NCBI GenBank assembly: GCA_024398075.1
Contig: JAKSJM010000005.1
Span: forward strand, 1-64,000
DNA length: 64,000 nt
Reading direction: 5' to 3'
Origin: Bacteroidales bacterium
GTDB lineage: Bacteria > Bacteroidota > Bacteroidia > Bacteroidales > UBA932
Of this stretch, positions 1-64,000 are shown one piece after another. The position numbers and the translations under genes were made by a program. Every line of letters starts with the position of its first letter. The first letter of the stretch is position 1. The notes below the pieces were generated by a model. The model saw only the letters and a list, made by a program, of their open reading frames with translations, ran no database searches and had not been told where the DNA came from.

Positions 1-24
1 GCTCACTGTAAGGAAATAAGGGTT

Positions 25-258
25 TCAGGTGCAAATGTCCCTAATTGGCACTCTAAGAGTACCCTGGTTGTCACAATGGCCCTGAACCTCGAAGCGTACT
101 GAAGGATTCTTGGTCATATAATCGACAACTGCCTTGATGTCAGCCATTGACTCAGGCTTGAGAGTGGCCTTGCCGGTCATCCAGGGCAGACCATCACTAT
201 AAGGGCCGGTAGAATCAAATCTACCGACCCTTTTGTCTTGTCTTGGGCACAGGTCTTG
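25..258 (-). pseudogene. Decayed OmpA-like C-terminal domain fragment
   Basis: The minus strand has an open frame of about 75 codons that ends in TGA at 25-27 and is closed upstream by an in-frame TGA at 259-261. The translation contains ATLKPESMADIKAVV followed by VRFEVQGHCDNQGT, which matches the start of the peptidoglycan-binding OmpA/Pal domain. The rest of the domain after the GHCDNQGT motif is absent and replaced by unrelated residues, and no signal peptide or proper start is present; the first in-frame ATG is at 178-180. I read it as a remnant of an outer-membrane protein gene rather than an active gene. Confidence 0.6.
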
Positions 259-287
259 TCATTTCTCCCCATTTAATACTATCTTTG
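255..287 (+). promoter_or_regulatory. Bacteroidota-type promoter
   Basis: TATCTTTG at 280-287 is a perfect TAnnTTTG -7 box. CTTG at 255-258 is a 3-of-4 match to the TTTG -33 box at a 21-bp spacing. It lies 18 bp before the ATG of the 58-residue gene. Confidence 0.5.
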
Positions 288-305
288 ATACCATAATAAG
301 ATTAT

Positions 306-482
306 ATGAAAAGCAAGAAACTCAGGATCACAGAGAAAGATTATATCATGGCAAACCGCAAGGCAAGCCGTGAGGAGGAGATTGCAGCGCATGGAAAGCA
401 GGTAAGCTTCCGCCATGTGCTGCACAAGTCACGCAAGCTATACGACAGGAAAAGACTCTCAAAGCCATTGCCAGATGAATAG
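306..482 (+). CDS. Small basic protein, 58 residues
   Basis: The frame starts at ATG 306 and ends at TAG 480-482. The product begins MKSKKLRITEKDYIMANRKA and is rich in Lys and Arg, with a second basic patch near its C-terminus (residues 41-51). I recall similar short basic proteins with this N-terminal pattern as conserved hypotheticals in Bacteroidota, but I cannot assign a function. A consensus promoter sits just upstream. It has no signal peptide or membrane segment, so it is probably cytoplasmic; the charge would allow nucleic-acid binding, which is only a guess. The gene is followed by rmuC in the same direction after 54 bp. Confidence 0.6.
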   Translation: MKSKKLRITEKDYIMANRKASREEEIAAHGKQVSFRHVLHKSRKLYDRKRLSKPLPDE

Positions 483-536
483 TAAAAAGGACGCAGTCAT
501 TAAGGTGGAAATACATCCAGCAGAATAGTTTTGGGT

Positions 537-1913
537 ATGACAGAGACAATGATTACAGTGGTGGCAGCCGTTGCTGCCGTGCTCATCACAGGGGTGTTTA
601 TGTACTTCTTCGGAATCAGGAAGTGGAAGGGCGTCGCCGAGGCGAGGTCAAGGGAGATGAACGAGTTCGAGAACAGGCTCATCAAGGAGGAGGTGCTCAG
701 GCAGGAGAGGGAGAAGGAGCTGGCCGAGGTGAAGACGCGCGCGGAGCAGGCGAAGGCTGAGCTGAAGGAGGGTTACCAGAAGAGCCTGGAGGAGATCAGG
801 CTGAACCACAAGGAGGCGCTTGAGAGACAGGGCGAGGCCTACGAGAAGCAGAGCCTGGCGCTCAAGGCCGAGATGGTGGCGAGGACCGAGGAGATACTCA
901 AGCAGCGCCAGAAGGAGCTGGACGACAAGGCCGAGGCGACGTTCACCAGCATAACCGAGAACCTTGGCAAGGACCTGAAGAGCATGAAGGATGCCTTCGA
1001 GGAGAACAAGGAGAGGAGCAGCAGGGACTCTGCGTCCATGAAGGAGAACTTCGAGAATGCCGTCAAGCAGATGGCAGCGCAGACCCAGAGCATCGGCGCC
1101 AAGGCTGACCATCTGGCAGAGGCGCTCCGTGGACAGAAGAAGATGCAGGGATGCTGGGGCGAGACCATCCTCCAGAACCTGCTGGACGCTGAGGGTATGG
1201 TGGAAGGCCGTGACTATGACAAGGAGGAGACCTTGCGCGACGATCTCGGCATCGTCATCCACAACGAGGAGACCGACAAGCGCATGCGTCCCGACTACAT
1301 ACTCCACTTCGTGGACGGACAGGATGTCATCATCGACTCGAAGGTGTCCCTCGCAGCGTTCGCGGACTACGTGGAGGCTGAGACCGACGACCAGAGGGAT
1401 GACGCGGCGAAGAGGAACCTCGCTGCCATAAAGGAGCAGGTGAAGCGCCTGGCGGCGAAGAGCTACAGCGAGTACCTGAAGCCTGAGAGGAGGATGGTGG
1501 ACTACGTGGTGATGTTCGTGCCGAACTACCCAGCCCTGCAGCTTGCATATGAGCAGGATCCCAAGCTGTGGCAGTGGGCCTACGGACAGAGGGTCCTCAT
1601 CGCCTCCGCCGAGACCCTCATGCCGTTCCTCAGGTCTATCCTCCTCGCCTGGAGGAATGTCGAGCAGGTCAGGAACCAGCAGAAGATCATCGACTCCGCG
1701 CAGAACATGATCGCGCGTGTCGCCGACTTCACCTCGTCGATGCAGCTCCTCGGTGACAAGCTCGCCGATGCGCAGAAGGCTTACGATGCGGCTGACCGCA
1801 AGCTCAGGAACTCAGGACAGGGCATTCTCGTGAGTGCGCACCAGGTGGTGAAGCTCGGCGTGTCCCTTCCTGCAAAGAAGGTGCTGCCTGAGGCAACGGA
1901 GTTATCAGAATAA
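537..1913 (+). CDS. rmuC: DNA recombination protein RmuC
   Basis: This 458-residue protein has a membrane anchor at residues 5-25, then a long charged coiled coil (about 30-210), then a globular domain (about 215-400). The globular part carries family signatures such as KKMQGCWGETIL, DYILHFVDGQDVIIDSK and MVDYVVMFVPNYPALQLA. RmuC proteins limit DNA inversions and have a predicted nuclease-like fold; the exact biochemical role is uncertain. I chose ATG 537 over the in-frame TTG at 531, and ATG 549 is also possible. It stands alone: the next gene is convergent. Confidence 0.9.
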   Translation: MTETMITVVAAVAAVLITGVFMYFFGIRKWKGVAEARSREMNEFENRLIKEEVLRQEREKELAEVKTRAEQAKAELKEGYQKSLEEIRLNHKEALERQGEAYEKQSLALKAEMVARTEEILKQRQKELDDKAEATFTSITENLGKDLKSMKDAFEENKERSSRDSASMKENFENAVKQMAAQTQSIGAKADHLAEALRGQKKMQGCWGETILQNLLDAEGMVEGRDYDKEETLRDDLGIVIHNEETDKRMRPDYILHFVDGQDVIIDSKVSLAAFADYVEAETDDQRDDAAKRNLAAIKEQVKRLAAKSYSEYLKPERRMVDYVVMFVPNYPALQLAYEQDPKLWQWAYGQRVLIASAETLMPFLRSILLAWRNVEQVRNQQKIIDSAQNMIARVADFTSSMQLLGDKLADAQKAYDAADRKLRNSGQGILVSAHQVVKLGVSLPAKKVLPEATELSE

Positions 1914-1933
1914 TTGGTAACTTTGGCTCCGGT

Positions 1934-2191
1934 ATGGTATCAATCGTAGACAATCTCAGCATAGGCGGCAGGCAGGCGGAGCTGTAGCTGCTCCGCTCCC
2001 TGTACATGGAAGCCTTTCCCGTGGACGAGGAGAGGGAGGACTTTGACGTGATCTGCCAGAGGGTGTCCTCTGGGCATTCAGGCGTGGAGCCGGAGTCGTT
2101 CATCCTTCTTGATACATTGGACGGTCCCTTTTCGTGGATGTCAAAGATGGTGCTCTTCTTCTCGTCGGTCGCCATAAAGTGCCGCGGTTAA
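1934..2191 (+). pseudogene. Possible GNAT acetyltransferase remnant
   Basis: A frame opening at ATG 1934 is interrupted by TAG at 1985-1987 and continues to TAA at 2189-2191. The part after the stop reads LLRSLYMEAFPVDEEREDFD, which resembles the N-terminal helix of GNAT acetyltransferases. The residues beyond about 2090 no longer look like a GNAT. A perfect 7-bp inverted repeat (1976-1982 and 1990-1996) overlaps the internal stop. I treat it as a decayed gene; the 280-bp gap holds nothing else I can support. Confidence 0.3.
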
Positions 2192-2193
2192 TC

Positions 2194-3612
2194 CTACAAG
2201 GCAAGTCTGAGCCCGTCTAGCTTGTTCCACTCGCCGCGGGTGAAGTCTGGCATGATGACTGGCTTTGAGCCATTGTCAATGGACACCCCGCTGATTTCAG
2301 TGAGGCAAGACCATTCCGCTGCATCATAAACATCCTGGTCGAGTGGGAGACCATTGTGTAGACAATAGATGAGTCTGTAGTCCATGATGAAGTCCATACC
2401 GCCGTGACCACCTACCTTCTTCGCTGTCTCTACGAGCGACCCTTCCTTGGTTATAGGGTGCTGGTAATCCGACATTAGCTTGTTCATCTCGTCGTCAGAG
2501 AGGAATTTTTCTGCTCCCAGATCGTCGATGCTTACAATGTCAGCTGCTTCCTTCCCGTCTGAGACGGCGATTCCTTCAACAGGGTACTTGTTCGCGAAAC
2601 CTGTAGTTCCAGTAAGCTGATACATTCTGCTGTAAGGGCGTGGGGTCACTACGCCATGTTCGATGAGTATCGTCTTTCCGTTGTGTGTCTTGATGAGTGT
2701 GGAGGTGTTGTCTCCATTTTTATAGTCATATGCGCCCTGTCCGTAACGACGGTCTGATACCTTCTGTCCCATGAAGGCATCTGTGTCCATTGAAACTAGC
2801 ATGTCCATCTTGTCTCCGCGATGGATGTTGAGCACCTGCGCGACAGGTCCTAGACCATGTGTTGGGTAGACGTCGCCACTGTGCGCTCTGTTGAATTCCA
2901 TTCTCCAGTCGCCCTGATAACGGTCCCAATAAGGCTCAAGGCAGTGCTGGTATGAGCCTTCAACATGGTAGATTTCACCAAATAGGCCTTGCTGTGCCAT
3001 GTTGAGGCAGGTGAGCTCGAAGAAGTCGTAGCAGCAGTTTTCGAGCATCATGCAGTGCTTCCTGGTCCTTTCGGATGTGTTCACGAGTGCCCAGCATTCC
3101 GCTACGCTTGTCGCTGCGGGTACCTCTATGGCAACATGCTTGCCGTGCTCCATGGCATAAACTGCGATAGTGGTGTGAAGCTGCCATGGCACTGCGAGGT
3201 ATACGAGGTCAATGTCATCGCGTTCGCATAGCTGCTTGTATCCTTCTTCGCCGCTGTACTCGCCGATGGCACGTGGAAGGCCGCCTTCCTCGAGTGTCTT
3301 CTGTGACCTCTCGACATTCTCAGGAAGAAGATCGCACAGGGCGACCACGGTGATACCCTCGATGTGTGTATAACGTGATACGGCGCCGCTACCTCTGTCT
3401 CCAAGTCCTACGAATCCTATTCTGACATTTTCGATAGGATCTGCCTTGAAACCAAGCATCGACTGCTGGTCTGCAGGTCTTGCTGGAGTGTTGTATACGA
3501 TGACGCCATCCTTGATGGTGTAGCCGTAATCATTGGCATTGTTAGTAGATGTGCATGCGATGGAAGCAATGGCAGCAAAGCATGCAACTGCGATTTTCTT
3601 TATGCTAAACAT
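2194..3612 (-). CDS. GH109-type glycosidase lipoprotein (alpha-N-acetylgalactosaminidase family)
   Basis: This 472-residue protein belongs to the Gfo/Idh/MocA fold. A lipoprotein signal ends at Cys20. The Rossmann NAD-binding motif GFVGLGDRGSG is at 66-76. Several stretches are those I associate with family GH109: MMLENCCYDFFEL near 190, GDVYPTHGLGPV at 246-257, GGHGGMDF at 401-408 and PDFTRGEW at 455-462. GH109 enzymes use tightly bound NAD+ and remove terminal alpha-N-acetylgalactosamine; some members have other specificities. The start overlaps the HAD gene stop by 8 bp, so translation is probably coupled. It is the last gene of the left arm. A plain sugar dehydrogenase is the alternative, but the lipoprotein signal and motifs favour GH109. 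Confidence 0.85.
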   Translation of the reverse strand: MFSIKKIAVACFAAIASIACTSTNNANDYGYTIKDGVIVYNTPARPADQQSMLGFKADPIENVRIGFVGLGDRGSGAVSRYTHIEGITVVALCDLLPENVERSQKTLEEGGLPRAIGEYSGEEGYKQLCERDDIDLVYLAVPWQLHTTIAVYAMEHGKHVAIEVPAATSVAECWALVNTSERTRKHCMMLENCCYDFFELTCLNMAQQGLFGEIYHVEGSYQHCLEPYWDRYQGDWRMEFNRAHSGDVYPTHGLGPVAQVLNIHRGDKMDMLVSMDTDAFMGQKVSDRRYGQGAYDYKNGDNTSTLIKTHNGKTILIEHGVVTPRPYSRMYQLTGTTGFANKYPVEGIAVSDGKEAADIVSIDDLGAEKFLSDDEMNKLMSDYQHPITKEGSLVETAKKVGGHGGMDFIMDYRLIYCLHNGLPLDQDVYDAAEWSCLTEISGVSIDNGSKPVIMPDFTRGEWNKLDGLRLAL

Positions 3613-4216
3613 GGTTTTGTGTTATTTGTTTTAGATCTGTCTCTAGCTGTTTCTTGCTGGTAAATGTGATGCCCTTGATGCCTACAGCTTCAGAACCGAC
3701 AGTGTTTTCTGCGTGATCGTCGACGAATACGCATTCCTCAGCCTTGAGCCCATAGGTTTCTAGAAGTTTCAGGTAGATTTCTGGATAAGGCTTGAGAAGG
3801 CCTACTTCTGCAGATACGACTATCCCCTCCAGCTTCTTCACAGGCTCGAACTCCTTTCTTACGACGTCAAAAGTCTTGGCGCACCAGTTAGTGAGACCGA
3901 ACAGTCTGAATCCTTGAGACTTAAGCTCGCTTAGGTATTCGTCCATTCCAGGTATTTCACCCCTTATCTGAAGTCTCCAGTTCTGTATGTAGTCAGTTAT
4001 CTCGGCTTCCCATTCAGGGTACATCTCGATTCTCTTGTGCATGGCATCGATAGGGTCCATGCCCTTGTCCATCCATACGTTTATCTCCCTGCCACAGATC
4101 TCCTTAAGGAAGAATTCCTCTTTGTCTGTATCTCCGGCGAAGTATGAATCGAATCTGATGTGTGGGTTCCAGTCTACCAGAACGCCACCTATGTCGAAGA
4201 TGATGTTCTTGATCAT
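3605..4216 (-). CDS. HAD-superfamily phosphatase (YihX-like)
   Basis: The 203-residue product has the HAD motifs in order: FDIGGVLVDW near residue 8 (nucleophile Asp plus second acid, with the usual DxD replaced by DxG), FGLTNW near 109 (motif II), the Lys of LLKPYPEIY near 143 (motif III) and VFVDDH near 164 (motif IV). The helical cap lies between motifs I and II. YihX-type enzymes remove phosphate from hexose phosphates such as alpha-glucose 1-phosphate. In this locus it could act on a galactosamine or N-acetylgalactosamine phosphate, which is inference. It overlaps its upstream neighbour by one base (TAATG) and the GH109 gene by 8 bp. Confidence 0.85.
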   Translation of the reverse strand: MIKNIIFDIGGVLVDWNPHIRFDSYFAGDTDKEEFFLKEICGREINVWMDKGMDPIDAMHKRIEMYPEWEAEITDYIQNWRLQIRGEIPGMDEYLSELKSQGFRLFGLTNWCAKTFDVVRKEFEPVKKLEGIVVSAEVGLLKPYPEIYLKLLETYGLKAEECVFVDDHAENTVGSEAVGIKGITFTSKKQLETDLKQITQNHV

Positions 4217-5079
4217 TACTCTCTACTGAAGATAAGCACGCAGCTGATGGCAGCAACGATGCCGATGATCTGTGGAAGGGTAGGGATGTGCGAGTAAAGA
4301 ACCAGGGAGATGGCGCAGCTGATCACCGGCGCGCATGCGTCTCCGAGTGGAGCTACTATCATAGCCTTGCCATAGCGGTTTGCATAGACGAGTGCAAATG
4401 CTCCGATAGCGTTTAGGATCTGAATGAAGAATGTGAGGCCAGGTCCGCTGAATGACCAGTTTATTGGTTCAGACCAGTCTGTCATGAGCAGTGCGACGGG
4501 GGCAATGACAAGTGATGAGATGGCCATGTAGACAAATACGCTCTCCGCATCAGGGGTGTTGTTGTTTGCAAGCTTCATGACGAAGGCCTGGACACCCCAG
4601 AATATGAATACAAGAGAGGCAAGGATTATCCATGCGTAGCCTTTGACTTCATCGTCAGTGCTGCCTGAGAGTGAGAAACAGACGATGGCGACGAAGGCGA
4701 GTGCTATGCCGAGGATACCAAGCTTGCTTACTCTCTCCTTGAGGAAGATGGTTGAAAGGATGACTGTCACAATTGGTGCTACAGAGATCATTGGAAGTAC
4801 AAGGTATGCAGGGCCATATTTGAGTGCCTCGAAGAGGACGAGCTGGCCGGCGGCTCCCAGTATTCCTACTCCCATGCTCAATGCCACTGTCTTTGGGCGC
4901 ACGTCTAGCTTGAACTTGATGTTGTAAAGTGCCACGAGGGCGCATGGTATCATGCTGATGGCCCATACAACATAGGTGAGAGTAGCGGGATAGTCAGGCT
5001 GGTCTGAGAATGCTCCCCAGATTCCCCAGGTGACCATTGTGATCAAGGCGTAAAGTAGCCAATTGTGTTTCTTTTCCAT
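4216..5079 (-). CDS. EamA/DMT-superfamily inner-membrane transporter
   Basis: The 287-residue protein is very hydrophobic, with about ten membrane segments in two repeats of five, the arrangement of EamA-domain transporters. The first segment contains the WGIWGAF pattern also seen in some sugar-uptake members of the DMT superfamily. There is no signal peptide. Its position between the DeoR regulator and the phosphatase suggests that it moves the locus's sugar product across the inner membrane, but DMT proteins also export amino acids or drugs. It follows the regulator gene after 13 bp and overlaps the phosphatase start by one base, so the left arm is probably one operon. Confidence 0.8.
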   Translation of the reverse strand: MEKKHNWLLYALITMVTWGIWGAFSDQPDYPATLTYVVWAISMIPCALVALYNIKFKLDVRPKTVALSMGVGILGAAGQLVLFEALKYGPAYLVLPMISVAPIVTVILSTIFLKERVSKLGILGIALAFVAIVCFSLSGSTDDEVKGYAWIILASLVFIFWGVQAFVMKLANNNTPDAESVFVYMAISSLVIAPVALLMTDWSEPINWSFSGPGLTFFIQILNAIGAFALVYANRYGKAMIVAPLGDACAPVISCAISLVLYSHIPTLPQIIGIVAAISCVLIFSRE

Positions 5080-5092
5080 GGTTATGATTAGT

Positions 5093-5878
5093 TTATGTTT
5101 CTACTATCTCTAGTTTTGTGCCTGTGCTTTCGATGTACTCCCTGTAATCTGGTGTGATGCCGTCATCTGTAATGATGGTGTTCACATGCTCAATCGATGT
5201 GATGTGGGCGAGGCTGCGCTTGCCGAACTTGCTTGAGTCAAAAATGGCAATGATTTCCTTTGCGGAGTCGATCATGAGCTGGTTCAGGCTAGCCTCCTCA
5301 ATGTTTGGGGTGGATATTCCATCCTTGATGCTGAAGCTGTCAACGCCGAGGAAGAGCTTGTCGCAGTAGAAGTTCTTCAACGCATACTCTGCCAGGCTAC
5401 CTACGGTAGACATGGATAGGCTTCTCAGGTTTCCTCCGAGCAGGATGACATTGAATCTCTCGTATTTGTTAAGAACAATTGCAATGTCGATAGCATTGGT
5501 AATAATGGTCAGATGCTTGAAGTTGTCCAGGTTTTTTGCAATCTCCATCGTGGTCGTGCCGGAGTCAAGGATGATGGTTTCTCCATCCTTGATGGTCTGG
5601 GCTGCGTATTTCCCAAGAATCTCTTTCTCGTGTGCATTCAGCCTTTGCTTTTGACTGACAGGCATGTCGTCGAATTCGCTTGATTGATGGATATTGATAG
5701 CGCCGCCCTTGACGCGCACCAGCAGCTTTTTCTCTTCCAGTATGGCGAGATCCTTTCTGATGGACACCTCGGACACGCCGAAAGTCTCCACTAAATCATA
5801 TACATTGACTCTTCCGGAATCACGTAAGTTGTTGAGGATGATGCTCCTTCTTTCTTCGGTACTGTATTTCCTGTTCAT
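5093..5878 (-). CDS. DeoR-family transcriptional repressor (AgaR-like)
   Basis: The 261-residue protein has an N-terminal DeoR winged helix-turn-helix (residues 5-60, with SEVSIRKDLAILEEKKLL) and a C-terminal sugar-phosphate sensor domain related to ribose-5-phosphate isomerase (about 75-235, with ILDSGTTTMEIAKNL and the Asp of LFLGVDSFS). DeoR-family repressors such as AgaR and GlpR bind direct or inverted AT-rich repeats and release DNA when bound to a phosphorylated sugar. The gene is divergent from the AgaS-like gene, and the shared intergenic region holds a near-perfect inverted repeat and a repeat half-site inside the rightward promoter. It is the likely local regulator of both arms. 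Confidence 0.88.
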   Translation of the reverse strand: MNRKYSTEERRSIILNNLRDSGRVNVYDLVETFGVSEVSIRKDLAILEEKKLLVRVKGGAINIHQSSEFDDMPVSQKQRLNAHEKEILGKYAAQTIKDGETIILDSGTTTMEIAKNLDNFKHLTIITNAIDIAIVLNKYERFNVILLGGNLRSLSMSTVGSLAEYALKNFYCDKLFLGVDSFSIKDGISTPNIEEASLNQLMIDSAKEIIAIFDSSKFGKRSLAHITSIEHVNTIITDDGITPDYREYIESTGTKLEIVET

Positions 5879-5947
5879 AACTAAATAGTAAATAAACGAA
5901 AGTATTGATTTCGGAAGTAAAGGTACTGCTTTTTTCTGTAAACTTGG

Positions 5948-5969
5948 ACTTATCTTTCGAAAAATAAGT
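5948..5969. promoter_or_regulatory. Inverted repeat, candidate DeoR operator
   Basis: The 22-bp site has arms 5948-5958 (ACTTATCTTTC) and 5959-5969, which are complementary except at one position and centre on TTCGAA. The right arm, extended as TTTCGAAAAATAAGTTTA, recurs with one mismatch at 6060-6077. It lies within the predicted leader of the leftward transcript. Confidence 0.5.
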
Positions 5970-6022
5970 TTACTATGTCAAATGATTGTATAAAATTACC
6001 TGAATTAAGTATTAGTTTAGTG

Positions 6023-6053
6023 CAAAATTAGGAAAAGAAAGAAAATAAGCAAA
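6023..6053 (-). promoter_or_regulatory. Leftward promoter of the deoR operon
   Basis: On the minus strand, TTTG (6050-6053) is followed after 19 bp by TAATTTTG (6023-6030). Both boxes match the Bacteroidota consensus exactly. The transcript would start near 6016 and carry a leader of about 138 nt containing the candidate operator. Confidence 0.6.
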
Positions 6054-6059
6054 GAAAAG

Positions 6060-6077
6060 TTTTGAAAAATAAGTTTA
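6060..6077 (+). promoter_or_regulatory. Second copy of the operator half-site
   Basis: TTTTGAAAAATAAGTTTA repeats the right arm of the 5948-5969 palindrome, matching 17 of 18 bases with 5955-5972. It overlaps the -33 box and fills most of the spacer of the rightward promoter, a position from which a bound repressor would block polymerase. Confidence 0.5.
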
Positions 6078-6091
6078 GATACATATATTTG
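6061..6091 (+). promoter_or_regulatory. Rightward promoter of the utilisation operon
   Basis: TTTG (6061-6064), a 19-bp spacer and TATATTTG (6084-6091) form a perfect Bacteroidota promoter. It lies 33 bp before the AgaS-like start codon. It sits back to back with the leftward promoter; the two -33 boxes are only 7 bp apart. Confidence 0.65.
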
Positions 6092-6124
6092 CGTTTATAA
6101 AAGAAACCATATTACGAATAGACT

Positions 6125-7249
6125 ATGCCAAGACAGGATTATTACACTATCAAAGAGATCTTCCACCAGCCTAAAATGTGGATGGATACTTATCAGATTG
6201 TCCTTTCTATGAAGGAACAGATCATCGAGTTCTTCAAGAATAACGGTATCGACAAGAAATCTGAGATTATCTTTACTGGTGCAGGTACGTCTGCTTTTGT
6301 GGCAGACGCTGCGGAGTGTGTTTGGATGAGAGGCGGATATGCCGGTGCAAAGTCCGTTCCTACTACAGATATCGTATCTGCGCCTGATTATTTCCTTGCA
6401 AGGTCAAACAAGTTGTTTGTCTCTTTCGGCCGTTCTGGTGACAGCCCTGAGAGTGTAGCTGCATACAATGTAGCCAGAAAATTCTGTGACGATGCATCTC
6501 ACCTTATCATTACCTGTAACGCAAAGGGCTATCTTGCAAATGTAGCAGAGCCTGGTAAGGACCTTGTGATTGTGCTCCCTGAAGGAACAAATGATGTTGG
6601 CCTCGCAATGACAAGTAGTTTCTCATCCATGCTCATGGCTTCTATTCTGTGTATGTATATAGATGACATAGAGGAGCAGAAGGATAAGGTCGCCGCCGCA
6701 GCTGCTTTTGCGGAAAACTTCCTCAAGGATGACGTCATTGAGAAGATCAAGGCTGCAACTACCAAAAACATCAAGAGGGCTGTGTTCCTTGGCTCTGGTC
6801 CACTTAAGGGCATCTCATGCGAGACTCATCTTAAGCTTCAGGAACTTACTGATGGCCAGATCATGTGTTCGTTCGACTCGTTCGTTGGACTTCGCCATGG
6901 ACCTAAGGCTGTCATCAATGAGGAAACCCTTGTGGTTTACCTCCTTTCAGATGAGCCATATATCCGTCAGTACGAACTTGATCTTATCGATCAGGTAGAC
7001 AAGGAGAATCATCCAGCAGTTCAGATCATTGTGTCTACGACCCCTTCAGGCGTGGCAGAGAACATCGACTTTGAGGTCAATGCTCCAGCTCCAATGCCGG
7101 AAAATGACTGCAGATTTGTACCTTATGTTCTTATCGGCCAGCTCCTTGGATATCATTTCTCATTGTCAAAGGGCCTCAACCCTGATACTCCATCTGTTCG
7201 CGGAACCATTTCACGTGTAGTTAAGGGTGTGACAATTTACGAATACTAG
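6125..7249 (+). CDS. agaS: AgaS-type SIS-domain sugar-phosphate isomerase/deaminase
   Basis: The 374-residue protein has two SIS domains (about 40-190 and 210-350). The phosphosugar-binding patterns FTGAGTSAF near 57 and FGRSGDSPESVAA near 102 are visible, and the C-terminal half carries LGSGPLKGISCE and GLRHGPKAVINEETLV, which fit the AgaS/GlmS isomerase-like group. AgaS converts galactosamine 6-phosphate to tagatose 6-phosphate plus ammonia; 384 residues is its length in E. coli. It is cytoplasmic and the first gene of the rightward operon, next to a PfkB kinase. The exact substrate is inferred from family and context. Confidence 0.85.
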   Translation: MPRQDYYTIKEIFHQPKMWMDTYQIVLSMKEQIIEFFKNNGIDKKSEIIFTGAGTSAFVADAAECVWMRGGYAGAKSVPTTDIVSAPDYFLARSNKLFVSFGRSGDSPESVAAYNVARKFCDDASHLIITCNAKGYLANVAEPGKDLVIVLPEGTNDVGLAMTSSFSSMLMASILCMYIDDIEEQKDKVAAAAAFAENFLKDDVIEKIKAATTKNIKRAVFLGSGPLKGISCETHLKLQELTDGQIMCSFDSFVGLRHGPKAVINEETLVVYLLSDEPYIRQYELDLIDQVDKENHPAVQIIVSTTPSGVAENIDFEVNAPAPMPENDCRFVPYVLIGQLLGYHFSLSKGLNPDTPSVRGTISRVVKGVTIYEY

Positions 7250-7261
7250 TCTTTATATATA

Positions 7262-8212
7262 ATGAAAAAGTATGATATCCTAGCTCTTGGTGAGCTGAAT
7301 GTCGATCTGCTCCTTAACCATATCGCCGGTTTTCCGGAGATTGGTAAGGAAATCTTTGCCAAGGACATGACCCTTACGCTTGGAAGCTCTACAGCGATCT
7401 TTGCTGCAAATGCTGCTTCCATTGGTGCGAAGGTCTCCTTCCTTGGTATGATAGGTAAAGACAATTTTGGTGACTTGGTGAAATCATCTCTTCAGCAGAG
7501 GGGAGTGGATACATCAAATCTCATTGAGGTAGAGTCTGCTGCGACTGGACTCACCGCTATCCTTAATTATGACAATGATCGCGCTAATGTGACATATCCA
7601 GGTGCGATGAGCATAATGGGTGTCAAGGACATTGACCCTACAGTCATCGCTTCTGCAAAGCACGTTCACGTGTCGTCAATCTTCCTTCAGGAAACTCTCC
7701 ACAAGGAAATCCTTGATATCGTCAAACTCATCAAGTCGCAGGGTGTGACATTGTCGATGGATGTACAGTTTGACCCTGATGAGAAGTGGGAGTTTGACTA
7801 TAAGGCCATCCTTCCTTTGGTCAACATCTTCATGCCAAATGAGCAGGAACTCATGTGCCTTACAGGCAAGGACAGCGTGGAGGCCGCCATCGAGGTGATA
7901 AAGCCATATATCAATGTGGCTGTCATCAAGATGGGTACCAAGGGGTCGCTCCTTGTAACGAAGGATTCAGAAAGACTTCTTCCAGCTACTCTGAATGAGA
8001 ATGTTGTAGATGCCATCGGTGCTGGTGACAGCTTTAATTCTGGCTTCATCACAGCATTTGTACAGGGTAAAGACCTTGAGTACTGCCAGTACCTTGGAAA
8101 TCTCACTGGCGCAGTCAACACCACAGCCGCAGGTGGCACAGGAGCATTTACATCTAAGCAGGCAGTGGAAGAGGCCGCTCTGAAGCATTTTGGACAGACT
8201 ATTAAACTGTAA
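7262..8212 (+). CDS. PfkB-family sugar kinase
   Basis: The 316-residue protein shows the ribokinase/PfkB fold: an N-terminal LALGELNVDLLL, the first signature around residue 40 (SSTAIFAANAASIGAKVSFLG region), and the second signature DAIGAGDSFNSGF with catalytic Asp259. PfkB kinases phosphorylate sugars or sugar phosphates using ATP. Next to an AgaS-like gene, tagatose-6-phosphate kinase is the natural reading, giving tagatose 1,6-bisphosphate for an aldolase. A free-sugar 6-kinase role, making the AgaS substrate, fits equally well and cannot be ruled out by sequence. It starts 12 bp after the AgaS-like gene and belongs to the same operon. Confidence 0.85.
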   Translation: MKKYDILALGELNVDLLLNHIAGFPEIGKEIFAKDMTLTLGSSTAIFAANAASIGAKVSFLGMIGKDNFGDLVKSSLQQRGVDTSNLIEVESAATGLTAILNYDNDRANVTYPGAMSIMGVKDIDPTVIASAKHVHVSSIFLQETLHKEILDIVKLIKSQGVTLSMDVQFDPDEKWEFDYKAILPLVNIFMPNEQELMCLTGKDSVEAAIEVIKPYINVAVIKMGTKGSLLVTKDSERLLPATLNENVVDAIGAGDSFNSGFITAFVQGKDLEYCQYLGNLTGAVNTTAAGGTGAFTSKQAVEEAALKHFGQTIKL

Positions 8213-8222
8213 TATTTTACCT

Positions 8223-10265
8223 ATGAAAGCGTTTCATTCATTATTGTTGACTGCAGTGGTCAGCACGATCGTAATGTCGTGCTCATCTGGATTGAAATCT
8301 GGAGACCTTGTGCTAAAACTTGATGACAATGCTGCATTTATTGTAGGCTCTTCAAAGTCTGCCACTCCGCTTTCCGATGTATTCACCTCTATCAACGCAT
8401 TGAAGGTTGATGGAAAGTCGGTTGATTTCAAGACTACAGGTACGTCAAGCTTTGCTGTGAATGATGAATTCGGTAAGGGTAAGCGTGTCGTAGTAAGCGG
8501 TGTTTCAGCAGATGGCATAGAACGCGAACTGCTGCTCACTACTTATGACGAATTCCCGTCTACCATCATTGTGAAGGCAAAGTACACAAATGCTGGAGAG
8601 GAAAGCATCAACGTGACAGGATGGGATATCTGTAGTCTTAAGCTGAATGCCGCAGATGCAGATCCTTTCTTCTGGTCTTTCCAGGGACAGTCCACCGAAG
8701 GACGAGATAATTGGCTCATTCCTATCAATGAACAGTTCTATCAGAAGAACTACATGGGAATGAACAACTCAGACTATGGTGGAGGCATTCCTGTAGTAGC
8801 ACTCTGGAGAAGAGATGCCGGTGTGATGATCGGTCATTTGTCTTCTACTCCACAGCTCGTGAGCCTTCCTGTATGCAAGAATGTCGGGGAGTCATTCGTG
8901 ACAGCATGCATCGAGAAGGAATATGACGAAGTTCCAGTACTCCAGAAAGGCGAAACTCTTGAGACTTATGATTGCTTTGTCAGCGTGTTCGAGGGTGACT
9001 GCTTCGGAGCACTCAGAAACTATTCACATCTTCTCGAGAAAGTAGGCGTAGTGATGCCAGAGAGCGAGCCTGAGGCTTTTGAGACGGCGTGGTGTGCATG
9101 GGGTTATGAGCGTAAGTTTACCATCGACGAGATCATTGGAACTCTCCCTAAGGTAAAGGAACTTGGCTTCAAGTGGGCGACCCTTGATGATGGTTTCCAG
9201 ATCGCAGAGGGTGATTGGGATCTTACCAGCGAGCGCTTCCCTAATGGCGATGCCGACATGAAGTACATGGTGGACAAGTTCCATGAGTATGGACTCAAGG
9301 CTGAGCTTTGGTGGGCACCTCTCGCGGCAGATCCAGGCACGGAGTTTCTCAAGAAATATCCTGAGTCTGTGATTCTCGACAAGGATGGAAAGCCTCAGCA
9401 TATCAGTTGGTGGAACAGCTGGTATCTTTCGCCTGTTGATGCAGATGTCATCCGTGAGCAGGGTGATCTCGTAAAGAAGTTCATTGAATACTATGGATTC
9501 GATGGACTGAAGCTTGATGGCCAGCACATGAATGCAGTGGCTCCTGACTACAGCCCTGCACATCATCCTGAAGACCCAGAGAAGGACGTTCGCGAACTCC
9601 CTACATTCTTTAAGATGATCTATGACACAGCTCGCGGTATCAAACCTCATTCTGTTATCCAGTATTGCCCATGTGGAGACTGTTTCTCTGTATACAACAT
9701 GCAGTATACAAACAAGACTGTGTCATCAGATCCAGAGAGCAGTTACCAGATACGTACCAAGGGATATATCCTTCGCGCCATAGCTCCTAAGACAGCTTAC
9801 TATGGTGACCATATCGAGCTCTCTGATGGTGAGAATGATTATCCTACCCAGCTTGGTATCGGAGCAGTACTTGGAACCAAGTTCACTTGGCCAAAGGACA
9901 ATCCTTATGTGAAGCATTCTTATCTCCTTACTCCTGAAAGAGAGGAACTTCTGAAGAATGCACTTGCTATTTACGAGGAAAAGCAGCTCTCGCGCGGAGA
10001 GCTTATTGGTGGCCTCTATGACCTTGGATTTGACTATCCTGAAACATACGTCATCAAGCAGAATGACAATATGTATTATGCATTCTATGCTACCAAGGAC
10101 CCAGTTCAGAGTGTTGAGCTCAGGGGACTTGAACCAGGTCAGACTTACAAAGTCACAGACTATTATAACCACATCGATCTCGGCACTGTCAAAGCATCGA
10201 AGAACACGGTCCTTGATGTCCCTGTCGAGAAGTACCTCCTGATTGAGTTAACCAAGATTAACTAA
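8223..10265 (+). CDS. GH36-like alpha-galactosidase/alpha-N-acetylgalactosaminidase lipoprotein
   Basis: The 680-residue product starts with a lipoprotein signal ending in VMSC. An N-terminal beta-sandwich precedes a TIM barrel containing WCAWGYERKFT, FKWATLDDGFQ, ELWWAPLAADPG, then GLKLDGQ with the probable nucleophile Asp432 and SSDPESSYQIRTKGY with the probable acid/base Asp503; a short C-terminal beta domain follows. The 71-residue spacing of the two acids is usual for GH36. The family includes alpha-galactosidases and some alpha-N-acetylgalactosaminidases. The start at 8223 was preferred to an upstream frame extension at 8190 because it begins the signal peptide. It lies between the PfkB kinase and SusC. 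Confidence 0.85.
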   Translation: MKAFHSLLLTAVVSTIVMSCSSGLKSGDLVLKLDDNAAFIVGSSKSATPLSDVFTSINALKVDGKSVDFKTTGTSSFAVNDEFGKGKRVVVSGVSADGIERELLLTTYDEFPSTIIVKAKYTNAGEESINVTGWDICSLKLNAADADPFFWSFQGQSTEGRDNWLIPINEQFYQKNYMGMNNSDYGGGIPVVALWRRDAGVMIGHLSSTPQLVSLPVCKNVGESFVTACIEKEYDEVPVLQKGETLETYDCFVSVFEGDCFGALRNYSHLLEKVGVVMPESEPEAFETAWCAWGYERKFTIDEIIGTLPKVKELGFKWATLDDGFQIAEGDWDLTSERFPNGDADMKYMVDKFHEYGLKAELWWAPLAADPGTEFLKKYPESVILDKDGKPQHISWWNSWYLSPVDADVIREQGDLVKKFIEYYGFDGLKLDGQHMNAVAPDYSPAHHPEDPEKDVRELPTFFKMIYDTARGIKPHSVIQYCPCGDCFSVYNMQYTNKTVSSDPESSYQIRTKGYILRAIAPKTAYYGDHIELSDGENDYPTQLGIGAVLGTKFTWPKDNPYVKHSYLLTPEREELLKNALAIYEEKQLSRGELIGGLYDLGFDYPETYVIKQNDNMYYAFYATKDPVQSVELRGLEPGQTYKVTDYYNHIDLGTVKASKNTVLDVPVEKYLLIELTKIN

Positions 10266-10296
10266 TATTTTTTATTCATTTATAACTAATAATCCT

Positions 10297-13224
10297 ATGA
10301 AGAAGTACTTTTTAATTATCTTCCTCATGTTTACATGTCTTTCAATGAGCGCACAGGTTCATGTGAAAGGTAATGTAAAAGCAGGTGACGATGGCCAGCC
10401 TATGGTCGGAGTCAGCATTTTTGAAAAGGGTACATTGAATGGCGTTATTACTGACCTCGATGGTAACTATTCCATCCAGGTGAAGGGATCATCGTCAGTT
10501 CTGGTATTCTCGTCTACTGGTTTCAAGACCAAGGAAGTCACTGTCGGCTCACAGGGTGTGATTGACCTCGTACTCGACGTTGACAATCAGCTTCTTGATG
10601 AGATCGTGGTCGTTGGTTACAGCACCAAGACCCGTGGCGAGATCACCAGTGCAGTTACCACCGTATCAGCAGATAAGCTCCAGGATGTTGTCAGCAACAA
10701 CATTGGAGATATGCTTCAGGGTAAGGTGGCTGGTGTATCTGTCGTAAAGAGTAGTGGTATGCCAGGTGAGGCACCATCAATCCGTATTCGTGGAACATCA
10801 TCTATGAATGCGTCATCTGAGCCTCTCTACGTTGTAGATGGTATCATCGGTGGATCATTCGATCCAGATGATGTTGAGAACGTAACCATCCTTAAGGATG
10901 CTGGTTCAACCGGTATGTATGGTGCTCAGGCAAATGGTGGTGTCATCGTTGTTACCACCAAGAGAGCAAAGCAGGAGAAGATGGTCTTCAATTTCAAGGC
11001 TAACTTCGGTCTCTCTACACCTGACTTCTCTCGTCAGGGTGAGATGGGTAGCGAAATGCTCCGTACTTACTATCGTGAGTATTTCCGTGATCCTGAGACT
11101 TACCTCGTCGATGACCTTGCTTTCAATGCTGCGATGCCAGCTGAGATGCTTAAGAATGATACAAACTGGAGAGGACTTGTATTCCAGAATGCCCTTACTC
11201 AGAACTATCACTTCTCTGTAATGGGTAGGTCAGACAAGAATTCTTACTACAACAGTATTTCATACTATGACGAGGAGGGTACACTCAAGAACACTGATTT
11301 CAAGCGTATCAACATCCGTTCAAACAACACATACAAGCTCACCAAGTGGCTCAATGTCACTAACAACATCAACGTTAGTGCAAATATGTCTAACAGACCT
11401 GACGACCTCCTGGTTTACTATGTAGGTGTTAACATTCCTTTCGATTCTCCTTATGATGAGAATGGTAACCTCGTTACTTTCAAGACCAACCCTATCTATG
11501 GACGTTATGATGTAAACCCTCTTATCGGTTACTTCAGCGATAATCTCGTAAGCAATGCAAAGGGCTTTGGTGTAGACTATGACCTTATCATTGATGCAAA
11601 GATTACTCCTTGGCTGTCATTCGTTTCACAGACCAGAGCTAACCTCGGCCTCAATGCTTCTCACTATCACAGATACGCTGATGTGGAGTACATGCAGGCT
11701 GGTGATGCAGTTCGTGAGTCTATGGCCATTGACTATGGTGGAATTTCTACCAATATGTTCAAGGCAGAGGGCAAGTGGGGTGCACACTCACTCAATGGCC
11801 TCATCGGTTACGAGGCTCAGATGAGCTGGTTCGAGGATGTGAATGCTTCTGGCCAGGGTCTTCCTTCAGGACTTTCTGTTCTCTCAGTTGTTTCCAAGAA
11901 TAAGGACGTAAGTGGTACAAAGGCAAAGACTGGTATGCAGTCTATCATCTCTCAGGCAAACTATAACTTTGACCAGAGATACTTCCTTACCGCTTCTCTC
12001 CGTGTAGACCAGTCTTCTACCTTCAACTCTGCGAACCGTACTGCTGTCTTCCCAAGTGTTTCAGGTGCATGGGTAGTAAGCAATGAGAAGTTCTTCTCTT
12101 CAGATCTTATCTCAAATCTTAAGCTTAAGGCCAGCTGGGGTAAGACTGGTATGAAGGACATCGGTGCTTCAAAGTATCTGGAGGCTTTCCTTTATAGTAC
12201 TCAGTATAATGGTAATTCTGCTGCTACACCTAGCCAGATGGCAAATCCTAACCTTAAGTGGGAGCAGACAACCCAGATGAACGTGGGTGCTGAGATCGGT
12301 ATCACTGATAGAGTATCGATTGATCTCAACTGGTATCGTAATACCACTGATGACCTTCTCATCTACAGAGATCTTCCTCCTACCGGTGGTTTCTCTAAGC
12401 AGTGGCAGAACTTCGGTTCAGTGCTTAACACTGGTTTCGAGACCTCTCTCGACGTGACTCCAGTCAAGACCTCTGACTTCCAGTGGGATGTGAACTTCTC
12501 GCTCTCATACAACTTCAATAAGCTCTTCAACTTCGGTGATGCAATCATCACTATGAAGAACTATAGTGGTCTTACCCAGATCTATAGAGACGGTATTCCT
12601 ATGTACACATGGTTGATTCCAGAGTATGCAGGTATTGATCCTCAGACTGGTCGTCCTCAGTATGTCGATGAGAAGGGCAACAAGACTTTCAGCTATAAGG
12701 ATGCTCGTGAGGTTGAGATGGGTACCCCTCTCATTCCTTGGCAGGGTGGTGTAGCTTCATATTTCACTTACAAGAACTTCAAGCTCAGTGCTACTGGCAG
12801 CTTCGTTTGGGGTGACACTCTCTACGGTCTCAGAAGAGCAAGTGGTCTGCATTCATTCATCGAGGGCTCAATGCTTCCTTCTAATGATGATGTAATCTGG
12901 AGAAAGCCAGGCGATCAGGCAACTATCGCACTTCCTACTTACGCTCCTGGTAGCCTCTATCATTCAGGAAAGCTCGTTAGAGGTGACTATTTCAAGCTTC
13001 GCAACATCACACTTTCATACGCTCTTCCTAAGAGCATCATGAAGGATAACTCATTGGTTCTCTCACTCTCTTGTGACAACGTATTCACAGCTACCACTGT
13101 ATGGGGTGCTGATCCTGAGGTTGGTATTACTCCTGGTGGAACCATCGCAGGTGAGATTCAGGGTCTGGATTACAGATATCCTAACAAGAAGCAGGTTGTA
13201 TTCCAGGTTAACTTCACTTTCTAA
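10297..13224 (+). CDS. susC: SusC-family TonB-dependent outer-membrane glycan transporter
   Basis: The 975-residue protein has a cleavable signal peptide ending in MSAQ, a carboxypeptidase-D-like domain (about 25-100), a TonB-box-like stretch DEIVVVGYSTKTRGE, the plug (about 115-215, with IRIRGTSSMNASSEPLYVVDG) and a 22-strand barrel ending in the aromatic residue expected of outer-membrane proteins (VNFTF). SusC proteins import oligosaccharides with energy from TonB, capped by the SusD lipoprotein. It is followed 6 to 12 bp later by susD. Nothing in it indicates the glycan bound. Confidence 0.95.
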   Translation: MKKYFLIIFLMFTCLSMSAQVHVKGNVKAGDDGQPMVGVSIFEKGTLNGVITDLDGNYSIQVKGSSSVLVFSSTGFKTKEVTVGSQGVIDLVLDVDNQLLDEIVVVGYSTKTRGEITSAVTTVSADKLQDVVSNNIGDMLQGKVAGVSVVKSSGMPGEAPSIRIRGTSSMNASSEPLYVVDGIIGGSFDPDDVENVTILKDAGSTGMYGAQANGGVIVVTTKRAKQEKMVFNFKANFGLSTPDFSRQGEMGSEMLRTYYREYFRDPETYLVDDLAFNAAMPAEMLKNDTNWRGLVFQNALTQNYHFSVMGRSDKNSYYNSISYYDEEGTLKNTDFKRINIRSNNTYKLTKWLNVTNNINVSANMSNRPDDLLVYYVGVNIPFDSPYDENGNLVTFKTNPIYGRYDVNPLIGYFSDNLVSNAKGFGVDYDLIIDAKITPWLSFVSQTRANLGLNASHYHRYADVEYMQAGDAVRESMAIDYGGISTNMFKAEGKWGAHSLNGLIGYEAQMSWFEDVNASGQGLPSGLSVLSVVSKNKDVSGTKAKTGMQSIISQANYNFDQRYFLTASLRVDQSSTFNSANRTAVFPSVSGAWVVSNEKFFSSDLISNLKLKASWGKTGMKDIGASKYLEAFLYSTQYNGNSAATPSQMANPNLKWEQTTQMNVGAEIGITDRVSIDLNWYRNTTDDLLIYRDLPPTGGFSKQWQNFGSVLNTGFETSLDVTPVKTSDFQWDVNFSLSYNFNKLFNFGDAIITMKNYSGLTQIYRDGIPMYTWLIPEYAGIDPQTGRPQYVDEKGNKTFSYKDAREVEMGTPLIPWQGGVASYFTYKNFKLSATGSFVWGDTLYGLRRASGLHSFIEGSMLPSNDDVIWRKPGDQATIALPTYAPGSLYHSGKLVRGDYFKLRNITLSYALPKSIMKDNSLVLSLSCDNVFTATTVWGADPEVGITPGGTIAGEIQGLDYRYPNKKQVVFQVNFTF

Positions 13225-13236
13225 ACTACGATGCAT

Positions 13237-14766
13237 ATGAAAAAGTTTATTAAATATTTGCTTGTTCTTGTGTCTTGTACAAGCCTTATGACTGCTTGTA
13301 ATCTGGATATCGCTCCAGCTGACTCCCTCACAGGTGCTCAGATGGTAGCATCTCCTACAGGACTCGTTGACATCCTCAATGGCTGCTATGCCACTATGAA
13401 GGATTGGCCAGACAACGCTGATAGCCACAATAACTGGTATGGACGTCAGTTCTTTCAGATGTCGGATTTCTCTTCAGATGACGTAGTATACGGACATGCT
13501 ACAACTGATGAGCTCAACTTCATCTTCCGCGTACATGAGAGATATGCTTCTCTCGGAAACGTTCAGTCTTTCTGGGCACAGTCATACAAGATCATCTACG
13601 CTACAAACGTGGCTCTTGATGTGATCAATACTGATCCAAATCCAAGCGCTGAGACTAAGTTCCTCCATGGTGAGGCACTCTTCCTCAAGGCTTTCTGCAT
13701 GCACTGTCTCGTTAGATTCTACGCAAAGCCTTACTCTGCAGCCAATGCATCTACTCTTGGTATCGTGATCCGTGAGAATGGTTCTGACTCTGGTGTCAAG
13801 GGTCGTGCTACTCTTCAGGAGACCTACGATTACATCGAGAACTGCCTTCTCGACGCTGAGAAGCTTATGTCTGAGGGCGAGTCAAACAGAGCAAGCGACA
13901 GATCATTCGCATCTGTCGGTGCAGTTCGCGCACTTCTTTCTCGAGTATACCTTTACAAGGGCGACTGGGACAAGTGTATCTCTTACTGTACCAAGGTTAT
14001 CGATGACGACAACTATCAGATCGCTGATGTCAAGACTTACGAGAAGTACTTCACCAAGACATACGAGTATCCAGAGACCATCTGGTGCCTGCGTATGCTT
14101 CCTTCTGACGATAAGGAGTCTGCAGCTGTTGCATCAATGATCTATAAGGCAGAAGGCTGCTGGGGTGAGGAAGGTTATTCTGAGTCACTTCTTAAGGATA
14201 TGGGTGAGGGTTCTGATCTCCAGACCAACGATGTCAGATGGAACTACGTATGCCCAGTCAACCCTAAGAATGGTCTTAACCTCATTCCATGCTCTAAGCT
14301 TTCTAACCAGGATGACAAGCCTACACTCTTCTCCCCAGCATTCTTCAGAGTATCTGAGATGTATCTGAGCAGAGCTGAGGCATATGCTCACAAGGGTCAG
14401 ACCAACGAGGCTCTCAAGGATGTGAATGTAGTCAGAACAAACCGTATGAAGGAGAACGCTTCCAAGTACGCTTATACTGCTGCTGACATCGAGACCAACA
14501 TCGTTGATCTCGTACTCAAGGAGAAGAGAGTGGAGTTCCCATTTGAGGGACATCGCTTCTTTGACCTTATGAGAAACGGAAAGGATCTCGTACGTGATTA
14601 CTGGGGCTTCCATACCACCTACACAGCTGGTCAGTCGATTGCTTCCAAGCCATCTCTCTCAGCTGAGGGCATCGTTATCAAGAACAATGATCCTATGCTC
14701 GTATTCCCAATCCCTACATTGGAGATCAACAATAACCCAATGTGTGAACAGAACGAAGGCTATTAA
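13237..14766 (+). CDS. susD: SusD-family surface glycan-binding lipoprotein
   Basis: The 509-residue lipoprotein has its lipid-anchor Cys in LMTAC. The SusD pattern is clear: helical TPR-like repeats with NVQSFWAQSYKIIYATNVALD and FLHGEALFLKAFCMHCLVRFY, and the C-terminal LKEKRVEFPFEGHRFFDLMRNG motif typical of RagB/SusD. It sits on the outer surface over the SusC barrel and helps bind and hand over glycans. A start at 13231 (MHMKK) is equally in frame; 13237 gives the more usual MKK signal start. It follows susC directly. Confidence 0.95.
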   Translation: MKKFIKYLLVLVSCTSLMTACNLDIAPADSLTGAQMVASPTGLVDILNGCYATMKDWPDNADSHNNWYGRQFFQMSDFSSDDVVYGHATTDELNFIFRVHERYASLGNVQSFWAQSYKIIYATNVALDVINTDPNPSAETKFLHGEALFLKAFCMHCLVRFYAKPYSAANASTLGIVIRENGSDSGVKGRATLQETYDYIENCLLDAEKLMSEGESNRASDRSFASVGAVRALLSRVYLYKGDWDKCISYCTKVIDDDNYQIADVKTYEKYFTKTYEYPETIWCLRMLPSDDKESAAVASMIYKAEGCWGEEGYSESLLKDMGEGSDLQTNDVRWNYVCPVNPKNGLNLIPCSKLSNQDDKPTLFSPAFFRVSEMYLSRAEAYAHKGQTNEALKDVNVVRTNRMKENASKYAYTAADIETNIVDLVLKEKRVEFPFEGHRFFDLMRNGKDLVRDYWGFHTTYTAGQSIASKPSLSAEGIVIKNNDPMLVFPIPTLEINNNPMCEQNEGY

Positions 14767-14778
14767 TAGAAAAGACTT

Positions 14779-15651
14779 ATGAAAATCTCTAGAATATTCA
14801 GCTTGATTGCGGCTGTTGCAGCAATGTCTCTGGCTTCTTGCGCAAAGCTTGGAGATCTCGGACTTGAGCCTGTTCCAGATATCGCATTCGTTTATGAGTC
14901 AAATGGTTTGACTCTTACATTCAAGTCTGTTACTCCAGGTACTTCCAACGTACAGTGGGAGGTGGTAGGACAGACCACAGGTTCTGGTGAGACATTCACA
15001 TACTCATTCCCAGAGCCAGGTAACTACTGGATCAAGATGACCGGTACATTTGACGGCAAGGAGCAGGTGTCTTCAGGTAAGATCCTTGTGGCTAAGCCTT
15101 CAGCTGTGAAACTTGATGACAAGTCATTCGATGATTGGAAGAATGTGACTTATCCAGATTTCCAGCTCGTAAGTGCAGATGGCTTCGGTATCGGTAAGTT
15201 TGACTATGATGCAAACTATCTCTATTTCTACATGGAGATGGATGTAACTCAGCCTGATGCAAGTGCCGACGACCTTATCATCAACATCCGCATGGACTCT
15301 GATGACCTTCAGGGAACCGGTATGTCTACCAAGGGCATTGGTGCTGACTGGTATCTTGAGGCAAACTTCTGGTCACCTAACTCAGCATGGTCAGATATGT
15401 ACGATTGTGCAACTGGCGATACTGTATGGGATGAGAGCCATAGCGGCGACAAGAGCGTCGTTCTTGGTACCTATAAGGAAGAAGGTGGCAAGATGTACTG
15501 TGAGTTCGCTTTCTCAAGAAAGGAATATGGCGTTAAGGGTTCTTCAGTAGGTATCTTCTGGAAATTCTACAACTGCAATTGGGAGGACTTCACTACAATG
15601 ACATGTAATGGTCTTTCTACATATCACTTCGCTCTTGATAAGAAGCAGTAA
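14779..15651 (+). CDS. Surface glycan-binding lipoprotein candidate (PKD plus CBM9-like domains)
   Basis: The 290-residue lipoprotein has its anchor Cys in LASCAK. Residues about 30-105 look like a PKD domain (NVQWEVVGQTTGSGETFTYS, then PEPGNYWIKMTG). Residues about 110-290 begin with a DDKSFDDWKNV pattern and contain FDYDANYLYFYMEMD and IINIRMDSDD, which resembles CBM9/DOMON-type domains that hold glycans. Its place right after susD fits a SusE-like surface binding protein. The specificity is unknown. A strong terminator follows the stop codon. Confidence 0.75.
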   Translation: MKISRIFSLIAAVAAMSLASCAKLGDLGLEPVPDIAFVYESNGLTLTFKSVTPGTSNVQWEVVGQTTGSGETFTYSFPEPGNYWIKMTGTFDGKEQVSSGKILVAKPSAVKLDDKSFDDWKNVTYPDFQLVSADGFGIGKFDYDANYLYFYMEMDVTQPDASADDLIINIRMDSDDLQGTGMSTKGIGADWYLEANFWSPNSAWSDMYDCATGDTVWDESHSGDKSVVLGTYKEEGGKMYCEFAFSRKEYGVKGSSVGIFWKFYNCNWEDFTTMTCNGLSTYHFALDKKQ

Positions 15652-15661
15652 TCTTTGATAA

Positions 15662-15702
15662 GCAGCACTGGTGGAGCTGTATCTGCCAGTGCTGCGTTTT
15701 TT
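15662..15702 (+). terminator. Intrinsic terminator inside the locus
   Basis: A perfect 10-bp stem (15662-15671 with 15686-15695), a 14-nt loop and six T at 15697-15702 follow the third Sus gene. The downstream amidohydrolase gene starts only 20 bp later with no recognisable promoter between, so the terminator may be leaky or conditional. Confidence 0.8.
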
Positions 15703-15721
15703 AACTTATTATTGAAACGTT

Positions 15722-16813
15722 ATGAAAACTCTTTTCAGCTCATTATCTCTCTGTGCATTCGCTCTGGCAATCAGCTCTTGCGCACCTAAGCAGGCAACTA
15801 CAGTTTCGCCTGAGACCCTTCTTCTCAAGGATTATGCTCCTGAGACCATCTTCAAGCTTCCTGAACACCATCCAACACAGGCGAAGTTCTCAGTCATTGA
15901 CATGCACTCACATGCGTACAAGAAGGACCTCGAAGGTGTCAAGGAGTGGGCCAAGATCATTGAAGAAAACAATCTCCAGAGAGTCGTGGTTCATACAATG
16001 GCGCATGGCGAGCGCTTTGAGGAACTCTATGACATGTATAAGAGCGTTTCTGACAAGTTCGAGCTTTGGTGTGGCTTGAACTACGAGGCATGGGGAACCC
16101 CTGACTTCGAAAAGGTTGCACTTGCAGATCTTGAAAGATGTGCGGCCAAGGGCGCCAAAGGCGTAGGTGAACTTGGTGACAAGGGACTCGGAGAGTCATT
16201 CTGCACTCATGAGCCTTCAGCTCATTTCAATGATCCATGCTTTGATGCCATCATTGACAAGTGTGGTGAGCTTGGTCTTCCTATCAACTTCCATGCTGGT
16301 GATCCTATCTGGATGTATGAGCCACTTGATGAGCATAATGATGGCTATTTGAATGCTGCGAATTGGGCTATTGACCTCAGCGTCCCTGGTATGCTTAACC
16401 TTGACGAAGTCGTAGCCACATTCCTTGATGCTGTGAAGAAACATCCTAACACTACTTTCATCGCAGCACATCTTATTAACCTCAGCCACGATTATGAGAG
16501 ACTTGGTGCCGTACTTGACACCTATCCAAATCTTTATATTGACAATTCTGCCCGTCATCTTGAGACATGTGCAACTCCACGTGCGACCAAGAAATTTTAT
16601 GAGAAATATCAGGATAGAATCGTATTTGGAACTGACAATGATCCTGAGCGCTCAATGTACAGACTTGAGTGGAGAATCCTTGAGACTGAGGATGAGCACT
16701 TCTATGCAGAGGACGGCTATTCATATCACTGGCCACTTCATGGACTTGGCTTGAGCGATGACATCCTCAAGAAAGTCTACCATGACAACGCTGTTAAAAT
16801 CATGGGTTGGTAA
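15722..16813 (+). CDS. Amidohydrolase-2 family lipoprotein, copy 1 of 3
   Basis: The 363-residue lipoprotein (anchor Cys in AISSCAP) is a metal-dependent TIM-barrel hydrolase. Likely metal and catalytic ligands are His62 and His64 in IDMHSHAY, His191 in NFHAGDPIW, His250 in AAHLIN and Asp305 in GTDNDP. Family members hydrolyse or decarboxylate ring compounds, or act on lactones, amides and phosphates; few are lipoproteins in glycan loci, so the substrate is unknown. The conserved segment DPIWMYEPLDEHNDGY is shared with the next two genes. It overlaps copy 2 by one base (TAATG). Confidence 0.8.
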   Translation: MKTLFSSLSLCAFALAISSCAPKQATTVSPETLLLKDYAPETIFKLPEHHPTQAKFSVIDMHSHAYKKDLEGVKEWAKIIEENNLQRVVVHTMAHGERFEELYDMYKSVSDKFELWCGLNYEAWGTPDFEKVALADLERCAAKGAKGVGELGDKGLGESFCTHEPSAHFNDPCFDAIIDKCGELGLPINFHAGDPIWMYEPLDEHNDGYLNAANWAIDLSVPGMLNLDEVVATFLDAVKKHPNTTFIAAHLINLSHDYERLGAVLDTYPNLYIDNSARHLETCATPRATKKFYEKYQDRIVFGTDNDPERSMYRLEWRILETEDEHFYAEDGYSYHWPLHGLGLSDDILKKVYHDNAVKIMGW

Positions 16814-17919
16814 TGAAGGGCATTGGACTTCTTGTGGCGTCATCAGTAGCCTTTCTGGCCATCTCTTGCGCTTCATCTCAGACTGGGTCGAAGGGAGTCT
16901 CGGACTCTCTTCTTCTCAAGGATTATGCACCTCAGTCCATCTTCAGAACTGAGCAGCACAGCCTTACTCATCCTAAGTTCACCACCATTGACATGCACTC
17001 GCACGCCTATATTGATGACCTTGAAGGCATCAAGCAGTGGGCGAAGCTTCTCGATGAGCAGGGAATTGAGAAAGTGGTTATCAATACCATTGCCCATGGT
17101 GAAGAGTTTGAAAGACTCTACGACCTCTACACGGGTGTGTCTGACAAATTCGAGATGTGGTGCGGCTGGAATCTGGAAAACTGGGGAAAGGAGGATTTCG
17201 AGGAAACTGCTTTAGCAGACCTGGAGAGATGCTATCGTAAGGGCGCTAAGGGCGTGGGTGAGCTTGGCGACAAAGGCTTCGGAGAGCAATATTGTATCAC
17301 AGGTAGTTTCACTGAATGTGTTCCTACTGGGCATCTCAATGAACCTTGTTTTTCCGCCCTCATTGAAAGGTGCGGTGAGCTTGGCATGCCTATCAACGTT
17401 CACATTGGCGACCCCATCTGGATGTATGAGCCACTCGATGAACATAATGATGGCTATATGAATGCTGGCGAATGGGCAATTGACCTGTCGCAGCCTGGTA
17501 TAATGGACCTTGACCAGCTCGTTGAGACATTTGAACAGGTTATGACAGCGCATCCAAAGACCACTTTCATTGCCGCGCATTTCATCAACTACAGCCATGA
17601 CTATGAGAGACTTGGTGAGATATTGGACGCTCATCCAAATCTCTATGTCGATAATTCAGCGCGTCACGCTGAGACTTGCGTCACCCCGCGCGCCACTAAG
17701 AAATTCTATGAAAAATATCAGGACCGTATCCTTTTCGGCACTGACAATGATCCAAGTGCGAGGATGTATAACCTGAACTGGAAGATACTTGAGACTGAAG
17801 ATGAGCATTTCTATGCAGGCCGCTCGTATCATTGGCCACTGCATGGAATCGGCTTGAGTGACGAAGTCCTCCACAAGATTTATTATGAAAATGCAACTAA
17901 GATCCTTAACCATGAATAA
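16813..17919 (+). CDS. Amidohydrolase-2 family lipoprotein, copy 2 of 3
   Basis: The 368-residue protein is a close paralogue of its neighbours, with the same IDMHSHAY, DPIWMYEPLDEHNDGY, AAHFIN and FGTDND motifs and its own lipoprotein Cys in LAISCAS. Relative to copy 1 it has a short insertion in the loop after GELGDKGFGE (TGSFTECVPTGH), which copy 3 also has in different form. I chose ATG 16813 over the in-frame TTG at 16807. The start overlaps the stop of copy 1 and the end overlaps copy 3 by 8 bp, so the three are translated as a block. Confidence 0.8.
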   Translation: MKGIGLLVASSVAFLAISCASSQTGSKGVSDSLLLKDYAPQSIFRTEQHSLTHPKFTTIDMHSHAYIDDLEGIKQWAKLLDEQGIEKVVINTIAHGEEFERLYDLYTGVSDKFEMWCGWNLENWGKEDFEETALADLERCYRKGAKGVGELGDKGFGEQYCITGSFTECVPTGHLNEPCFSALIERCGELGMPINVHIGDPIWMYEPLDEHNDGYMNAGEWAIDLSQPGIMDLDQLVETFEQVMTAHPKTTFIAAHFINYSHDYERLGEILDAHPNLYVDNSARHAETCVTPRATKKFYEKYQDRILFGTDNDPSARMYNLNWKILETEDEHFYAGRSYHWPLHGIGLSDEVLHKIYYENATKILNHE

Positions 17920-19009
17920 ACGTATCATACTATCAGCATTCGCCTTGATTGCGGTTGCCTGCGCTCCTAAGCAGGTGCAGACATCAGGACCGGAGTCCCT
18001 CCTTCTTAAGGACTATGATCCAGTATCAGTCTTCAAGCTTCCTGAGCATCATCCTTCTCAGGCTAAGTTCTCGGCCATTGACATGCATTCTCACCCTTTT
18101 GAGCAGGATGAGGCTGGCATCAAGGAATGGGTAAAGACACTCGAGAGAAACAATGTGGAGAAGGTCATCATCAACACTTATGCATGTGGTGATGAATTTG
18201 AAAGGCTCTATGACCTCTACACCGGTATCTCTGACAAGTTTGAGATGTGGTGTGGCTTCGACCTCACTACATGGGGCACTCCAGAGTTTGAGGAGAAAGC
18301 GCTTGCTGACCTCGAGAGATGCTGGAAGAAGGGTGCCAAGGGAGTAGGCGAGCTTGGTGACAAGGGACTCGGTGAGGCATACTGCCTTAGAGCCTCTTAC
18401 GGTAAAGCTACCCCGACTGGGCATCTTAATGACCCGGCTTTTGACAAGCTCCTTGAGAAGTGCGGCGAGTATGGCATGCCTGTGAATGTCCATATCGGCG
18501 ATCCTATCTGGATGTATGAACCTCTCGACGAGCACAATGATGGCTATATGAATGCAGGCATGTGGGCCATCGATCTCAACACCCCAGACATACTTGACCT
18601 TTACGAGCTGGTTGAGACATTCGAGGAGTGCTTGAACAAGCATCCTAAGACAACCTTCATCGCTGCGCATTTCATCAATGTTCATCATGACTATGAATTC
18701 CTTGGACAGGTTCTTGACCGTCATTCTAACCTTTATCTAGATAATGCCGCACGTCACCTTGAGACTTGTGCGACCCCGCGTGCCACCAAGAAATTCTACG
18801 AGAAGTATCAGGACCGAATTGTCTTTGGAACAGACAATAATCCAGGTGACAGGATGTATGGATTGAACTGGAGGATACTTGAGACTGAGGATGAACATTT
18901 CTATGCGAACAGTTCTTATCATTGGCCATTGATGGGTCTTGGTCTTACTGACGAAGTCCTTCAGAAGGTCTATCACGACAATGCTGTCAAAATCAGAGAA
19001 TCATTATGA
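17912..19009 (+). CDS. Amidohydrolase-2 family lipoprotein, copy 3 of 3
   Basis: The 365-residue protein has the lipoprotein Cys in AVACAP and the same metal-ligand motifs as copies 1 and 2 (IDMHSHPF, VHIGDPIW, AAHFIN, FGTDNN). In copies 2 and 3 the Ala-Gly after the third His is Ile-Gly, so this pair is closer to each other than to copy 1. The start at 17912 begins the signal peptide; the longer frame from 17858 would put 18 unrelated residues in front of it. It overlaps the following twin-arginine gene by four bases (ATGA). Confidence 0.8.
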   Translation: MNKRIILSAFALIAVACAPKQVQTSGPESLLLKDYDPVSVFKLPEHHPSQAKFSAIDMHSHPFEQDEAGIKEWVKTLERNNVEKVIINTYACGDEFERLYDLYTGISDKFEMWCGFDLTTWGTPEFEEKALADLERCWKKGAKGVGELGDKGLGEAYCLRASYGKATPTGHLNDPAFDKLLEKCGEYGMPVNVHIGDPIWMYEPLDEHNDGYMNAGMWAIDLNTPDILDLYELVETFEECLNKHPKTTFIAAHFINVHHDYEFLGQVLDRHSNLYLDNAARHLETCATPRATKKFYEKYQDRIVFGTDNNPGDRMYGLNWRILETEDEHFYANSSYHWPLMGLGLTDEVLQKVYHDNAVKIRESL

Positions 19010-20568
19010 AAAGACGCGATTTCCTCAAGACAACCCTTGCAACTGGAGCATTTGTAGGGTTAGCACCATCCATGAAGGGATGGATTCCTTCTCATAACTG
19101 GGACAAGTATGATTTCGGATCTGGTCCTGTAGTCAAGGATCGTCTTTATCAGGGTCCGTTCCCTCAGTACGAGCCAGAGAATTTCTTCGGAGGAGAAGTG
19201 ATTCAGTATACCACTCCTGGTAAGCAGCTTATCAACTGCTTCGGTATGGGTATGACATCGTACATCGCAGGTGACCTGGGAGCTCCAAACATTCCTGGAA
19301 AGAGTGTTGAGCAGGCTATTGATGAGCTTTTTGCATTCCCTCTTGCTACCAAGGTATATATTCGTCCAAACTGGAGACATATCCAGAAGAGGGCAGGAAA
19401 GCTTGAATTCGATGACTACTGGAAAATAACCATGGAAAAGGCGGAAAAGTACGGCAAGAGAGTCGGTTTCCGTATCATGGTGAACAACCCGGATATAATG
19501 GAAGACGCTCTTCCTGAATTTGTCCTGAAGAAGGTGCCAATGCATAAGCTGAAGGGAGAGTGGAAGGGTAATCCAAATGAGGTGCGATACCAGAAGGTAC
19601 AGACCATGCCAAAGTTTGATGACCCTACATTCCTCGCATATTTCGAGGAGATGCAGGCCATGCTCGCTGAGCAGTACAATGGCAGTCCGCTCATAGAGTA
19701 CATGGATACAAACATGTATGGCTTCTGGGGTGAGGGACATAGCTGGCCTTATGATGACCATCCATTTGCAAGCGACCTTGACGGAGAGAAAACATTCCTG
19801 AAGATCTACGAGATGCAGAATAAGTACTGGGATAAGGTGCCACTTCTGACCAATACTCAGCCAGACTTCAGCAGAGTCGGTAACTCTTCTGTCCTGGACA
19901 AGACTGTGCGAGATGGAAACTGGCTCAGAACAGATACCATATTCATCGAGAACGAGCAGATCGAAGCTCTCAGTAACCGTCCTGCATGGATTGCTGCTGC
20001 TGTGGAATGTGGTATGTCAAACGGAAGGGAAGAGACCATGGACTATGACAATGCAGGCATTCCTAGGAACGAGGCTGTAATCAGCCATGTGAAGGATGTC
20101 GGTGCCAACTACTTCTCTTTGTGGAACTGGCACGATATCAATGCTGACAACCTTCACAGATATTACGGGAAATACCCAGATGGCTTGAATGACCTAGCAT
20201 CATCACTTGGATTCCGTATCCGTCCATCATGGATCTGGGAATCAGGTGACAGTGCAGGAAACACAAATCTCATCTTCGGTATGGTGAACGATGGTATTGC
20301 GTGTGTTCCAGGTGTACTCAGACTCACCCTTTTCACTGATGACGGCAAGGTAAACATCAGCGGATGTCTCGATGCAGGTTATCCAATGACTAGGGGCGTG
20401 CGTCAGGCTATGATGACTGTTCCAGCAGGAATCGATGTCAATAGCGGACAGCTTAAGCTCAAGGCTGAGATAGAGGTCAAGGGAGTGAGATATCCAGTTC
20501 CTTTCGCTATAGCACAGAAACTGAATCCTGACGGATCTTTGACTATCAAGAGAAATATTAGAGGTTAG
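19006..20568 (+). CDS. Twin-arginine-signal protein of unknown function, paralogue 1 of 4
   Basis: The 520-residue protein begins MKRRDFLKTTLATGAFVGLA, a clear Tat signal (RRDFLK), so it is exported folded. I do not recognise a named family. The body looks like a TIM-barrel hydrolase: VYIRPNWRHIQ near 120, VGFRIMVNNPDI near 155, and NMYGFWGEGHSWPY with Glu243 and His245. The C-terminal part (about 395-520) looks like a beta-sandwich starting after LGFRIRPSWIW and containing FGMVNDGIACVPGVL. This layout parallels DUF4874/DUF4832 proteins, one of which is encoded downstream. The acidic residue in WGEGH could be catalytic; that is inference. It heads a run of four paralogues. Confidence 0.75.
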   Translation: MKRRDFLKTTLATGAFVGLAPSMKGWIPSHNWDKYDFGSGPVVKDRLYQGPFPQYEPENFFGGEVIQYTTPGKQLINCFGMGMTSYIAGDLGAPNIPGKSVEQAIDELFAFPLATKVYIRPNWRHIQKRAGKLEFDDYWKITMEKAEKYGKRVGFRIMVNNPDIMEDALPEFVLKKVPMHKLKGEWKGNPNEVRYQKVQTMPKFDDPTFLAYFEEMQAMLAEQYNGSPLIEYMDTNMYGFWGEGHSWPYDDHPFASDLDGEKTFLKIYEMQNKYWDKVPLLTNTQPDFSRVGNSSVLDKTVRDGNWLRTDTIFIENEQIEALSNRPAWIAAAVECGMSNGREETMDYDNAGIPRNEAVISHVKDVGANYFSLWNWHDINADNLHRYYGKYPDGLNDLASSLGFRIRPSWIWESGDSAGNTNLIFGMVNDGIACVPGVLRLTLFTDDGKVNISGCLDAGYPMTRGVRQAMMTVPAGIDVNSGQLKLKAEIEVKGVRYPVPFAIAQKLNPDGSLTIKRNIRG

Positions 20569-20581
20569 TGGTAATATTGTT

Positions 20582-22144
20582 ATGGATCGCCGAGATTTTT
20601 TGAAATCGAGTATTGCAGCCGGCGCGTTTGTGGGACTTAGCCCAGCTCTTCAAGGCTGGGTTCCGTCCCATAATTGGGACAAGTATGACTTCGGCTCAGG
20701 TCCTGTAGTGACAGACCGTCTCTACCAGGGACCATTCCCTCAGTATGAACCTGAGAGCTTCTTCGGAGGTTCTGTCGTTCAGTATACCACTCCTGGAAAG
20801 CAGTTGATAAACTGTTTTGGAATGGGTATGACTTCTTATATATCAGGCGATTACGGCTCTCCTGTGGTGCCGGGGAAGACTCTGGAGCAAACCATTGATG
20901 GACTGTTCCGCTTCCCTCTGGCTACAAAAGTGTATATTCGTCCAAACTGGCGTCATATACAGAAAAAAGCAGGAAAGCTTGAGTTTGACGACTACTGGAA
21001 GATAACCATGGAGAAGGCGGAGCAGTATGGCAAGAGAGTGGGATTCAGAATCATGCTGAATAACCCTGATATTGTCGAGAACGCTCTTCCTGAGTTCATG
21101 CTCAAGAAGCTGAAGCTTTATAAGCTTAAGGGAGAGTGGAAGGGCAATCCTTCACAGCCTAGATTCCAGCACGAACACTTGCAGCCAGACTATTCGGACC
21201 CATACTTCCTTGAATGCTTCGAGGAAATGCATGCCATGCTCTCCGAGCAGCTGAATGGCAGCCCTCTCATAGAGTATATGGATACGAATATGTATGGGTT
21301 CTGGGGCGAGGGACATACCTGGCCTTACGAAGGCAATCCTTACAAGAATCAAAAGGTGGCAGAGGATACATTCCTGAAGATGTTTGACATTCAGCTTAAG
21401 TACTGGGACAAGGTTCCTCTTGTGACCAACACGCAGCCTGACTGTGCTTTCGTAGGTAATTCTGCCCTTCTGGACCGAACCATCCGTACTCATAACTGGC
21501 TTAGAACAGACTCAATTCTCATCGAGAATGAGCAGATTGAGGCTCTTAGCAATCGCCCGGCATGGACTGCTGCGGTGTGCGAGGCTGGACTGACCCATGG
21601 AGGTGGACGCAACTATGAGTGTGACGCATATGGAATGCCAAGGGGTGACGTGTCGGTGTATCATGTCAAGGATGTGGGAGCAAATTATTTCTCACTCTGG
21701 AATCACCATAGCATTGACCCTGACAACCTCAATGCTTATTATGAGAAGTTCCCAGATGCATTGAACGAACTCTCGCAGTGCATTGGATTCCGCATCAGGC
21801 CTTCATGGATCTGGCATTCTACCGACAACCAGGGGCACAGTAACCTGATCTTCGGAATGGTGAATGATGGTATTGCCAATGTCCCAGGCGTGCTTAGACT
21901 TACCCTCTTCACGGATGATGGCAAGGTTAACATCTCTGGATGCTTGGACGCAGGATACCCTCATACTCGTGGAGTACGTCAGGCGATGATGACTCTTCCT
22001 GATGGATATAACTGGAATTCAGGCGAACTGAAGCTTAAGGCAGAGCTGGAGGTCAAGGGTGTTAGGTACCCTATACCATTTGCCATCGCTCAGAAATTGA
22101 ATCCAGATGGTTCACTTACTATCAAAAGAAATAATCGAGGTTAA
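20582..22144 (+). CDS. Twin-arginine-signal protein of unknown function, paralogue 2 of 4
   Basis: The 520-residue protein is the closest relative of paralogue 1: both share SHNWDKYDFGSGPVV, the LINCFGMGMTSYI segment and nearly the same C-terminal sandwich ending SLTIKRN. The Tat motif RRDFLK is intact. The WGEGHTWPYEG site is kept. It has FQHEHLQPDYSD in the central loop, as in paralogues 3 and 4, where paralogue 1 has a different sequence (YQKVQTMPKFDD). It begins 13 bp after paralogue 1. Function is unknown. Confidence 0.75.
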   Translation: MDRRDFLKSSIAAGAFVGLSPALQGWVPSHNWDKYDFGSGPVVTDRLYQGPFPQYEPESFFGGSVVQYTTPGKQLINCFGMGMTSYISGDYGSPVVPGKTLEQTIDGLFRFPLATKVYIRPNWRHIQKKAGKLEFDDYWKITMEKAEQYGKRVGFRIMLNNPDIVENALPEFMLKKLKLYKLKGEWKGNPSQPRFQHEHLQPDYSDPYFLECFEEMHAMLSEQLNGSPLIEYMDTNMYGFWGEGHTWPYEGNPYKNQKVAEDTFLKMFDIQLKYWDKVPLVTNTQPDCAFVGNSALLDRTIRTHNWLRTDSILIENEQIEALSNRPAWTAAVCEAGLTHGGGRNYECDAYGMPRGDVSVYHVKDVGANYFSLWNHHSIDPDNLNAYYEKFPDALNELSQCIGFRIRPSWIWHSTDNQGHSNLIFGMVNDGIANVPGVLRLTLFTDDGKVNISGCLDAGYPHTRGVRQAMMTLPDGYNWNSGELKLKAELEVKGVRYPIPFAIAQKLNPDGSLTIKRNNRG

Positions 22145-22162
22145 CACTAAAATACTTAGAAT

Positions 22163-23722
22163 ATGAAAAGACGAGATTTCCTGAAGACTACTGTCGCAGC
22201 CTCTGCGGCTGTAGGACTTTCGCCACTTGCGAAAGGTTTCGTCCCTGTCCATAATTGGACGGGATACGACTTTGGGTCTGGACCTGTTGTAAAAGACCGT
22301 CTGTACCAGGGACCTTTTGGCTGTTATAAGCCAGAAGATTTTTACGGCGGATGGTGCTTTCAGTCGACCCAGCCTGGAAAACAGCAGATCAATTGCTGTG
22401 GTATGGGTATGATTACCTACATCTCAGGTGACTATGGTGCACCTAAGGTTGCAGGAGAGCCGCTTGAGAAAACCATTGATGATCTGTTCAAGTTCTCACT
22501 TGGTACCAAGATGTACATCCGCCCGAACTGGAGGCACATCATGAAGAAGGAGGGCAAGCTGGATTTTGATGATTACTGGAAGATTACCATGGAGAAGTCG
22601 CTTGAGTATGGAAAGAGGGTTGGCATCCGTGTGATGCTGAACAATCCTGACATTCTCGAGAATGCCCTTCCTGATTATGTGCTGAAAAAGGTACCTCTTC
22701 ACAAGCTCAAGGGCGAGTGGAAGGGTGATCCTAAGCAGCCACGTTTCCAGCATGAGCATCTTCAGCCTGAGTACAATGATTACCTGATCGGATACTTCGA
22801 GGAGATGCAGAACCTTCTTGCAGAGAAGTACAATGGTGGTCCTGAGATCGAGCTTGTGGACACCCAGCATTTCGGTCTGTGGGGTGAGGGTCATGCGTGG
22901 CCATACGATGGCCATAATTTTGGATCTCGCAAGCAGGCTGAGGAGGCGATGATGAAGATATATGAGATCCAGCAGAATGCGTGGACCAAGGTCCCACTCT
23001 GTACCAACGTGCAGCCTGACTACAATCGCGTAGGTCATTCAGCTATTCTCGACCGCTCAGTGCGAGATGGAAACTGGTTGCGCCGCGACTCGATACTTGT
23101 GCAGAACGAGTGTATCGAGGAGCTCAGCAACCGTCCTGCATGGGTCGCAAACTTCTGCGAGGGTGCAATGATTCACGGAACTTCAAGAGACTATCCTGTG
23201 GATGCCAATGGCTTCCCAAGAGGCGATGTCATAATGTCACACGTGAAGGATCTCAAGGCAAATTACTATTCTCTCTGGACATTCCACAACATCAATGCTG
23301 CCAGCCTTGCTGACTACTATCAGAAGTACCCAGATATGCTTGATGACCTTAACCGCACCATTGGTTTCAGGGTACGTCCTTCATGGATCTGGCGCTCAGT
23401 TGACCCAGATGGTTATGAGAACCTCATCTTCGGTATGGTAAATGATGGCATCGCAGGCGTACCTGGTGTCCTCAGACTCACAGTCTTCAATGATGAAGGT
23501 ACCGTCAATGTAGGTGGATGCATCGATGCTGGCTATCCTCACCCTAAGGGTATCAGGGAGGCAATGATTACGCTCCCTAAGGGCGTTACCGCCGAGAAGG
23601 GAGATCTCAAGCTTAAACTTGAGATTGAGGTTAAGGGAGTTCTCCATCCAGTGCCTGTGGCAGCTGCCCATGGAGTTAATCCAGATGGTTCATTGAATAT
23701 CAAACGTAACATTGCAGACTAA
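22163..23722 (+). CDS. Twin-arginine-signal protein of unknown function, paralogue 3 of 4
   Basis: The 519-residue protein has an intact Tat signal (KRRDFLKTT) and the same core. It diverges at sites that may contact substrate: QSTQPGKQQINCCGMG replaces QYTTPGKQLINCFGMG, and the active-site-like stretch reads LVDTQHFGLWGEGHAWPYDG, where the others have the Thr-Asn/Thr-Met type. Its C-terminal end is LHPVPVAAAHGVNPDG rather than YPVPFAIAQKLNPDG. These changes suggest a different ligand from paralogues 1 and 2. Its stop overlaps the start of paralogue 4 by one base. Confidence 0.75.
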   Translation: MKRRDFLKTTVAASAAVGLSPLAKGFVPVHNWTGYDFGSGPVVKDRLYQGPFGCYKPEDFYGGWCFQSTQPGKQQINCCGMGMITYISGDYGAPKVAGEPLEKTIDDLFKFSLGTKMYIRPNWRHIMKKEGKLDFDDYWKITMEKSLEYGKRVGIRVMLNNPDILENALPDYVLKKVPLHKLKGEWKGDPKQPRFQHEHLQPEYNDYLIGYFEEMQNLLAEKYNGGPEIELVDTQHFGLWGEGHAWPYDGHNFGSRKQAEEAMMKIYEIQQNAWTKVPLCTNVQPDYNRVGHSAILDRSVRDGNWLRRDSILVQNECIEELSNRPAWVANFCEGAMIHGTSRDYPVDANGFPRGDVIMSHVKDLKANYYSLWTFHNINAASLADYYQKYPDMLDDLNRTIGFRVRPSWIWRSVDPDGYENLIFGMVNDGIAGVPGVLRLTVFNDEGTVNVGGCIDAGYPHPKGIREAMITLPKGVTAEKGDLKLKLEIEVKGVLHPVPVAAAHGVNPDGSLNIKRNIAD

Positions 23723-25287
23723 TGGATAGAAGAGACTTTTTGAAGGCTAGCCTCGCTGCAGGAGCTGCAGCGGCAGTCGCACCAGAACTGAAGGCTTGGG
23801 TGCCTCAGCATAATTGGGATAAGTATAACTTCGGTTCAGGACCTGTAGTGAAGGATCGTCTCTATCAGGGCCCATTCCCATCATATAGCCCAGAGGATTT
23901 CTTTGGCGAGGAGCCTATGGTGGTTCAGTATACCATGCCTGGAAAGCAGATGCTTAATGCTTTTGGTATGGGTCTTACTACTTATATCTCAGGTGATTAC
24001 GGTGCTCCAATCGTACCTGGTGAAAAGCTTGAGACTACTATCGATAAGCTGGCTAAGTTCCCTCTTGGCACAAAACTCCATATTCGTCCGAACTGGAGAC
24101 ATATCATGAAGAAAGAGGGTAAGCTTGACTTCGATGACTACTGGAAAATCACCATGGATAAGGCCGCTGAGTACGGAAAGAGAGTATGCTTCCGTGTGAT
24201 GCTCAATAACCCAGACACACTCGAGAATGCACTCCCTGACTATGTGCTCAAGAAAGTGCCTCTCGATAAGCTCAAGGGCGAATGGAAGGGTGACCCTAGC
24301 CAGCCACGTTTCCAGCATGAGCATCTACAGCCTAGATACAATGACTATCTCATAGGCTATTTCGAGGAAATGCAGAACCTTATGGCTGAAAAGTATAATG
24401 GAAGCCCACTCATTGAGTTCGTAGATACCACTATGTTCGGATTCTGGGGTGAAGGACATGCCTGGCCATATGAGGGACATAATTTCCCTAATAAGAAGGC
24501 CGCTGAAAGAACATTCCTCAAGCTCTATGACATCCAGAACACAGCCTGGAGCAAGGTCCCTCTTGTGACTAACATCCAGCCTGATCACAGTGGCGTAAGC
24601 AACTCTGAACTCGTGGACAGGACTGTAAGGGACAATAACTGGCTCCGTCGTGATACCATTCTTGTGGATAGCGAGAGTATCGAGCAGCTCTGTAACCGTC
24701 CTGCATGGACTGCGGCGTTCATCGAGTGCGCTATGACTAGGGGAGGACTTGAAACCGTGAAGCTTGATCCTTACGGACGTCCTACCGGTGACGATGCTAT
24801 CTATCACGCACTTGATGCTGGCGCAAACTATTACTCACTGTGGAGCTTCCATAGCATCTGTGCTGAGAACCTCCAGGCATACTATGACAAGTACCCAGAG
24901 GCTCTTGATGAACTTGCAGCAAGGATCGGATATAGAGTAAGACCTTCTTATATCTGGCATGGAAAGGACAAGGAGAACCTTGAGTTCCTTATCATAGGTA
25001 TGACCAATGATGGTATCGCAGGTGTGCCAGGTGTCCTCAGGCTTACTCTTTTCACCGACGATGGAAGAGTTCATGTAAGTGGATGCCTTGATCCAGGTTA
25101 TCCTGATGTCGAAGGTGTACGCTCTGCGATGATGTATCTTCCTGAGGGCGTGGATTGGAACTCAGGAGAACTCAAGTTGAAGGCTGAGATCGAGGTCAAG
25201 GGACAGAGATATCCTGTACCATTTGCCTGTGCTGAGCCTTTGAATCCAGATGGCTCTCTTACCATCAAGCAAAACAACGGAGAATAA
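23722..25287 (+). CDS. Twin-arginine-signal protein of unknown function, paralogue 4 of 4
   Basis: The 521-residue protein has a Tat signal (DRRDFLKASLAAGAAAA). It keeps WGEGHAWPYEGHNF and shares KLHIRPNWRHIMKKEGKLDFDDYWKI with paralogue 3. It differs near the C-terminal sandwich, where PSYIWHGKDKENLEF replaces the PSWIW stretch of the other three. It overlaps genes on both sides by a single base (TAATG), so the block from paralogue 3 to the deacetylase-like gene is tightly coupled. Confidence 0.75.
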   Translation: MDRRDFLKASLAAGAAAAVAPELKAWVPQHNWDKYNFGSGPVVKDRLYQGPFPSYSPEDFFGEEPMVVQYTMPGKQMLNAFGMGLTTYISGDYGAPIVPGEKLETTIDKLAKFPLGTKLHIRPNWRHIMKKEGKLDFDDYWKITMDKAAEYGKRVCFRVMLNNPDTLENALPDYVLKKVPLDKLKGEWKGDPSQPRFQHEHLQPRYNDYLIGYFEEMQNLMAEKYNGSPLIEFVDTTMFGFWGEGHAWPYEGHNFPNKKAAERTFLKLYDIQNTAWSKVPLVTNIQPDHSGVSNSELVDRTVRDNNWLRRDTILVDSESIEQLCNRPAWTAAFIECAMTRGGLETVKLDPYGRPTGDDAIYHALDAGANYYSLWSFHSICAENLQAYYDKYPEALDELAARIGYRVRPSYIWHGKDKENLEFLIIGMTNDGIAGVPGVLRLTLFTDDGRVHVSGCLDPGYPDVEGVRSAMMYLPEGVDWNSGELKLKAEIEVKGQRYPVPFACAEPLNPDGSLTIKQNNGE

Positions 25288-27569
25288 TGAAAAAAATAGC
25301 ATTGGCTATACTGTCTTTCCTTTTCTGTGCCGGAGCTCTTCTGGCACAGAACAAGGTGGCAGTAGTGATTAGCCGCACTTCTTATTTCGCAAGGCAGAGT
25401 GAAGTAGGCTCGGCAGCAAAGAGCTGGACCGCGATATGCAACCTTGCTGGCCTCCCATACTCTACCTTGTTTGTGGAAGACCTCAATGATTCTGCACTCA
25501 AGTCCCACTCTGCGGTGGTCCTTTGCCAGTGCAACTTCCTTACTGACGCTGAGTATTCCACCATCCAGAAATTCCTTGAGAAAGCATCGAAATCTGGATA
25601 TGGTGTGCTCGTGGATGGTCCTGTCGGCACCTATGATGAGTCGGAGGATTTCAGAGACGAACTCGGCATAGACAAACTCCTAGGCATTGTCAAGCATGGC
25701 GATGCCAGCATGGATGGATTCAGACTCAGGGTGGCGGACAACGCGCATTTCATTACCAATGACTACGGTCGAAAGGAGATGCTCTCAAACCTTCTGAGCT
25801 CTGAACTTCCTGTCCTTGCCCTTGATGGTGACTCCAGGGTACTCGTGAACGTCAGCGATGATGTCCATACTTATCCTTATGAGTCAGTCAAGACTGATGG
25901 CAAGCTGAATGTGGCTGTAATAAACGGCCTCTCTCATGCAGCTGCCCTTGGCGCTTCGTTCAAGAACTACGCTCCTAAGGGCTTTTTCCCATCAAAGGTC
26001 TATCCTCTGCTTCGCAAGACCCTTCAGTGGTGCGTGAATGGCGATACCCAGAAGGCTTTCCCATCATTGCTCCTCTCTGATGGAAACATGACTGCTTTCA
26101 TACGCGTGGATGGAGATGGTTCCCAGGCTCCGGCATCCATGGATATGTGTATGACTTACCTCGAGGACATTGCCCTTGAATCAGGTGTTCAGGGTGTGAT
26201 GACCTATGTGTCTGCATGGGCTACACGTGCAGGATGGCACTTCTATGTCGACCATTCCCGCAAGCTTCAGGAACTCGGTACTGCCATTGGTACACACAGT
26301 ATGAACCATCGCCTCTCAGAGCTTGAGACAGAGGAAGAGTTCTCATATGAACTTGACGGCTCCAAGAAAGAGATCCGTGATAACCATGTCAGCCGTGGCT
26401 ATGACGTGGGTGAGATCCGCTATCTTGTCAATCCAGGTAATACTCTCGCCATGCATCATCTCGATCAGGTGAGAAAGAGATTTGACTTCTTCATGACCCA
26501 TGGCCAGGACCAGTATCTGCCTGTTGCCTATGGAAACATAAACTGGTTCACTGGTGGCAAGCCTCTGCCTATGGTGGATGACAGCCCGTCGCCAGACTAT
26601 CAGTGGTTCTATGATTCTGAGTGGTCCCATACCACAGCGGAAGTGGCTAATTACGAGAACCTTGTCCTGGATCATCTATATAATACCGTGGGCAATGGTG
26701 TCGTATTTGACGCCATGTGGCATGACTATGGCATGAGCAAGATGCTCATCGGAGAGCCTCGTAATGTCACCAAGATCATGCGTGAAGGTACCCGTATCAT
26801 CAATGACAATAACCAGGAGTACTATGAGACCATCCGTAACTTCTGGAATACCCATGACGTATACTGTCCTGAACCTGCCGAACTCGCCGCGAAGCTTACA
26901 GTACTCTCCAATGCCACCATCACGTGGACTGCTGAGGCTGATGCCTTGACCGCAAACATCTCCTTCGCCAAGGATGACTTCGCCAAGTATGCGAAGTACA
27001 TCGGAGGCATGGCCATTGGCATGAACAACACCGAAAAGGCCATCTCTGCTGTGGAGATTGATGGCAAGCCATACCTCGGCTTCTCAGATGAGAAAGTCAT
27101 ACTCCCAGTGCCTCAGAAGAGACAGATGACCATCAAGGTGACCCTTGGCGGACAAAAGCCTGCGAGCAGGGTGATCTACTCTTCCAAGATCCTTTCAGGT
27201 GTGTCTTCAAGCGAGTCCGGACTTACAGCAAGCGTCATCTCCCACTCTATGTCTCGTGTGAAGTTTGAGACAAGCGTGCCTTCAGTTGTGATAGGTGCGA
27301 CATGGTTTGAGACCGCGGGCGCAGAGGTGGAAGCTAGACTTCTTGGCTCTGGCGACATAAAGCTGATGTCCAATGATTCAGCAGTGACTATCCATTCTGC
27401 CAGCCTTCCTATCAAGTCTTTCAAGAAGAACGCCGATGGCTCTGTGGATCTGGTGGTGTGTGGAAATGGAAAGCACCACAATACCATTGTGGCATCATCA
27501 GCCTCAATGGGCAGAAAGGTCATTGACATTGCTGAACTCAATGGTGAGAAAACCATAACACTTAAATAG
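25287..27569 (+). CDS. Polysaccharide-deacetylase-like secreted protein
   Basis: The 760-residue protein has a signal peptide ending near LLAQ. Residues about 22-260 look like a Rossmann or class-I amidotransferase-like domain. A NodB-like domain follows: FIRVDGDG with Asp275 and Asp277, and GTHSMNH with His337 and His341, which correspond to the catalytic Asp and metal-binding HxxxH motifs of metal-dependent polysaccharide deacetylases. The last 200 residues look like beta-sandwich. Large multidomain deacetylases of this kind include enzymes acting on galactosamine polymers (Agd3, PelA). Removal of N-acetyl groups from a GalNAc glycan is therefore a reasonable but untested reading here. Confidence 0.7.
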   Translation: MKKIALAILSFLFCAGALLAQNKVAVVISRTSYFARQSEVGSAAKSWTAICNLAGLPYSTLFVEDLNDSALKSHSAVVLCQCNFLTDAEYSTIQKFLEKASKSGYGVLVDGPVGTYDESEDFRDELGIDKLLGIVKHGDASMDGFRLRVADNAHFITNDYGRKEMLSNLLSSELPVLALDGDSRVLVNVSDDVHTYPYESVKTDGKLNVAVINGLSHAAALGASFKNYAPKGFFPSKVYPLLRKTLQWCVNGDTQKAFPSLLLSDGNMTAFIRVDGDGSQAPASMDMCMTYLEDIALESGVQGVMTYVSAWATRAGWHFYVDHSRKLQELGTAIGTHSMNHRLSELETEEEFSYELDGSKKEIRDNHVSRGYDVGEIRYLVNPGNTLAMHHLDQVRKRFDFFMTHGQDQYLPVAYGNINWFTGGKPLPMVDDSPSPDYQWFYDSEWSHTTAEVANYENLVLDHLYNTVGNGVVFDAMWHDYGMSKMLIGEPRNVTKIMREGTRIINDNNQEYYETIRNFWNTHDVYCPEPAELAAKLTVLSNATITWTAEADALTANISFAKDDFAKYAKYIGGMAIGMNNTEKAISAVEIDGKPYLGFSDEKVILPVPQKRQMTIKVTLGGQKPASRVIYSSKILSGVSSSESGLTASVISHSMSRVKFETSVPSVVIGATWFETAGAEVEARLLGSGDIKLMSNDSAVTIHSASLPIKSFKKNADGSVDLVVCGNGKHHNTIVASSASMGRKVIDIAELNGEKTITLK

Positions 27570-27578
27570 AACTCTGAA

Positions 27579-28955
27579 ATGAAAAAGATATTCATAGCAA
27601 TGTTCGCGATGGCTATCAGCCTTGCGGCGTCAGCTCAGATGGTTGAGGTGTCTTTCAAGCCTTCTGATGAGGATTTCATAAATCCGGAGAGAGGCTTTGC
27701 GAGCCAGCTCGGTGTCAGGGATAAGCTTGATTTGGAGACACTTCATGCCCTTAGAGAGAAAAAGGAGTCTATGATATGGAGACAGTGGGACCTGAGAGAC
27801 TTCAAGAACAAGGATATTTCCAAGGATTTCCTTGAGGGAGTCAGCCGTGACTTCGACATCATTCGTGAGGCAGGAATGAAGACTGCTATCAGGTTCTCAT
27901 ACTGCAGCCGGATAGGTGACTCTGATGCACCTCTTGAAGTTGTCCTTCGTCACATTGAGCAGCTTAAGCCTATTATCCAGGCGAATTCGGATATCATTGC
28001 CGTAATGCACTGTGGCTTCATTGGAGCCTGGGGCGAGATGCATTCCTCTACCAATGGACTTACTGAGCCAGAGAATATGCGTGCAGTGGTTTTCGCACTC
28101 CTTGATGTCCTTCCTAAGGAAAGATGTGTGGAGATTCGCTATCCTACAGCCAAGGCTGAAATATTCGATGGTAGAACTACTCCTATCACTTATGAGGAGG
28201 CTTTCTCCGGTAAGCCTTATGCACGTGTGGCGCATCATAATGACTGTTTTCTTGCAAGCCCTACTGATGTGGGAACCTACAGGACTGACATTGTCGCAGA
28301 GAAGAAGTTCCTCAATGTGGATACTAAGTACACTCCTATGGGAGGAGAGACCTGCAATCCTAGAAATGACTATCCTATCCTTCGCAGAAAGACAATCGGC
28401 GAGATGGAGATGATGCATTGGTCATACCTGAATTCAAGGTATTCGCTCAAGATCATTGACCAGTGGGTCAGGGACGGATACTATGACGAGGTATCCAAGA
28501 GGCTAGGTTACAGACTCCAGCTTGAGGCTGGAGAGTTCCAGAAAGAGGCTGTGCCAGGAAGTAGCTATACTTTCAATATCGCTTTGTCAAACAAGGGATT
28601 TGCATCTCCTTTCAACCCTCGTATGGTTGAGCTCATCCTTGTGGAGAAGACCACAGGTGAGAGGTACAAGGCCCTCCTTCCTCAGGATCCTAGATTCTGG
28701 TTCCCTGGTGAGGACATTGAGTTTGGTTATAGCATTGGCCTTCCTGACGAGATGGCGTATGGAGAGTATAAGGTTTTCATGAATCTTCCTGATCCATGCG
28801 AGAGACTTTATACTCGTCCAGAGTATTCTATCCGACTTGCCAATGAGGATGTCTCCTTCACAGAGGAAGGTTACAATGACCTTGGCATTACCCTGAAGGT
28901 CGTAGACAAGCCTTCTGACAGTCATAATTCATTCCTCAAGTTCAAGAGATTCTGA
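27579..28955 (+). CDS. DUF4874/DUF4832-like secreted protein
   Basis: The 458-residue protein has a signal peptide ending AASAQ. The N-terminal part (about 22-300) begins FINPERGFASQ and carries FIGAWGEMHSS with Glu153 and His155, as in DUF4874, a TIM-barrel-like family; the C-terminal part from about 300 (RLGYRLQLEAGEF, then NKGFASPFNPR) matches DUF4832. The biochemical role of these domains is not established to my knowledge. The WGE-x-H site and the C-terminal sandwich parallel the four twin-arginine proteins upstream, suggesting distant kinship. It overlaps the acetyltransferase gene by one base. Confidence 0.8.
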   Translation: MKKIFIAMFAMAISLAASAQMVEVSFKPSDEDFINPERGFASQLGVRDKLDLETLHALREKKESMIWRQWDLRDFKNKDISKDFLEGVSRDFDIIREAGMKTAIRFSYCSRIGDSDAPLEVVLRHIEQLKPIIQANSDIIAVMHCGFIGAWGEMHSSTNGLTEPENMRAVVFALLDVLPKERCVEIRYPTAKAEIFDGRTTPITYEEAFSGKPYARVAHHNDCFLASPTDVGTYRTDIVAEKKFLNVDTKYTPMGGETCNPRNDYPILRRKTIGEMEMMHWSYLNSRYSLKIIDQWVRDGYYDEVSKRLGYRLQLEAGEFQKEAVPGSSYTFNIALSNKGFASPFNPRMVELILVEKTTGERYKALLPQDPRFWFPGEDIEFGYSIGLPDEMAYGEYKVFMNLPDPCERLYTRPEYSIRLANEDVSFTEEGYNDLGITLKVVDKPSDSHNSFLKFKRF

Positions 28956-30079
28956 TGAAGAGACTGGAGTCACTCGATATACTCAGAGGACTGGATCTTT
29001 TCGCCTTGACCGTATTTGGCCCTATCCTCTATGCATTTGCAGGTACCGGATCCTACCATTGGTTGGAGCCGGTGCTGGCGCAGTGCGACCATGTGGAGTG
29101 GGCCGGATTTGCAGTCTGGGACATGATCATGCCTCTTTTCATGTTCATGTCTGGCGTGGCTATCCCATTTGCCTTCTCCAAGTATATTGATGGCACAAAG
29201 AAAAGGAAGGAAGCATATCTTCGTATCCTCAGGCGTGTGATTGTCCTCTGGGTGTTTGGAATGATCTATCAGGGCCACCTTCTGGACTTGAACATTGGCA
29301 CGTTGAAACTATTCACAAATACATTGCAGAGTATCGCAGTGGGCTATCTCTTCGCTGCGGTCTTCTTCATGAACACAAAGCCACGCACCCAGATCGGTAT
29401 CGTGGCTGGCCTGCTCATCCTGTACTGGGCGCTGATGATGTCTGTCCGCGTGGGTAGCTATGGCGGGGGAGACTTCACCCCTGATGGTAACCTCTGCGAG
29501 TACATCGACAGAGTCGTGATGGGAAGGTGGAGAGACCATGCCACAGTGAACGCTGCCGGCATCGTGACCTTCGCCGACAGCTATCGCTATACATGGATCC
29601 TGAGCAGCCTTGGTTTCATCGCCACTACTATGACCGGCACGCTCGCCGGTGTGATCCTGAAGAGCGATGACAGCGACAGGAAGAAGATGCTGACGCTTCT
29701 TGTCGCCGGTGTCGCAATGGTCGCCGCAGGATGGCTCTGGCATCTTCAGATGCCGGTGATCAAGAAGATCTGGACCAGCTCAATGGTGCTTGTGACTAGT
29801 GGCTACTCATTTCTCCTTATACTGCTCTTCTACTACATAGTGGATTACAGGGGCTGGAAGAAAGGACTTCAGTGGCTGAAGATATATGGAATGAATTCCA
29901 TTGTGGCCTACATGATCGTGAAGGTAAGCTTCAAGTCCATCGGACAGTCTCTCCTTTATGGTCTCGAGCAGTATGTGGGTGAGGCGTGGTATAACCTTGT
30001 CCTTGTGCTGTTCAATGTGATCATAGTGTTCTTTATCCTCAGGTATTTATATAGACACAAGATATTCCTAAGAGTATAA
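28955..30079 (+). CDS. Membrane acyltransferase related to heparan-glucosaminide N-acetyltransferase
   Basis: The 374-residue protein has about ten membrane segments and begins MKRLESLDILRGLDLFALT, the start pattern of the HGSNAT/DUF5009 family. The segment HVEWAGFAVWDMIMPLFMF matches the HxxWxG region of that family, whose His is thought to take part in acetyl transfer. HGSNAT moves acetyl groups from cytosolic acetyl-CoA across a membrane to the amino group of glucosamine residues. Here, beside a deacetylase-like gene, it could re-acetylate galactosamine residues in the periplasm so that GalNAc-specific enzymes can act; this is inference. Its start overlaps the previous stop (TGATG). Confidence 0.8.
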   Translation: MKRLESLDILRGLDLFALTVFGPILYAFAGTGSYHWLEPVLAQCDHVEWAGFAVWDMIMPLFMFMSGVAIPFAFSKYIDGTKKRKEAYLRILRRVIVLWVFGMIYQGHLLDLNIGTLKLFTNTLQSIAVGYLFAAVFFMNTKPRTQIGIVAGLLILYWALMMSVRVGSYGGGDFTPDGNLCEYIDRVVMGRWRDHATVNAAGIVTFADSYRYTWILSSLGFIATTMTGTLAGVILKSDDSDRKKMLTLLVAGVAMVAAGWLWHLQMPVIKKIWTSSMVLVTSGYSFLLILLFYYIVDYRGWKKGLQWLKIYGMNSIVAYMIVKVSFKSIGQSLLYGLEQYVGEAWYNLVLVLFNVIIVFFILRYLYRHKIFLRV

Positions 30080-30081
30080 TT

Positions 30082-31218
30082 ATGAGAAGAATTGCATTTG
30101 TTATAGGCATCCTGATGATGCTTACAGCTTGTAAAGGTGAGCAAAAAGATACTCGCCTGACCTATTATCAGACAGACCGCGTTTATGATGTGGTGACTGT
30201 CGTAGAGCCCTCGCGTGATGGCGAAGTGAGAAACATCATCTTCATGATAGGTGATGGAATGGGCTTGGAGCAGGTGAGCTGTGCATGGGTGCTGAACCAT
30301 GGAAAGCTGAACCTTGACAATATGCCTGTAATTGGCTTGTCCAGGACATATGCCGCAAATTCTCTCATAACCGATTCTGCTGCAGGTGGTACTGCTCTTG
30401 CCATTGGCCAGAAGACGGACCTGGAACATATAGGTACTGCTCCAGATGGAACGGAAGTTCCAAGTCTGCTTGTGAATGCGCGTAATCATGGCTATAAGAC
30501 AGGTGTAGTTGTGACTTGTATGCTGAATGATGCTACTCCTTGCGACTTTTGCTGCCATAACGACAGCAGGTACGAATATGACGACCTTATCGCTGACTAT
30601 CTGACTTGTGGCGTAGACTTTATCGCTGGTGGTGGGTTGAACTATTTTTACAAGAAAAGGAATGACCACAGAGATATAGTCTCGGAGATGGACAAGGCTG
30701 GTTTTCATGTAGTCCTCGATGAGATGGCGCTGGGTCGCGCCACAGAACTGCCAGTCGCTGCTTTGCTGGCTGATGAGAATCTTCCAGTGGCAGAGAAAAG
30801 GGGCGAACTATATCGCGATATGGTGCGTAAGTGCCTTGATATGCTCGATGATGCATCGGGTGAGAAAGGCTTTGTCGCCATGTTGGAGGGGTCTTGTATC
30901 GATGATTGGGAGCACTCGAACCGTATCGACCTTGCTATGGAAGAACTCTTGGATTTCGACCGTACCCTTGGCGATGTGCTGGAGTGGGCTGCACGTGATG
31001 GTCATACATTGGTCGTGGTGACAGCCGATCACGCTACTGGGGCGCTTACTCTACAGGATGGCGATCTGGAAAAGGGGAAGATTGGTGTTGCCTTTGGCAA
31101 TGATTCACATAACGGAATCGCTGTGCCTATATATGCCTTTGGCCCTGGTGCCGACAGATTTGGCGGCATCAAGGAAAATTATGAAATTGCAAATACAATT
31201 AATTCATTGCTAAAATAA
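30082..31218 (+). CDS. Alkaline phosphatase lipoprotein
   Basis: The 378-residue protein has a lipoprotein signal ending LMMLTACKG. It contains IIFMIGDGMG (metal-binding Asp), TDSAAGGTALAIG with nucleophile Ser99, EGSCIDDWEHSN and VVTADHATGAL, the metal-ligand motifs of the alkaline phosphatase family. It should remove phosphate from glycans or other monoesters in the periplasm. Its presence suggests the target glycan carries phosphate, or that phosphate is scavenged from it. It starts 2 bp after the acetyltransferase gene. Confidence 0.9.
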   Translation: MRRIAFVIGILMMLTACKGEQKDTRLTYYQTDRVYDVVTVVEPSRDGEVRNIIFMIGDGMGLEQVSCAWVLNHGKLNLDNMPVIGLSRTYAANSLITDSAAGGTALAIGQKTDLEHIGTAPDGTEVPSLLVNARNHGYKTGVVVTCMLNDATPCDFCCHNDSRYEYDDLIADYLTCGVDFIAGGGLNYFYKKRNDHRDIVSEMDKAGFHVVLDEMALGRATELPVAALLADENLPVAEKRGELYRDMVRKCLDMLDDASGEKGFVAMLEGSCIDDWEHSNRIDLAMEELLDFDRTLGDVLEWAARDGHTLVVVTADHATGALTLQDGDLEKGKIGVAFGNDSHNGIAVPIYAFGPGADRFGGIKENYEIANTINSLLK

Positions 31219-31220
31219 AC

Positions 31221-32807
31221 ATGAAAAAGACTTTGTTCATAACAGCTATCGCAATGCTTATGGGAATCCAGGCATTTGCTCAGAAGCAGTCTGTCTCCAT
31301 GCTCCCTGGTGAGAAATGGTGGGGTTGCATCACTGACATGGGTGTACAGATGCCTTTTGATGAGGCTACTTCTCTGGAGTTTGACCTCTCAAAGCAGAAT
31401 TTCAACAACCAGACCACACCTCTTTTTGTATCAAATAAGGGAAGGTATATCTGGTGTGATGGCTCTTTCAAGGGTGCAATTAAGGATGGTGTCATAAGCA
31501 TTGACCCTATACGTGGAAAGGTCGAATGCGTCAGCGCTGGTGCAACGCTTAGAGATGCGTTCCTTGCGGCTTCAGCCAAGCATTTTCCTCCTACTGGCAC
31601 CATTCCTCCAGCTGAGTTCCTCAATGTACCTCAGTACAACACTTGGATTGAGCTTGTATACAACCAGAACCAGGCTGATATCCTCAAGTATGCTCATGGC
31701 ATCGTGGACAATGGTTTCCCTACAGGAGTCATCATGATCGATGACAACTGGCAGAAGTACTATGGAAATACAGAGTTCCGTCCAGACAGATTCCCAGATC
31801 CGAAGGCAATGATGGATGAGCTCCACGCTCTTGGATTCAAGGTTATGCTCTGGATCTGTCCTTTCGTATCTCCTGATAGCCAGGAGTACAGAATGCTCAG
31901 AAACAAGGGATATCTCGTCATGGATTCAAAGCTGGATCGTCCTGCAATCCTTGACTGGTGGAATGGACTCAGTGCATGCTATGACCTCTCAAATCCTGAG
32001 GCATATGCATACTTCAAGAAGACCCTTACTGATCTTCAGGACAAATACGGTATCGATGGTTTCAAGTTTGATGCAGGCGATCCTGAGCGCTATCGTGAAG
32101 AGAATACTCGTGCCTTCGATGGAAAGTCATACGACACTGAGCAGACAGAGTGGTGGGCAAAGCTTGGTCTTGAGTTCCCATACAATGAGTTCCGCGCGTG
32201 CTGGAAGATGGGTGGCCAGCCACTTGTTCAGCGCCTCGGTGACAAGTCGTACAGCTGGAAGGCGGTGGCTAGCCTTGTGCCTGATATGATCGCTGCTGGT
32301 ATGCTTGGACATATCTATACATGCCCAGACATGATTGGAGGTGGAGAGTATGGCAGTTTCCTTAACATCGACCAGACCAAGTTTGATCAGGAGCTTATCG
32401 TGCGTTCATGCCAAATCCATTCAATGATGCCAATGATGCAGTTCTCTGTAGCTCCTTGGAGAATCCTCAACAAGGAGAATCTCGCCATCTGCCACAAGTA
32501 TGCTAAGCTTCATGAGGCTATGGGTGCGTACATTGTCGAGCAGGCAGAGAAGAGCTCAAAGACTGGAGAGCCTATCGTTCGCCCTATGGACTATGCATTC
32601 CCTGGCCAGGGATTCGAGACATGCAACGACCAGTATATGCTGGGTGACAAGTATCTCGTGGCTCCTATGCTTACCCGTGGCACCGAGCGCAGCGTGAAGC
32701 TCCCTAAGGGCAAGTGGATCGATGAGAATGGCAAGGTATACAAGGGTGGAAAGACTTATGTCCTCGATGTCCCAATCGATAGACTTCCATATTTCGTACA
32801 GAAATAG
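31221..32807 (+). CDS. GH31-family glycosidase
   Basis: The 528-residue protein has a cleaved signal peptide ending QAFAQ, so it is periplasmic rather than lipidated. The GH31 barrel shows VIMIDDNWQKYYG, FKVMLWICPFVSPDS, GFKFDAGDPERY with probable nucleophile Asp284 and RLGDKSYSW with probable acid/base Asp341. It is shorter than most GH31 alpha-glucosidases and resembles the short group that includes alpha-galactosidases. Alpha-galactosidase or alpha-N-acetylgalactosaminidase activity would fit the locus, but sequence alone does not separate these. It begins 2 bp after the phosphatase. Confidence 0.88.
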   Translation: MKKTLFITAIAMLMGIQAFAQKQSVSMLPGEKWWGCITDMGVQMPFDEATSLEFDLSKQNFNNQTTPLFVSNKGRYIWCDGSFKGAIKDGVISIDPIRGKVECVSAGATLRDAFLAASAKHFPPTGTIPPAEFLNVPQYNTWIELVYNQNQADILKYAHGIVDNGFPTGVIMIDDNWQKYYGNTEFRPDRFPDPKAMMDELHALGFKVMLWICPFVSPDSQEYRMLRNKGYLVMDSKLDRPAILDWWNGLSACYDLSNPEAYAYFKKTLTDLQDKYGIDGFKFDAGDPERYREENTRAFDGKSYDTEQTEWWAKLGLEFPYNEFRACWKMGGQPLVQRLGDKSYSWKAVASLVPDMIAAGMLGHIYTCPDMIGGGEYGSFLNIDQTKFDQELIVRSCQIHSMMPMMQFSVAPWRILNKENLAICHKYAKLHEAMGAYIVEQAEKSSKTGEPIVRPMDYAFPGQGFETCNDQYMLGDKYLVAPMLTRGTERSVKLPKGKWIDENGKVYKGGKTYVLDVPIDRLPYFVQK

Positions 32808-32815
32808 TATCTTTG
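32808..32815 (+). promoter_or_regulatory. Candidate internal promoter (-7 box)
   Basis: TATCTTTG lies immediately after the GH31 stop codon and 24 bp before the kinase start. No good -33 TTTG is seen about 20 bp upstream, so it is only a candidate. Confidence 0.35.
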
Positions 32816-32839
32816 ACTAGATACATAACCACATATCTT

Positions 32840-33907
32840 ATGAAGCACATAGTCGAAAAATTCGCGATAACAGGTGATGTACTTGAGATCAAGCCATTGG
32901 GAAATGGCTTGATCAATGGTACGTTCATCGTCAAGACCACAGGTCCGGATTACGTTCTCCAGTGGGTTAACCACAAGGTTTTCACCGACGTCCCTCTTGT
33001 CCAGAGAAACATCGAGAACGCCACATCCCACATCAGGAAGAAGCTGGAGATGAAAGGGGAGACTGACATCGATAGAAAGGTGCTTACTCTGGTACCTCTC
33101 AAGGATGGCAGCGCCACCTTCATCTTCGAGGGCGAGCACTACTGGAGAGTCCTTGAGTATGTCACTGATTCTGTAACTCTCGAAACTGTAACTCCAGAGA
33201 CCTCCTTTCTTACGGGTCTGGCGTTTGGTGAATGGGAAGACATGCTCTCGGACTGCGAAGCTCCTATAGGTGAGTCGATTCCTGATTTCCATAACATGGA
33301 GCTGAGAATCAGGCAGCTTAAGGATGCTGTTGCGAATGATGCAGCTGGAAGAGTGAATGACGCGGAAGTCCGCGAGATGATTTCTTTCTTCGCAGAGCAC
33401 GAGAAGGAGATGTGCAAGGCGGAAGATCTCTACCGCGCAGGTCTGCTGCAGAAGCGCATCTGCCACTGCGACACCAAGCTGCCAAACATCCTTTTCGATA
33501 AGGATGGCAAGGTGCTTTGCGTCATCGATCTCGACACAATGATGCCGAGCTTCATTTTCTCCGACTTCGGCGATTTCATGCGCACAGCCGGAAGCACCCT
33601 GCCAGAAGATGATCCAGCCATCGAGAAGGTGGCGATCCGCATGGACATCTTCAGGGAGTTCGCGAGAGGATATGTGAAGTCAGCGAAGTTTCTCACCGAC
33701 GTGGAGAAGGAGAACCTCCCGTACGCGACGCTGAGATTCTCATACATGCAGGGCGTCCGCTTCTTCGCGGACTACTTGAACGGCGACACCTATTACCACA
33801 TCGACTATCCAGAGCATAATCTGGTAAGGACAAGAAACCAGATAGCCCTCTTCAAGAGTCAACTTGAACATCTCGACGAGATGCAGGCGTTTGTGACAGA
33901 GTTGTAA
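32840..33907 (+). CDS. N-acetylhexosamine-kinase-like protein (APH fold)
   Basis: The 355-residue protein has the aminoglycoside-phosphotransferase fold: an N-terminal lobe, then CHCDTKLPNILFDKDGK with catalytic Asp211 and IDLDTMMPSFIFSDFGD with the metal-binding acid. Length and motifs match the NahK group, which phosphorylates GlcNAc or GalNAc at C1; in databases Bacteroidota relatives are often labelled mucin desulfatase. It has no signal peptide, so it acts in the cytoplasm on imported sugar. I chose ATG 32840 over the TTG at 32813, which overlaps a promoter-like box. Confidence 0.75.
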   Translation: MKHIVEKFAITGDVLEIKPLGNGLINGTFIVKTTGPDYVLQWVNHKVFTDVPLVQRNIENATSHIRKKLEMKGETDIDRKVLTLVPLKDGSATFIFEGEHYWRVLEYVTDSVTLETVTPETSFLTGLAFGEWEDMLSDCEAPIGESIPDFHNMELRIRQLKDAVANDAAGRVNDAEVREMISFFAEHEKEMCKAEDLYRAGLLQKRICHCDTKLPNILFDKDGKVLCVIDLDTMMPSFIFSDFGDFMRTAGSTLPEDDPAIEKVAIRMDIFREFARGYVKSAKFLTDVEKENLPYATLRFSYMQGVRFFADYLNGDTYYHIDYPEHNLVRTRNQIALFKSQLEHLDEMQAFVTEL

Positions 33908-33977
33908 TTGGTATGGTATCATTGTTCTGCACAGATTAGACAATTTGGATTAACTTCGTTCGTTTAAAATAACAATT

Positions 33978-35279
33978 ATGGAGCTTGACTATTTCCATCA
34001 GCTGCTTCAGCAGCGCTCGAAGGGACTCCGTGTCGGCATCCCTTCATATTGTACGGCAAATCCTATCGTCATAGAGGCAGTGCTTCAGCAGGCGAAGAGA
34101 TTTGACGAGCCGGTGCTCATCGAGGCTACGAGCAACCAGGTGAACCAGTTCGGTGGCTATACAGGCATGCAGCCTGCAGATTATAGAGATTTTGTGTATG
34201 GCATAGCGGACAGCATGGGCTTCGACCGTGCGAAGATCATCCTTGCGGGTGACCATCTCGGCCCTCAGCCATTCCAGAAGCAGCCAGAGGCCGAGGCGAT
34301 GGAGAATTCCAAGAAGATGGTGGAGCTTTATGTGAAGGCCGGCTATACAAAGATACATCTCGATACCAGCATGCGTGTCGCTGACGACAGCAGGGAGGAG
34401 AGACTCTCGGACTATACCATTGCCCGTCGTGGCGCAGAGCTCATGAAGGTATGCGAGCAGGCGTACCAGGAGCTTGTGAAGACTCAGCCGGATGCCCCTC
34501 ATCCAGTCTTCATCATTGGCAGCGAGGTGCCTATTCCAGGCGGAGCGCAGGTTAAGGAGGAGATGGAAGTGACTAAGCCTGAGGATTTTCTCGGCACGAT
34601 CGAGGCGTACAGGGAGGTGTTTGCCGAGGCGGGACTGATGGATCTCTGGCAGTACGTCATCGCTGTCGTCGTGCAGCCGGGCGTGGAGTTTGGTGATGCT
34701 GACGTCCACATGTATAATCCAGAGGCAGCAGCTTCGCTCTGCGCGGCTCTCAAGGCGAGTCCCGAGAACATCATGTTCGAGGGCCACTCTACCGACTACC
34801 AGTCTCCAGAGGCTCTCAGGGGCATGGTGCGTGACGGCGTAGGAATCCTCAAGGTAGGCCCTGCCCTCACTTTTGCCGCTCGCGAGGCGCTTTTCGCTCT
34901 CAGTCATATCGAGGACGAGATGGTCGAAGACGAGGCTGCTCGCTCGCACTACATCGACGTGGTGGAGCAGGTGATGATGGAGAACCCTTCAAACTGGGCC
35001 AAGTACTATCATGGCACCGAGCTCGAAAAGGCACTCAAGCGCGCCTACAGCTACTCTGACCGCAGCCGTTACTACATGGGCGACGAGCGCATCCAGGCAG
35101 CGCAGGAGAAGCTTTTCCAGAACCTTCGCCGCGTGGACATCCCTATGGGCTTGCTCCATCAGTATATGCCGTTCCAGTACATCGAGGTACGCGATGGACG
35201 CCTGTCAATGGATCCGCATGCGCTTGTGCTCGACGCTGTACGCGTCGTTTGCGAAGACTATAACTACGCTACAAGATAA
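33978..35279 (+). CDS. GatZ/KbaZ-type tagatose-bisphosphate aldolase subunit or tagatose-6-phosphate epimerase
   Basis: The 433-residue protein matches GatZ/KbaZ along its length: GIPSYCTANPIVIEAV, IEATSNQVNQFGGYTGM, ILAGDHLGPQPFQ, KIHLDTSMRVADD and GHSTDYQ. In E. coli this subunit stabilises the catalytic GatY/KbaY aldolase, but no GatY/KbaY gene is in this window. Some stand-alone relatives have been reported to epimerise fructose 6-phosphate and tagatose 6-phosphate at C4; that would send tagatose 6-phosphate straight to glycolysis. It is the last gene of the right arm, 70 bp after the kinase. Confidence 0.88.
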   Translation: MELDYFHQLLQQRSKGLRVGIPSYCTANPIVIEAVLQQAKRFDEPVLIEATSNQVNQFGGYTGMQPADYRDFVYGIADSMGFDRAKIILAGDHLGPQPFQKQPEAEAMENSKKMVELYVKAGYTKIHLDTSMRVADDSREERLSDYTIARRGAELMKVCEQAYQELVKTQPDAPHPVFIIGSEVPIPGGAQVKEEMEVTKPEDFLGTIEAYREVFAEAGLMDLWQYVIAVVVQPGVEFGDADVHMYNPEAAASLCAALKASPENIMFEGHSTDYQSPEALRGMVRDGVGILKVGPALTFAAREALFALSHIEDEMVEDEAARSHYIDVVEQVMMENPSNWAKYYHGTELEKALKRAYSYSDRSRYYMGDERIQAAQEKLFQNLRRVDIPMGLLHQYMPFQYIEVRDGRLSMDPHALVLDAVRVVCEDYNYATR

Positions 35280-35500
35280 CAATAAGAAATTGTTACTTTG
35301 TAAACCTATGTCAGGACAAGTCATGGTCAAGCTGGGGCTCCTTTTTTATGTTTACTAGAGACGGATATGTATACCCTTGCCGTTTCACCAATGCATTCGC
35401 TCCACTGTATTCAGTCCGATGCCAAAAGCAATAGTAATAATTTCTTGTACTAGATTGTGTAATAGCAGAGAATAATTCGGAGCATCGAGCTCGGCGCCAT
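35280..35500. other. Intergenic stretch before repeat A
   Basis: After the GatZ-like stop there is a small AACAAT/ATTGTT hairpin and a run of six T near 35322-35329, which may end the right-arm transcript. I see no gene or promoter in the rest. Confidence 0.3.
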
Positions 35501-35580
35501 TATCGTAATTCGATATAAAATGGACTACTCCGACGCGAACTGCGTTTGAGTAGTCCAAATTTTATCGTGACACGATAAAA
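35501..35580. repeat. Three-hairpin repeat element, copy A
   Basis: The element has a short hairpin at each end (TATCGTAATTCGATA at 35501-35515 and TATCGTGACACGATA at 35564-35578) and a long central one, with GGACTACTC at 35522-35530 pairing with GAGTAGTCC at 35548-35556. A second copy lies at 38211-38288. The last codons and stop of the alpha/beta hydrolase gene lie inside its right-hand hairpin. Between two converging genes it could also act as a bidirectional terminator. Confidence 0.8.
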
Positions 35581-36332
35581 AGGAAGTCCATGCTACGCTT
35601 GTAAAAATCTGGAGTCTCGTCGTAGATGGCGTGCTTGAGATTTGGGTAGATGTGGAGGGCGCAGCCTAGTGTGGAGGCAATTTCCTCTGAACCGGCAATG
35701 GTGACGACGCTGTCGAGCCCGCCCCCGAGGACCAGCGTCGGACAGGTGATTTCTGACAGACGGTCCGCCGGACCTGCAGTGAGACATGCTGATGCGAGCC
35801 TGCGAAACCATTCCTTGTCGTTTGGACGAAGAGCTACGCCGGGAACATTGTCCAGAAGCCCGGTCGCTTGCAGGAACTCATTGGAGTAGAATCGCCGGAA
35901 GGCGTCGTTCTTGAACTCCTCATAGTCGTCACTCTCCACAAGCTGCATCCAGTGCTCAATGACTCCCTTAAACTGCTCATTTGCACGGCATAGCGTAGCG
36001 CCAAGCACGAGCGCCTTGACGAATTCAGGGTGCTTGACTGCGAGGTGCTGGGCGATCATTCCTCCTTGCGATACGCCAATGACGCAGGCTTCAAATACGC
36101 CTTGCGCTTGCATGGTCTCGACAATGGTTTCGGCAAGATACTCGTTTGTGCAGTCGTCTGGCACCTCATCTGGACGGTCCACGACATAAATAGTGAAATT
36201 CCCCTTGAAATCCCCAAAGGTGGTTTCCAGAGCATCTTTAGCCCCTGTTATTTTCTGAGTGGAAAGGCCTGGGATAACCACGACTGTAATCCCTGAGTCT
36301 CCTATTTTGACAAAATCGCAAATTCTATTCAT
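35562..36332 (-). CDS. Alpha/beta-fold hydrolase
   Basis: The 256-residue protein has the fold's catalytic set: nucleophile elbow GVSQGG with Ser88, Asp207 in GGGLDSVV and His234 in NLKHAIYDE. It lacks a signal peptide. Esterase, thioesterase or C-C hydrolase activity is possible and I cannot choose. The C-terminus IVSR and the stop codon are encoded within repeat element A, so the gene end may have been set by insertion of the element. It lies 6 bp after the Ser-rich protein gene and probably shares its transcript. Confidence 0.85.
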   Translation of the reverse strand: MNRICDFVKIGDSGITVVVIPGLSTQKITGAKDALETTFGDFKGNFTIYVVDRPDEVPDDCTNEYLAETIVETMQAQGVFEACVIGVSQGGMIAQHLAVKHPEFVKALVLGATLCRANEQFKGVIEHWMQLVESDDYEEFKNDAFRRFYSNEFLQATGLLDNVPGVALRPNDKEWFRRLASACLTAGPADRLSEITCPTLVLGGGLDSVVTIAGSEEIASTLGCALHIYPNLKHAIYDETPDFYKRSMDFLFIVSR

Positions 36333-36338
36333 TGTGGA

Positions 36339-37349
36339 TTAGTATACAATCAGATTCTCGTCTGGATCCATCAGATACCATGTGTCTCCATTGGTCCTGA
36401 CGAATAGACTGAGGCTTCCCCAGCGCGAGCTGTAGCCATGCTCGAGCTCGAATGGGCTGCTGGTGTTGTTGTAGTACTCCAGGATGACTCTGCTGCCATC
36501 CTTGACCTTCGCTCTCGTGATTGTATTTATGTTGTTTGAGTCATCCTCCATCCTGACTGCGTAGAGCTCACCCCTTGAGAGAAGCTTCGCGATGCCTTCA
36601 GAACTGTAGTTAACAGTCTTATGGCTGGATCTGTATGGTTTAGGAAGACTACTGAATGAGTCTGAACTCCTGGTGCTGCTGCTTGAAGAAGATGATGATG
36701 ATGACGAGTAGGACGAAGACGATGAAGACGATGACGGCGAGTCATCTAGAAGCCAGCTGGCAAGGGCTGCGCCTCCTGCTATGATTGCCGCTCCCAATGC
36801 CAGCGCCCCAATTGTACTCCCGTTATTTGATGACGAGGATGATGCGGAGCCTGAATGATTTGCCATCAGGTCTACGTAAATGTCGTTCCACACGAAACCT
36901 CCTGTCGGATCTTCTATGTGTACCAGTCTTGTGTCGAGGGGTAGCGCACTGAACTGCATGACGATATCGCTCGGGCTGGAATTTGTGGACTGATAGTAGG
37001 AATACGACGAATACGTATAAGGCGCACCAAACTGGAAGTTACCAACGACTCTGTTCTGGTTCACGAATGCTCCAGCTGTGAGACCACATGTCTTCAGGTA
37101 CTGGCCACGGGCATCGTACGCATTTATCCTTATGTTGGATGTTATATAGTAGCTGCCAGCGTTATATCCCGTCCTCCATGTAAACACCACTTGTGACTGG
37201 TTATAGTCGGAATTAACCACCTTGACCATCAGGTTCGGTGAGTTCGTCCTCTGGCTTGGTGACTCATAGGACGCAATCACTACCTGGGCGTGGACAGCAC
37301 TCCCAAGCAATGAAGACAGTAGCTGCAGAGCTATGAACCTAAACTTCAT
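36339..37349 (-). CDS. Hypothetical exported protein with Ser-rich linker
   Basis: The 336-residue protein starts MKFRFIALQLLSSLLGSAVHA, a signal peptide. Residues 25-165 look like a beta-sandwich and include many Tyr and Ser. A hydrophobic segment at about 180-201 (GALALGAAIIAGGAALASWL) may span a membrane. Residues 205-234 are almost all Ser, followed by a C-terminal domain (240-336). I do not recognise the family. A longer frame from 37445 exists, but the signal peptide start at 37349 is preferred. It overlaps the preceding 83-residue gene by 11 bp. Confidence 0.65.
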   Translation of the reverse strand: MKFRFIALQLLSSLLGSAVHAQVVIASYESPSQRTNSPNLMVKVVNSDYNQSQVVFTWRTGYNAGSYYITSNIRINAYDARGQYLKTCGLTAGAFVNQNRVVGNFQFGAPYTYSSYSYYQSTNSSPSDIVMQFSALPLDTRLVHIEDPTGGFVWNDIYVDLMANHSGSASSSSSNNGSTIGALALGAAIIAGGAALASWLLDDSPSSSSSSSSYSSSSSSSSSSSTRSSDSFSSLPKPYRSSHKTVNYSSEGIAKLLSRGELYAVRMEDDSNNINTITRAKVKDGSRVILEYYNNTSSPFELEHGYSSRWGSLSLFVRTNGDTWYLMDPDENLIVY

Positions 37350-37590
37350 AGGTGAGTCTATATCGGCGTCCGCTCTCGAATGGCCCTCTAAATGTCTGTC
37401 CAGACACGTAGATGGTCTCCAAATCATCGTTAGATGACCACTCAATGATGGCTATGCCTCTGTCGTCTGTACGTACATCCTCGGTGAATCCGCCGAAAAA
37501 GCCCTTGACCTTCGCCGACACCTCAGCGTACTCGTATGGCCAATCAAGGCGGCCATTCTTCAGAACCTGAACTTCACACCAGCTTCTCAT
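37339..37590 (-). CDS. Small hypothetical protein, 83 residues
   Basis: The product starts MRSWCEVQVLKNGRLDWPYEY and contains DRGIAIIEWSSNDDLETIYV, a pattern of alternating strands that resembles a single carboxypeptidase-regulatory or CnaB-like beta domain. It has no signal peptide. The 11-bp overlap with the exported protein gene and same direction suggest they are translated together. No function can be assigned. Confidence 0.55.
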   Translation of the reverse strand: MRSWCEVQVLKNGRLDWPYEYAEVSAKVKGFFGGFTEDVRTDDRGIAIIEWSSNDDLETIYVSGQTFRGPFESGRRYRLTYEV

Positions 37591-37677
37591 ATTGATTCCT
37601 GTTTTAATTGTTAACGTTGGTAAATTTAGTGAATTTTATGTAATAACTATGCTCTTCGGTGAATTGCTTTGCAATTT

Positions 37678-38139
37678 TCATTCTCTCACAAATGTCCAGT
37701 CTTTCTGGTACTTGAAACCTTCGTAGCTGAATTCCCTCAGTTTCGCGACTTCAGAGGCCCTGTTCTCGATGATGAACCTTGTCATCGCGCCGCGGCAGGT
37801 TTTCGCCCATACTGATGGCGTGGTGTATTTCCCGTTTTTCAGCACATGGAATGATGGCTCAATTATTCCGCGAACCTCCTTTACGACTCTCTTCCAGTCG
37901 AAAAGCTGTCGGAACTCCTCTGTGTCGAGATATATCAGGATGCCATCGTCAGCATTGACCGACTCTATGAGGGCGTCAGTGAGCAGCGGCCTCCAGAACT
38001 CAGAAACCTTCATGCCGCCGGTGCAGGGAAGAGGGAAGCCTCCCTCACAAGGCCGCGTGGCTTGCTGCTTTCGTTCATTATCTTCGCACTGGCTAGTAGT
38101 ATCTGCATGTCTTGCTATTTGAGTTTCTTGGTGGAACAC
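37678..38139 (-). pseudogene. yaaA: 5'-truncated yaaA (peroxide-stress protein)
   Basis: The last 108 or so codons match the C-terminal half of YaaA: EFWRPLLTDALIESV, ILIYLDTEEFRQLFDW, the SVWAKTCRGAMTRFIIENRA region and FSYEGFKYQKDWTFVRE. YaaA is normally about 250 residues and limits iron-dependent oxidative damage; the N-terminal half is absent. Homology fades around residue 38 of the 153-residue frame (PLPCTGGMKV), and the preceding residues look random. The break is about 190 bp from repeat element B. I infer a deletion or rearrangement; the fragment is unlikely to be functional. Confidence 0.75.
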
Positions 38140-38210
38140 CCACGCTTGGGCACAATTTGTCTCCTTTCGGTAAATATAGTGTTTTTATATGAATCGAAGA
38201 CTCGGCTCCT

Positions 38211-38288
38211 TATCGTAATTCGATATAAAATGGACTACTTCAACACGACTCGCGTTTGAGTAGTCCAAAATTTATCGTGAAACGATAA
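38211..38288. repeat. Three-hairpin repeat element, copy B
   Basis: This copy matches copy A at the left hairpin (TATCGTAATTCGATA at 38211-38225), in the central stem (TGGACTACT and AGTAGTCCA) and in the right hairpin, here TATCGTGAAACGATA at 38273-38287. The loop differs (TCAACACGACTCGCGTTTG). It lies upstream of tsaD and of the truncated yaaA, so it is not simply a terminator. Homology to copy A starts a few bases further left (CTCGGC-CC-TTATCG). Confidence 0.8.
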
Positions 38289-38350
38289 GTCGAGTGTTTG
38301 AGTACATAATACTTCGCAGGCAAAATCGTGATTCTTGCGTAAAATTTTTC

Positions 38351-38358
38351 TAATTTTG
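38351..38358 (+). promoter_or_regulatory. Candidate -7 box for tsaD
   Basis: TAATTTTG fits TAnnTTTG and lies 22 bp before the tsaD ATG. No TTTG is present at the usual upstream distance. Confidence 0.4.
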
Positions 38359-38380
38359 TGGATTCAAAACACGAACTATT

Positions 38381-39403
38381 ATGTCAGATATCATACTTGG
38401 AATCGAGTCATCATGCGACGACACTTCGGCGGCCGTCATAAAGGATGGTTTTCTGCTGTCAAATGTGATCGCCAGTCAGGCGGTGCACAAGGAGTACGGT
38501 GGAGTGGTGCCGGAGCTGGCGTCTAGGGCGCACGAGCAGAATATCGTGCCTGTAGTGAGCCAGGCGCTCGCGAAGGCAGGTGTGAAGCCTGAGGAGCTCA
38601 CAGCGATAGCGTTCACTCGCGGCCCGGGCCTGCTCGGCTCGCTGCTGGTGGGAACCTCTTTCGCAAAGGCATTGTCGATATCATTGGATATACCAATGGT
38701 TATGGTGAACCATCTCCAGGGCCATATCCTCGCAAATTTCGTGAAGCAGGAGGGCAAGGAGAACAGGCAGCCAGCCTTTCCATACCTCTGCCTTCTCGTG
38801 TCTGGTGGAAACTCGCAGATCGTTAAGGTAAACAGCCCGCTTGACTTCGAGATCCTTGGCCAGACTATCGACGATGCGGTAGGCGAGGCGTTCGACAAAT
38901 GCTCGAAGATGATGGGGCTTGGCTATCCAGGCGGTCCTATTATTGACAAGCTTGCCGCGCAGGGCGACCCAAACCGCTTCAAGTTCGCAAAGCCTCATAT
39001 CGAGGGGCTTGATTACAGTTTCAGCGGCATCAAGACATCGCTGCTGTACTTTGTGCGCGACGAGATGGCGAAGGACCCAGAGTTCATGGAGAAGAACAAG
39101 GAGGATATCTGCGCGAGCTTCCAGAAGGCACTCATTGACATACTGATGGACAAGCTCATCAAGGCTGCGAAGCAGACGGGCATCAAGGAGATCACCATCG
39201 GTGGCGGCGTATCAGCAAACAGCGGCCTGAGAAACCGCATCGAGGAGGAAGGCCGCAAGCGCGGATGGAATACCTATCTCCCTGAGTTCAAGTTCACTAC
39301 GGACAATGCTGCAATGATTGCGATAGCGGGTTACTTCCATTATGAGGCAGGCGAGAGAACCTCTCTCGACGTCGCTCCGGTGTCACGTATCGCAGATTTC
39401 TAG
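38381..39403 (+). CDS. tsaD: tRNA N6-adenosine threonylcarbamoyltransferase TsaD
   Basis: The 340-residue protein starts MSDIILGIESSCDDTSAAVI, the canonical TsaD N-terminus, and has the iron- or metal-binding HLQGH near residue 111 and FSGIKTSLL further on. TsaD transfers the threonylcarbamoyl group to A37 of tRNAs that read ANN codons, with TsaB and TsaE, which are not in this window. Length is normal. It is followed after one base by an FAD-protein gene. Confidence 0.97.
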   Translation: MSDIILGIESSCDDTSAAVIKDGFLLSNVIASQAVHKEYGGVVPELASRAHEQNIVPVVSQALAKAGVKPEELTAIAFTRGPGLLGSLLVGTSFAKALSISLDIPMVMVNHLQGHILANFVKQEGKENRQPAFPYLCLLVSGGNSQIVKVNSPLDFEILGQTIDDAVGEAFDKCSKMMGLGYPGGPIIDKLAAQGDPNRFKFAKPHIEGLDYSFSGIKTSLLYFVRDEMAKDPEFMEKNKEDICASFQKALIDILMDKLIKAAKQTGIKEITIGGGVSANSGLRNRIEEEGRKRGWNTYLPEFKFTTDNAAMIAIAGYFHYEAGERTSLDVAPVSRIADF

Positions 39404-39404
39404 T

Positions 39405-41009
39405 ATGAGAGAGTTTGAGATAGCAGTTCCTCTCGGCAAGCCACTTCGCCCGGACGAGGTGAAGAGAGAAGTGGCGAGGGCATTTCACTTTTCGAAGAAT
39501 GCCGTCATCAAGGTGATAGACCCGTCGAGGAACCCATTCCCGGAGAAATCAGCATCGCCAGATGCGACAGCCACATGCGTGATAGCGCGTCGAAGCATCG
39601 ATGCGCGTGGCACAGCAGTGTGGCGCTATCGCGTGCAGGTCTACACATACGGTGAAGAATATTTACCTTATGAACTTCCTGAGTATCAGGATGTTCATGA
39701 TGCACGTCCGGTAGTGGTCGTAGGCGCAGGACCTGCTGGAATGTTTGCGGCGCTGAAGCTTCTTACCTTAGGCCTAAAGCCTATCGTGCTTGAGCGTGGC
39801 AAGGATGTTCACGCGCGAAAGCTCGATATGGCGAAACTCTCGCGTGACGGCATAGTGAACCCAGAGTCGAACTACTGCTTCGGCGAAGGTGGAGCGGGCG
39901 CTTTCTCTGACGGAAAGCTCTTCACGCGCTCCTCGAAGAGAGGTGATAACCGCGAGGTGCTCTACCAGCTCGTGAAGTTCGGCGCTGACCCTACCATCCT
40001 CATCGATGCTCATCCACACATAGGTACGGATAAGCTTCCGCTGGTGGTGGAAAATATCAGACTGTGCATAGAAGAGCATGGAGGCGAGTATCATTTCAAT
40101 ACTTGCGTAAATGATATAGAGTATTCAGAATCAGGAGTTAAGGTGATTGCGGGGGCCAATGTTTTCGAGGCCGCTGCGGTTATCCTCGCGACTGGTCATT
40201 CGGCGCGAGATGTCTATGAGATGCTGGACGCGAAGGGATGGCCACTCGAGGCGAAGGGCTTTGCCCTCGGCGTGCGAGTGGAGCATCCGCAGAGCGTCAT
40301 AAACCAGGCACGCTATCGCGGCCGTTTTCGTGAAGGCATGCCTACGGCGGAGTACTCATTTGTCGAGCAGGTCGACGGCAGGGGAGTGTTCTCTTTCTGC
40401 ATGTGTCCAGGAGGTATCCTGGTGCCATCTTCGACCGAACCGGAGACCATCGTACTTAACGGCATGTCGAACTCGGCGCGCAACTCTCGCTGGGCAGATG
40501 CGGGAGTCGTCGTGCAGATCGAGCCGGAAGACCTTCCGGCGAAGTATGCAGCCGACGGCGCATTCGCTGCCATGAATTTCCAGCGTGATGTGGAAAAGGC
40601 AATGTATCAGCTTCGTCCTTCAGCAGAAAATCCGATGGCTGCGCCTGCGCAGCGCATGATGGATTTCTGCGCCGGACGCATCTCGAGAACATTGCCAGAG
40701 ACATCATACCACCCAGGTGCAGTGTCATCGCCTCTGCACCAGATGCTTCCTGACATCGTGGCGCATAGGCTGCAGAAGGTATTCCCTCTGGTGGACAAGA
40801 AGATTCCTGGCTACTATACAAACGATGCGCTCCTTCTCGGCGTGGAGTCGCGCACATCATCGCCTGTGCGCATCCCTCGTGATCCTGAGACGCTTGCTTG
40901 TCGTCCGCATGTATATCCTTGCGGCGAAGGTGCTGGCTACTCTGGCGGCATCGTGTCATCAGCCATCGACGGCATCCGCTGTGCAGTCGCAGCGGCAGAA
41001 CAATTGTAA
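39405..41009 (+). CDS. FAD-dependent dehydrogenase-like protein (COG2509 type)
   Basis: The 534-residue protein has an N-terminal alpha/beta segment (about 1-90) and then the dinucleotide-binding motif VVVVGAGPAGMFAALKLL near residue 104. The NYCFGEGGAGAFSDGKL stretch and the C-terminal CGEGAGYSGGIVSSAIDG are typical of this group of large uncharacterised flavoproteins. Its substrate is unknown. The start at 39405 gives MREFEIAVPLGKPLRPDEV, which fits the family; the longer frame from 39342 lies inside tsaD. It precedes another flavoprotein gene by 3 bp. Confidence 0.85.
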   Translation: MREFEIAVPLGKPLRPDEVKREVARAFHFSKNAVIKVIDPSRNPFPEKSASPDATATCVIARRSIDARGTAVWRYRVQVYTYGEEYLPYELPEYQDVHDARPVVVVGAGPAGMFAALKLLTLGLKPIVLERGKDVHARKLDMAKLSRDGIVNPESNYCFGEGGAGAFSDGKLFTRSSKRGDNREVLYQLVKFGADPTILIDAHPHIGTDKLPLVVENIRLCIEEHGGEYHFNTCVNDIEYSESGVKVIAGANVFEAAAVILATGHSARDVYEMLDAKGWPLEAKGFALGVRVEHPQSVINQARYRGRFREGMPTAEYSFVEQVDGRGVFSFCMCPGGILVPSSTEPETIVLNGMSNSARNSRWADAGVVVQIEPEDLPAKYAADGAFAAMNFQRDVEKAMYQLRPSAENPMAAPAQRMMDFCAGRISRTLPETSYHPGAVSSPLHQMLPDIVAHRLQKVFPLVDKKIPGYYTNDALLLGVESRTSSPVRIPRDPETLACRPHVYPCGEGAGYSGGIVSSAIDGIRCAVAAAEQL

Positions 41010-41012
41010 TAT

Positions 41013-42437
41013 ATGAAAGCTGACATCATAGTGATAGGTGCAGGTGCATCAGGACTTATGGCCGCATACGCTGCGGCTCGCACGCTTGTGGAAAATGATC
41101 GTGTGGCAGATGTCCTCCTGCTCGAGAAAATGCCGCGCCCTGGCCGCAAGATCATGATTACGGGCAAGGGACGATGCAACTTCACAAACCTCAAGGAATG
41201 GAATGAATTCTCACAGCACATCCGTTCCAAGGCGAATTTCGTGAAGCCTGCCTTCTACAACTTCACCTCGCAGGATGCCATCTCCTTCTTTGAAGGCTAC
41301 GGCATGTCTACGGTAGTGGAGAGGGGAGACCGCGCTTTCCCTGCATCCCATCACGCTTCAGACGCTGTCGACACGCTTGTCCTTGCCGCTCAGCGCTATG
41401 GCGTAAAGCTCGTCACCGATTGCGAAGTTCAAACCATTTCTCATGCCAATGAATTTGCGCTTGAGACATCGCAGGGCAAGTTCTTCTGCAAGAAATTGAT
41501 CATTGCCACAGGCGGCCTCTCATATCCTGGCACAGGCTCCACCGGCGATGGCTATCGCTGGGCCACTTCCCTCGGACACAAGATTCAGCCCCTCTTCCCA
41601 TCGCTTACTGCACTGGTGCCGAAGGGCTACAAAGATACTTCGGCAGACGTTCCTGGTTCTGACTCCAGTGCAGACACTCTGTCGGAAACTTCATTGAAAG
41701 GCCATCTGCACCGCACTTTGCCATTGACCGAATATGGTCAGATGCTTTGTGGCAACCAGCTGAAAAATGTTGGCGTCACCTCTATCATTGAAGGTTGTGA
41801 AGCTGATGAAGAATTCGGCGATATTGACTTTACCGATGGCGGAATTGAGGGCCCAGTTGGCTTTCAGCTTAGCCGTAAGTGTGTCAAGTCAATTATCAAT
41901 GGTTCAAGGGTTTCCATACGCATTGACCTAAAATCTGGAGTGTCGCTTGAAGAAGTGACAGAGCGTGTGAAACAGCTCTGGAACGACATCGCTAAAGATC
42001 CTCGAAGCCGTGGCCTCAAGGATCGCGAGAAGTGTCGCATCCTTCTGGGCAAGCTGATTCCGTGGGATCTCATACCTGGTTTCCTTGAAGGAAATCCTGA
42101 CATCATCACAGTTGAGACTCGAAAGTCCGGTTCTTTCCACGGCAAGCCACAGTTCTCCTCTAAGGTTTGGGTTAACCTCAATGCCATCGCTCGCGCTCTT
42201 AAGTCCTGGACCTTCGACATAGAAGGCTTCGTCGGCTACGAGCGTAGCGTAGTCACAGCCGGAGGCGTCTCCACTGATGATATCGTAGCTAAGACTCTTG
42301 AGTCACGTATAGTTCCTGGCCTTCACTTCTGTGGTGAGGTACTCGACATGGACTGCGACACGGGAGGTTACAACCTACAGGCTGCATTCTCCACCGGCTT
42401 CCTCGCTGGCCAGTCCGCAGCGCGCTCCCTTATATAA
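41013..42437 (+). CDS. BaiN/HI0933-type flavoprotein
   Basis: The 474-residue protein begins with the FAD motif IIVIGAGASGLMAAYAA and has the family signature PGRKIMITGKGRCNFTN near residue 45 and a C-terminal GGYNLQAAFSTGFLAG. Members of this group are flavoproteins related to bile-acid-metabolism BaiN; most remain uncharacterised. It is about 50 residues longer than usual, partly because of a Ser- and Asp-rich insertion around residues 205-230. It is the last coding gene of the tsaD group. Confidence 0.85.
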   Translation: MKADIIVIGAGASGLMAAYAAARTLVENDRVADVLLLEKMPRPGRKIMITGKGRCNFTNLKEWNEFSQHIRSKANFVKPAFYNFTSQDAISFFEGYGMSTVVERGDRAFPASHHASDAVDTLVLAAQRYGVKLVTDCEVQTISHANEFALETSQGKFFCKKLIIATGGLSYPGTGSTGDGYRWATSLGHKIQPLFPSLTALVPKGYKDTSADVPGSDSSADTLSETSLKGHLHRTLPLTEYGQMLCGNQLKNVGVTSIIEGCEADEEFGDIDFTDGGIEGPVGFQLSRKCVKSIINGSRVSIRIDLKSGVSLEEVTERVKQLWNDIAKDPRSRGLKDREKCRILLGKLIPWDLIPGFLEGNPDIITVETRKSGSFHGKPQFSSKVWVNLNAIARALKSWTFDIEGFVGYERSVVTAGGVSTDDIVAKTLESRIVPGLHFCGEVLDMDCDTGGYNLQAAFSTGFLAGQSAARSLI

Positions 42438-42447
42438 TATCCTCGAA

Positions 42448-42478
42448 ATTTTGGTGGAAATTAAATTTGTGCTATCTT
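42448..42478 (+). promoter_or_regulatory. Promoter of SRP RNA
   Basis: TTTG at 42448-42451, a 19-bp spacer and TATCTTTG at 42471-42478 match the Bacteroidota consensus exactly and place transcription start near 42485, the first base of the RNA. Confidence 0.75.
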
Positions 42479-42484
42479 TGCACT

Positions 42485-42589
42485 GGGGAAAGTCGTACAC
42501 GACCAGCTCCCTCTGAACTCCCCCAGGGTCGGAAGGCAGCAAGGGTAGGAGGTTGTAGCGGTGCGATGTGCTAAGCTTTCCCTTTTTTT
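42485..42589 (+). ncRNA. ffs: Signal recognition particle RNA (small bacterial 4.5S type)
   Basis: The RNA contains the domain IV hallmark GGTCGGAAGGCAGCAAGGGT at 42528-42547. Its ends pair: GGGAAAG (42486-42492) with CTTTCCC (42577-42583 region). It ends in seven T at 42583-42589, a terminator-like end. The mature length would be about 98 nt, as in other bacteria with the short form. It binds Ffh and directs membrane protein insertion. Confidence 0.93.
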
Positions 42590-42662
42590 GCCACTTTAGC
42601 TCAGTCGGTAGAGCAGCGCATTCGTAACGCGCAGGTCGCGAGTTCGAGCCTCGTGAGTGGCT
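42590..42662 (+). tRNA. tRNA-Thr (anticodon CGT)
   Basis: The 73-nt sequence folds as a standard cloverleaf: acceptor GCCACTT/GAGTGGC, D stem GCTC/GAGC, anticodon loop TTCGTAA, and T arm GCGAG-TTCGAGC-CTCGT. The anticodon CGT reads ACG. Pair 31-39 is A-C, so the anticodon stem has one mismatch next to the loop. The 3' CCA is not encoded. It starts directly after the T run of the SRP RNA and has no promoter of its own that I can see. Confidence 0.95.
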
Positions 42663-42685
42663 CCCCAGAGCGCTCGTAGCTCATG

Positions 42686-42720
42686 AAAACAGCCCAGGAT
42701 TATTCCTGGGCTGTTTTCTT
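42686..42720 (+). terminator. Intrinsic terminator after tRNA-Thr
   Basis: A perfect 14-bp stem (42686-42699 with 42704-42717) with a 4-nt loop ends in TTTTCTT. The A run on its left arm makes it usable in both directions, so it may also serve the convergent LD-carboxypeptidase gene. Confidence 0.85.
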
Positions 42721-42759
42721 ATTAGTGTGCAGTGGTATTTGTGCAAACTGCAAACACAG

Positions 42760-43758
42760 CTAGTTGCCTTCGAAGGAGATGGTGACACCGTCGGAACGGA
42801 CGTCAAGCGACACGGTGGCGCCTTCGATTAGAGGGAGGTTCACTGAGTCGTGGCCGGCAGGGAATCCGAAGGCCACGGGGATGCCTAGCTCGCGGGTGTA
42901 GTAAGACATCATCTCATTCACGCTCTCGTATGGGAGATCATTGCCACAGTCGGTGAAGTCTCCGAAAATGATGCCCTTCACGTGTGAAAGTGCGCCGTGG
43001 ATGCGGAGCGTCTGGAACATGCGGTCAATGGCGTGCATGCTCTCCTCGACCTCCTCGATGAAGAGGATGATGTCCTCGTCGCCGGCCAGCATGTCGTAGT
43101 CGCTGCCACAGAGCACTGAGAATGTGATGAAGTTGCCTCCCACAAGCTTGCCGGTGGCATTGCCCAGAGTGTTCAATGAATCAGCGACTATCTCGTAGCG
43201 CGGGAGTATGCCGAAAAGCAGGTCTTTCAAGATGAGGTCGTCCTGCTGGGGACCGGCCTTGCGGCCAATGGCTCCGCACATGTTGCCATGGACGCTCATC
43301 ACGCCAGCCTTCAGCGTCGCTGCATGCACGGCGGTGATGTCGCTGTAGCCCACGATCCACTTCGGATGCTCGCTGAACTCGCTGGATGGGATCATGTCGA
43401 GCAGTCTCATTGCCCCATAACCTCCGCGGGTGCAGATTATGGCCTTGATCTCGGGATCACGCAGTGCGGCGAGCATGTCGCTCACCTTCTGCTCGTCAGT
43501 ACCTGCATAGTGATCGGCTTTCTCCGAACCCATGCCGACCCTGTCGGCTATGTTTGTGTGCTCGCCCATCACAGGCTGCAGCCCCCATTCCTTGAGTACT
43601 TCGCACGCGCGAGTTATCGCCGCGTCGCTCTTCATCTGGTACGACGGCGACAGTATGGCTACCTTGTCGCCAACTTTCAGGAAGTCAGGTCGGATCGTCT
43701 GTGCGTTTATGCTAAGTGAAAGTGCACCTGCAAGGGTGGCAAGTATTAATCTTTTCAT
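42760..43758 (-). CDS. LD-carboxypeptidase (peptidase S66)
   Basis: The 332-residue protein has a signal peptide ending SINAQ. It contains KVAILSPSYQM at the start of the mature protein, CTRGGYGAMRLLD, and WIVGYSDITAVHA with the expected catalytic Ser139; a Glu and a His of the S66 triad are expected in the C-terminal half. S66 enzymes trim the terminal D-Ala from peptidoglycan tetrapeptides; most act in the cytoplasm, so the signal peptide here implies a periplasmic site. A consensus -7 box lies upstream. Confidence 0.9.
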   Translation of the reverse strand: MKRLILATLAGALSLSINAQTIRPDFLKVGDKVAILSPSYQMKSDAAITRACEVLKEWGLQPVMGEHTNIADRVGMGSEKADHYAGTDEQKVSDMLAALRDPEIKAIICTRGGYGAMRLLDMIPSSEFSEHPKWIVGYSDITAVHAATLKAGVMSVHGNMCGAIGRKAGPQQDDLILKDLLFGILPRYEIVADSLNTLGNATGKLVGGNFITFSVLCGSDYDMLAGDEDIILFIEEVEESMHAIDRMFQTLRIHGALSHVKGIIFGDFTDCGNDLPYESVNEMMSYYTRELGIPVAFGFPAGHDSVNLPLIEGATVSLDVRSDGVTISFEGN

Positions 43759-43777
43759 GATTCAATGTGTTTGAAAG

Positions 43778-43785
43778 CAAAGATA
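43778..43785 (-). promoter_or_regulatory. Candidate -7 box for the LD-carboxypeptidase gene
   Basis: CAAAGATA on the plus strand reads TATCTTTG on the minus strand, a perfect -7 box 19 bp before the start codon. A clear -33 box is not seen. Confidence 0.45.
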
Positions 43786-43868
43786 GCTAAAAACACTATT
43801 TATAGGAATTGCCTTGGTATACTATGTATCGTTTTAGTCAATTTTTTTGTCTCAAATGAAGAAAAAAG

Positions 43869-43900
43869 TTTGGAATTAAGAATCTCATCGTCTATATTCG
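43869..43900 (+). promoter_or_regulatory. Promoter ahead of the Gln/Asn-rich leader
   Basis: TTTG at 43869-43872, a 20-bp spacer and TATATTCG at 43893-43900 (one mismatch to TAnnTTTG) place a start of transcription near 43907, about 15 nt before the leader ATG. Confidence 0.55.
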
Positions 43901-43921
43901 CATACAGATTTGTAAAAACAA

Positions 43922-44023
43922 ATGAACGCTTACTATCATAATTTTTCTGGATACTCTAATCAGAATAATAACCAGCGCCAGCAGCAGGCGCCGGAAATTG
44001 TTCTATATATCCAGCCGATATAG
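43922..44023 (+). CDS. Candidate Gln/Asn-rich leader peptide, 33 residues
   Basis: The frame runs from ATG 43922 to TAG 44021-44023. It has six Gln and six Asn codons; residues 13-22 read NQNNNQRQQQ. A promoter lies just upstream and a stable hairpin 45 bp downstream, ahead of glutamine synthetase type III and a run of genes that make or use glutamine. The final codons (ATC CAG CCG) include CCAGCC at 44011-44016, which can pair with GGCTGG at 44074-44079 in the 5' arm of the hairpin. This is the layout of ribosome-stalling attenuation. It is unproven, and a random Gln-rich peptide is possible. Confidence 0.5.
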   Translation: MNAYYHNFSGYSNQNNNQRQQQAPEIVLYIQPI

Positions 44024-44068
44024 GGCAAATCAAGTGTGAATATGGAAAAAGAAGTTTCGAAATAGTAA

Positions 44069-44102
44069 AAAGGGGCTGGTCTTTTAGGAGACTAGCCCCT
44101 TT
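44069..44102 (+). terminator. Leader hairpin, candidate attenuator
   Basis: Arms 44069-44082 and 44089-44102 form a 14-bp stem with one G-U pair and a 6-nt loop. Only three T follow the GC-rich core before CGCTATAT, so it is not a textbook terminator. It lies between the leader peptide and glnN, 46 bp before its ATG. Confidence 0.6.
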
Positions 44103-44148
44103 CGCTATATATAGTTAGTAGTTTTTAATACTTTAAAATCAATTAGTT

Positions 44149-46338
44149 ATGGCAGCAAGTCTTAGATTTAAAGTCGTTGACGAAGCATTCAAGCACGCAC
44201 CGGTGAAGGTCGAGGTCCCTAGTGAGAGACCTAGCGAGTATTTCGGTAAGTACGTGTTCAACAAGCAGAAGATGTTCAAGTATCTTCCTGCAGGTGTTTA
44301 CGCAAAGATGTGCGATGTTATCGACAACGGTGCACCTCTTGACCGTAAGGTAGCGGACGCAGTCGCTGAGGGTATGAAGAAGTGGGCGATGGAGCTCGGT
44401 GTTACTCATTACACCCACTGGTTCCAGCCACTTACTGAGGGTACCGCAGAGAAGCATGATGGCTTCGTTGAGCACGACTGGAAGGGCGGAATGGTAGAAG
44501 AGTTTGAGGGAAAGCTCCTCGTTCAGCAGGAGCCAGACGCCAGCTCATTCCCTTCTGGTGGTATCCGTTCAACCTTCGAGGCCAGAGGTTATTCTGCATG
44601 GGATCCTACATCTCCAGTGTTCGTGATCGGAGATACTCTCATGATCCCTACAGTATTCATCTCTTATACAGGTGAGGCGCTCGACTACAAAGTTCCTCTC
44701 AAGAAGGCTCTGTACGCAGTGGACAAAGCTGCCACCGCTGTGTGTCAGTACTTCAACCCAGATGTAAAGAAGGTAGTCAGCAACCTTGGTTGGGAGCAGG
44801 AGTATTTCCTCGTGGATGAGGCTCTCTACTCAGCACGCCCAGACCTTGTGATGACTGGCCGTACCCTCATGGGACATGATTCAGCAAAGAACCAGCAGAT
44901 GGATGACCACTACTTCGGAAGCATTCCAGAGCGTGTAGAGGCATTCATGAAAGATATCGAGATCCAGGCTCTTGAGCTTGGCATCCCATGCAAGACCCGC
45001 CACAATGAGGTGGCTCCAAACCAGTTCGAGCTTGCTCCTATCTTCGAGGAGACAAACCTCGCAGTGGATCACAACATGCTCATGATGTCCATCATGAAGC
45101 GCGTAGCTCGCAAGCATGGCTTCCGCTGCCTTCTCCACGAGAAGCCTTTCAAGGGTGTCAATGGTTCAGGAAAGCACAACAACTGGTCGCTTTCTACCGA
45201 TACCGGTATACTTCTCCACGCTCCTGGCAAGACTCCAGAGGATAACCTCCGTTTCGTTACCTTCGTGGTAGAGACCCTCAAGGGTGTATATGACCATAAT
45301 GGTCTGCTCAAGGCCAGCATCATGAGCGCCACAAATGCACATCGTCTCGGCGCAAACGAGGCACCTCCTGCAATCATCTCTTCATTCCTTGGCCGCTCAG
45401 TAACTGAACTTCTCAAGCATGTGGAGAATGCTGACGAGGACGCTCTCTCAATGGCTGGAAAGCAGGCATTCAAGCTTGACCTTCCATCTATTCCAGAGCT
45501 TCTCATCGATAACACCGATAGAAACCGTACGTCTCCATTTGCATTCACCGGAAACCGCTTCGAGTTCCGCGCCGTAGGTTCAGAGGCAAACTGCGCAAGC
45601 GCTATGCTTACCCTGAACGCCGCTGTGGCTGAGGCACTCGTAAGCTTCAAGCAGAGAGTTGATGCTCTCATCGAGTCTGGCGAGGAGAAGACAGCTGCCA
45701 TCCTCAAGGTGGTTCGCGAGGATATCAAGTACATCAAGCCTATCATCTTCAATGGCAATGGTTACGGCGAGGAGTGGAAGGTAGAGGCTGCAGCAAGAGG
45801 TCTTGACTGTGAGACTTCAGCTCCAGTAATCTTCGATAACTACCTCAAGGAGTCAAGCGTGAAGATGTTTGAGTCTACTGGTGTGCTCACCAAGCCTGAA
45901 CTTGAGGCTCGTAACGAGATCAAGTGGGAGACCTACACAAAGAAGATCCAGATCGAGAGCCGTATCTTCGGTGACATGTGTCTGAATCATATCATTCCTG
46001 TAGTCACCAAGTATCAGAGCATGCTCATTGACAATGTATCAAAGGTACTCGGTATCTTCCCTAAGGAAAAGGCAGAGGCTATCTCGAAGGAGAACCTTAC
46101 CATCATCGAGAAGATCTCTAAGCATGAGTCATTCATCATTGAGAACGTTGAGAAGATGGTTGAGGCTCGCAAGGTGGCAAATCACCTCACCAGCGAAAGA
46201 GAGAAGGCTGTCGCATACCATGATACAGTGGCACCTCTCATCGAGGAGATCCGTTACCATGTCGACAAGCTTGAGTGCATCGTAGATGATGAGGCTTGGC
46301 CACTTCCTAAGTATCGTGAGCTTCTCTTCATAAGATAA
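44149..46338 (+). CDS. glnN: Glutamine synthetase type III
   Basis: The 729-residue protein is the large type III enzyme common in Bacteroidota. Typical segments are QQEPDASSFPSGGIRSTFEARGY near 125-147, NLGWEQEYFLVDEALY near 212, KTRHNEVAPNQFELAPIFEE near 284 and NGSGKHNNWSLSTDTG near 340, which hold the Glu and ATP/metal residues. It makes glutamine from glutamate and ammonia with ATP, the main route of ammonia assimilation here. It is preceded by the Gln/Asn-rich leader and followed 25 bp later by glutamate synthase, so both halves of the GS-GOGAT cycle are together. Confidence 0.97.
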   Translation: MAASLRFKVVDEAFKHAPVKVEVPSERPSEYFGKYVFNKQKMFKYLPAGVYAKMCDVIDNGAPLDRKVADAVAEGMKKWAMELGVTHYTHWFQPLTEGTAEKHDGFVEHDWKGGMVEEFEGKLLVQQEPDASSFPSGGIRSTFEARGYSAWDPTSPVFVIGDTLMIPTVFISYTGEALDYKVPLKKALYAVDKAATAVCQYFNPDVKKVVSNLGWEQEYFLVDEALYSARPDLVMTGRTLMGHDSAKNQQMDDHYFGSIPERVEAFMKDIEIQALELGIPCKTRHNEVAPNQFELAPIFEETNLAVDHNMLMMSIMKRVARKHGFRCLLHEKPFKGVNGSGKHNNWSLSTDTGILLHAPGKTPEDNLRFVTFVVETLKGVYDHNGLLKASIMSATNAHRLGANEAPPAIISSFLGRSVTELLKHVENADEDALSMAGKQAFKLDLPSIPELLIDNTDRNRTSPFAFTGNRFEFRAVGSEANCASAMLTLNAAVAEALVSFKQRVDALIESGEEKTAAILKVVREDIKYIKPIIFNGNGYGEEWKVEAAARGLDCETSAPVIFDNYLKESSVKMFESTGVLTKPELEARNEIKWETYTKKIQIESRIFGDMCLNHIIPVVTKYQSMLIDNVSKVLGIFPKEKAEAISKENLTIIEKISKHESFIIENVEKMVEARKVANHLTSEREKAVAYHDTVAPLIEEIRYHVDKLECIVDDEAWPLPKYRELLFIR

Positions 46339-46363
46339 AAACCTAATAATTCCCCCAAAATCT

Positions 46364-49300
46364 ATGGACATTAGTGATCAGCGTGGGCTGTACAGTCCAG
46401 CGTATGAACATGATGCCTGTGGAGTAGGAATGGTTGTGAATATTCATGGCGGCAAGAGCCATGAACTCGTAAGCAACGCTCTCAGGGTTCTTGAGAACAT
46501 GGAACATCGTGGAGCTGAGACAAGGGATAAGACCGGCGATGGCGCCGGCATCCTTGTCCAGATTCCACATGAGTTCATCCTGCTTCAGGGTATCCCTGTG
46601 CCTGAGAAAGGCCGATATGGAACTGGCATTGTCTTCCTTCCGAAGGATGAGAAGAGGCAGAATGCCATCCTTTCAATCATAATTGAGGAGATAGAGCGTG
46701 AGGGCTTGACCCTGATGCATCTGAGAAACGTCCCTACCTGCCCTGAAGTGCTGGGTGCAGCTGCTAGGGAAGTGGAACCAGATATCAAACAGATGTTTGT
46801 GACTGGTGTTTCCGAACAGAGAGCTCCAGAGATCGAGCGCATTCTCTACAGAATCAGAAAGAAGATTGAGAACCGTGTGGACGATGAGGATTTCTACATC
46901 TGCTCATTGTCCAGCAAGGACATCATATACAAGGGCATGCTCACTTCAGGGCAGCTCAGACGATATTTCGTCGATTTGTCGAATGACTACTTCACCAGTG
47001 GACTTGCACTGGTGCATTCGCGTTTCTCTACAAACACCTTCCCTAAGTGGAAGCTGGCGCAGCCATTCCGCCTTCTCTGCCACAACGGCGAGATAAACAC
47101 CGTGCGCGGAAATCGTGGCTGGATGAACGCACGCGAGAGCGTGCTCTCTAGCCCTGCGCTAGGTAATATCAAGGAGATCAGGCCTATCCTTCAGGAGGGC
47201 ATGAGCGACTCGGCTTCATTGGACAATGTATTCGAGTTCCTCGTGATGAGTGGCCTCAGCCTTCCTCAGGCCATGGCTATCCTTGTTCCAGAGTCATTCA
47301 ACGACAAGAATCCTATCAGCGAAGACCTCAAGGCCTTCTACGAGTACTACTCCATCCTTATGGAACCATGGGATGGACCTGCAGCGCTTCTTTTCTCAGA
47401 TGGACGCTATGCAGGAGGTATGCTTGATAGAAACGGTCTCAGACCTTCACGCTATACCATTACCAAGAATGGAATGATGGTAGTAGCCAGCGAGGTCGGT
47501 GTGATGGACTTTGAACCAGGTGATGTGGTCAGCAAGGGCCGCCTCCAGCCAGGTAAGATCCTTCTCATTGATACCCAGGAAGGCAAGATCTACTATGATG
47601 GCGAGATCAAGGAGAAACTCGCTTCAGAGCATCCATATAGGCAGTGGCTCTCGACAAACCGTATCCAGCTTGAGAAGCTCAAGAGTGGTCGTCATGTCGA
47701 GAACTCAGTGCCTAACTTTGAGCGCAAGCTTCTTAACTTCGGCTTCGGCCAGGAAGATATCGATAAGACAGTCGTTCCTATGTGCGTAAATGCTCAGGAA
47801 CCAGTCGCTTCCATGGGAAATGATACACCATTGGCAGTGATCAGCGACCGTCCTCAGATCTTCTTCAACTACTTCCGTCAGCAGTTCGCGCAGGTGACAA
47901 ACCCTGCCATTGACCCTATACGAGAGGAACTCGTTATGTCACTTGAGGAGTACATTGGTGCCGTAGGTACAAACATCCTCACCCCAGACGAGTCGAACTG
48001 CAAGATGGTGCGTCTGCCTCAGCCTGTGCTGACAAACACCCAGCTTGACATCCTCTGCAACATTCGTTACAAGGGCTTCAAGACCGAGAAACTCCCTATG
48101 CTTTTTGATATCAAGAAAGGGGAGTCCGGTATTCGCCAGGCCATTGATGATCTCTGCAAGAAAGCAGAGCAGAGCGTTGATGATGGTGTGAACTACATCA
48201 TCCTCAGCGACCGCGACATCGATGACACGCACGCAGCGATTCCGTCGCTTCTGGCTTGTAGCGCCGTGCACCACTACCTTATCAGTGTGCACAAGCGCGT
48301 TCAGACGGCGCTCATCGTGGAGTCAGGTGAGATACGCGAAGTCATGCATGCAGCGTTGCTGCTCGGCTACGGCGCCAGCGCCATCTGTCCTTACATGACC
48401 TTCGCTGTGCTCGATGACCTCGTGAAGAAGCACAAGATTCAGGAAGAGTACGGTACAGCCGAGAAGAACTACATCAAGGCTGTGGACAAGGGTCTCAAAA
48501 AGATCATGTCGAAGATGGGTATCTCAACCATCCGCTCATACCGTGGAGCGAAGATTTTCGAGAGCGTAGGTCTTAGCGAAGACCTCCTTAGACAGTACTT
48601 CGGTACAGAGATCTCAACTATCGGTGGTATCGGCCTTAGAGACATCGCACGCGATGCCATCAGACTGCACGATGAGGCGTTCAAGCCTAGTGAAATCAAC
48701 GAATTCCTTCCAAACAATGGCCAGTTCAGCTATCGTAAGGATGGAATCAAGCACGCATGGAATCCTGAGACTATCGCTAATCTCCAGATTGCTACTCGCT
48801 TAGGCTCATATACTAAGTTCCAGGATTGGGAGAAGATGGTCGACGACAAGCCTGAGCATATCTTCCTTCGTGACTACATGGGCTTCAAGAAGGCTGCTGT
48901 GCCTACACCTATTGACGAGGTGGAGCCAGTAGAGAGCATTGTGAAGCATTTCGTTACCGGCGCGATGTCGTTTGGCGCACTCTCCATCGAGGCGCACGAG
49001 GCACTCGCGATCGCGATGAATAAGCTCGGTACTCGTTCAAATACCGGTGAGGGCGGTGAGGACAATGCCAGATACCACTCTGATGTGGATGGCGTAAGCC
49101 TCTCATCGAAGACCAAGCAGATTGCGTCAGGTCGCTTCGGTGTTAATGCAGAGTATTTGGTCAATGCTGAAGAACTTCAGATCAAGGTGGCTCAGGGAGC
49201 GAAGCCTGGTGAGGGTGGACAGCTTCCTGGTTTCAAGGTGAACAAGATCATTGCGAAGACCAGAAACGCCATTCCTGGCATTTCTCTCATTTCGCCACCA

Positions 49301-50857
49301 CCTCATCATGATATCTACTCCATCGAGGACCTCGCACAGTTGATCTTCGACCTTAAGAATATCAATCCTACAGCGGCTGTGAGTGTTAAGCTCGTTGCTG
49401 AAAGCGGCGTGGGTACTGTGGCTGCTGGTGTAGCCAAGGCCAAGGCTGACCTCATCGTCATCTCTGGAGCAGAGGGCGGTACTGGCGCAAGCCCTGCAAG
49501 CTCGATGCGTTTCGCCGGCATCAGCCCTGAAATCGGTCTCTCCGAGACTCAGCAGACTCTCGTGCTCAATGGCCTCAGAAACCAGGTTCGACTGCAGACT
49601 GACGGCCAGCTGAAGACAGCCAAGGATGTGATAATCATGGCTATGCTTGGCGCCGATGAGTTCTCGTTTGGAACACTTCCACTCATCGTGCTCGGTTGCG
49701 TGATGATGCGAAAGTGTAGTTCAAATACTTGCCCTGTGGGTGTAGCTACCCAGGATGAGAAACTGCGTGAGCATTTCCGTGGCAAGGCTGACTATGTAGT
49801 GAACTACTTCACATTCCTTGCTCAGCATGTAAGAGAGTATCTTTCTGAGATCGGTGTGAAGAGCCTGAAGGAGATTATTGGTCGCACTGACCTTATCGAG
49901 GTCAATGCTGCTGACCCATCTACCAAGCAGGGCACCATCGACTTCGGCCGATTGCTTGCCAGACCTCATACCGACAAGGCTCTCTACTGGGACCGTGGTC
50001 AGTTCACCAAGGTTTCTGGAGTTAAGGATGAGCAAATCATTGAGGCTTGCCGCAATGCTATCGAAAGTGGTGAAGAGGTTAACCTCGACTATATCATCAA
50101 GAACACTGACCGTGCTGTCGGCACCATGCTTTCAGGTGAGGTAGCCAGAAAGTACGGCGAAGCAGGACTTCCAGATGGTACCATTAACCTTAAGTTCAAG
50201 GGCTCTGCTGGACAGAGTTTCGGCGCATTCGCTGTAAGTGGACTGAATCTCAAGCTTGAGGGTGAGTGTAACGACTACTTCGGAAAGGGTCTTTCTGGTG
50301 GACGTATCTCCATTTTACCTCCGGCTAGATATGGTTCTGATTTCGTTCCAGAGGATAATATAATCGCAGGAAATACAGGTCTTTACGGTGCTACTTCTGG
50401 TGAACTGTATGTGAACGGAAAGGTTGGAGAGCGCTTCGCTGTCCGCAACTCTGGCGCAGTCGCAGTCGTTGAAGGCGCAGGTGATCACTGCTGTGAGTAT
50501 ATGACTGGAGGACGTGTGGTTGTGCTCGGTGAGACAGGACGTAACTTTGCTGCCGGTATGTCAGGCGGTATAGCCTACGTACTGGACAGTAAGCATAATT
50601 TCGACTATTTCTGCAACATGGATATGGTAGAGATCAACCTCGTGGAGGATACTGCTTACAGAAAGGAACTCAAGGAGCTTATCAGAAAGCATTATCTTCA
50701 TACTGGCTCTCCATTGGCAGGACGTATCCTTGATGACTGGAACCACTATGTGGAGGATTTCATCCAGGTAGTTCCTATCGAGTACAAGAGAGTGCTTGAG
50801 GAGGAGAAGGTAGCCAAGCTCCAGCAGAAGATAGCAGATATGCAGCGTGATTATTAA
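46364..50857 (+). CDS. gltB: Glutamate synthase large subunit
   Basis: The 1497-residue protein has all GltB parts. The glutaminase domain starts after a short propeptide at Cys19 (HDACGVGMV). The synthase barrel binds FMN and a 3Fe-4S cluster with Cys residues in CVMMRKCSSNTCPVG. The C-terminal beta-helix contains FGAFAVSGLNLKLEG and GGRVVVLGETGRNFAAGMSGG. It transfers the glutamine amide nitrogen to 2-oxoglutarate, giving two glutamates, with electrons from GltD. Length is normal. It lies between glnN and gltD. Confidence 0.98.
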   Translation: MDISDQRGLYSPAYEHDACGVGMVVNIHGGKSHELVSNALRVLENMEHRGAETRDKTGDGAGILVQIPHEFILLQGIPVPEKGRYGTGIVFLPKDEKRQNAILSIIIEEIEREGLTLMHLRNVPTCPEVLGAAAREVEPDIKQMFVTGVSEQRAPEIERILYRIRKKIENRVDDEDFYICSLSSKDIIYKGMLTSGQLRRYFVDLSNDYFTSGLALVHSRFSTNTFPKWKLAQPFRLLCHNGEINTVRGNRGWMNARESVLSSPALGNIKEIRPILQEGMSDSASLDNVFEFLVMSGLSLPQAMAILVPESFNDKNPISEDLKAFYEYYSILMEPWDGPAALLFSDGRYAGGMLDRNGLRPSRYTITKNGMMVVASEVGVMDFEPGDVVSKGRLQPGKILLIDTQEGKIYYDGEIKEKLASEHPYRQWLSTNRIQLEKLKSGRHVENSVPNFERKLLNFGFGQEDIDKTVVPMCVNAQEPVASMGNDTPLAVISDRPQIFFNYFRQQFAQVTNPAIDPIREELVMSLEEYIGAVGTNILTPDESNCKMVRLPQPVLTNTQLDILCNIRYKGFKTEKLPMLFDIKKGESGIRQAIDDLCKKAEQSVDDGVNYIILSDRDIDDTHAAIPSLLACSAVHHYLISVHKRVQTALIVESGEIREVMHAALLLGYGASAICPYMTFAVLDDLVKKHKIQEEYGTAEKNYIKAVDKGLKKIMSKMGISTIRSYRGAKIFESVGLSEDLLRQYFGTEISTIGGIGLRDIARDAIRLHDEAFKPSEINEFLPNNGQFSYRKDGIKHAWNPETIANLQIATRLGSYTKFQDWEKMVDDKPEHIFLRDYMGFKKAAVPTPIDEVEPVESIVKHFVTGAMSFGALSIEAHEALAIAMNKLGTRSNTGEGGEDNARYHSDVDGVSLSSKTKQIASGRFGVNAEYLVNAEELQIKVAQGAKPGEGGQLPGFKVNKIIAKTRNAIPGISLISPPPHHDIYSIEDLAQLIFDLKNINPTAAVSVKLVAESGVGTVAAGVAKAKADLIVISGAEGGTGASPASSMRFAGISPEIGLSETQQTLVLNGLRNQVRLQTDGQLKTAKDVIIMAMLGADEFSFGTLPLIVLGCVMMRKCSSNTCPVGVATQDEKLREHFRGKADYVVNYFTFLAQHVREYLSEIGVKSLKEIIGRTDLIEVNAADPSTKQGTIDFGRLLARPHTDKALYWDRGQFTKVSGVKDEQIIEACRNAIESGEEVNLDYIIKNTDRAVGTMLSGEVARKYGEAGLPDGTINLKFKGSAGQSFGAFAVSGLNLKLEGECNDYFGKGLSGGRISILPPARYGSDFVPEDNIIAGNTGLYGATSGELYVNGKVGERFAVRNSGAVAVVEGAGDHCCEYMTGGRVVVLGETGRNFAAGMSGGIAYVLDSKHNFDYFCNMDMVEINLVEDTAYRKELKELIRKHYLHTGSPLAGRILDDWNHYVEDFIQVVPIEYKRVLEEEKVAKLQQKIADMQRDY

Positions 50858-50878
50858 CCTTATAGAAATCAGAGAGAT

Positions 50879-52255
50879 ATGGGAAATCCAAAAGCATTTT
50901 TGACGGTGCCTCGCAAGGAGGCGGGCTATCGTCCTGTGCACGACCGCATCCATGATTTCGGTGAGGTTGAGCAGACGCTGAACACCAAGGACAGGCAGGA
51001 GCAGGCAAGTCGCTGCATGGAGTGTGGCGTGCCTTTCTGCCACTGGGCTTGTCCTCTCGGAAATAAAAATCCAGAATGGAACGATGCTCTCTACCGCGGT
51101 GAGTGGGAGACTGCATACAAGATACTTAAGAAAACCAATGACTTCCCTGAGTTCACTGGACGTATTTGTCCGGCACTCTGCGAGAAGTCGTGCGTGCTGA
51201 ACCTCAGCATGGGTGAGCCTGTGACTAACCGCGAGAATGAGGCGGCTATCGCAGAGCGCGCCTATCTGGAGGGATACGTTACCATTGAGAACCCCGAGAG
51301 AAACGGCCTCAAGGTAGCCGTGATCGGCGCTGGCCCTGCAGGCCTTGCGGCTGCGAACCAGCTGAACTACAAGGGCTTCGAGGTGACTGTCTTTGATAAG
51401 AATGAGGCGGCCGGTGGCCTTCTCCGATATGGTATTCCTAACTTCAAGCTGAACAAGAAGATCATCGACAGACGAATCGATGTCATGGAGCAGGAGGGAG
51501 TTCATTTCGTATACCAGACTCCTTGTGATGCCGAGAAACTCGCGAAGATGGACTTCAGCGGCGATATGGCACCATTTGCTGGTTTCGATGCTTATGTACT
51601 CAGTACAGGTACACCTGTAGCGAGGGATCTTAACATTCCTGGTCGTGAACTTAAGGGCGTTCATCTCGCTCTTGAACTTCTAAGCCAGCAGAATAGAGTA
51701 CTTGCTGGTATGGAGTTCGATGCCGATGAGCGTGTGACAGCGCATGACAAGAATGTTCTCGTCATCGGAGGTGGCGATACCGGTTCTGACTGTATCGGTA
51801 CCTCACATCGTCAGGGCGCCAAGAGTGTGACTCAGATAGAGATTATGCCGAAGCCACCAGTTGGCCAGAATCCAGCTACTCCTTGGCCTAACTGGCCAGT
51901 GGTTCTTAAGACTACCAGCAGCCATGAGGAGGGCTGTACACGTCGCTGGAATATCAATACCCTTGAGTTCCTCGGCGAAAATGGCAAGCTTACTGGCGTG
52001 AAGGTACAGCCTATCGACTGGAAACCAAATCCAGAGGGTGGCCGTCCTATCATGGTGGAAGCAGGTCCTGTCGAGGTCATCAAGGCCGAGATCGTGTTCC
52101 TTGCCATGGGATTCATCAAGCCTCAGCAGCCTGAGTTCCCATCCAATGTTTTCGTGGCCGGTGATGCGGCTTCCGGAGCAAGCCTTGTAGTCAGGGCTAT
52201 TGCAAGTGGAAGAAAGACCGCAGAGGCTATTGACAAGTATTTTAAAGCAAAGTAG
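50879..52255 (+). CDS. gltD: Glutamate synthase small subunit
   Basis: The 458-residue protein starts with two Cys clusters for 4Fe-4S centres (RCMECGVPFCHWACPLGN, and CPALCEKSC). The FAD motif VAVIGAGPAGLAAANQLN is near residue 145, and the NADPH site VLVIGGGDTGSDCIGT near 298. It passes electrons from NADPH to GltB. It starts 21 bp after gltB and is followed after 5 bp by asnB. Confidence 0.98.
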   Translation: MGNPKAFLTVPRKEAGYRPVHDRIHDFGEVEQTLNTKDRQEQASRCMECGVPFCHWACPLGNKNPEWNDALYRGEWETAYKILKKTNDFPEFTGRICPALCEKSCVLNLSMGEPVTNRENEAAIAERAYLEGYVTIENPERNGLKVAVIGAGPAGLAAANQLNYKGFEVTVFDKNEAAGGLLRYGIPNFKLNKKIIDRRIDVMEQEGVHFVYQTPCDAEKLAKMDFSGDMAPFAGFDAYVLSTGTPVARDLNIPGRELKGVHLALELLSQQNRVLAGMEFDADERVTAHDKNVLVIGGGDTGSDCIGTSHRQGAKSVTQIEIMPKPPVGQNPATPWPNWPVVLKTTSSHEEGCTRRWNINTLEFLGENGKLTGVKVQPIDWKPNPEGGRPIMVEAGPVEVIKAEIVFLAMGFIKPQQPEFPSNVFVAGDAASGASLVVRAIASGRKTAEAIDKYFKAK

Positions 52256-52260
52256 GTTTT

Positions 52261-53964
52261 ATGTGTGGAATAGCAGCAATATTCAATATACAGGAGCAGA
52301 CTCCTGAACTCAGAACCAAGTGTCTGAAGATGTCGCAGAAACTACGTCATCGTGGACCAGACTGGAGCGGCATCTATACTGGACGTACCGCCATTCTGGC
52401 TCATGAGCGTCTGTCCATCGTTGACCCTCTTTCTGGCGGTCAGCCTTTGATTTCACCTGATGGAAAGCATATTCTTTGTGTCAATGGAGAAATCTATAAT
52501 CACAAGGAGATACGCCGTCGCTCGGACTATGAGTTCAAGACCGGTTCTGACTGTGAGAGCATCCTTTCTCTTTATCAGGATATAGCAGATGACCTCGTGG
52601 AAGCATCTGAGGATGAAAGCGATAAGCTTATAACTGAACTCTTTGAGCAGCTAAGCGGTATCTTCGCCTTTGGTCTCTACGATGAGGAACAGAATACTTT
52701 CCTCATCGGCCGTGACCCTATCGGTGTCATTCCTCTCTATATCGGTCATGATGCTGAGGGACGCATCTACATTGCCAGTGAGCTCAAGGGACTTGAGGGC
52801 TTCTGTGATGAATATGAGCCATTCCTCCCAGGCCATTACTACTATAGCAAGACTCCAGGCCTCAAGAGATGGTATCATCGTGCTTGGAAGGATTATGATG
52901 CAGTGAAGGATCACGAGGCAAGTTCTCGTGACATCAAGGTAGCATTGGAAGACGCAGTCAAGCGCCAGCTGATGAGCGACGTGCCTTACGGCGTGTTGCT
53001 CTCAGGTGGCCTCGACAGCTCTGTTACCAGTGCGATTGCCATGAAATTCTCGAAGAAACGCATCGAGGAGAATATGCAGCGCGATGCTTGGTGGCCACAG
53101 CTTCATTCTTTCGCTGTCGGCCTTAAGGGCGCACCTGACCTCGCAAAGGCTCGTGAGGTGGCCGATTTCATTGGTACTGTACACCATGAGGTGAACTACA
53201 CCATCCAGGAAGGTCTTGATGCGATTCGCGATGTGATTTATTTCATTGAGACATACGATGTTACCACTGTGCGCGCATCTACACCAATGTACTTGCTTGC
53301 GAGGGTCATCAAGTCTATGGGTATCAAGATGGTGCTTTCAGGCGAAGGCGCCGACGAAGTTTTCGGTGGCTACCTATATTTCCACAAGGCGCCGTCTGCA
53401 GAGGAGTTCCACAAGGAGACTGTGCGCAAGCTTGGCAAACTCTATCTTTATGACTGCCTTCGTGCAAACAAGAGCCTCTCGGCTTGGGGAGTAGAGGGCC
53501 GCGTACCTTTCCTTGATAAGGAGTTCCTGGATGTGGCAATGAATCTGAATCCTGAAGCCAAGATGTGCCCAGGCCCAGTGATGGAGAAAAAGATCGTGCG
53601 TGAGGCGTTCCAGGACATGCTTCCAGCTAGCGTCGCTTGGCGTCAGAAGGAGCAGTTCAGTGATGGCGTAGGCTACAGCTGGATCGACACCCTGAAGAAA
53701 ATCACCTCTGAAGCAGTCTCAGACGAGCAGATGGCTCATGCTGCAGAGCGCTTCCCTATAAATACTCCGCTGAACAAGGAGGAGTATTACTATCGCTCTA
53801 TCTTCGAGGAGCACTTCCCAAGCGATAGCGCGGCGAAGAGCGTTCCCCACGAGGCAAGTGTCGCATGTTCGACAGCCATTGCCCTTGAGTGGGATGCTGC
53901 ATGGAAGAACATGAATGACCCATCAGGTCGTGCTGTAGCAGGAGTTCATGAAAAAGCATACTAA
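52261..53964 (+). CDS. asnB: Asparagine synthase, glutamine-hydrolysing
   Basis: The 567-residue protein begins MCGIAAIF, so Cys2 becomes the N-terminal nucleophile. The glutaminase domain has LRHRGPDWSG, LIGRDPIGVIPLY and ASELKGL. The synthetase domain has the ATP-pyrophosphatase loop VLLSGGLDSSVTSAIA near residue 245 and FGGEGADEVFGGYLYFHKAP-type features (here LSGEGADEVFGGY). It makes asparagine from aspartate, glutamine and ATP. It follows gltD and precedes purF within 6 bp, in one likely operon. Confidence 0.97.
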   Translation: MCGIAAIFNIQEQTPELRTKCLKMSQKLRHRGPDWSGIYTGRTAILAHERLSIVDPLSGGQPLISPDGKHILCVNGEIYNHKEIRRRSDYEFKTGSDCESILSLYQDIADDLVEASEDESDKLITELFEQLSGIFAFGLYDEEQNTFLIGRDPIGVIPLYIGHDAEGRIYIASELKGLEGFCDEYEPFLPGHYYYSKTPGLKRWYHRAWKDYDAVKDHEASSRDIKVALEDAVKRQLMSDVPYGVLLSGGLDSSVTSAIAMKFSKKRIEENMQRDAWWPQLHSFAVGLKGAPDLAKAREVADFIGTVHHEVNYTIQEGLDAIRDVIYFIETYDVTTVRASTPMYLLARVIKSMGIKMVLSGEGADEVFGGYLYFHKAPSAEEFHKETVRKLGKLYLYDCLRANKSLSAWGVEGRVPFLDKEFLDVAMNLNPEAKMCPGPVMEKKIVREAFQDMLPASVAWRQKEQFSDGVGYSWIDTLKKITSEAVSDEQMAHAAERFPINTPLNKEEYYYRSIFEEHFPSDSAAKSVPHEASVACSTAIALEWDAAWKNMNDPSGRAVAGVHEKAY

Positions 53965-53970
53965 TCGTAT

Positions 53971-55851
53971 ATGGAACCATTGAAACATGAATGTGGCGTG
54001 GCGATGATTCGCCTGCTGAAGCCACTGAAATACTACCAGGAGAAGTACGGAACCTGGATGTATGGCCTCAATAAGCTGTATCTGCTGATGGAGAAGCAGC
54101 ATAATCGTGGTCAAGAGGGAGCCGGCCTCGCATGCACCAAGTTGAATTCTGCTCCTGGTGAAGAATATATGTTCCGTGAAAGGGCGCTCGGCAGTGGAGC
54201 AATCACAGAGATTTTCCAGAGCGTCCAGCAGAATTTCAAGGGCATTTCCCCAGAACAGCTCAACGATGCTGACTGGGCTGAGGCAAATCTCCCATTCGCC
54301 GGAGAGATCTACATGGGACATTTGAGATATTCCACCACCGGCAAGAGTGGTCTCTCATACGTCCATCCTTTCCTCAGAAGGAACAATTGGAGGGCTAAGA
54401 ACCTTTGTCTTTGTGGCAATTTCAATCTCACCAATGTAGATGAGGTATTTGAATACATCACATCGAAAGGACAGCACCCTCGCATTTACAGCGACACTTA
54501 TATAATGCTCGAGCTCATTGGCCATAGACTTGACCGTGAGAGCGAGCGTCTTTATGATATAGCCATGGGTCGTCATCTGGAAGGTATGCAGGTGACTGAG
54601 TTCATCGAGAAGAACATTGATATCGCGAACATACTTCGCACTTCTACGCCTATGTTTGATGGTGGTTATGTGTTGTGCGGCTTCAATGGTAGCGGAGAGA
54701 TGTTCTCTATGCGTGACCCTTGGGGCATTCGTCCAGCTTTCTGGTATCGCGATGACGAGGTTTTGGTGGTAGCATCGGAAAGACCTGTCATCCAGACTAC
54801 ATTTGACCTGGAGGTCGATCAGATCCAGGAGCTTCGTCCAGGTCAGGCCATCACTGTCAGAAAGAGTGGAGAAGTATCTCTTACTCAGATACTCGAACCT
54901 AAGCAGCTGAAGGCTTGCTCATTTGAACGCATCTACTTCAGTCGCGGTTCCGACAAGGACATCTATCGTGAAAGAAAGGCTCTTGGTGAGCAGCTCACTT
55001 CGCAGATTACAGAGGCCGTAGACGGTGACCTGGAACACACTGTATTCAGCTTTATCCCGAATACTGCCGAAGTCGCCTTCTATGGAATGCTCGATGGTTT
55101 CAAGAAGGAGCTCAATGAGCAGAAGGTTGACTACCTGTATGAACTCATGCAGGACCACATGCCTTCAAAGGAAGAACTTCGCGGCGTTCTTCACAATTAT
55201 GTTCGTAGCGAAAAGGTGGCGATAAAGGACATCAAGCTTCGTACTTTTATCACAGAGGGCAATTCAAGAAATGACCTTGCAGCGCACGTCTATGATATTA
55301 CCTACGGCTCTTTGGAGCCTTTCGTGGATAACCTTGTCATCATAGACGATTCCATTGTACGTGGAACAACACTTCGCGAGAGCATCCTGCGCATCCTTGA
55401 CAGGCTCCATCCGAAGAAGATCGTGCTGGTAAGCTCATGCCCACAGGTTCGCTTCCCGGACTACTACGGTATCGACATGGCGCATATGGAAGAATTCATT
55501 GCCTTCCGTGCTGCCATTGAACTGCACCGTGACAGAGGCACGATGTCCATCATTGATGATATCTATGCACACTGCAAGGCTCAGGAGAACCTACCAAGCA
55601 CCGAAATGAAGAACTATGTCACTGGCGTCTATGAGCCGTTCACAGACGAGGAGGTCGCAGAGAAAATGGTGGAGATGCTTCGCCCTTCAGGTGTGACAAC
55701 TCCTATCCAGATTGTTTTCCAGTCCCTTGAGGGCCTTCATAAAGCTTGCCCTAACCATCCAGGTGACTGGTATTTCAGCGGCGACTATCCTACTCCTGGT
55801 GGAGTAAGACTGGTGAACAAGGCTTTCATTGATTATTACGAGAACAAATAA
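53971..55851 (+). CDS. purF: Amidophosphoribosyltransferase, long form
   Basis: The 626-residue protein has its probable catalytic Cys at position 8 (KHECGVAMI), so a seven-residue propeptide would be removed. The glutaminase domain has QHNRGQEGAG, MGHLRYSTTG and CGNFNLTN; the PRPP loop reads NLVIIDDSIVRGTTLR near residue 455. PurF makes phosphoribosylamine, the first step of purine synthesis. It is over 100 residues longer than the 470-505 residues of most PurF proteins, with extra segments around 60-100 and 385-425 and at the C-terminus; I recall this long type in Bacteroidota, where a second shorter PurF may exist. A role other than purine synthesis is possible. Confidence 0.85.
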   Translation: MEPLKHECGVAMIRLLKPLKYYQEKYGTWMYGLNKLYLLMEKQHNRGQEGAGLACTKLNSAPGEEYMFRERALGSGAITEIFQSVQQNFKGISPEQLNDADWAEANLPFAGEIYMGHLRYSTTGKSGLSYVHPFLRRNNWRAKNLCLCGNFNLTNVDEVFEYITSKGQHPRIYSDTYIMLELIGHRLDRESERLYDIAMGRHLEGMQVTEFIEKNIDIANILRTSTPMFDGGYVLCGFNGSGEMFSMRDPWGIRPAFWYRDDEVLVVASERPVIQTTFDLEVDQIQELRPGQAITVRKSGEVSLTQILEPKQLKACSFERIYFSRGSDKDIYRERKALGEQLTSQITEAVDGDLEHTVFSFIPNTAEVAFYGMLDGFKKELNEQKVDYLYELMQDHMPSKEELRGVLHNYVRSEKVAIKDIKLRTFITEGNSRNDLAAHVYDITYGSLEPFVDNLVIIDDSIVRGTTLRESILRILDRLHPKKIVLVSSCPQVRFPDYYGIDMAHMEEFIAFRAAIELHRDRGTMSIIDDIYAHCKAQENLPSTEMKNYVTGVYEPFTDEEVAEKMVEMLRPSGVTTPIQIVFQSLEGLHKACPNHPGDWYFSGDYPTPGGVRLVNKAFIDYYENK

Positions 55852-55860
55852 CGGACTGAT

Positions 55861-57447
55861 ATGAATACAAAGTACATTTTCGTGACAGGTGGAGTGGTGT
55901 CATCGCTAGGAAAGGGCATCATCTCAGCCAGCATCGGTAAGCTCCTTCAGGCTCGTGGTTACAAGGTAACCATCCAGAAGTTTGATCCATACATCAACAT
56001 TGACCCAGGTACATTGAATCCTTACGAGCATGGCGAGTGCTATGTGACTGTGGATGGTATGGAGACCGACCTCGATCTGGGCCATTATGAGAGATTTACC
56101 GGTATCCGCACTACCAGAGAGAATTCGCAGACCACTGGAAAGATCTATCAGGCTGTCATTGACAAGGAAAGAAGGGGAGACTACCTCGGAAAAACTATCC
56201 AGGTCGTTCCTCACATCACAAATGAGATCAAGGCTCGCATCAAGGCAAATGCCGTTCGCGAGCATTTCGACTTCGTCATCACAGAGATAGGTGGTACCAT
56301 CGGCGATATCGAGAGCGCCCCATTCATGGAGGCTATCAGACAGCTTCGTTGGGAGATGGGGCGCAACGCCATCAACATCCACCTTACCTACGTTCCTTAC
56401 CTTCGTGCAGCAGGCGAGCTCAAGACCAAGCCTACTCAGCACTCAGTCAAGGAACTCCAGAGTATGGGTATCCAGCCAGATATCCTCATCCTCCGCACGG
56501 AGATGCACCTCGAGAAGGGACTTCTACAGAAGGTCGCATCATTCTGTAACGTGGAGCCTGACTGTGTAGTCCAGAGTGAGGACCTTCCTAGCATCTACGA
56601 GGTGCCTCTAAATATGCAGAAACAGGGTCTTGACGCTGCCATCATCAGAAAACTCGGCGAGGAGGTAGGACCTACTCCAGAGATGAAAGCATGGCGTTCG
56701 TTTGTCGACAAAGAAAAGTCTGCAAAGAATGAGATCCATATCGGTCTTGTAGGTAAATATGACCTCCAGGATGCGTATAAGAGCATCCGCGAGAGCCTTT
56801 CGCTTGCCGCAGTTTACAATGATTGCAAGGCGAAACTTCACTTTGTGAACAGCGAGGAACTCACAAGGGACAATGTGGCCGAGAAGCTTGAAGGCCTTTC
56901 GGGTGTAGTCATCTGTCCAGGTTTCGGCCAGCGCGGTATCGAAGGCAAGCTCATTGCCGCAGAGTACACACGTACCCACGACATCCCTACATTTGGAATC
57001 TGCCTTGGTATGCAGATGATGGTCATTGAGTTCGCGCGCAATGTCCTCGGCTATAGTGATGCAAACAGCTCCGAGATGGCGAAGACCACTCACAATGTCA
57101 TCGACATCATGGAAGATCAGAAGAATATCACGAACATGGGTGGAACCATGCGTCTGGGTGCTTACGGCTGTGATCTTGAGGAAGGAAGCAAGGTACGTAG
57201 CATATATGCGGCAGCTCATATCGAGGAGCGTCACCGTCATCGCTATGAGTTCAACAATGCTTTCCGCGAGGAATATGAAGCAGCTGGTATGAAGTGCGTT
57301 GGTAAGAATCCTGAGTCGGATTTGGTGGAGATTGTCGAAATTCCGGAGAAAAAGTGGTATATTGGTACCCAATTTCATCCAGAGTATTCAAGTTCGGTAC
57401 TGAACCCACATCCACTCTTCATGGATTTTATCAAGAATATCAAGTAA
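55861..57447 (+). CDS. pyrG: CTP synthase
   Basis: The 528-residue protein starts MNTKYIFVTGGVVSSLGKGI, the usual CTP synthase N-terminus with its P-loop. The synthetase domain (to about 270) has DPYINIDPGTLNPYEHGE and ETDLDLGHYERF. The amidotransferase domain has FGICLGMQM with the Cys nucleophile and a C-terminal GTQFHPEYSS with His and Glu. It converts UTP to CTP using glutamine and ATP. It lies between purF and carA. Confidence 0.98.
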   Translation: MNTKYIFVTGGVVSSLGKGIISASIGKLLQARGYKVTIQKFDPYINIDPGTLNPYEHGECYVTVDGMETDLDLGHYERFTGIRTTRENSQTTGKIYQAVIDKERRGDYLGKTIQVVPHITNEIKARIKANAVREHFDFVITEIGGTIGDIESAPFMEAIRQLRWEMGRNAINIHLTYVPYLRAAGELKTKPTQHSVKELQSMGIQPDILILRTEMHLEKGLLQKVASFCNVEPDCVVQSEDLPSIYEVPLNMQKQGLDAAIIRKLGEEVGPTPEMKAWRSFVDKEKSAKNEIHIGLVGKYDLQDAYKSIRESLSLAAVYNDCKAKLHFVNSEELTRDNVAEKLEGLSGVVICPGFGQRGIEGKLIAAEYTRTHDIPTFGICLGMQMMVIEFARNVLGYSDANSSEMAKTTHNVIDIMEDQKNITNMGGTMRLGAYGCDLEEGSKVRSIYAAAHIEERHRHRYEFNNAFREEYEAAGMKCVGKNPESDLVEIVEIPEKKWYIGTQFHPEYSSSVLNPHPLFMDFIKNIK

Positions 57448-57453
57448 TTATAT

Positions 57454-58530
57454 ATGGAAAATAGAAAGAAAGCAATCCTCAGGCTGTCAAACGGAGCTGA
57501 GTTCGAAGGCTGGGCCTTCGGAGCTGAGACTCCTACTGACGGAGAAGTAGTGTTCTCCACAGCCATGGTAGGATATCCAGAGAGCCTTACTGACCCTTCA
57601 TATTCAGGTCAGATTCTCTGTGTTACATACCCTCTCATCGGTAACTATGGTGTGCCGGATGACGGCGTGGACGAGTGGGGCATTTCGAAGAACTTCGAGT
57701 CGGAAAAGATCTGGGTAAGAGGTCTGGTAGTATCTGAATATTCCTTCAAATATAGCCATTGGGATGCTGTCAAGAGCCTTGATCAGTGGATGAAGGAGCA
57801 GGGCATACCTGGAATCTATGGCGTAGACACAAGAGCTATCACTCAGATGCTCAGGGACAATGGTTCCATGCTTGGAATGATTATCCATGAGAAAGGTGAG
57901 AAGGAATTCCCTGTAGCGGATCCTAACCTTGAGAATCAGATTGCTATCGTCAGCTGTAAGGAAGTCATTACATACGGAAATGGTGAAAAGACTGTAGTCC
58001 TTGTGGACTGTGGTGTAAAGCATAACATTCTCAGATGTTTCGTGAATCGTGGCGTCAAGGTCATCAGAGTGCCTTGGGACTACGATTTCACCAAACTTGA
58101 GTATGATGGACTCTTCATTTCCAATGGTCCTGGTAACCCTGAATTCTGTACCTCTACCGTAGAGCATCTTAAGGTGGCTCTCCAGCAGGATAAGCCTATC
58201 TTTGGTATATGCATGGGTAATCAGCTTCTTGCCCGTGCCGGTGGCGCTTCTACTTTCAAGCTTAAGTATGGCCACAGAAGTCATAACCAGCCTGCAAGGA
58301 TGGTCGGCACAGAAAAGTGTATGATCACTTCTCAGAACCATGGCTTCGCTGTGGATGACAAGACACTTGGCGCTGATTGGGAGCCTTGGTTTGTAAATAT
58401 GAACGATGGTACAAATGAGGGCATTCGCCATAAGACTAAGCCTTTCTGCTCTGTTCAGTTCCATCCAGAGGCATCCAGCGGTCCTACCGACACTGAGTTC
58501 CTCTTCGATTTGTTCCTTAGTAAACTTTAA
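57454..58530 (+). CDS. carA: Carbamoyl-phosphate synthase small subunit
   Basis: The 358-residue protein has the small-subunit N-terminal domain (LRLSNGAEFEGWAFG, FSTAMVGYPESLTDPSY) and a class-I amidotransferase domain with VLVDCGVKHNILR and the nucleophile in IFGICMGNQLLA; most relatives have GHQ where this has GNQ. The His-Glu pair is in VQFHPEASSGP. It supplies ammonia from glutamine to CarB. It lies 6 bp after pyrG and 6 bp before carB. Confidence 0.97.
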   Translation: MENRKKAILRLSNGAEFEGWAFGAETPTDGEVVFSTAMVGYPESLTDPSYSGQILCVTYPLIGNYGVPDDGVDEWGISKNFESEKIWVRGLVVSEYSFKYSHWDAVKSLDQWMKEQGIPGIYGVDTRAITQMLRDNGSMLGMIIHEKGEKEFPVADPNLENQIAIVSCKEVITYGNGEKTVVLVDCGVKHNILRCFVNRGVKVIRVPWDYDFTKLEYDGLFISNGPGNPEFCTSTVEHLKVALQQDKPIFGICMGNQLLARAGGASTFKLKYGHRSHNQPARMVGTEKCMITSQNHGFAVDDKTLGADWEPWFVNMNDGTNEGIRHKTKPFCSVQFHPEASSGPTDTEFLFDLFLSKL

Positions 58531-58536
58531 AGCACC

Positions 58537-61500
58537 ATGGTAAATCCAAATATCAAGAAAGTCCTCATACTCGGTTCTGGAGCGCTTAAGATCGGCCAGG
58601 CCGGAGAGTTTGACTATTCAGGCTCACAGGCTCTCAAAGCCTTGAGGGAGGAGGGCATCAGCACGGTGCTCATTAACCCAAACATTGCCACTGTCCAGAC
58701 TAGCGAAGGCATTGCCGACAAGATATACTTCCTTCCTGTGACTCCTCATTTTGTGGAGAAGGTCATCGAGAAGGAGAAGCCTCAAGGCATTCTTCTTTCA
58801 TTCGGCGGCCAGACCGCGCTGAACTGTGGAGTGGAGCTCTACAAGAAAGGCATACTTGAGAAAAATGGCGTTCAGGTACTTGGTACTCCTGTCCAGGCCA
58901 TCATGGATACTGAAGACCGCGACCTATTCATCCAGAAACTCGATGAGATCGATGTGAAGACCATCAAGTCTCACGCTGTGTCTAGCTTCGAGGAAGCACT
59001 GGAGGCGGCGCACGAGCTGGGTTACCCGCTCATCGTGCGCGCCGCATACGCTCTCGGTGGCCTCGGCTCAGGTTTCGTGGACAACGACGAGCAGCTTCGC
59101 GCTCTCTGCGACAAGGCGTTCTCATTCTCTGACCAGGTGCTCGTGGAGCGTTCTCTCAAGGGATGGAAAGAGATTGAGTATGAGGTGGTTCGCGACCGCT
59201 TTGACAATTGTATCACTGTCTGCAACATGGAGAATTTCGACCCTCTCGGCATCCATACCGGTGAGAGTATCGTAGTCGCTCCTTCTCAGACATTGTCAAA
59301 TAAAGATTATTATTTCCTGCGTGAGCTCTCCATCCGAATCGTTCGCCATATCGGCATCGTCGGAGAGTGTAATGTGCAGTTTGCCTACGATCCGAACGCG
59401 ATGGACTATCGCGTCATCGAGGTGAATGCGCGCCTCAGCCGTTCTTCGGCGCTCGCATCGAAGGCTACCGGTTACCCTCTCGCCTTCGTTGCAGCTAAGC
59501 TCGGCCTCGGCTATGGACTTTTCGACATAAAGAACTCCGTTACCAAGACCACTCCAGCATTCTTCGAGCCAGCCCTTGACTACATCGTCTGCAAGATTCC
59601 TCGCTGGGATCTCTCCAAGTTCCGTGGCGTATCGCATAAGATCGGTTCAAGCATGAAGAGTGTCGGTGAGATCATGTCTATCGGTAGAACTTTCGAGGAG
59701 GCTATCCAGAAGGGTCTGCGCATGATTGGACAGGGTGCCCACGGTTTTGTATGTAACAAGGAGCTTAAGGTCAATGACCTTGAGGAAGCTCTCAAGGAGC
59801 CTACAGATACACGTATCTTCGCCATTGCCAAGGCTCTTCAGGCTGGATATACCGTTGAGAGAATCCATGAACTCACCAAGATTGACAATTGGTTCCTCAC
59901 AAAGCTTGAGAATATTGTTGACACATATAAGGATCTCTCTGCATTCAAGGGCCAGGGTATCAAGGTAGTTCCTGCTGAACTTATTCGTACTGCGAAGCAG
60001 CAGGGCTTCTCCGACTTCCAGATCCAGAGATGTGTATATGACACAGGCAAACCAGCAGAGAATCAGGCTATTGTCAGAGCATGGCGTAAGTCATTCGGCA
60101 TCGTCCCTGTGGTAAAGCAGATCGATACCCTGGCTGCTGAGTTCCCTGCACGTACGAACTATCTGTATCTTACTTACAGTGGTTCCGTAAACGACATTGA
60201 CTACGAGCAGGACGGTAAGTCCGTCATCGTTCTTGGTTCAGGTGCTTATCGTATCGGTAGCTCGGTAGAGTTCGACTGGTGCTCAGTATCATGTCTCAAG
60301 ACCATCATGAACCAGGGATATAGGGGAGTTCTTATCAACTTTAACCCAGAGACTGTGTCTACTGACTATGATGAGTGCGATAGACTTTACTTCGATGAGC
60401 TTACACTTGAGAGGGTGCTCGATATCTGCGAGCTTGAGACTCCTCATGGTGTAGTCGTTTCTGTGGGTGGTCAGATTCCAAATAACCTGGCTATGAAGCT
60501 TGACAAGAATGGAATCCGCATCCTTGGAACTACAGCAGAGGATATCGATAGGGCAGAGGATCGTAACAAGTTCTCGGCTATCATGGACGAGATCGGAGTT
60601 AACCAGCCAGAGTGGAGTGAGCTTACAAGCCTTGAGGATATTCACGGATTCATTGACAAGGTAGGATACCCTGTCCTCGTGAGACCTTCATACGTGCTTT
60701 CTGGTGCAGCGATGAATGTTTGCCCAGACGAGTCTAAGCTCGTGAAGTTCCTTTCTATGGCAGCTGAGGTGTCTCAGGAGCATCCTGTGGTTGTCAGCAA
60801 GTTCATGGATAGATGTAAGGAGATTGACTTTGATGCTGTGGCTGACCACGGAAAGATCCTTGCATACGCCGTTTCTGAGCATGTAGAGTATGCTGGAGTT
60901 CACTCTGGAGACGCTACTCTTCAGTTCCCTCCACAGAAACTGTATGTGGAGACAGTGCGCCGTATCAAGAAGGAAGCAAGAAAGATCGCTGAGGCTCTCC
61001 ATATCTGTGGACCTTTCAATATCCAGTTCCTTGCCAAGGAGAATGAGATCAAGGTTATCGAGTGTAACCTTCGATCATCCAGAAGTTTCCCATTCGTGTC
61101 TAAGGTCTTGAAGACCAATCTCATTGACCTTGCGACAAAGGTTATGCTCGGCCTTCATCCAGAGGCTCCGCAGAAAGATGTCTTCGACATCGGCTATGTC
61201 GGCGTCAAGTCTTCTCAGTTCTCATTTGCGCGTCTTCAGGATGCAGATCCTACTCTCGGCGTGGACATGAGCTCCACTGGTGAGGTAGGCTGTATCGGCG
61301 ACCGCTTCGACGAGGCGCTGATGAAGTCGCTGATCTCTGTAGGTTATGATATCCCTGCGAAGAAGATCCTTCTTTCGACAGGTGGTCCGCTTCAGAAGGC
61401 AGACATGCTCATGGCATGTCGTACCCTTGCTGACCATGGTTATGAACTCTACGCGACAGCCGGCACCTACACCTACCTGGTGGAGAACGAAATCCCAGTG

Positions 61501-61779
61501 ACACGTGTCCTCTGGCCATCCGAGGAGAATGATCCATATCTCAAGGGCAAGTTCAGACCAGCACTCGACATGCTTAGAAGCAAGGACGTGGATATGGTCA
61601 TCAACATCCCTAAGAACTTCTCCGACGCCGAGCTCACCAACGGCTACAAGATGCGTCGAACAGCGGTTGACTTCAATATCCCGCTCTTCACCAATGCGCG
61701 TCTTGCCACAGCCTTCATCCGTGCCTTCTGCAACCTCTCGCTTGAAGACATCGGCATCAAATCGTGGGACGAGTATTAG
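58537..61779 (+). CDS. carB: Carbamoyl-phosphate synthase large subunit
   Basis: The 1080-residue protein has two homologous ATP-grasp halves (about 1-400 and 555-935), each with a phosphate-binding segment (VLILGSGALKIGQAGEFDYS and VIVLGSGAYRIGSSVEFDW), an oligomerisation region between, and a C-terminal regulatory MGS-like domain (ILLSTGGPLQ, YATAGTYTYL). It makes carbamoyl phosphate for pyrimidines and arginine with CarA. Length is normal. It closes the glutamine block, and a terminator follows. Confidence 0.98.
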   Translation: MVNPNIKKVLILGSGALKIGQAGEFDYSGSQALKALREEGISTVLINPNIATVQTSEGIADKIYFLPVTPHFVEKVIEKEKPQGILLSFGGQTALNCGVELYKKGILEKNGVQVLGTPVQAIMDTEDRDLFIQKLDEIDVKTIKSHAVSSFEEALEAAHELGYPLIVRAAYALGGLGSGFVDNDEQLRALCDKAFSFSDQVLVERSLKGWKEIEYEVVRDRFDNCITVCNMENFDPLGIHTGESIVVAPSQTLSNKDYYFLRELSIRIVRHIGIVGECNVQFAYDPNAMDYRVIEVNARLSRSSALASKATGYPLAFVAAKLGLGYGLFDIKNSVTKTTPAFFEPALDYIVCKIPRWDLSKFRGVSHKIGSSMKSVGEIMSIGRTFEEAIQKGLRMIGQGAHGFVCNKELKVNDLEEALKEPTDTRIFAIAKALQAGYTVERIHELTKIDNWFLTKLENIVDTYKDLSAFKGQGIKVVPAELIRTAKQQGFSDFQIQRCVYDTGKPAENQAIVRAWRKSFGIVPVVKQIDTLAAEFPARTNYLYLTYSGSVNDIDYEQDGKSVIVLGSGAYRIGSSVEFDWCSVSCLKTIMNQGYRGVLINFNPETVSTDYDECDRLYFDELTLERVLDICELETPHGVVVSVGGQIPNNLAMKLDKNGIRILGTTAEDIDRAEDRNKFSAIMDEIGVNQPEWSELTSLEDIHGFIDKVGYPVLVRPSYVLSGAAMNVCPDESKLVKFLSMAAEVSQEHPVVVSKFMDRCKEIDFDAVADHGKILAYAVSEHVEYAGVHSGDATLQFPPQKLYVETVRRIKKEARKIAEALHICGPFNIQFLAKENEIKVIECNLRSSRSFPFVSKVLKTNLIDLATKVMLGLHPEAPQKDVFDIGYVGVKSSQFSFARLQDADPTLGVDMSSTGEVGCIGDRFDEALMKSLISVGYDIPAKKILLSTGGPLQKADMLMACRTLADHGYELYATAGTYTYLVENEIPVTRVLWPSEENDPYLKGKFRPALDMLRSKDVDMVINIPKNFSDAELTNGYKMRRTAVDFNIPLFTNARLATAFIRAFCNLSLEDIGIKSWDEY

Positions 61780-61799
61780 CAGTTTCCATCTTCATACAA

Positions 61800-61832
61800 G
61801 CGGCACTGGATGCTCTCCAGCGCTGCTTTTTT
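61800..61832 (+). terminator. Intrinsic terminator after carB
   Basis: Arms 61800-61809 and 61817-61826 pair over 10 positions with one G-U and one A-C mismatch. A 7-nt loop and six T (61827-61832) follow. Its stem sequence resembles that of the 15662 terminator. Confidence 0.75.
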
Positions 61833-62198
61833 GTTTCCTCGCCCCGGCCCCGCCTTAGCCGCTTCACCCTTGCGCCGCTGCGTTGGTCGTTGCCTTGCGC
61901 CGCTGCGTGGACACTTGCGCACGAAAATGGCTTTTGGCAGCATCCCTTTGCGCAAGTGTGGCGGGTTTCTGCCATTTTCCATCAAAATGCCAGCCCCTTG
62001 CGCACAGAATCGCCATCCTGTGCGCTGCAGCTGCGCAAGTGTCGATGGGGTGTGTGGAGCGCTGGCTGAGGGTGGGATGGCGGACCCGTGGCCGCCCATG
62101 GCCTCGTGAATGGGTCCGTAGCGCGTAGCGCGAGGGGGATGGAGTGCGCAGCACGGAAGGTCCGCCACCCACCCTCTGCCGCGCCCACCGCCTCGCCG
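61833..62198. other. GC-rich non-coding stretch with repeated short motifs
   Basis: No convincing gene is seen. TTGCGCCGCTGCG occurs twice in close succession (near 61874 and 61895). A TGCGCA core recurs at least four times between 61914 and 62040, mostly as CTTGCGCA or GCGCAAGTG. An inverted pair GAAAATGGC / GCCATTTTC spans about 61922-61980. The base composition is richer in G and C than the flanking housekeeping genes. Confidence 0.5.
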
Positions 62199-63526
62199 GC
62201 CACGACCCGGATGAAACGCCGGATCTGTCGGGGTCGCGTCCCGCAAGAGAAGGAAATGGACGGATTCTATGCCGCGACCCGGATGAAACGTCGAATCTGT
62301 CGGGGTCGCGTCCAGCAAGAGAAGGAAATGGACGGATTCAGTGCCACGACCCGGATGAAACGCCGGATCTGTCGGGGTCGCGTCCGGCATGGGGTGGAAA
62401 ATGGAGGATTCTATGCCACGACCCGGATGAAAGGGCGTATCTGTCGGGGCCGCGTCCTGCAGGAGAAGGAAATGGACGGATTCTATGCCGCGACCCGGAT
62501 GAAACGCCGAATCTGTCGGGGTCGTGTCCGGCAGGGGCAGAAAATGGAAGGTTTCTGTGCCACGACCCGGATGAAATGGCGTATCCGTCGGGGTCGCGTC
62601 CTGCAGGAGAAGGAAATGGACGGCTTCTATGCCACGACCCGGATGAAAGGGTGGATCCGTCGGGGACGCGTCCCGCAAGGGTGGTAAATGGACGGCTTCT
62701 GTGCCACGGCCCGGATGAAAGGGCGGATCTGTCGGGGTCGTGTCCAGCAAGAGAAGGAAATGGACGACTTCTGTGCCACGACCCGGATGAAACGCCGAAT
62801 TTGTCGGGGTCGCGTCCGGCAGGGGTGGGAAATGGACGGTTTCTATGCCACGACCCGGATGAAACGTCAAATCCGTCGGGGTCGTGTCCGGCATGGGAAG
62901 GAAATGGAAGGTTTCTATGTCACGACCCGGATGAAACGTCAAATCCATCGGGGTCGCGTCCTGCATGGGATGGAAATGGACGCTTTCTATGCCACGACCC
63001 GGATGGAATGGCGGATCTGTCGGGGGCGTGTCCGGCATGGGCAGGAAATGGACGGTTTCTATGCCACGCCCCGGATGAAACGCTGAATCTGTCGGGGTCG
63101 TGTCCAGCATGGGATGGAAATGGACGATTTCTATGCCACGACCCGGATGGAATGGCGAATCTGTCGGGGTCGTGTCCGGCATGGGCAGGAAATGGACGGT
63201 TTCTATGTCACGACCCGGATGAAACGCCGGATCTGTCAGGGTCGTGTCCTGCAGGAGAAGGAAATGGACGACTTCTGTGCCACGACCCGGATGAAACGTC
63301 AAATCCGTCGGGGACGTGTCCAGCATGGGAAGGAAATGGACGGTTTCTATGCCACGACCCGGATGGAATGGCGAATCTGTCGGGGGCGTGTCCGGCATGG
63401 GAAGGAAATGGAAGGTTTCTATGCCACGCCCCGGATGAAAGGGCGGATCCATCGGGGTCGCGGCCGTGCATGGAAGAAAATGGCGGATCCGTCGGGGGCG
63501 CGTCCGGAGTGGGAGGGAGATGGAAA
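62199..63526. repeat. Tandem array of about eighteen 72-bp units
   Basis: The landmark GACCCGGATG (or a close variant) occurs every 72 bp from 62204 to 63428: 62204, 62276, 62348, 62420, 62492 and so on, with no insertions or deletions. A partial unit follows up to about 63526. Units differ by scattered substitutions that appear in shuffled combinations. GGGTCGTG of one unit can pair with CACGACCC of the next, with GGCAT/ATGCC inside it, so a hairpin is possible at each junction. As 72 is a multiple of three, several frames on both strands stay open; none has a recognisable protein. Confidence 0.9.
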
Positions 63527-63542
63527 GTGACAGAGTTTTTGC

Positions 63543-63550
63543 TATATTTG
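63543..63550 (+). promoter_or_regulatory. Candidate -7 box for the aminopeptidase gene
   Basis: TATATTTG is a perfect -7 box about 17 bp beyond the repeat array. No -33 TTTG lies at the usual distance. It supports a start codon at 63581 rather than 63554, which would be at or before the transcription start. Confidence 0.5.
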
Positions 63551-63580
63551 TAGATGGAAACAAATGTACGAGAAGCTTTT

Positions 63581-64000
63581 ATGGAGAACAGGTATATTAC
63601 GAAGGCGCTTAGAATGGTGATGGCGCTGATGGTGAGTGGCGCTATTGTGATGGCAGGGCTTTCTGTCGTGGCATGCGGGGGAGCAGCTGCGCCGGAGTCG
63701 GGCGTGAGCGCAGAGCTCGCGAAGGCGAGGAAGGCGGCGATTTCCGAACTTAGATATGAATTGGCTTTTGATATCCCTGAGTGCAAGGATTCGGCCATCG
63801 GAGCGGTGGAGACCATTCGCCTGAAGCTGGATAGAAAGATGGATGTCGTGCTTGACTTCAGGGAGGATGCTGCGAAGATCAAGTCTTTGAGTGCCAATGG
63901 AAAAGAACTTAAGCCGAGGGTGGTGAACGAGCACATTGTCATCTCAGGGATGAAGCCTGGAGAGAATGAAATACACATCGAATTCGAGGCAGGGGAGCAG
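63581..64000 (+). CDS. M1-family aminopeptidase lipoprotein, N-terminal part
   Basis: The first 140 codons are present and the gene runs off the window. A lipoprotein signal ends at VVACGG. The mature part reads ARKAAISELRYELAFDIPE, then ETIRLKLDRKMDVVLDFRED, SLSANGKELKP and GENEIHIEFEAGEQ, matching the N-terminal beta-saddle domain of M1 aminopeptidases. The catalytic HExxH motif would lie beyond the window. M1 enzymes remove N-terminal amino acids from peptides with zinc; the signal implies attachment to a membrane. A start at 63554 is also in frame. Confidence 0.8.
   Translation, partial: MENRYITKALRMVMALMVSGAIVMAGLSVVACGGAAAPESGVSAELAKARKAAISELRYELAFDIPECKDSAIGAVETIRLKLDRKMDVVLDFREDAAKIKSLSANGKELKPRVVNEHIVISGMKPGENEIHIEFEAGEQ

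Follow-up and report, generated by a model that had tools for sequence, protein, structure and literature searches.

Upstream of glnN, which encodes a type III glutamine synthetase, an uncultured Bacteroidales genome very likely carries a translated, ribosome-mediated transcription attenuator that is read through glutamine and asparagine codons. The locus was found in the window, that is, the whole stretch of 64,000 nt analysed (contig JAKSJM010000005.1, positions 1 to 64,000). Its sequence presents a short frame with a run of Gln/Asn codons, a box complementary to one arm of a downstream terminator, the spacing between these elements and the order of the genes behind them, and the arrangement recurs in relatives with a codon content that matches the operon.

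As proposed here, the attenuator would sense how much charged Gln- and Asn-tRNA is available and control the operon glnN-gltB-gltD-asnB-purF-like-pyrG. When both Gln and Asn are ample, the ribosome would reach the leader stop codon and mask the box CCAGCC, and the terminator would form. If either amide ran short, the ribosome would stall in the Gln/Asn run, whose end lies 23 nt upstream of the box; the leader hairpin P1 would then fold, its loop would show the box to the 5′ arm of the terminator, and transcription would continue.

Leader, terminator and operon in the window

The leader frame, identified by direct reading and in the ORF list, encoded the peptide MNAYYHNFSGYSNQNNNQRQQQAPEIVLYIQPI in 33 codons followed by TAG. 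As the preliminary description, made from the sequence alone, had stated, 12 of the 33 codons specify Gln or Asn, and nine of these fall within residues 13–22 (AAT CAG AAT AAT AAC CAG CGC CAG CAG CAG). When short ORFs (10–60 codons) from either strand of the window were compared over any 12 residues, the leader was the only one among 1378 short-ORF stops to contain at least 7 Gln/Asn, possessing 9 versus 6 in the next best. The peptide had no match in Pfam or in plasmids.

The promoter claimed earlier to precede the frame can be retained as a putative one. The arrangement TTTG-20 nt-TATATTCG is presumably of the Bacteroidota type, with 5 of 6 matches to the consensus TAnnTTTG, and is presumably active. 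A sigma-70 promoter scan gave matches at chance level only, and these were set aside. Among the 39 clustered elements of relatives and window (see below) with sufficient upstream DNA, 33 matched TAnnTTTG at five or more of its six defined positions no further than 50 nt from the start, versus 38% in shuffles.

Table 1. Features of the leader region and of the downstream operon, with positions in the window
Feature	Position	Strand	Basis
-33 element TTTG, putative Bacteroidota-type promoter	43869..43872	+	sequence
-7 element TATATTCG, putative	43893..43900	+	20 nt downstream of TTTG
Leader peptide frame, 33 codons and TAG	43922..44023	+	Gln/Asn content recurs in relatives, sequence does not
Gln/Asn run, residues 13-22, 9/10	43958..43987	+	sequence
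5′ arm of leader hairpin P1 (TTGTTCTATAT)	43998..44008	+	inverted repeat and folds
Antiterminator box CCAGCC in P1 loop, putative, over codons 30-32	44011..44016	+	complementary to terminator 5′ arm
3′ arm of P1 (ATATAGGGCAA)	44018..44028	+	inverted repeat
Terminator hairpin, GGCTGG in 5′ arm at 44074-44079	44069..44102	+	inverted repeat and folding
glnN, glutamine synthetase type III	44149..46338	+	Pfam GSIII_N 1.3e-75
gltB, glutamate synthase large subunit	46364..50857	+	NCBIfam NF008730, E 0, above cut-off
gltD, glutamate synthase small subunit	50879..52255	+	NCBIfam TIGR01317, above cut-off
asnB, glutamine-dependent asparagine synthase	52261..53964	+	NCBIfam NF006949, above cut-off
purF-like glutamine amidotransferase	53971..55851	+	TIGR01134 E 5e-40, below cut-off; GATase_6
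pyrG, CTP synthase (glutamine-hydrolysing)	55861..57447	+	NCBIfam NF003792 / TIGR00337, above cut-off

The terminator hairpin, with arms at nt 44069–44082 and 44089–44102, had a folding energy of -27.3 kcal/mol for nt 44063–44115 (z -6.0). Its T run, about which the preliminary description had cautioned, comprised 3 residues (nt 44100–44102). The complementarity of CCAGCC to GGCTGG in the 5′ arm of this hairpin was located as described, and the pairing taken by itself was not significant (p 0.06 versus shuffles); the case for it is made by the relatives. P1, with the loop ATCCAGCCG, did not exceed dinucleotide shuffles in stability (z -0.4), and in a longer stretch it had a z of -2.8 versus simple shuffles.

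The identification of the gene behind the leader as glutamine synthetase held, since its product matched GSIII_N. The six genes of the operon were separated by gaps of 5–25 nt and are thus presumably co-transcribed. All six predicted proteins fall in enzyme families making or using glutamine; the fifth is called only purF-like, as its match was below the NCBIfam cut-off for PurF. Elsewhere in the window, the region of nt 42479–42718 carried a Bacteroidales small SRP RNA (RF04183), then a tRNA gene, and then a long terminator-like hairpin.

Recurrence before glnN and other nitrogen genes

Upstream regions of 123 genes for type III glutamine synthetase were compared, 111 from the same genus (including second copies and one region, L105, shortened by a contig end) and 12 from other families of the order. 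Of the 111 same-genus regions, 37 had a frame in which 12 residues included 6 or more Gln/Asn, and 74 had no such frame. It had been suggested that conservation of the Gln/Asn run in relatives be checked, and in these 37 regions the Gln/Asn-rich frame was accompanied by a hairpin and by a box complementary to it; a terminator-like hairpin followed every frame upstream of glnN. The outcome named beforehand as a refutation, absence of any conserved Gln/Asn-rich frame ahead of glnN in relatives, thus did not occur. No such leader was found in the 12 regions from other families. Five regions that had passed the loose Gln/Asn filter (L019, L230, L390, L397 and L416) were dropped as belonging to another family (L019, a chance pass), consisting of a tandem repeat (L230, a named record), having an unconvincing terminator, or lying inside gltD.

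The leaders in glnN relatives started mostly with ATG or GTG, and the peptides were mostly dissimilar apart from their composition, for example, MAYTVYNQQQNQQSQGNQSGVVSACV, VARTLNNQKQNSQNQQVPGASRCV, and MFKTVSYSLILKNKNNQNQNNNQNQQALTFVVHIRPSTI. The peptide sequence varied, and what recurred was the Gln/Asn content, the hairpin, and a box that can pair with the arm of this hairpin. A frame with a defined start and stop is kept, as would be expected if the leader encoded a small protein with a function of its own or an arrest peptide whose effect depends on its sequence. Such a role is most improbable, since the clusters share peptide composition and little else, and the window peptide lacked a Pfam match.

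Including those before the other genes described below, 65 elements were obtained, which fell into 40 clusters when grouped at an alignment score of roughly 72%. The terminator was located by an automatic finder in 64 of the 65 and by hand in the remaining one (L337). A run of at least six T residues at the 3′ side of the hairpin was seen in 29 of the 65 elements and 22 of the 40 clusters.

Among the best 80 named records listed, the leader was found in one, Candidatus Cryptobacteroides caccocaballi (L208); many of these 80 carry the labels Prevotella or Bacteroidaceae, and in one (L257) the upstream DNA was too short. Nine of the 10 named records at 83% to 92% glnN identity among the matches listed (L199–L208) were without leader. 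Since the L208 leader is identical to that of a same-genus genome (L037 in G104), the genus is presumably Candidatus Cryptobacteroides, as judged from this one named record. Two glnN genes 92% identical to that of the window (L032 in G360 and L033 in G046) had no leader and directly followed another coding frame, presumably resembling an aminotransferase.

Records named Prevotella possessed glnN genes 74% to 77% identical to that of the window, among the matches listed, and many same-genus copies shared only 51% to 62% identity with it, a pattern hinting at gene transfer or old paralogues. In two further glnN-gltB operons, a different leader-like frame sharing FDFDYLY was observed upstream (MRTLLIAFDFDYLYVTIPSDNFLI and MTTSTKYFDFDYLYGRVHVATD), with a terminator-like hairpin behind it in both cases; the two were L057 (G125:C29, codons at 3788–3808) and L058 (G078:C79, 12187–12207), and the coding pattern for FDFDYLY was present in 4 of 151 genomes.

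By pattern search and a covariance model (R1) built from 16 glnN-upstream elements, the same anatomy was found before glnK-amtB, asnB, gltB, and a purF-like gene. In the genome of the window itself, R1 detected a second element on another contig (C39), located before glnK-amtB (E 3.7e-12, a rough value), with an unrelated peptide that is also Gln/Asn-rich (MMFFRNNQQQNQNQQQNCWLTC), the box CCGGTC, and a hairpin with six T residues. Twenty further pattern or model matches, chosen by hand, were fetched; nine had a Gln/Asn frame, all of them preceding glnN, glnK-amtB, asnB, gltB or a purF-like gene, and 11 were plain hairpins with at best 5 Gln/Asn in 12 residues. R1 scores plain hairpins as well (about 30–43 bits); it is the frame and not the model alone that separates attenuators from plain terminators. 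Among 18 other loci of the window's own genome (L279–L296), a frame with at least 7 Gln/Asn was found only in re-matches of the two known elements. An order-wide R1 search gave matches in 63 of 247 genomes, the window's own included, and none of the 19 loci fetched from it had at least 7 Gln/Asn in 12 residues (best 6). In a sample of glnK loci, 11 of 30 distinct loci reached at least 7 in 12 and two more had 6.

These comparisons bear on the view that the hairpin is a constitutive terminator preceded by a chance or repeat-derived Gln/Asn frame. CAG-rich DNA can expand, and the T run and the box of the window are weak when taken alone. However, the Asn codons AAT and AAC are interspersed with CAG in an order that varies, the 11 plain model-like hairpins had no such frame, and two separate contigs of one genome carry the device before nitrogen operons; a fortuitous frame is therefore hardly credible, and a translated attenuator is strongly preferred.

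A second class of elements, with a CCGG-type box (CCGGTC in most) and the arm GACCGG, was observed before glnK-amtB (L311, L313, L314, L315, and L322) and before asnB-glnN (L347 and L349). Genomes G097 and G133 each carried similar leaders ahead of both glnK-amtB and asnB-glnN. On one contig (G112:C44), similar leaders, MSFWSNNNNDNKQNLNQ.. before glnN (L036) and MSFWSNNKGNKQNLNK.. before gltB (L181), lay about 14 kb apart, and their likeness suggests that the device was duplicated within this contig.

Codon content and relation to known regulators

A leader with terminator was found at 17 of 66 asnB loci from two sets. Leaders with glnN or glnK directly downstream contained 3–6 Gln and 6–9 Asn in 10 of 10 cases, versus 0–1 Gln and 5–10 Asn in 6 of 6 cases without glnN or glnK within 1.5 kb, which, allowing for near-copies (L327/L328, L329/L380, L345/L383, L347/L349, and L410/L411), amount to about five independent cases per side. 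The leader of L400, at a contig edge, had 0 Gln and 6 Asn. The first form of this contrast, that leaders without glnN or amtB were Asn-rich and Gln-poor, was post hoc, and it counted a purF-like leader (L127; 1 Gln, 10 Asn) with asnB next in the contig. The second set, from 160 more genomes with 36 further asnB loci, gave 3–6 Gln in 4 of 4 leaders with glnN or glnK next and 1 Gln in 2 of 2 without; this set was only partly blind, as L410 is a leader of G328 already seen, L380, L383, and L411 are near-copies, and only L385, L391, and L400 represent new kinds.

Within one contig of G012, an Asn leader lies between glnN and asnB (L331), and the glnN leader (L004) has both Gln and Asn. Many leaderless asnB genes follow gltD, glnK or other nitrogen genes and may thus be members of other operons. 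Over the 40 clusters, the leader codons were AAT 149, AAC 70, CAG 196, and CAA 1. The nearly exclusive use of CAG is by itself no sign of a repeat, because the operon genes are equally biased (131 CAG and 3 CAA). The strongest argument that the identity of the codons matters, as would be expected if tRNA charging were read, comes from the match of codon content to operon.

Whether the leaders constitute a nitrogen regulon of one large genus, run by Gln/Asn-reading attenuators with the codon mix tuned per operon (only Asn ahead of asnB; both Gln and Asn ahead of glnN and glnK-amtB) and with a loop-box pseudoknot, can be put at about even chances when all these parts are taken jointly.

Leader-peptide attenuators that act through the ribosome are well known from the trp, his, leu, thr, ilv, and phe operons. 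Like them, the present locus has a short frame enriched in codons for the amino acid that the downstream genes make, with a terminator behind it and, as proposed, an antiterminator that a stalled ribosome would release and a ribosome at the stop codon would mask. It differs from them in the use of Gln and Asn codons, its nitrogen-assimilation genes, the box in a loop, and a Gln:Asn mix matched to the operon.

Bacterial nitrogen control is generally attributed to PII/NtrC, GlnR/TnrA, NtcA, or glutamine riboswitches. The latter, namely, the glnA and Downstream-peptide motifs of cyanobacteria, bind glutamine directly, and T-box elements for asparagine sense tRNA charging ahead of amino-acid genes. 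A metabolite-binding glutamine riboswitch or a T-box with an incidental Gln/Asn frame would suit the kind of genes regulated and a structured RNA ahead of a terminator, and RNA control of glutamine synthetase by glutamine supply is a trait that the locus, as proposed, would share with the riboswitches. However, a search of nt 43860–44160 gave no Rfam family, riboswitch or T-box, at a curated score and six matches at chance level. Moreover, the four invariant columns of alignment A1 all lie in the terminator (MAFFT misplaced some boxes in this alignment), and an aptamer would leave unexplained why the codon content tracks the operon. Either element is accordingly very unlikely, and the translated frame of the attenuator is the likely sensor.

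The preliminary description knew of no such control in Bacteroidota. In its broad form this needs correcting, as leader-peptide attenuation has already been proposed for Flavobacterium psychrophilum, where operons of amino-acid biosynthesis are reported to show strong clues for it (PMC9723704), and leader-like short frames have been described in Bacteroides thetaiotaomicron (PMC7366714). Both organisms belong to the same phylum, but the available portions of these reports name neither a Gln/Asn leader nor any anatomy, and the text on B. thetaiotaomicron (PMC7366714) mentions neither glnA nor glutamine. No attenuator with a Gln- or Asn-coded leader was found in the open-access literature searched, which is no proof of absence. 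Within that literature, the mechanism is of a known kind, the amino acids and the gene set are new, and the geometry of the antiterminator is probably new.

If the proposal is true, a glutamine signal is read by translation in an uncultured Bacteroidales genus with hundreds of genome species, Gln and Asn join the amino acids read by leader peptides, and one device ties several nitrogen operons together. The elements would also constitute a natural experiment in which codon content varies with the controlled gene, and charging of tRNA-Gln and tRNA-Asn as a regulator of ammonium assimilation becomes directly testable.

Box-arm pairing and the geometry of the proposed switch

To assess the pairing, the sequence that follows the Gln/Asn run was searched for its best complement to the 5′ arm of the terminator. 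Over the clusters, each region paired with its own arm better than shuffled regions did (combined p 1.4e-15, an overstated value, as clusters share ancestry). Arm and box often deviated together, as in CCGGTC/GACCGG, CGGCCT/AGGCCG, and GTCGGT/ACCGAC. In the 12 clusters without a GGCTGG arm, the own arm ranked above foreign arms (combined p 0.0046), with L299, L310, and L322 failing this test and L337 giving a weak result.

Measured from the end of the stop codon, the box started at -42 to +11 nt (median -9.5); its distance from the run had a median of 26 nt (range 4–49) in the 40 clusters. Judging from the size of the ribosome footprint, a ribosome at the stop codon would cover the box in most elements, and one in the Gln/Asn run usually would not.

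Since RNAalifold on the MAFFT alignment A1, in which P1 is misaligned, recovered the terminator only, P1 was tested sequence by sequence versus shuffles. The five central bases of the box were forced to be unpaired, which keeps the core out of stems, and the share of small loops in shuffles served as the control. The box lay in an apical loop in 36 of the 40 clusters (L099, L335, L337, and L345 failed), and the loop was of 14 nt or less in 33 of the 40, versus 32% of shuffles. In the first set of 35 sequences, which excluded L031, L086, L090, L096, and L113 as near-duplicates, the box was in a loop in 34, versus 49% (any loop) and 32% (small loops) of shuffles. The spacers around the box core in the loop had medians of 2 nt before and 1 nt after it.

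The preliminary description had taken the locus for classical attenuation. Its attenuation part is supported by the recurrence before glnN, the occurrence before other nitrogen genes, and a Gln:Asn balance that follows the downstream gene; its classical layout probably does not hold, the box lying in the loop of a hairpin in most relatives. In a trp-like layout, P1 would sequester the box (region 1:2), the antiterminator would be a simple duplex, and the operon would be off without translation. The frame, run, box, and terminator do stand in the classical order, with the box overlapping or adjoining the end of the leader, and this layout is a possible, although the less probable, alternative. 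Against it, the unpaired core lay in the apical loop instead of the stem of the upstream hairpin, where a trp-type switch would place it, and the box could pair with the arm while P1 stays folded. The switch is therefore probably not of the 1:2/2:3/3:4 layout.

A loop box paired to a downstream strand would constitute an H-type pseudoknot, and the position of the box suggests a pseudoknot-like antiterminator instead of the classical switch; the loop-presented form is favoured by a small measure. In many glnN elements (L131, L100, L010, L008, and others), P1 was lengthened by an outer stem that starts in the codons after the Gln/Asn run, for example, GTTTCTG/CAGAAAC, GCTTCT/AGAAGC, and GAGTTTC/GAAACTC.
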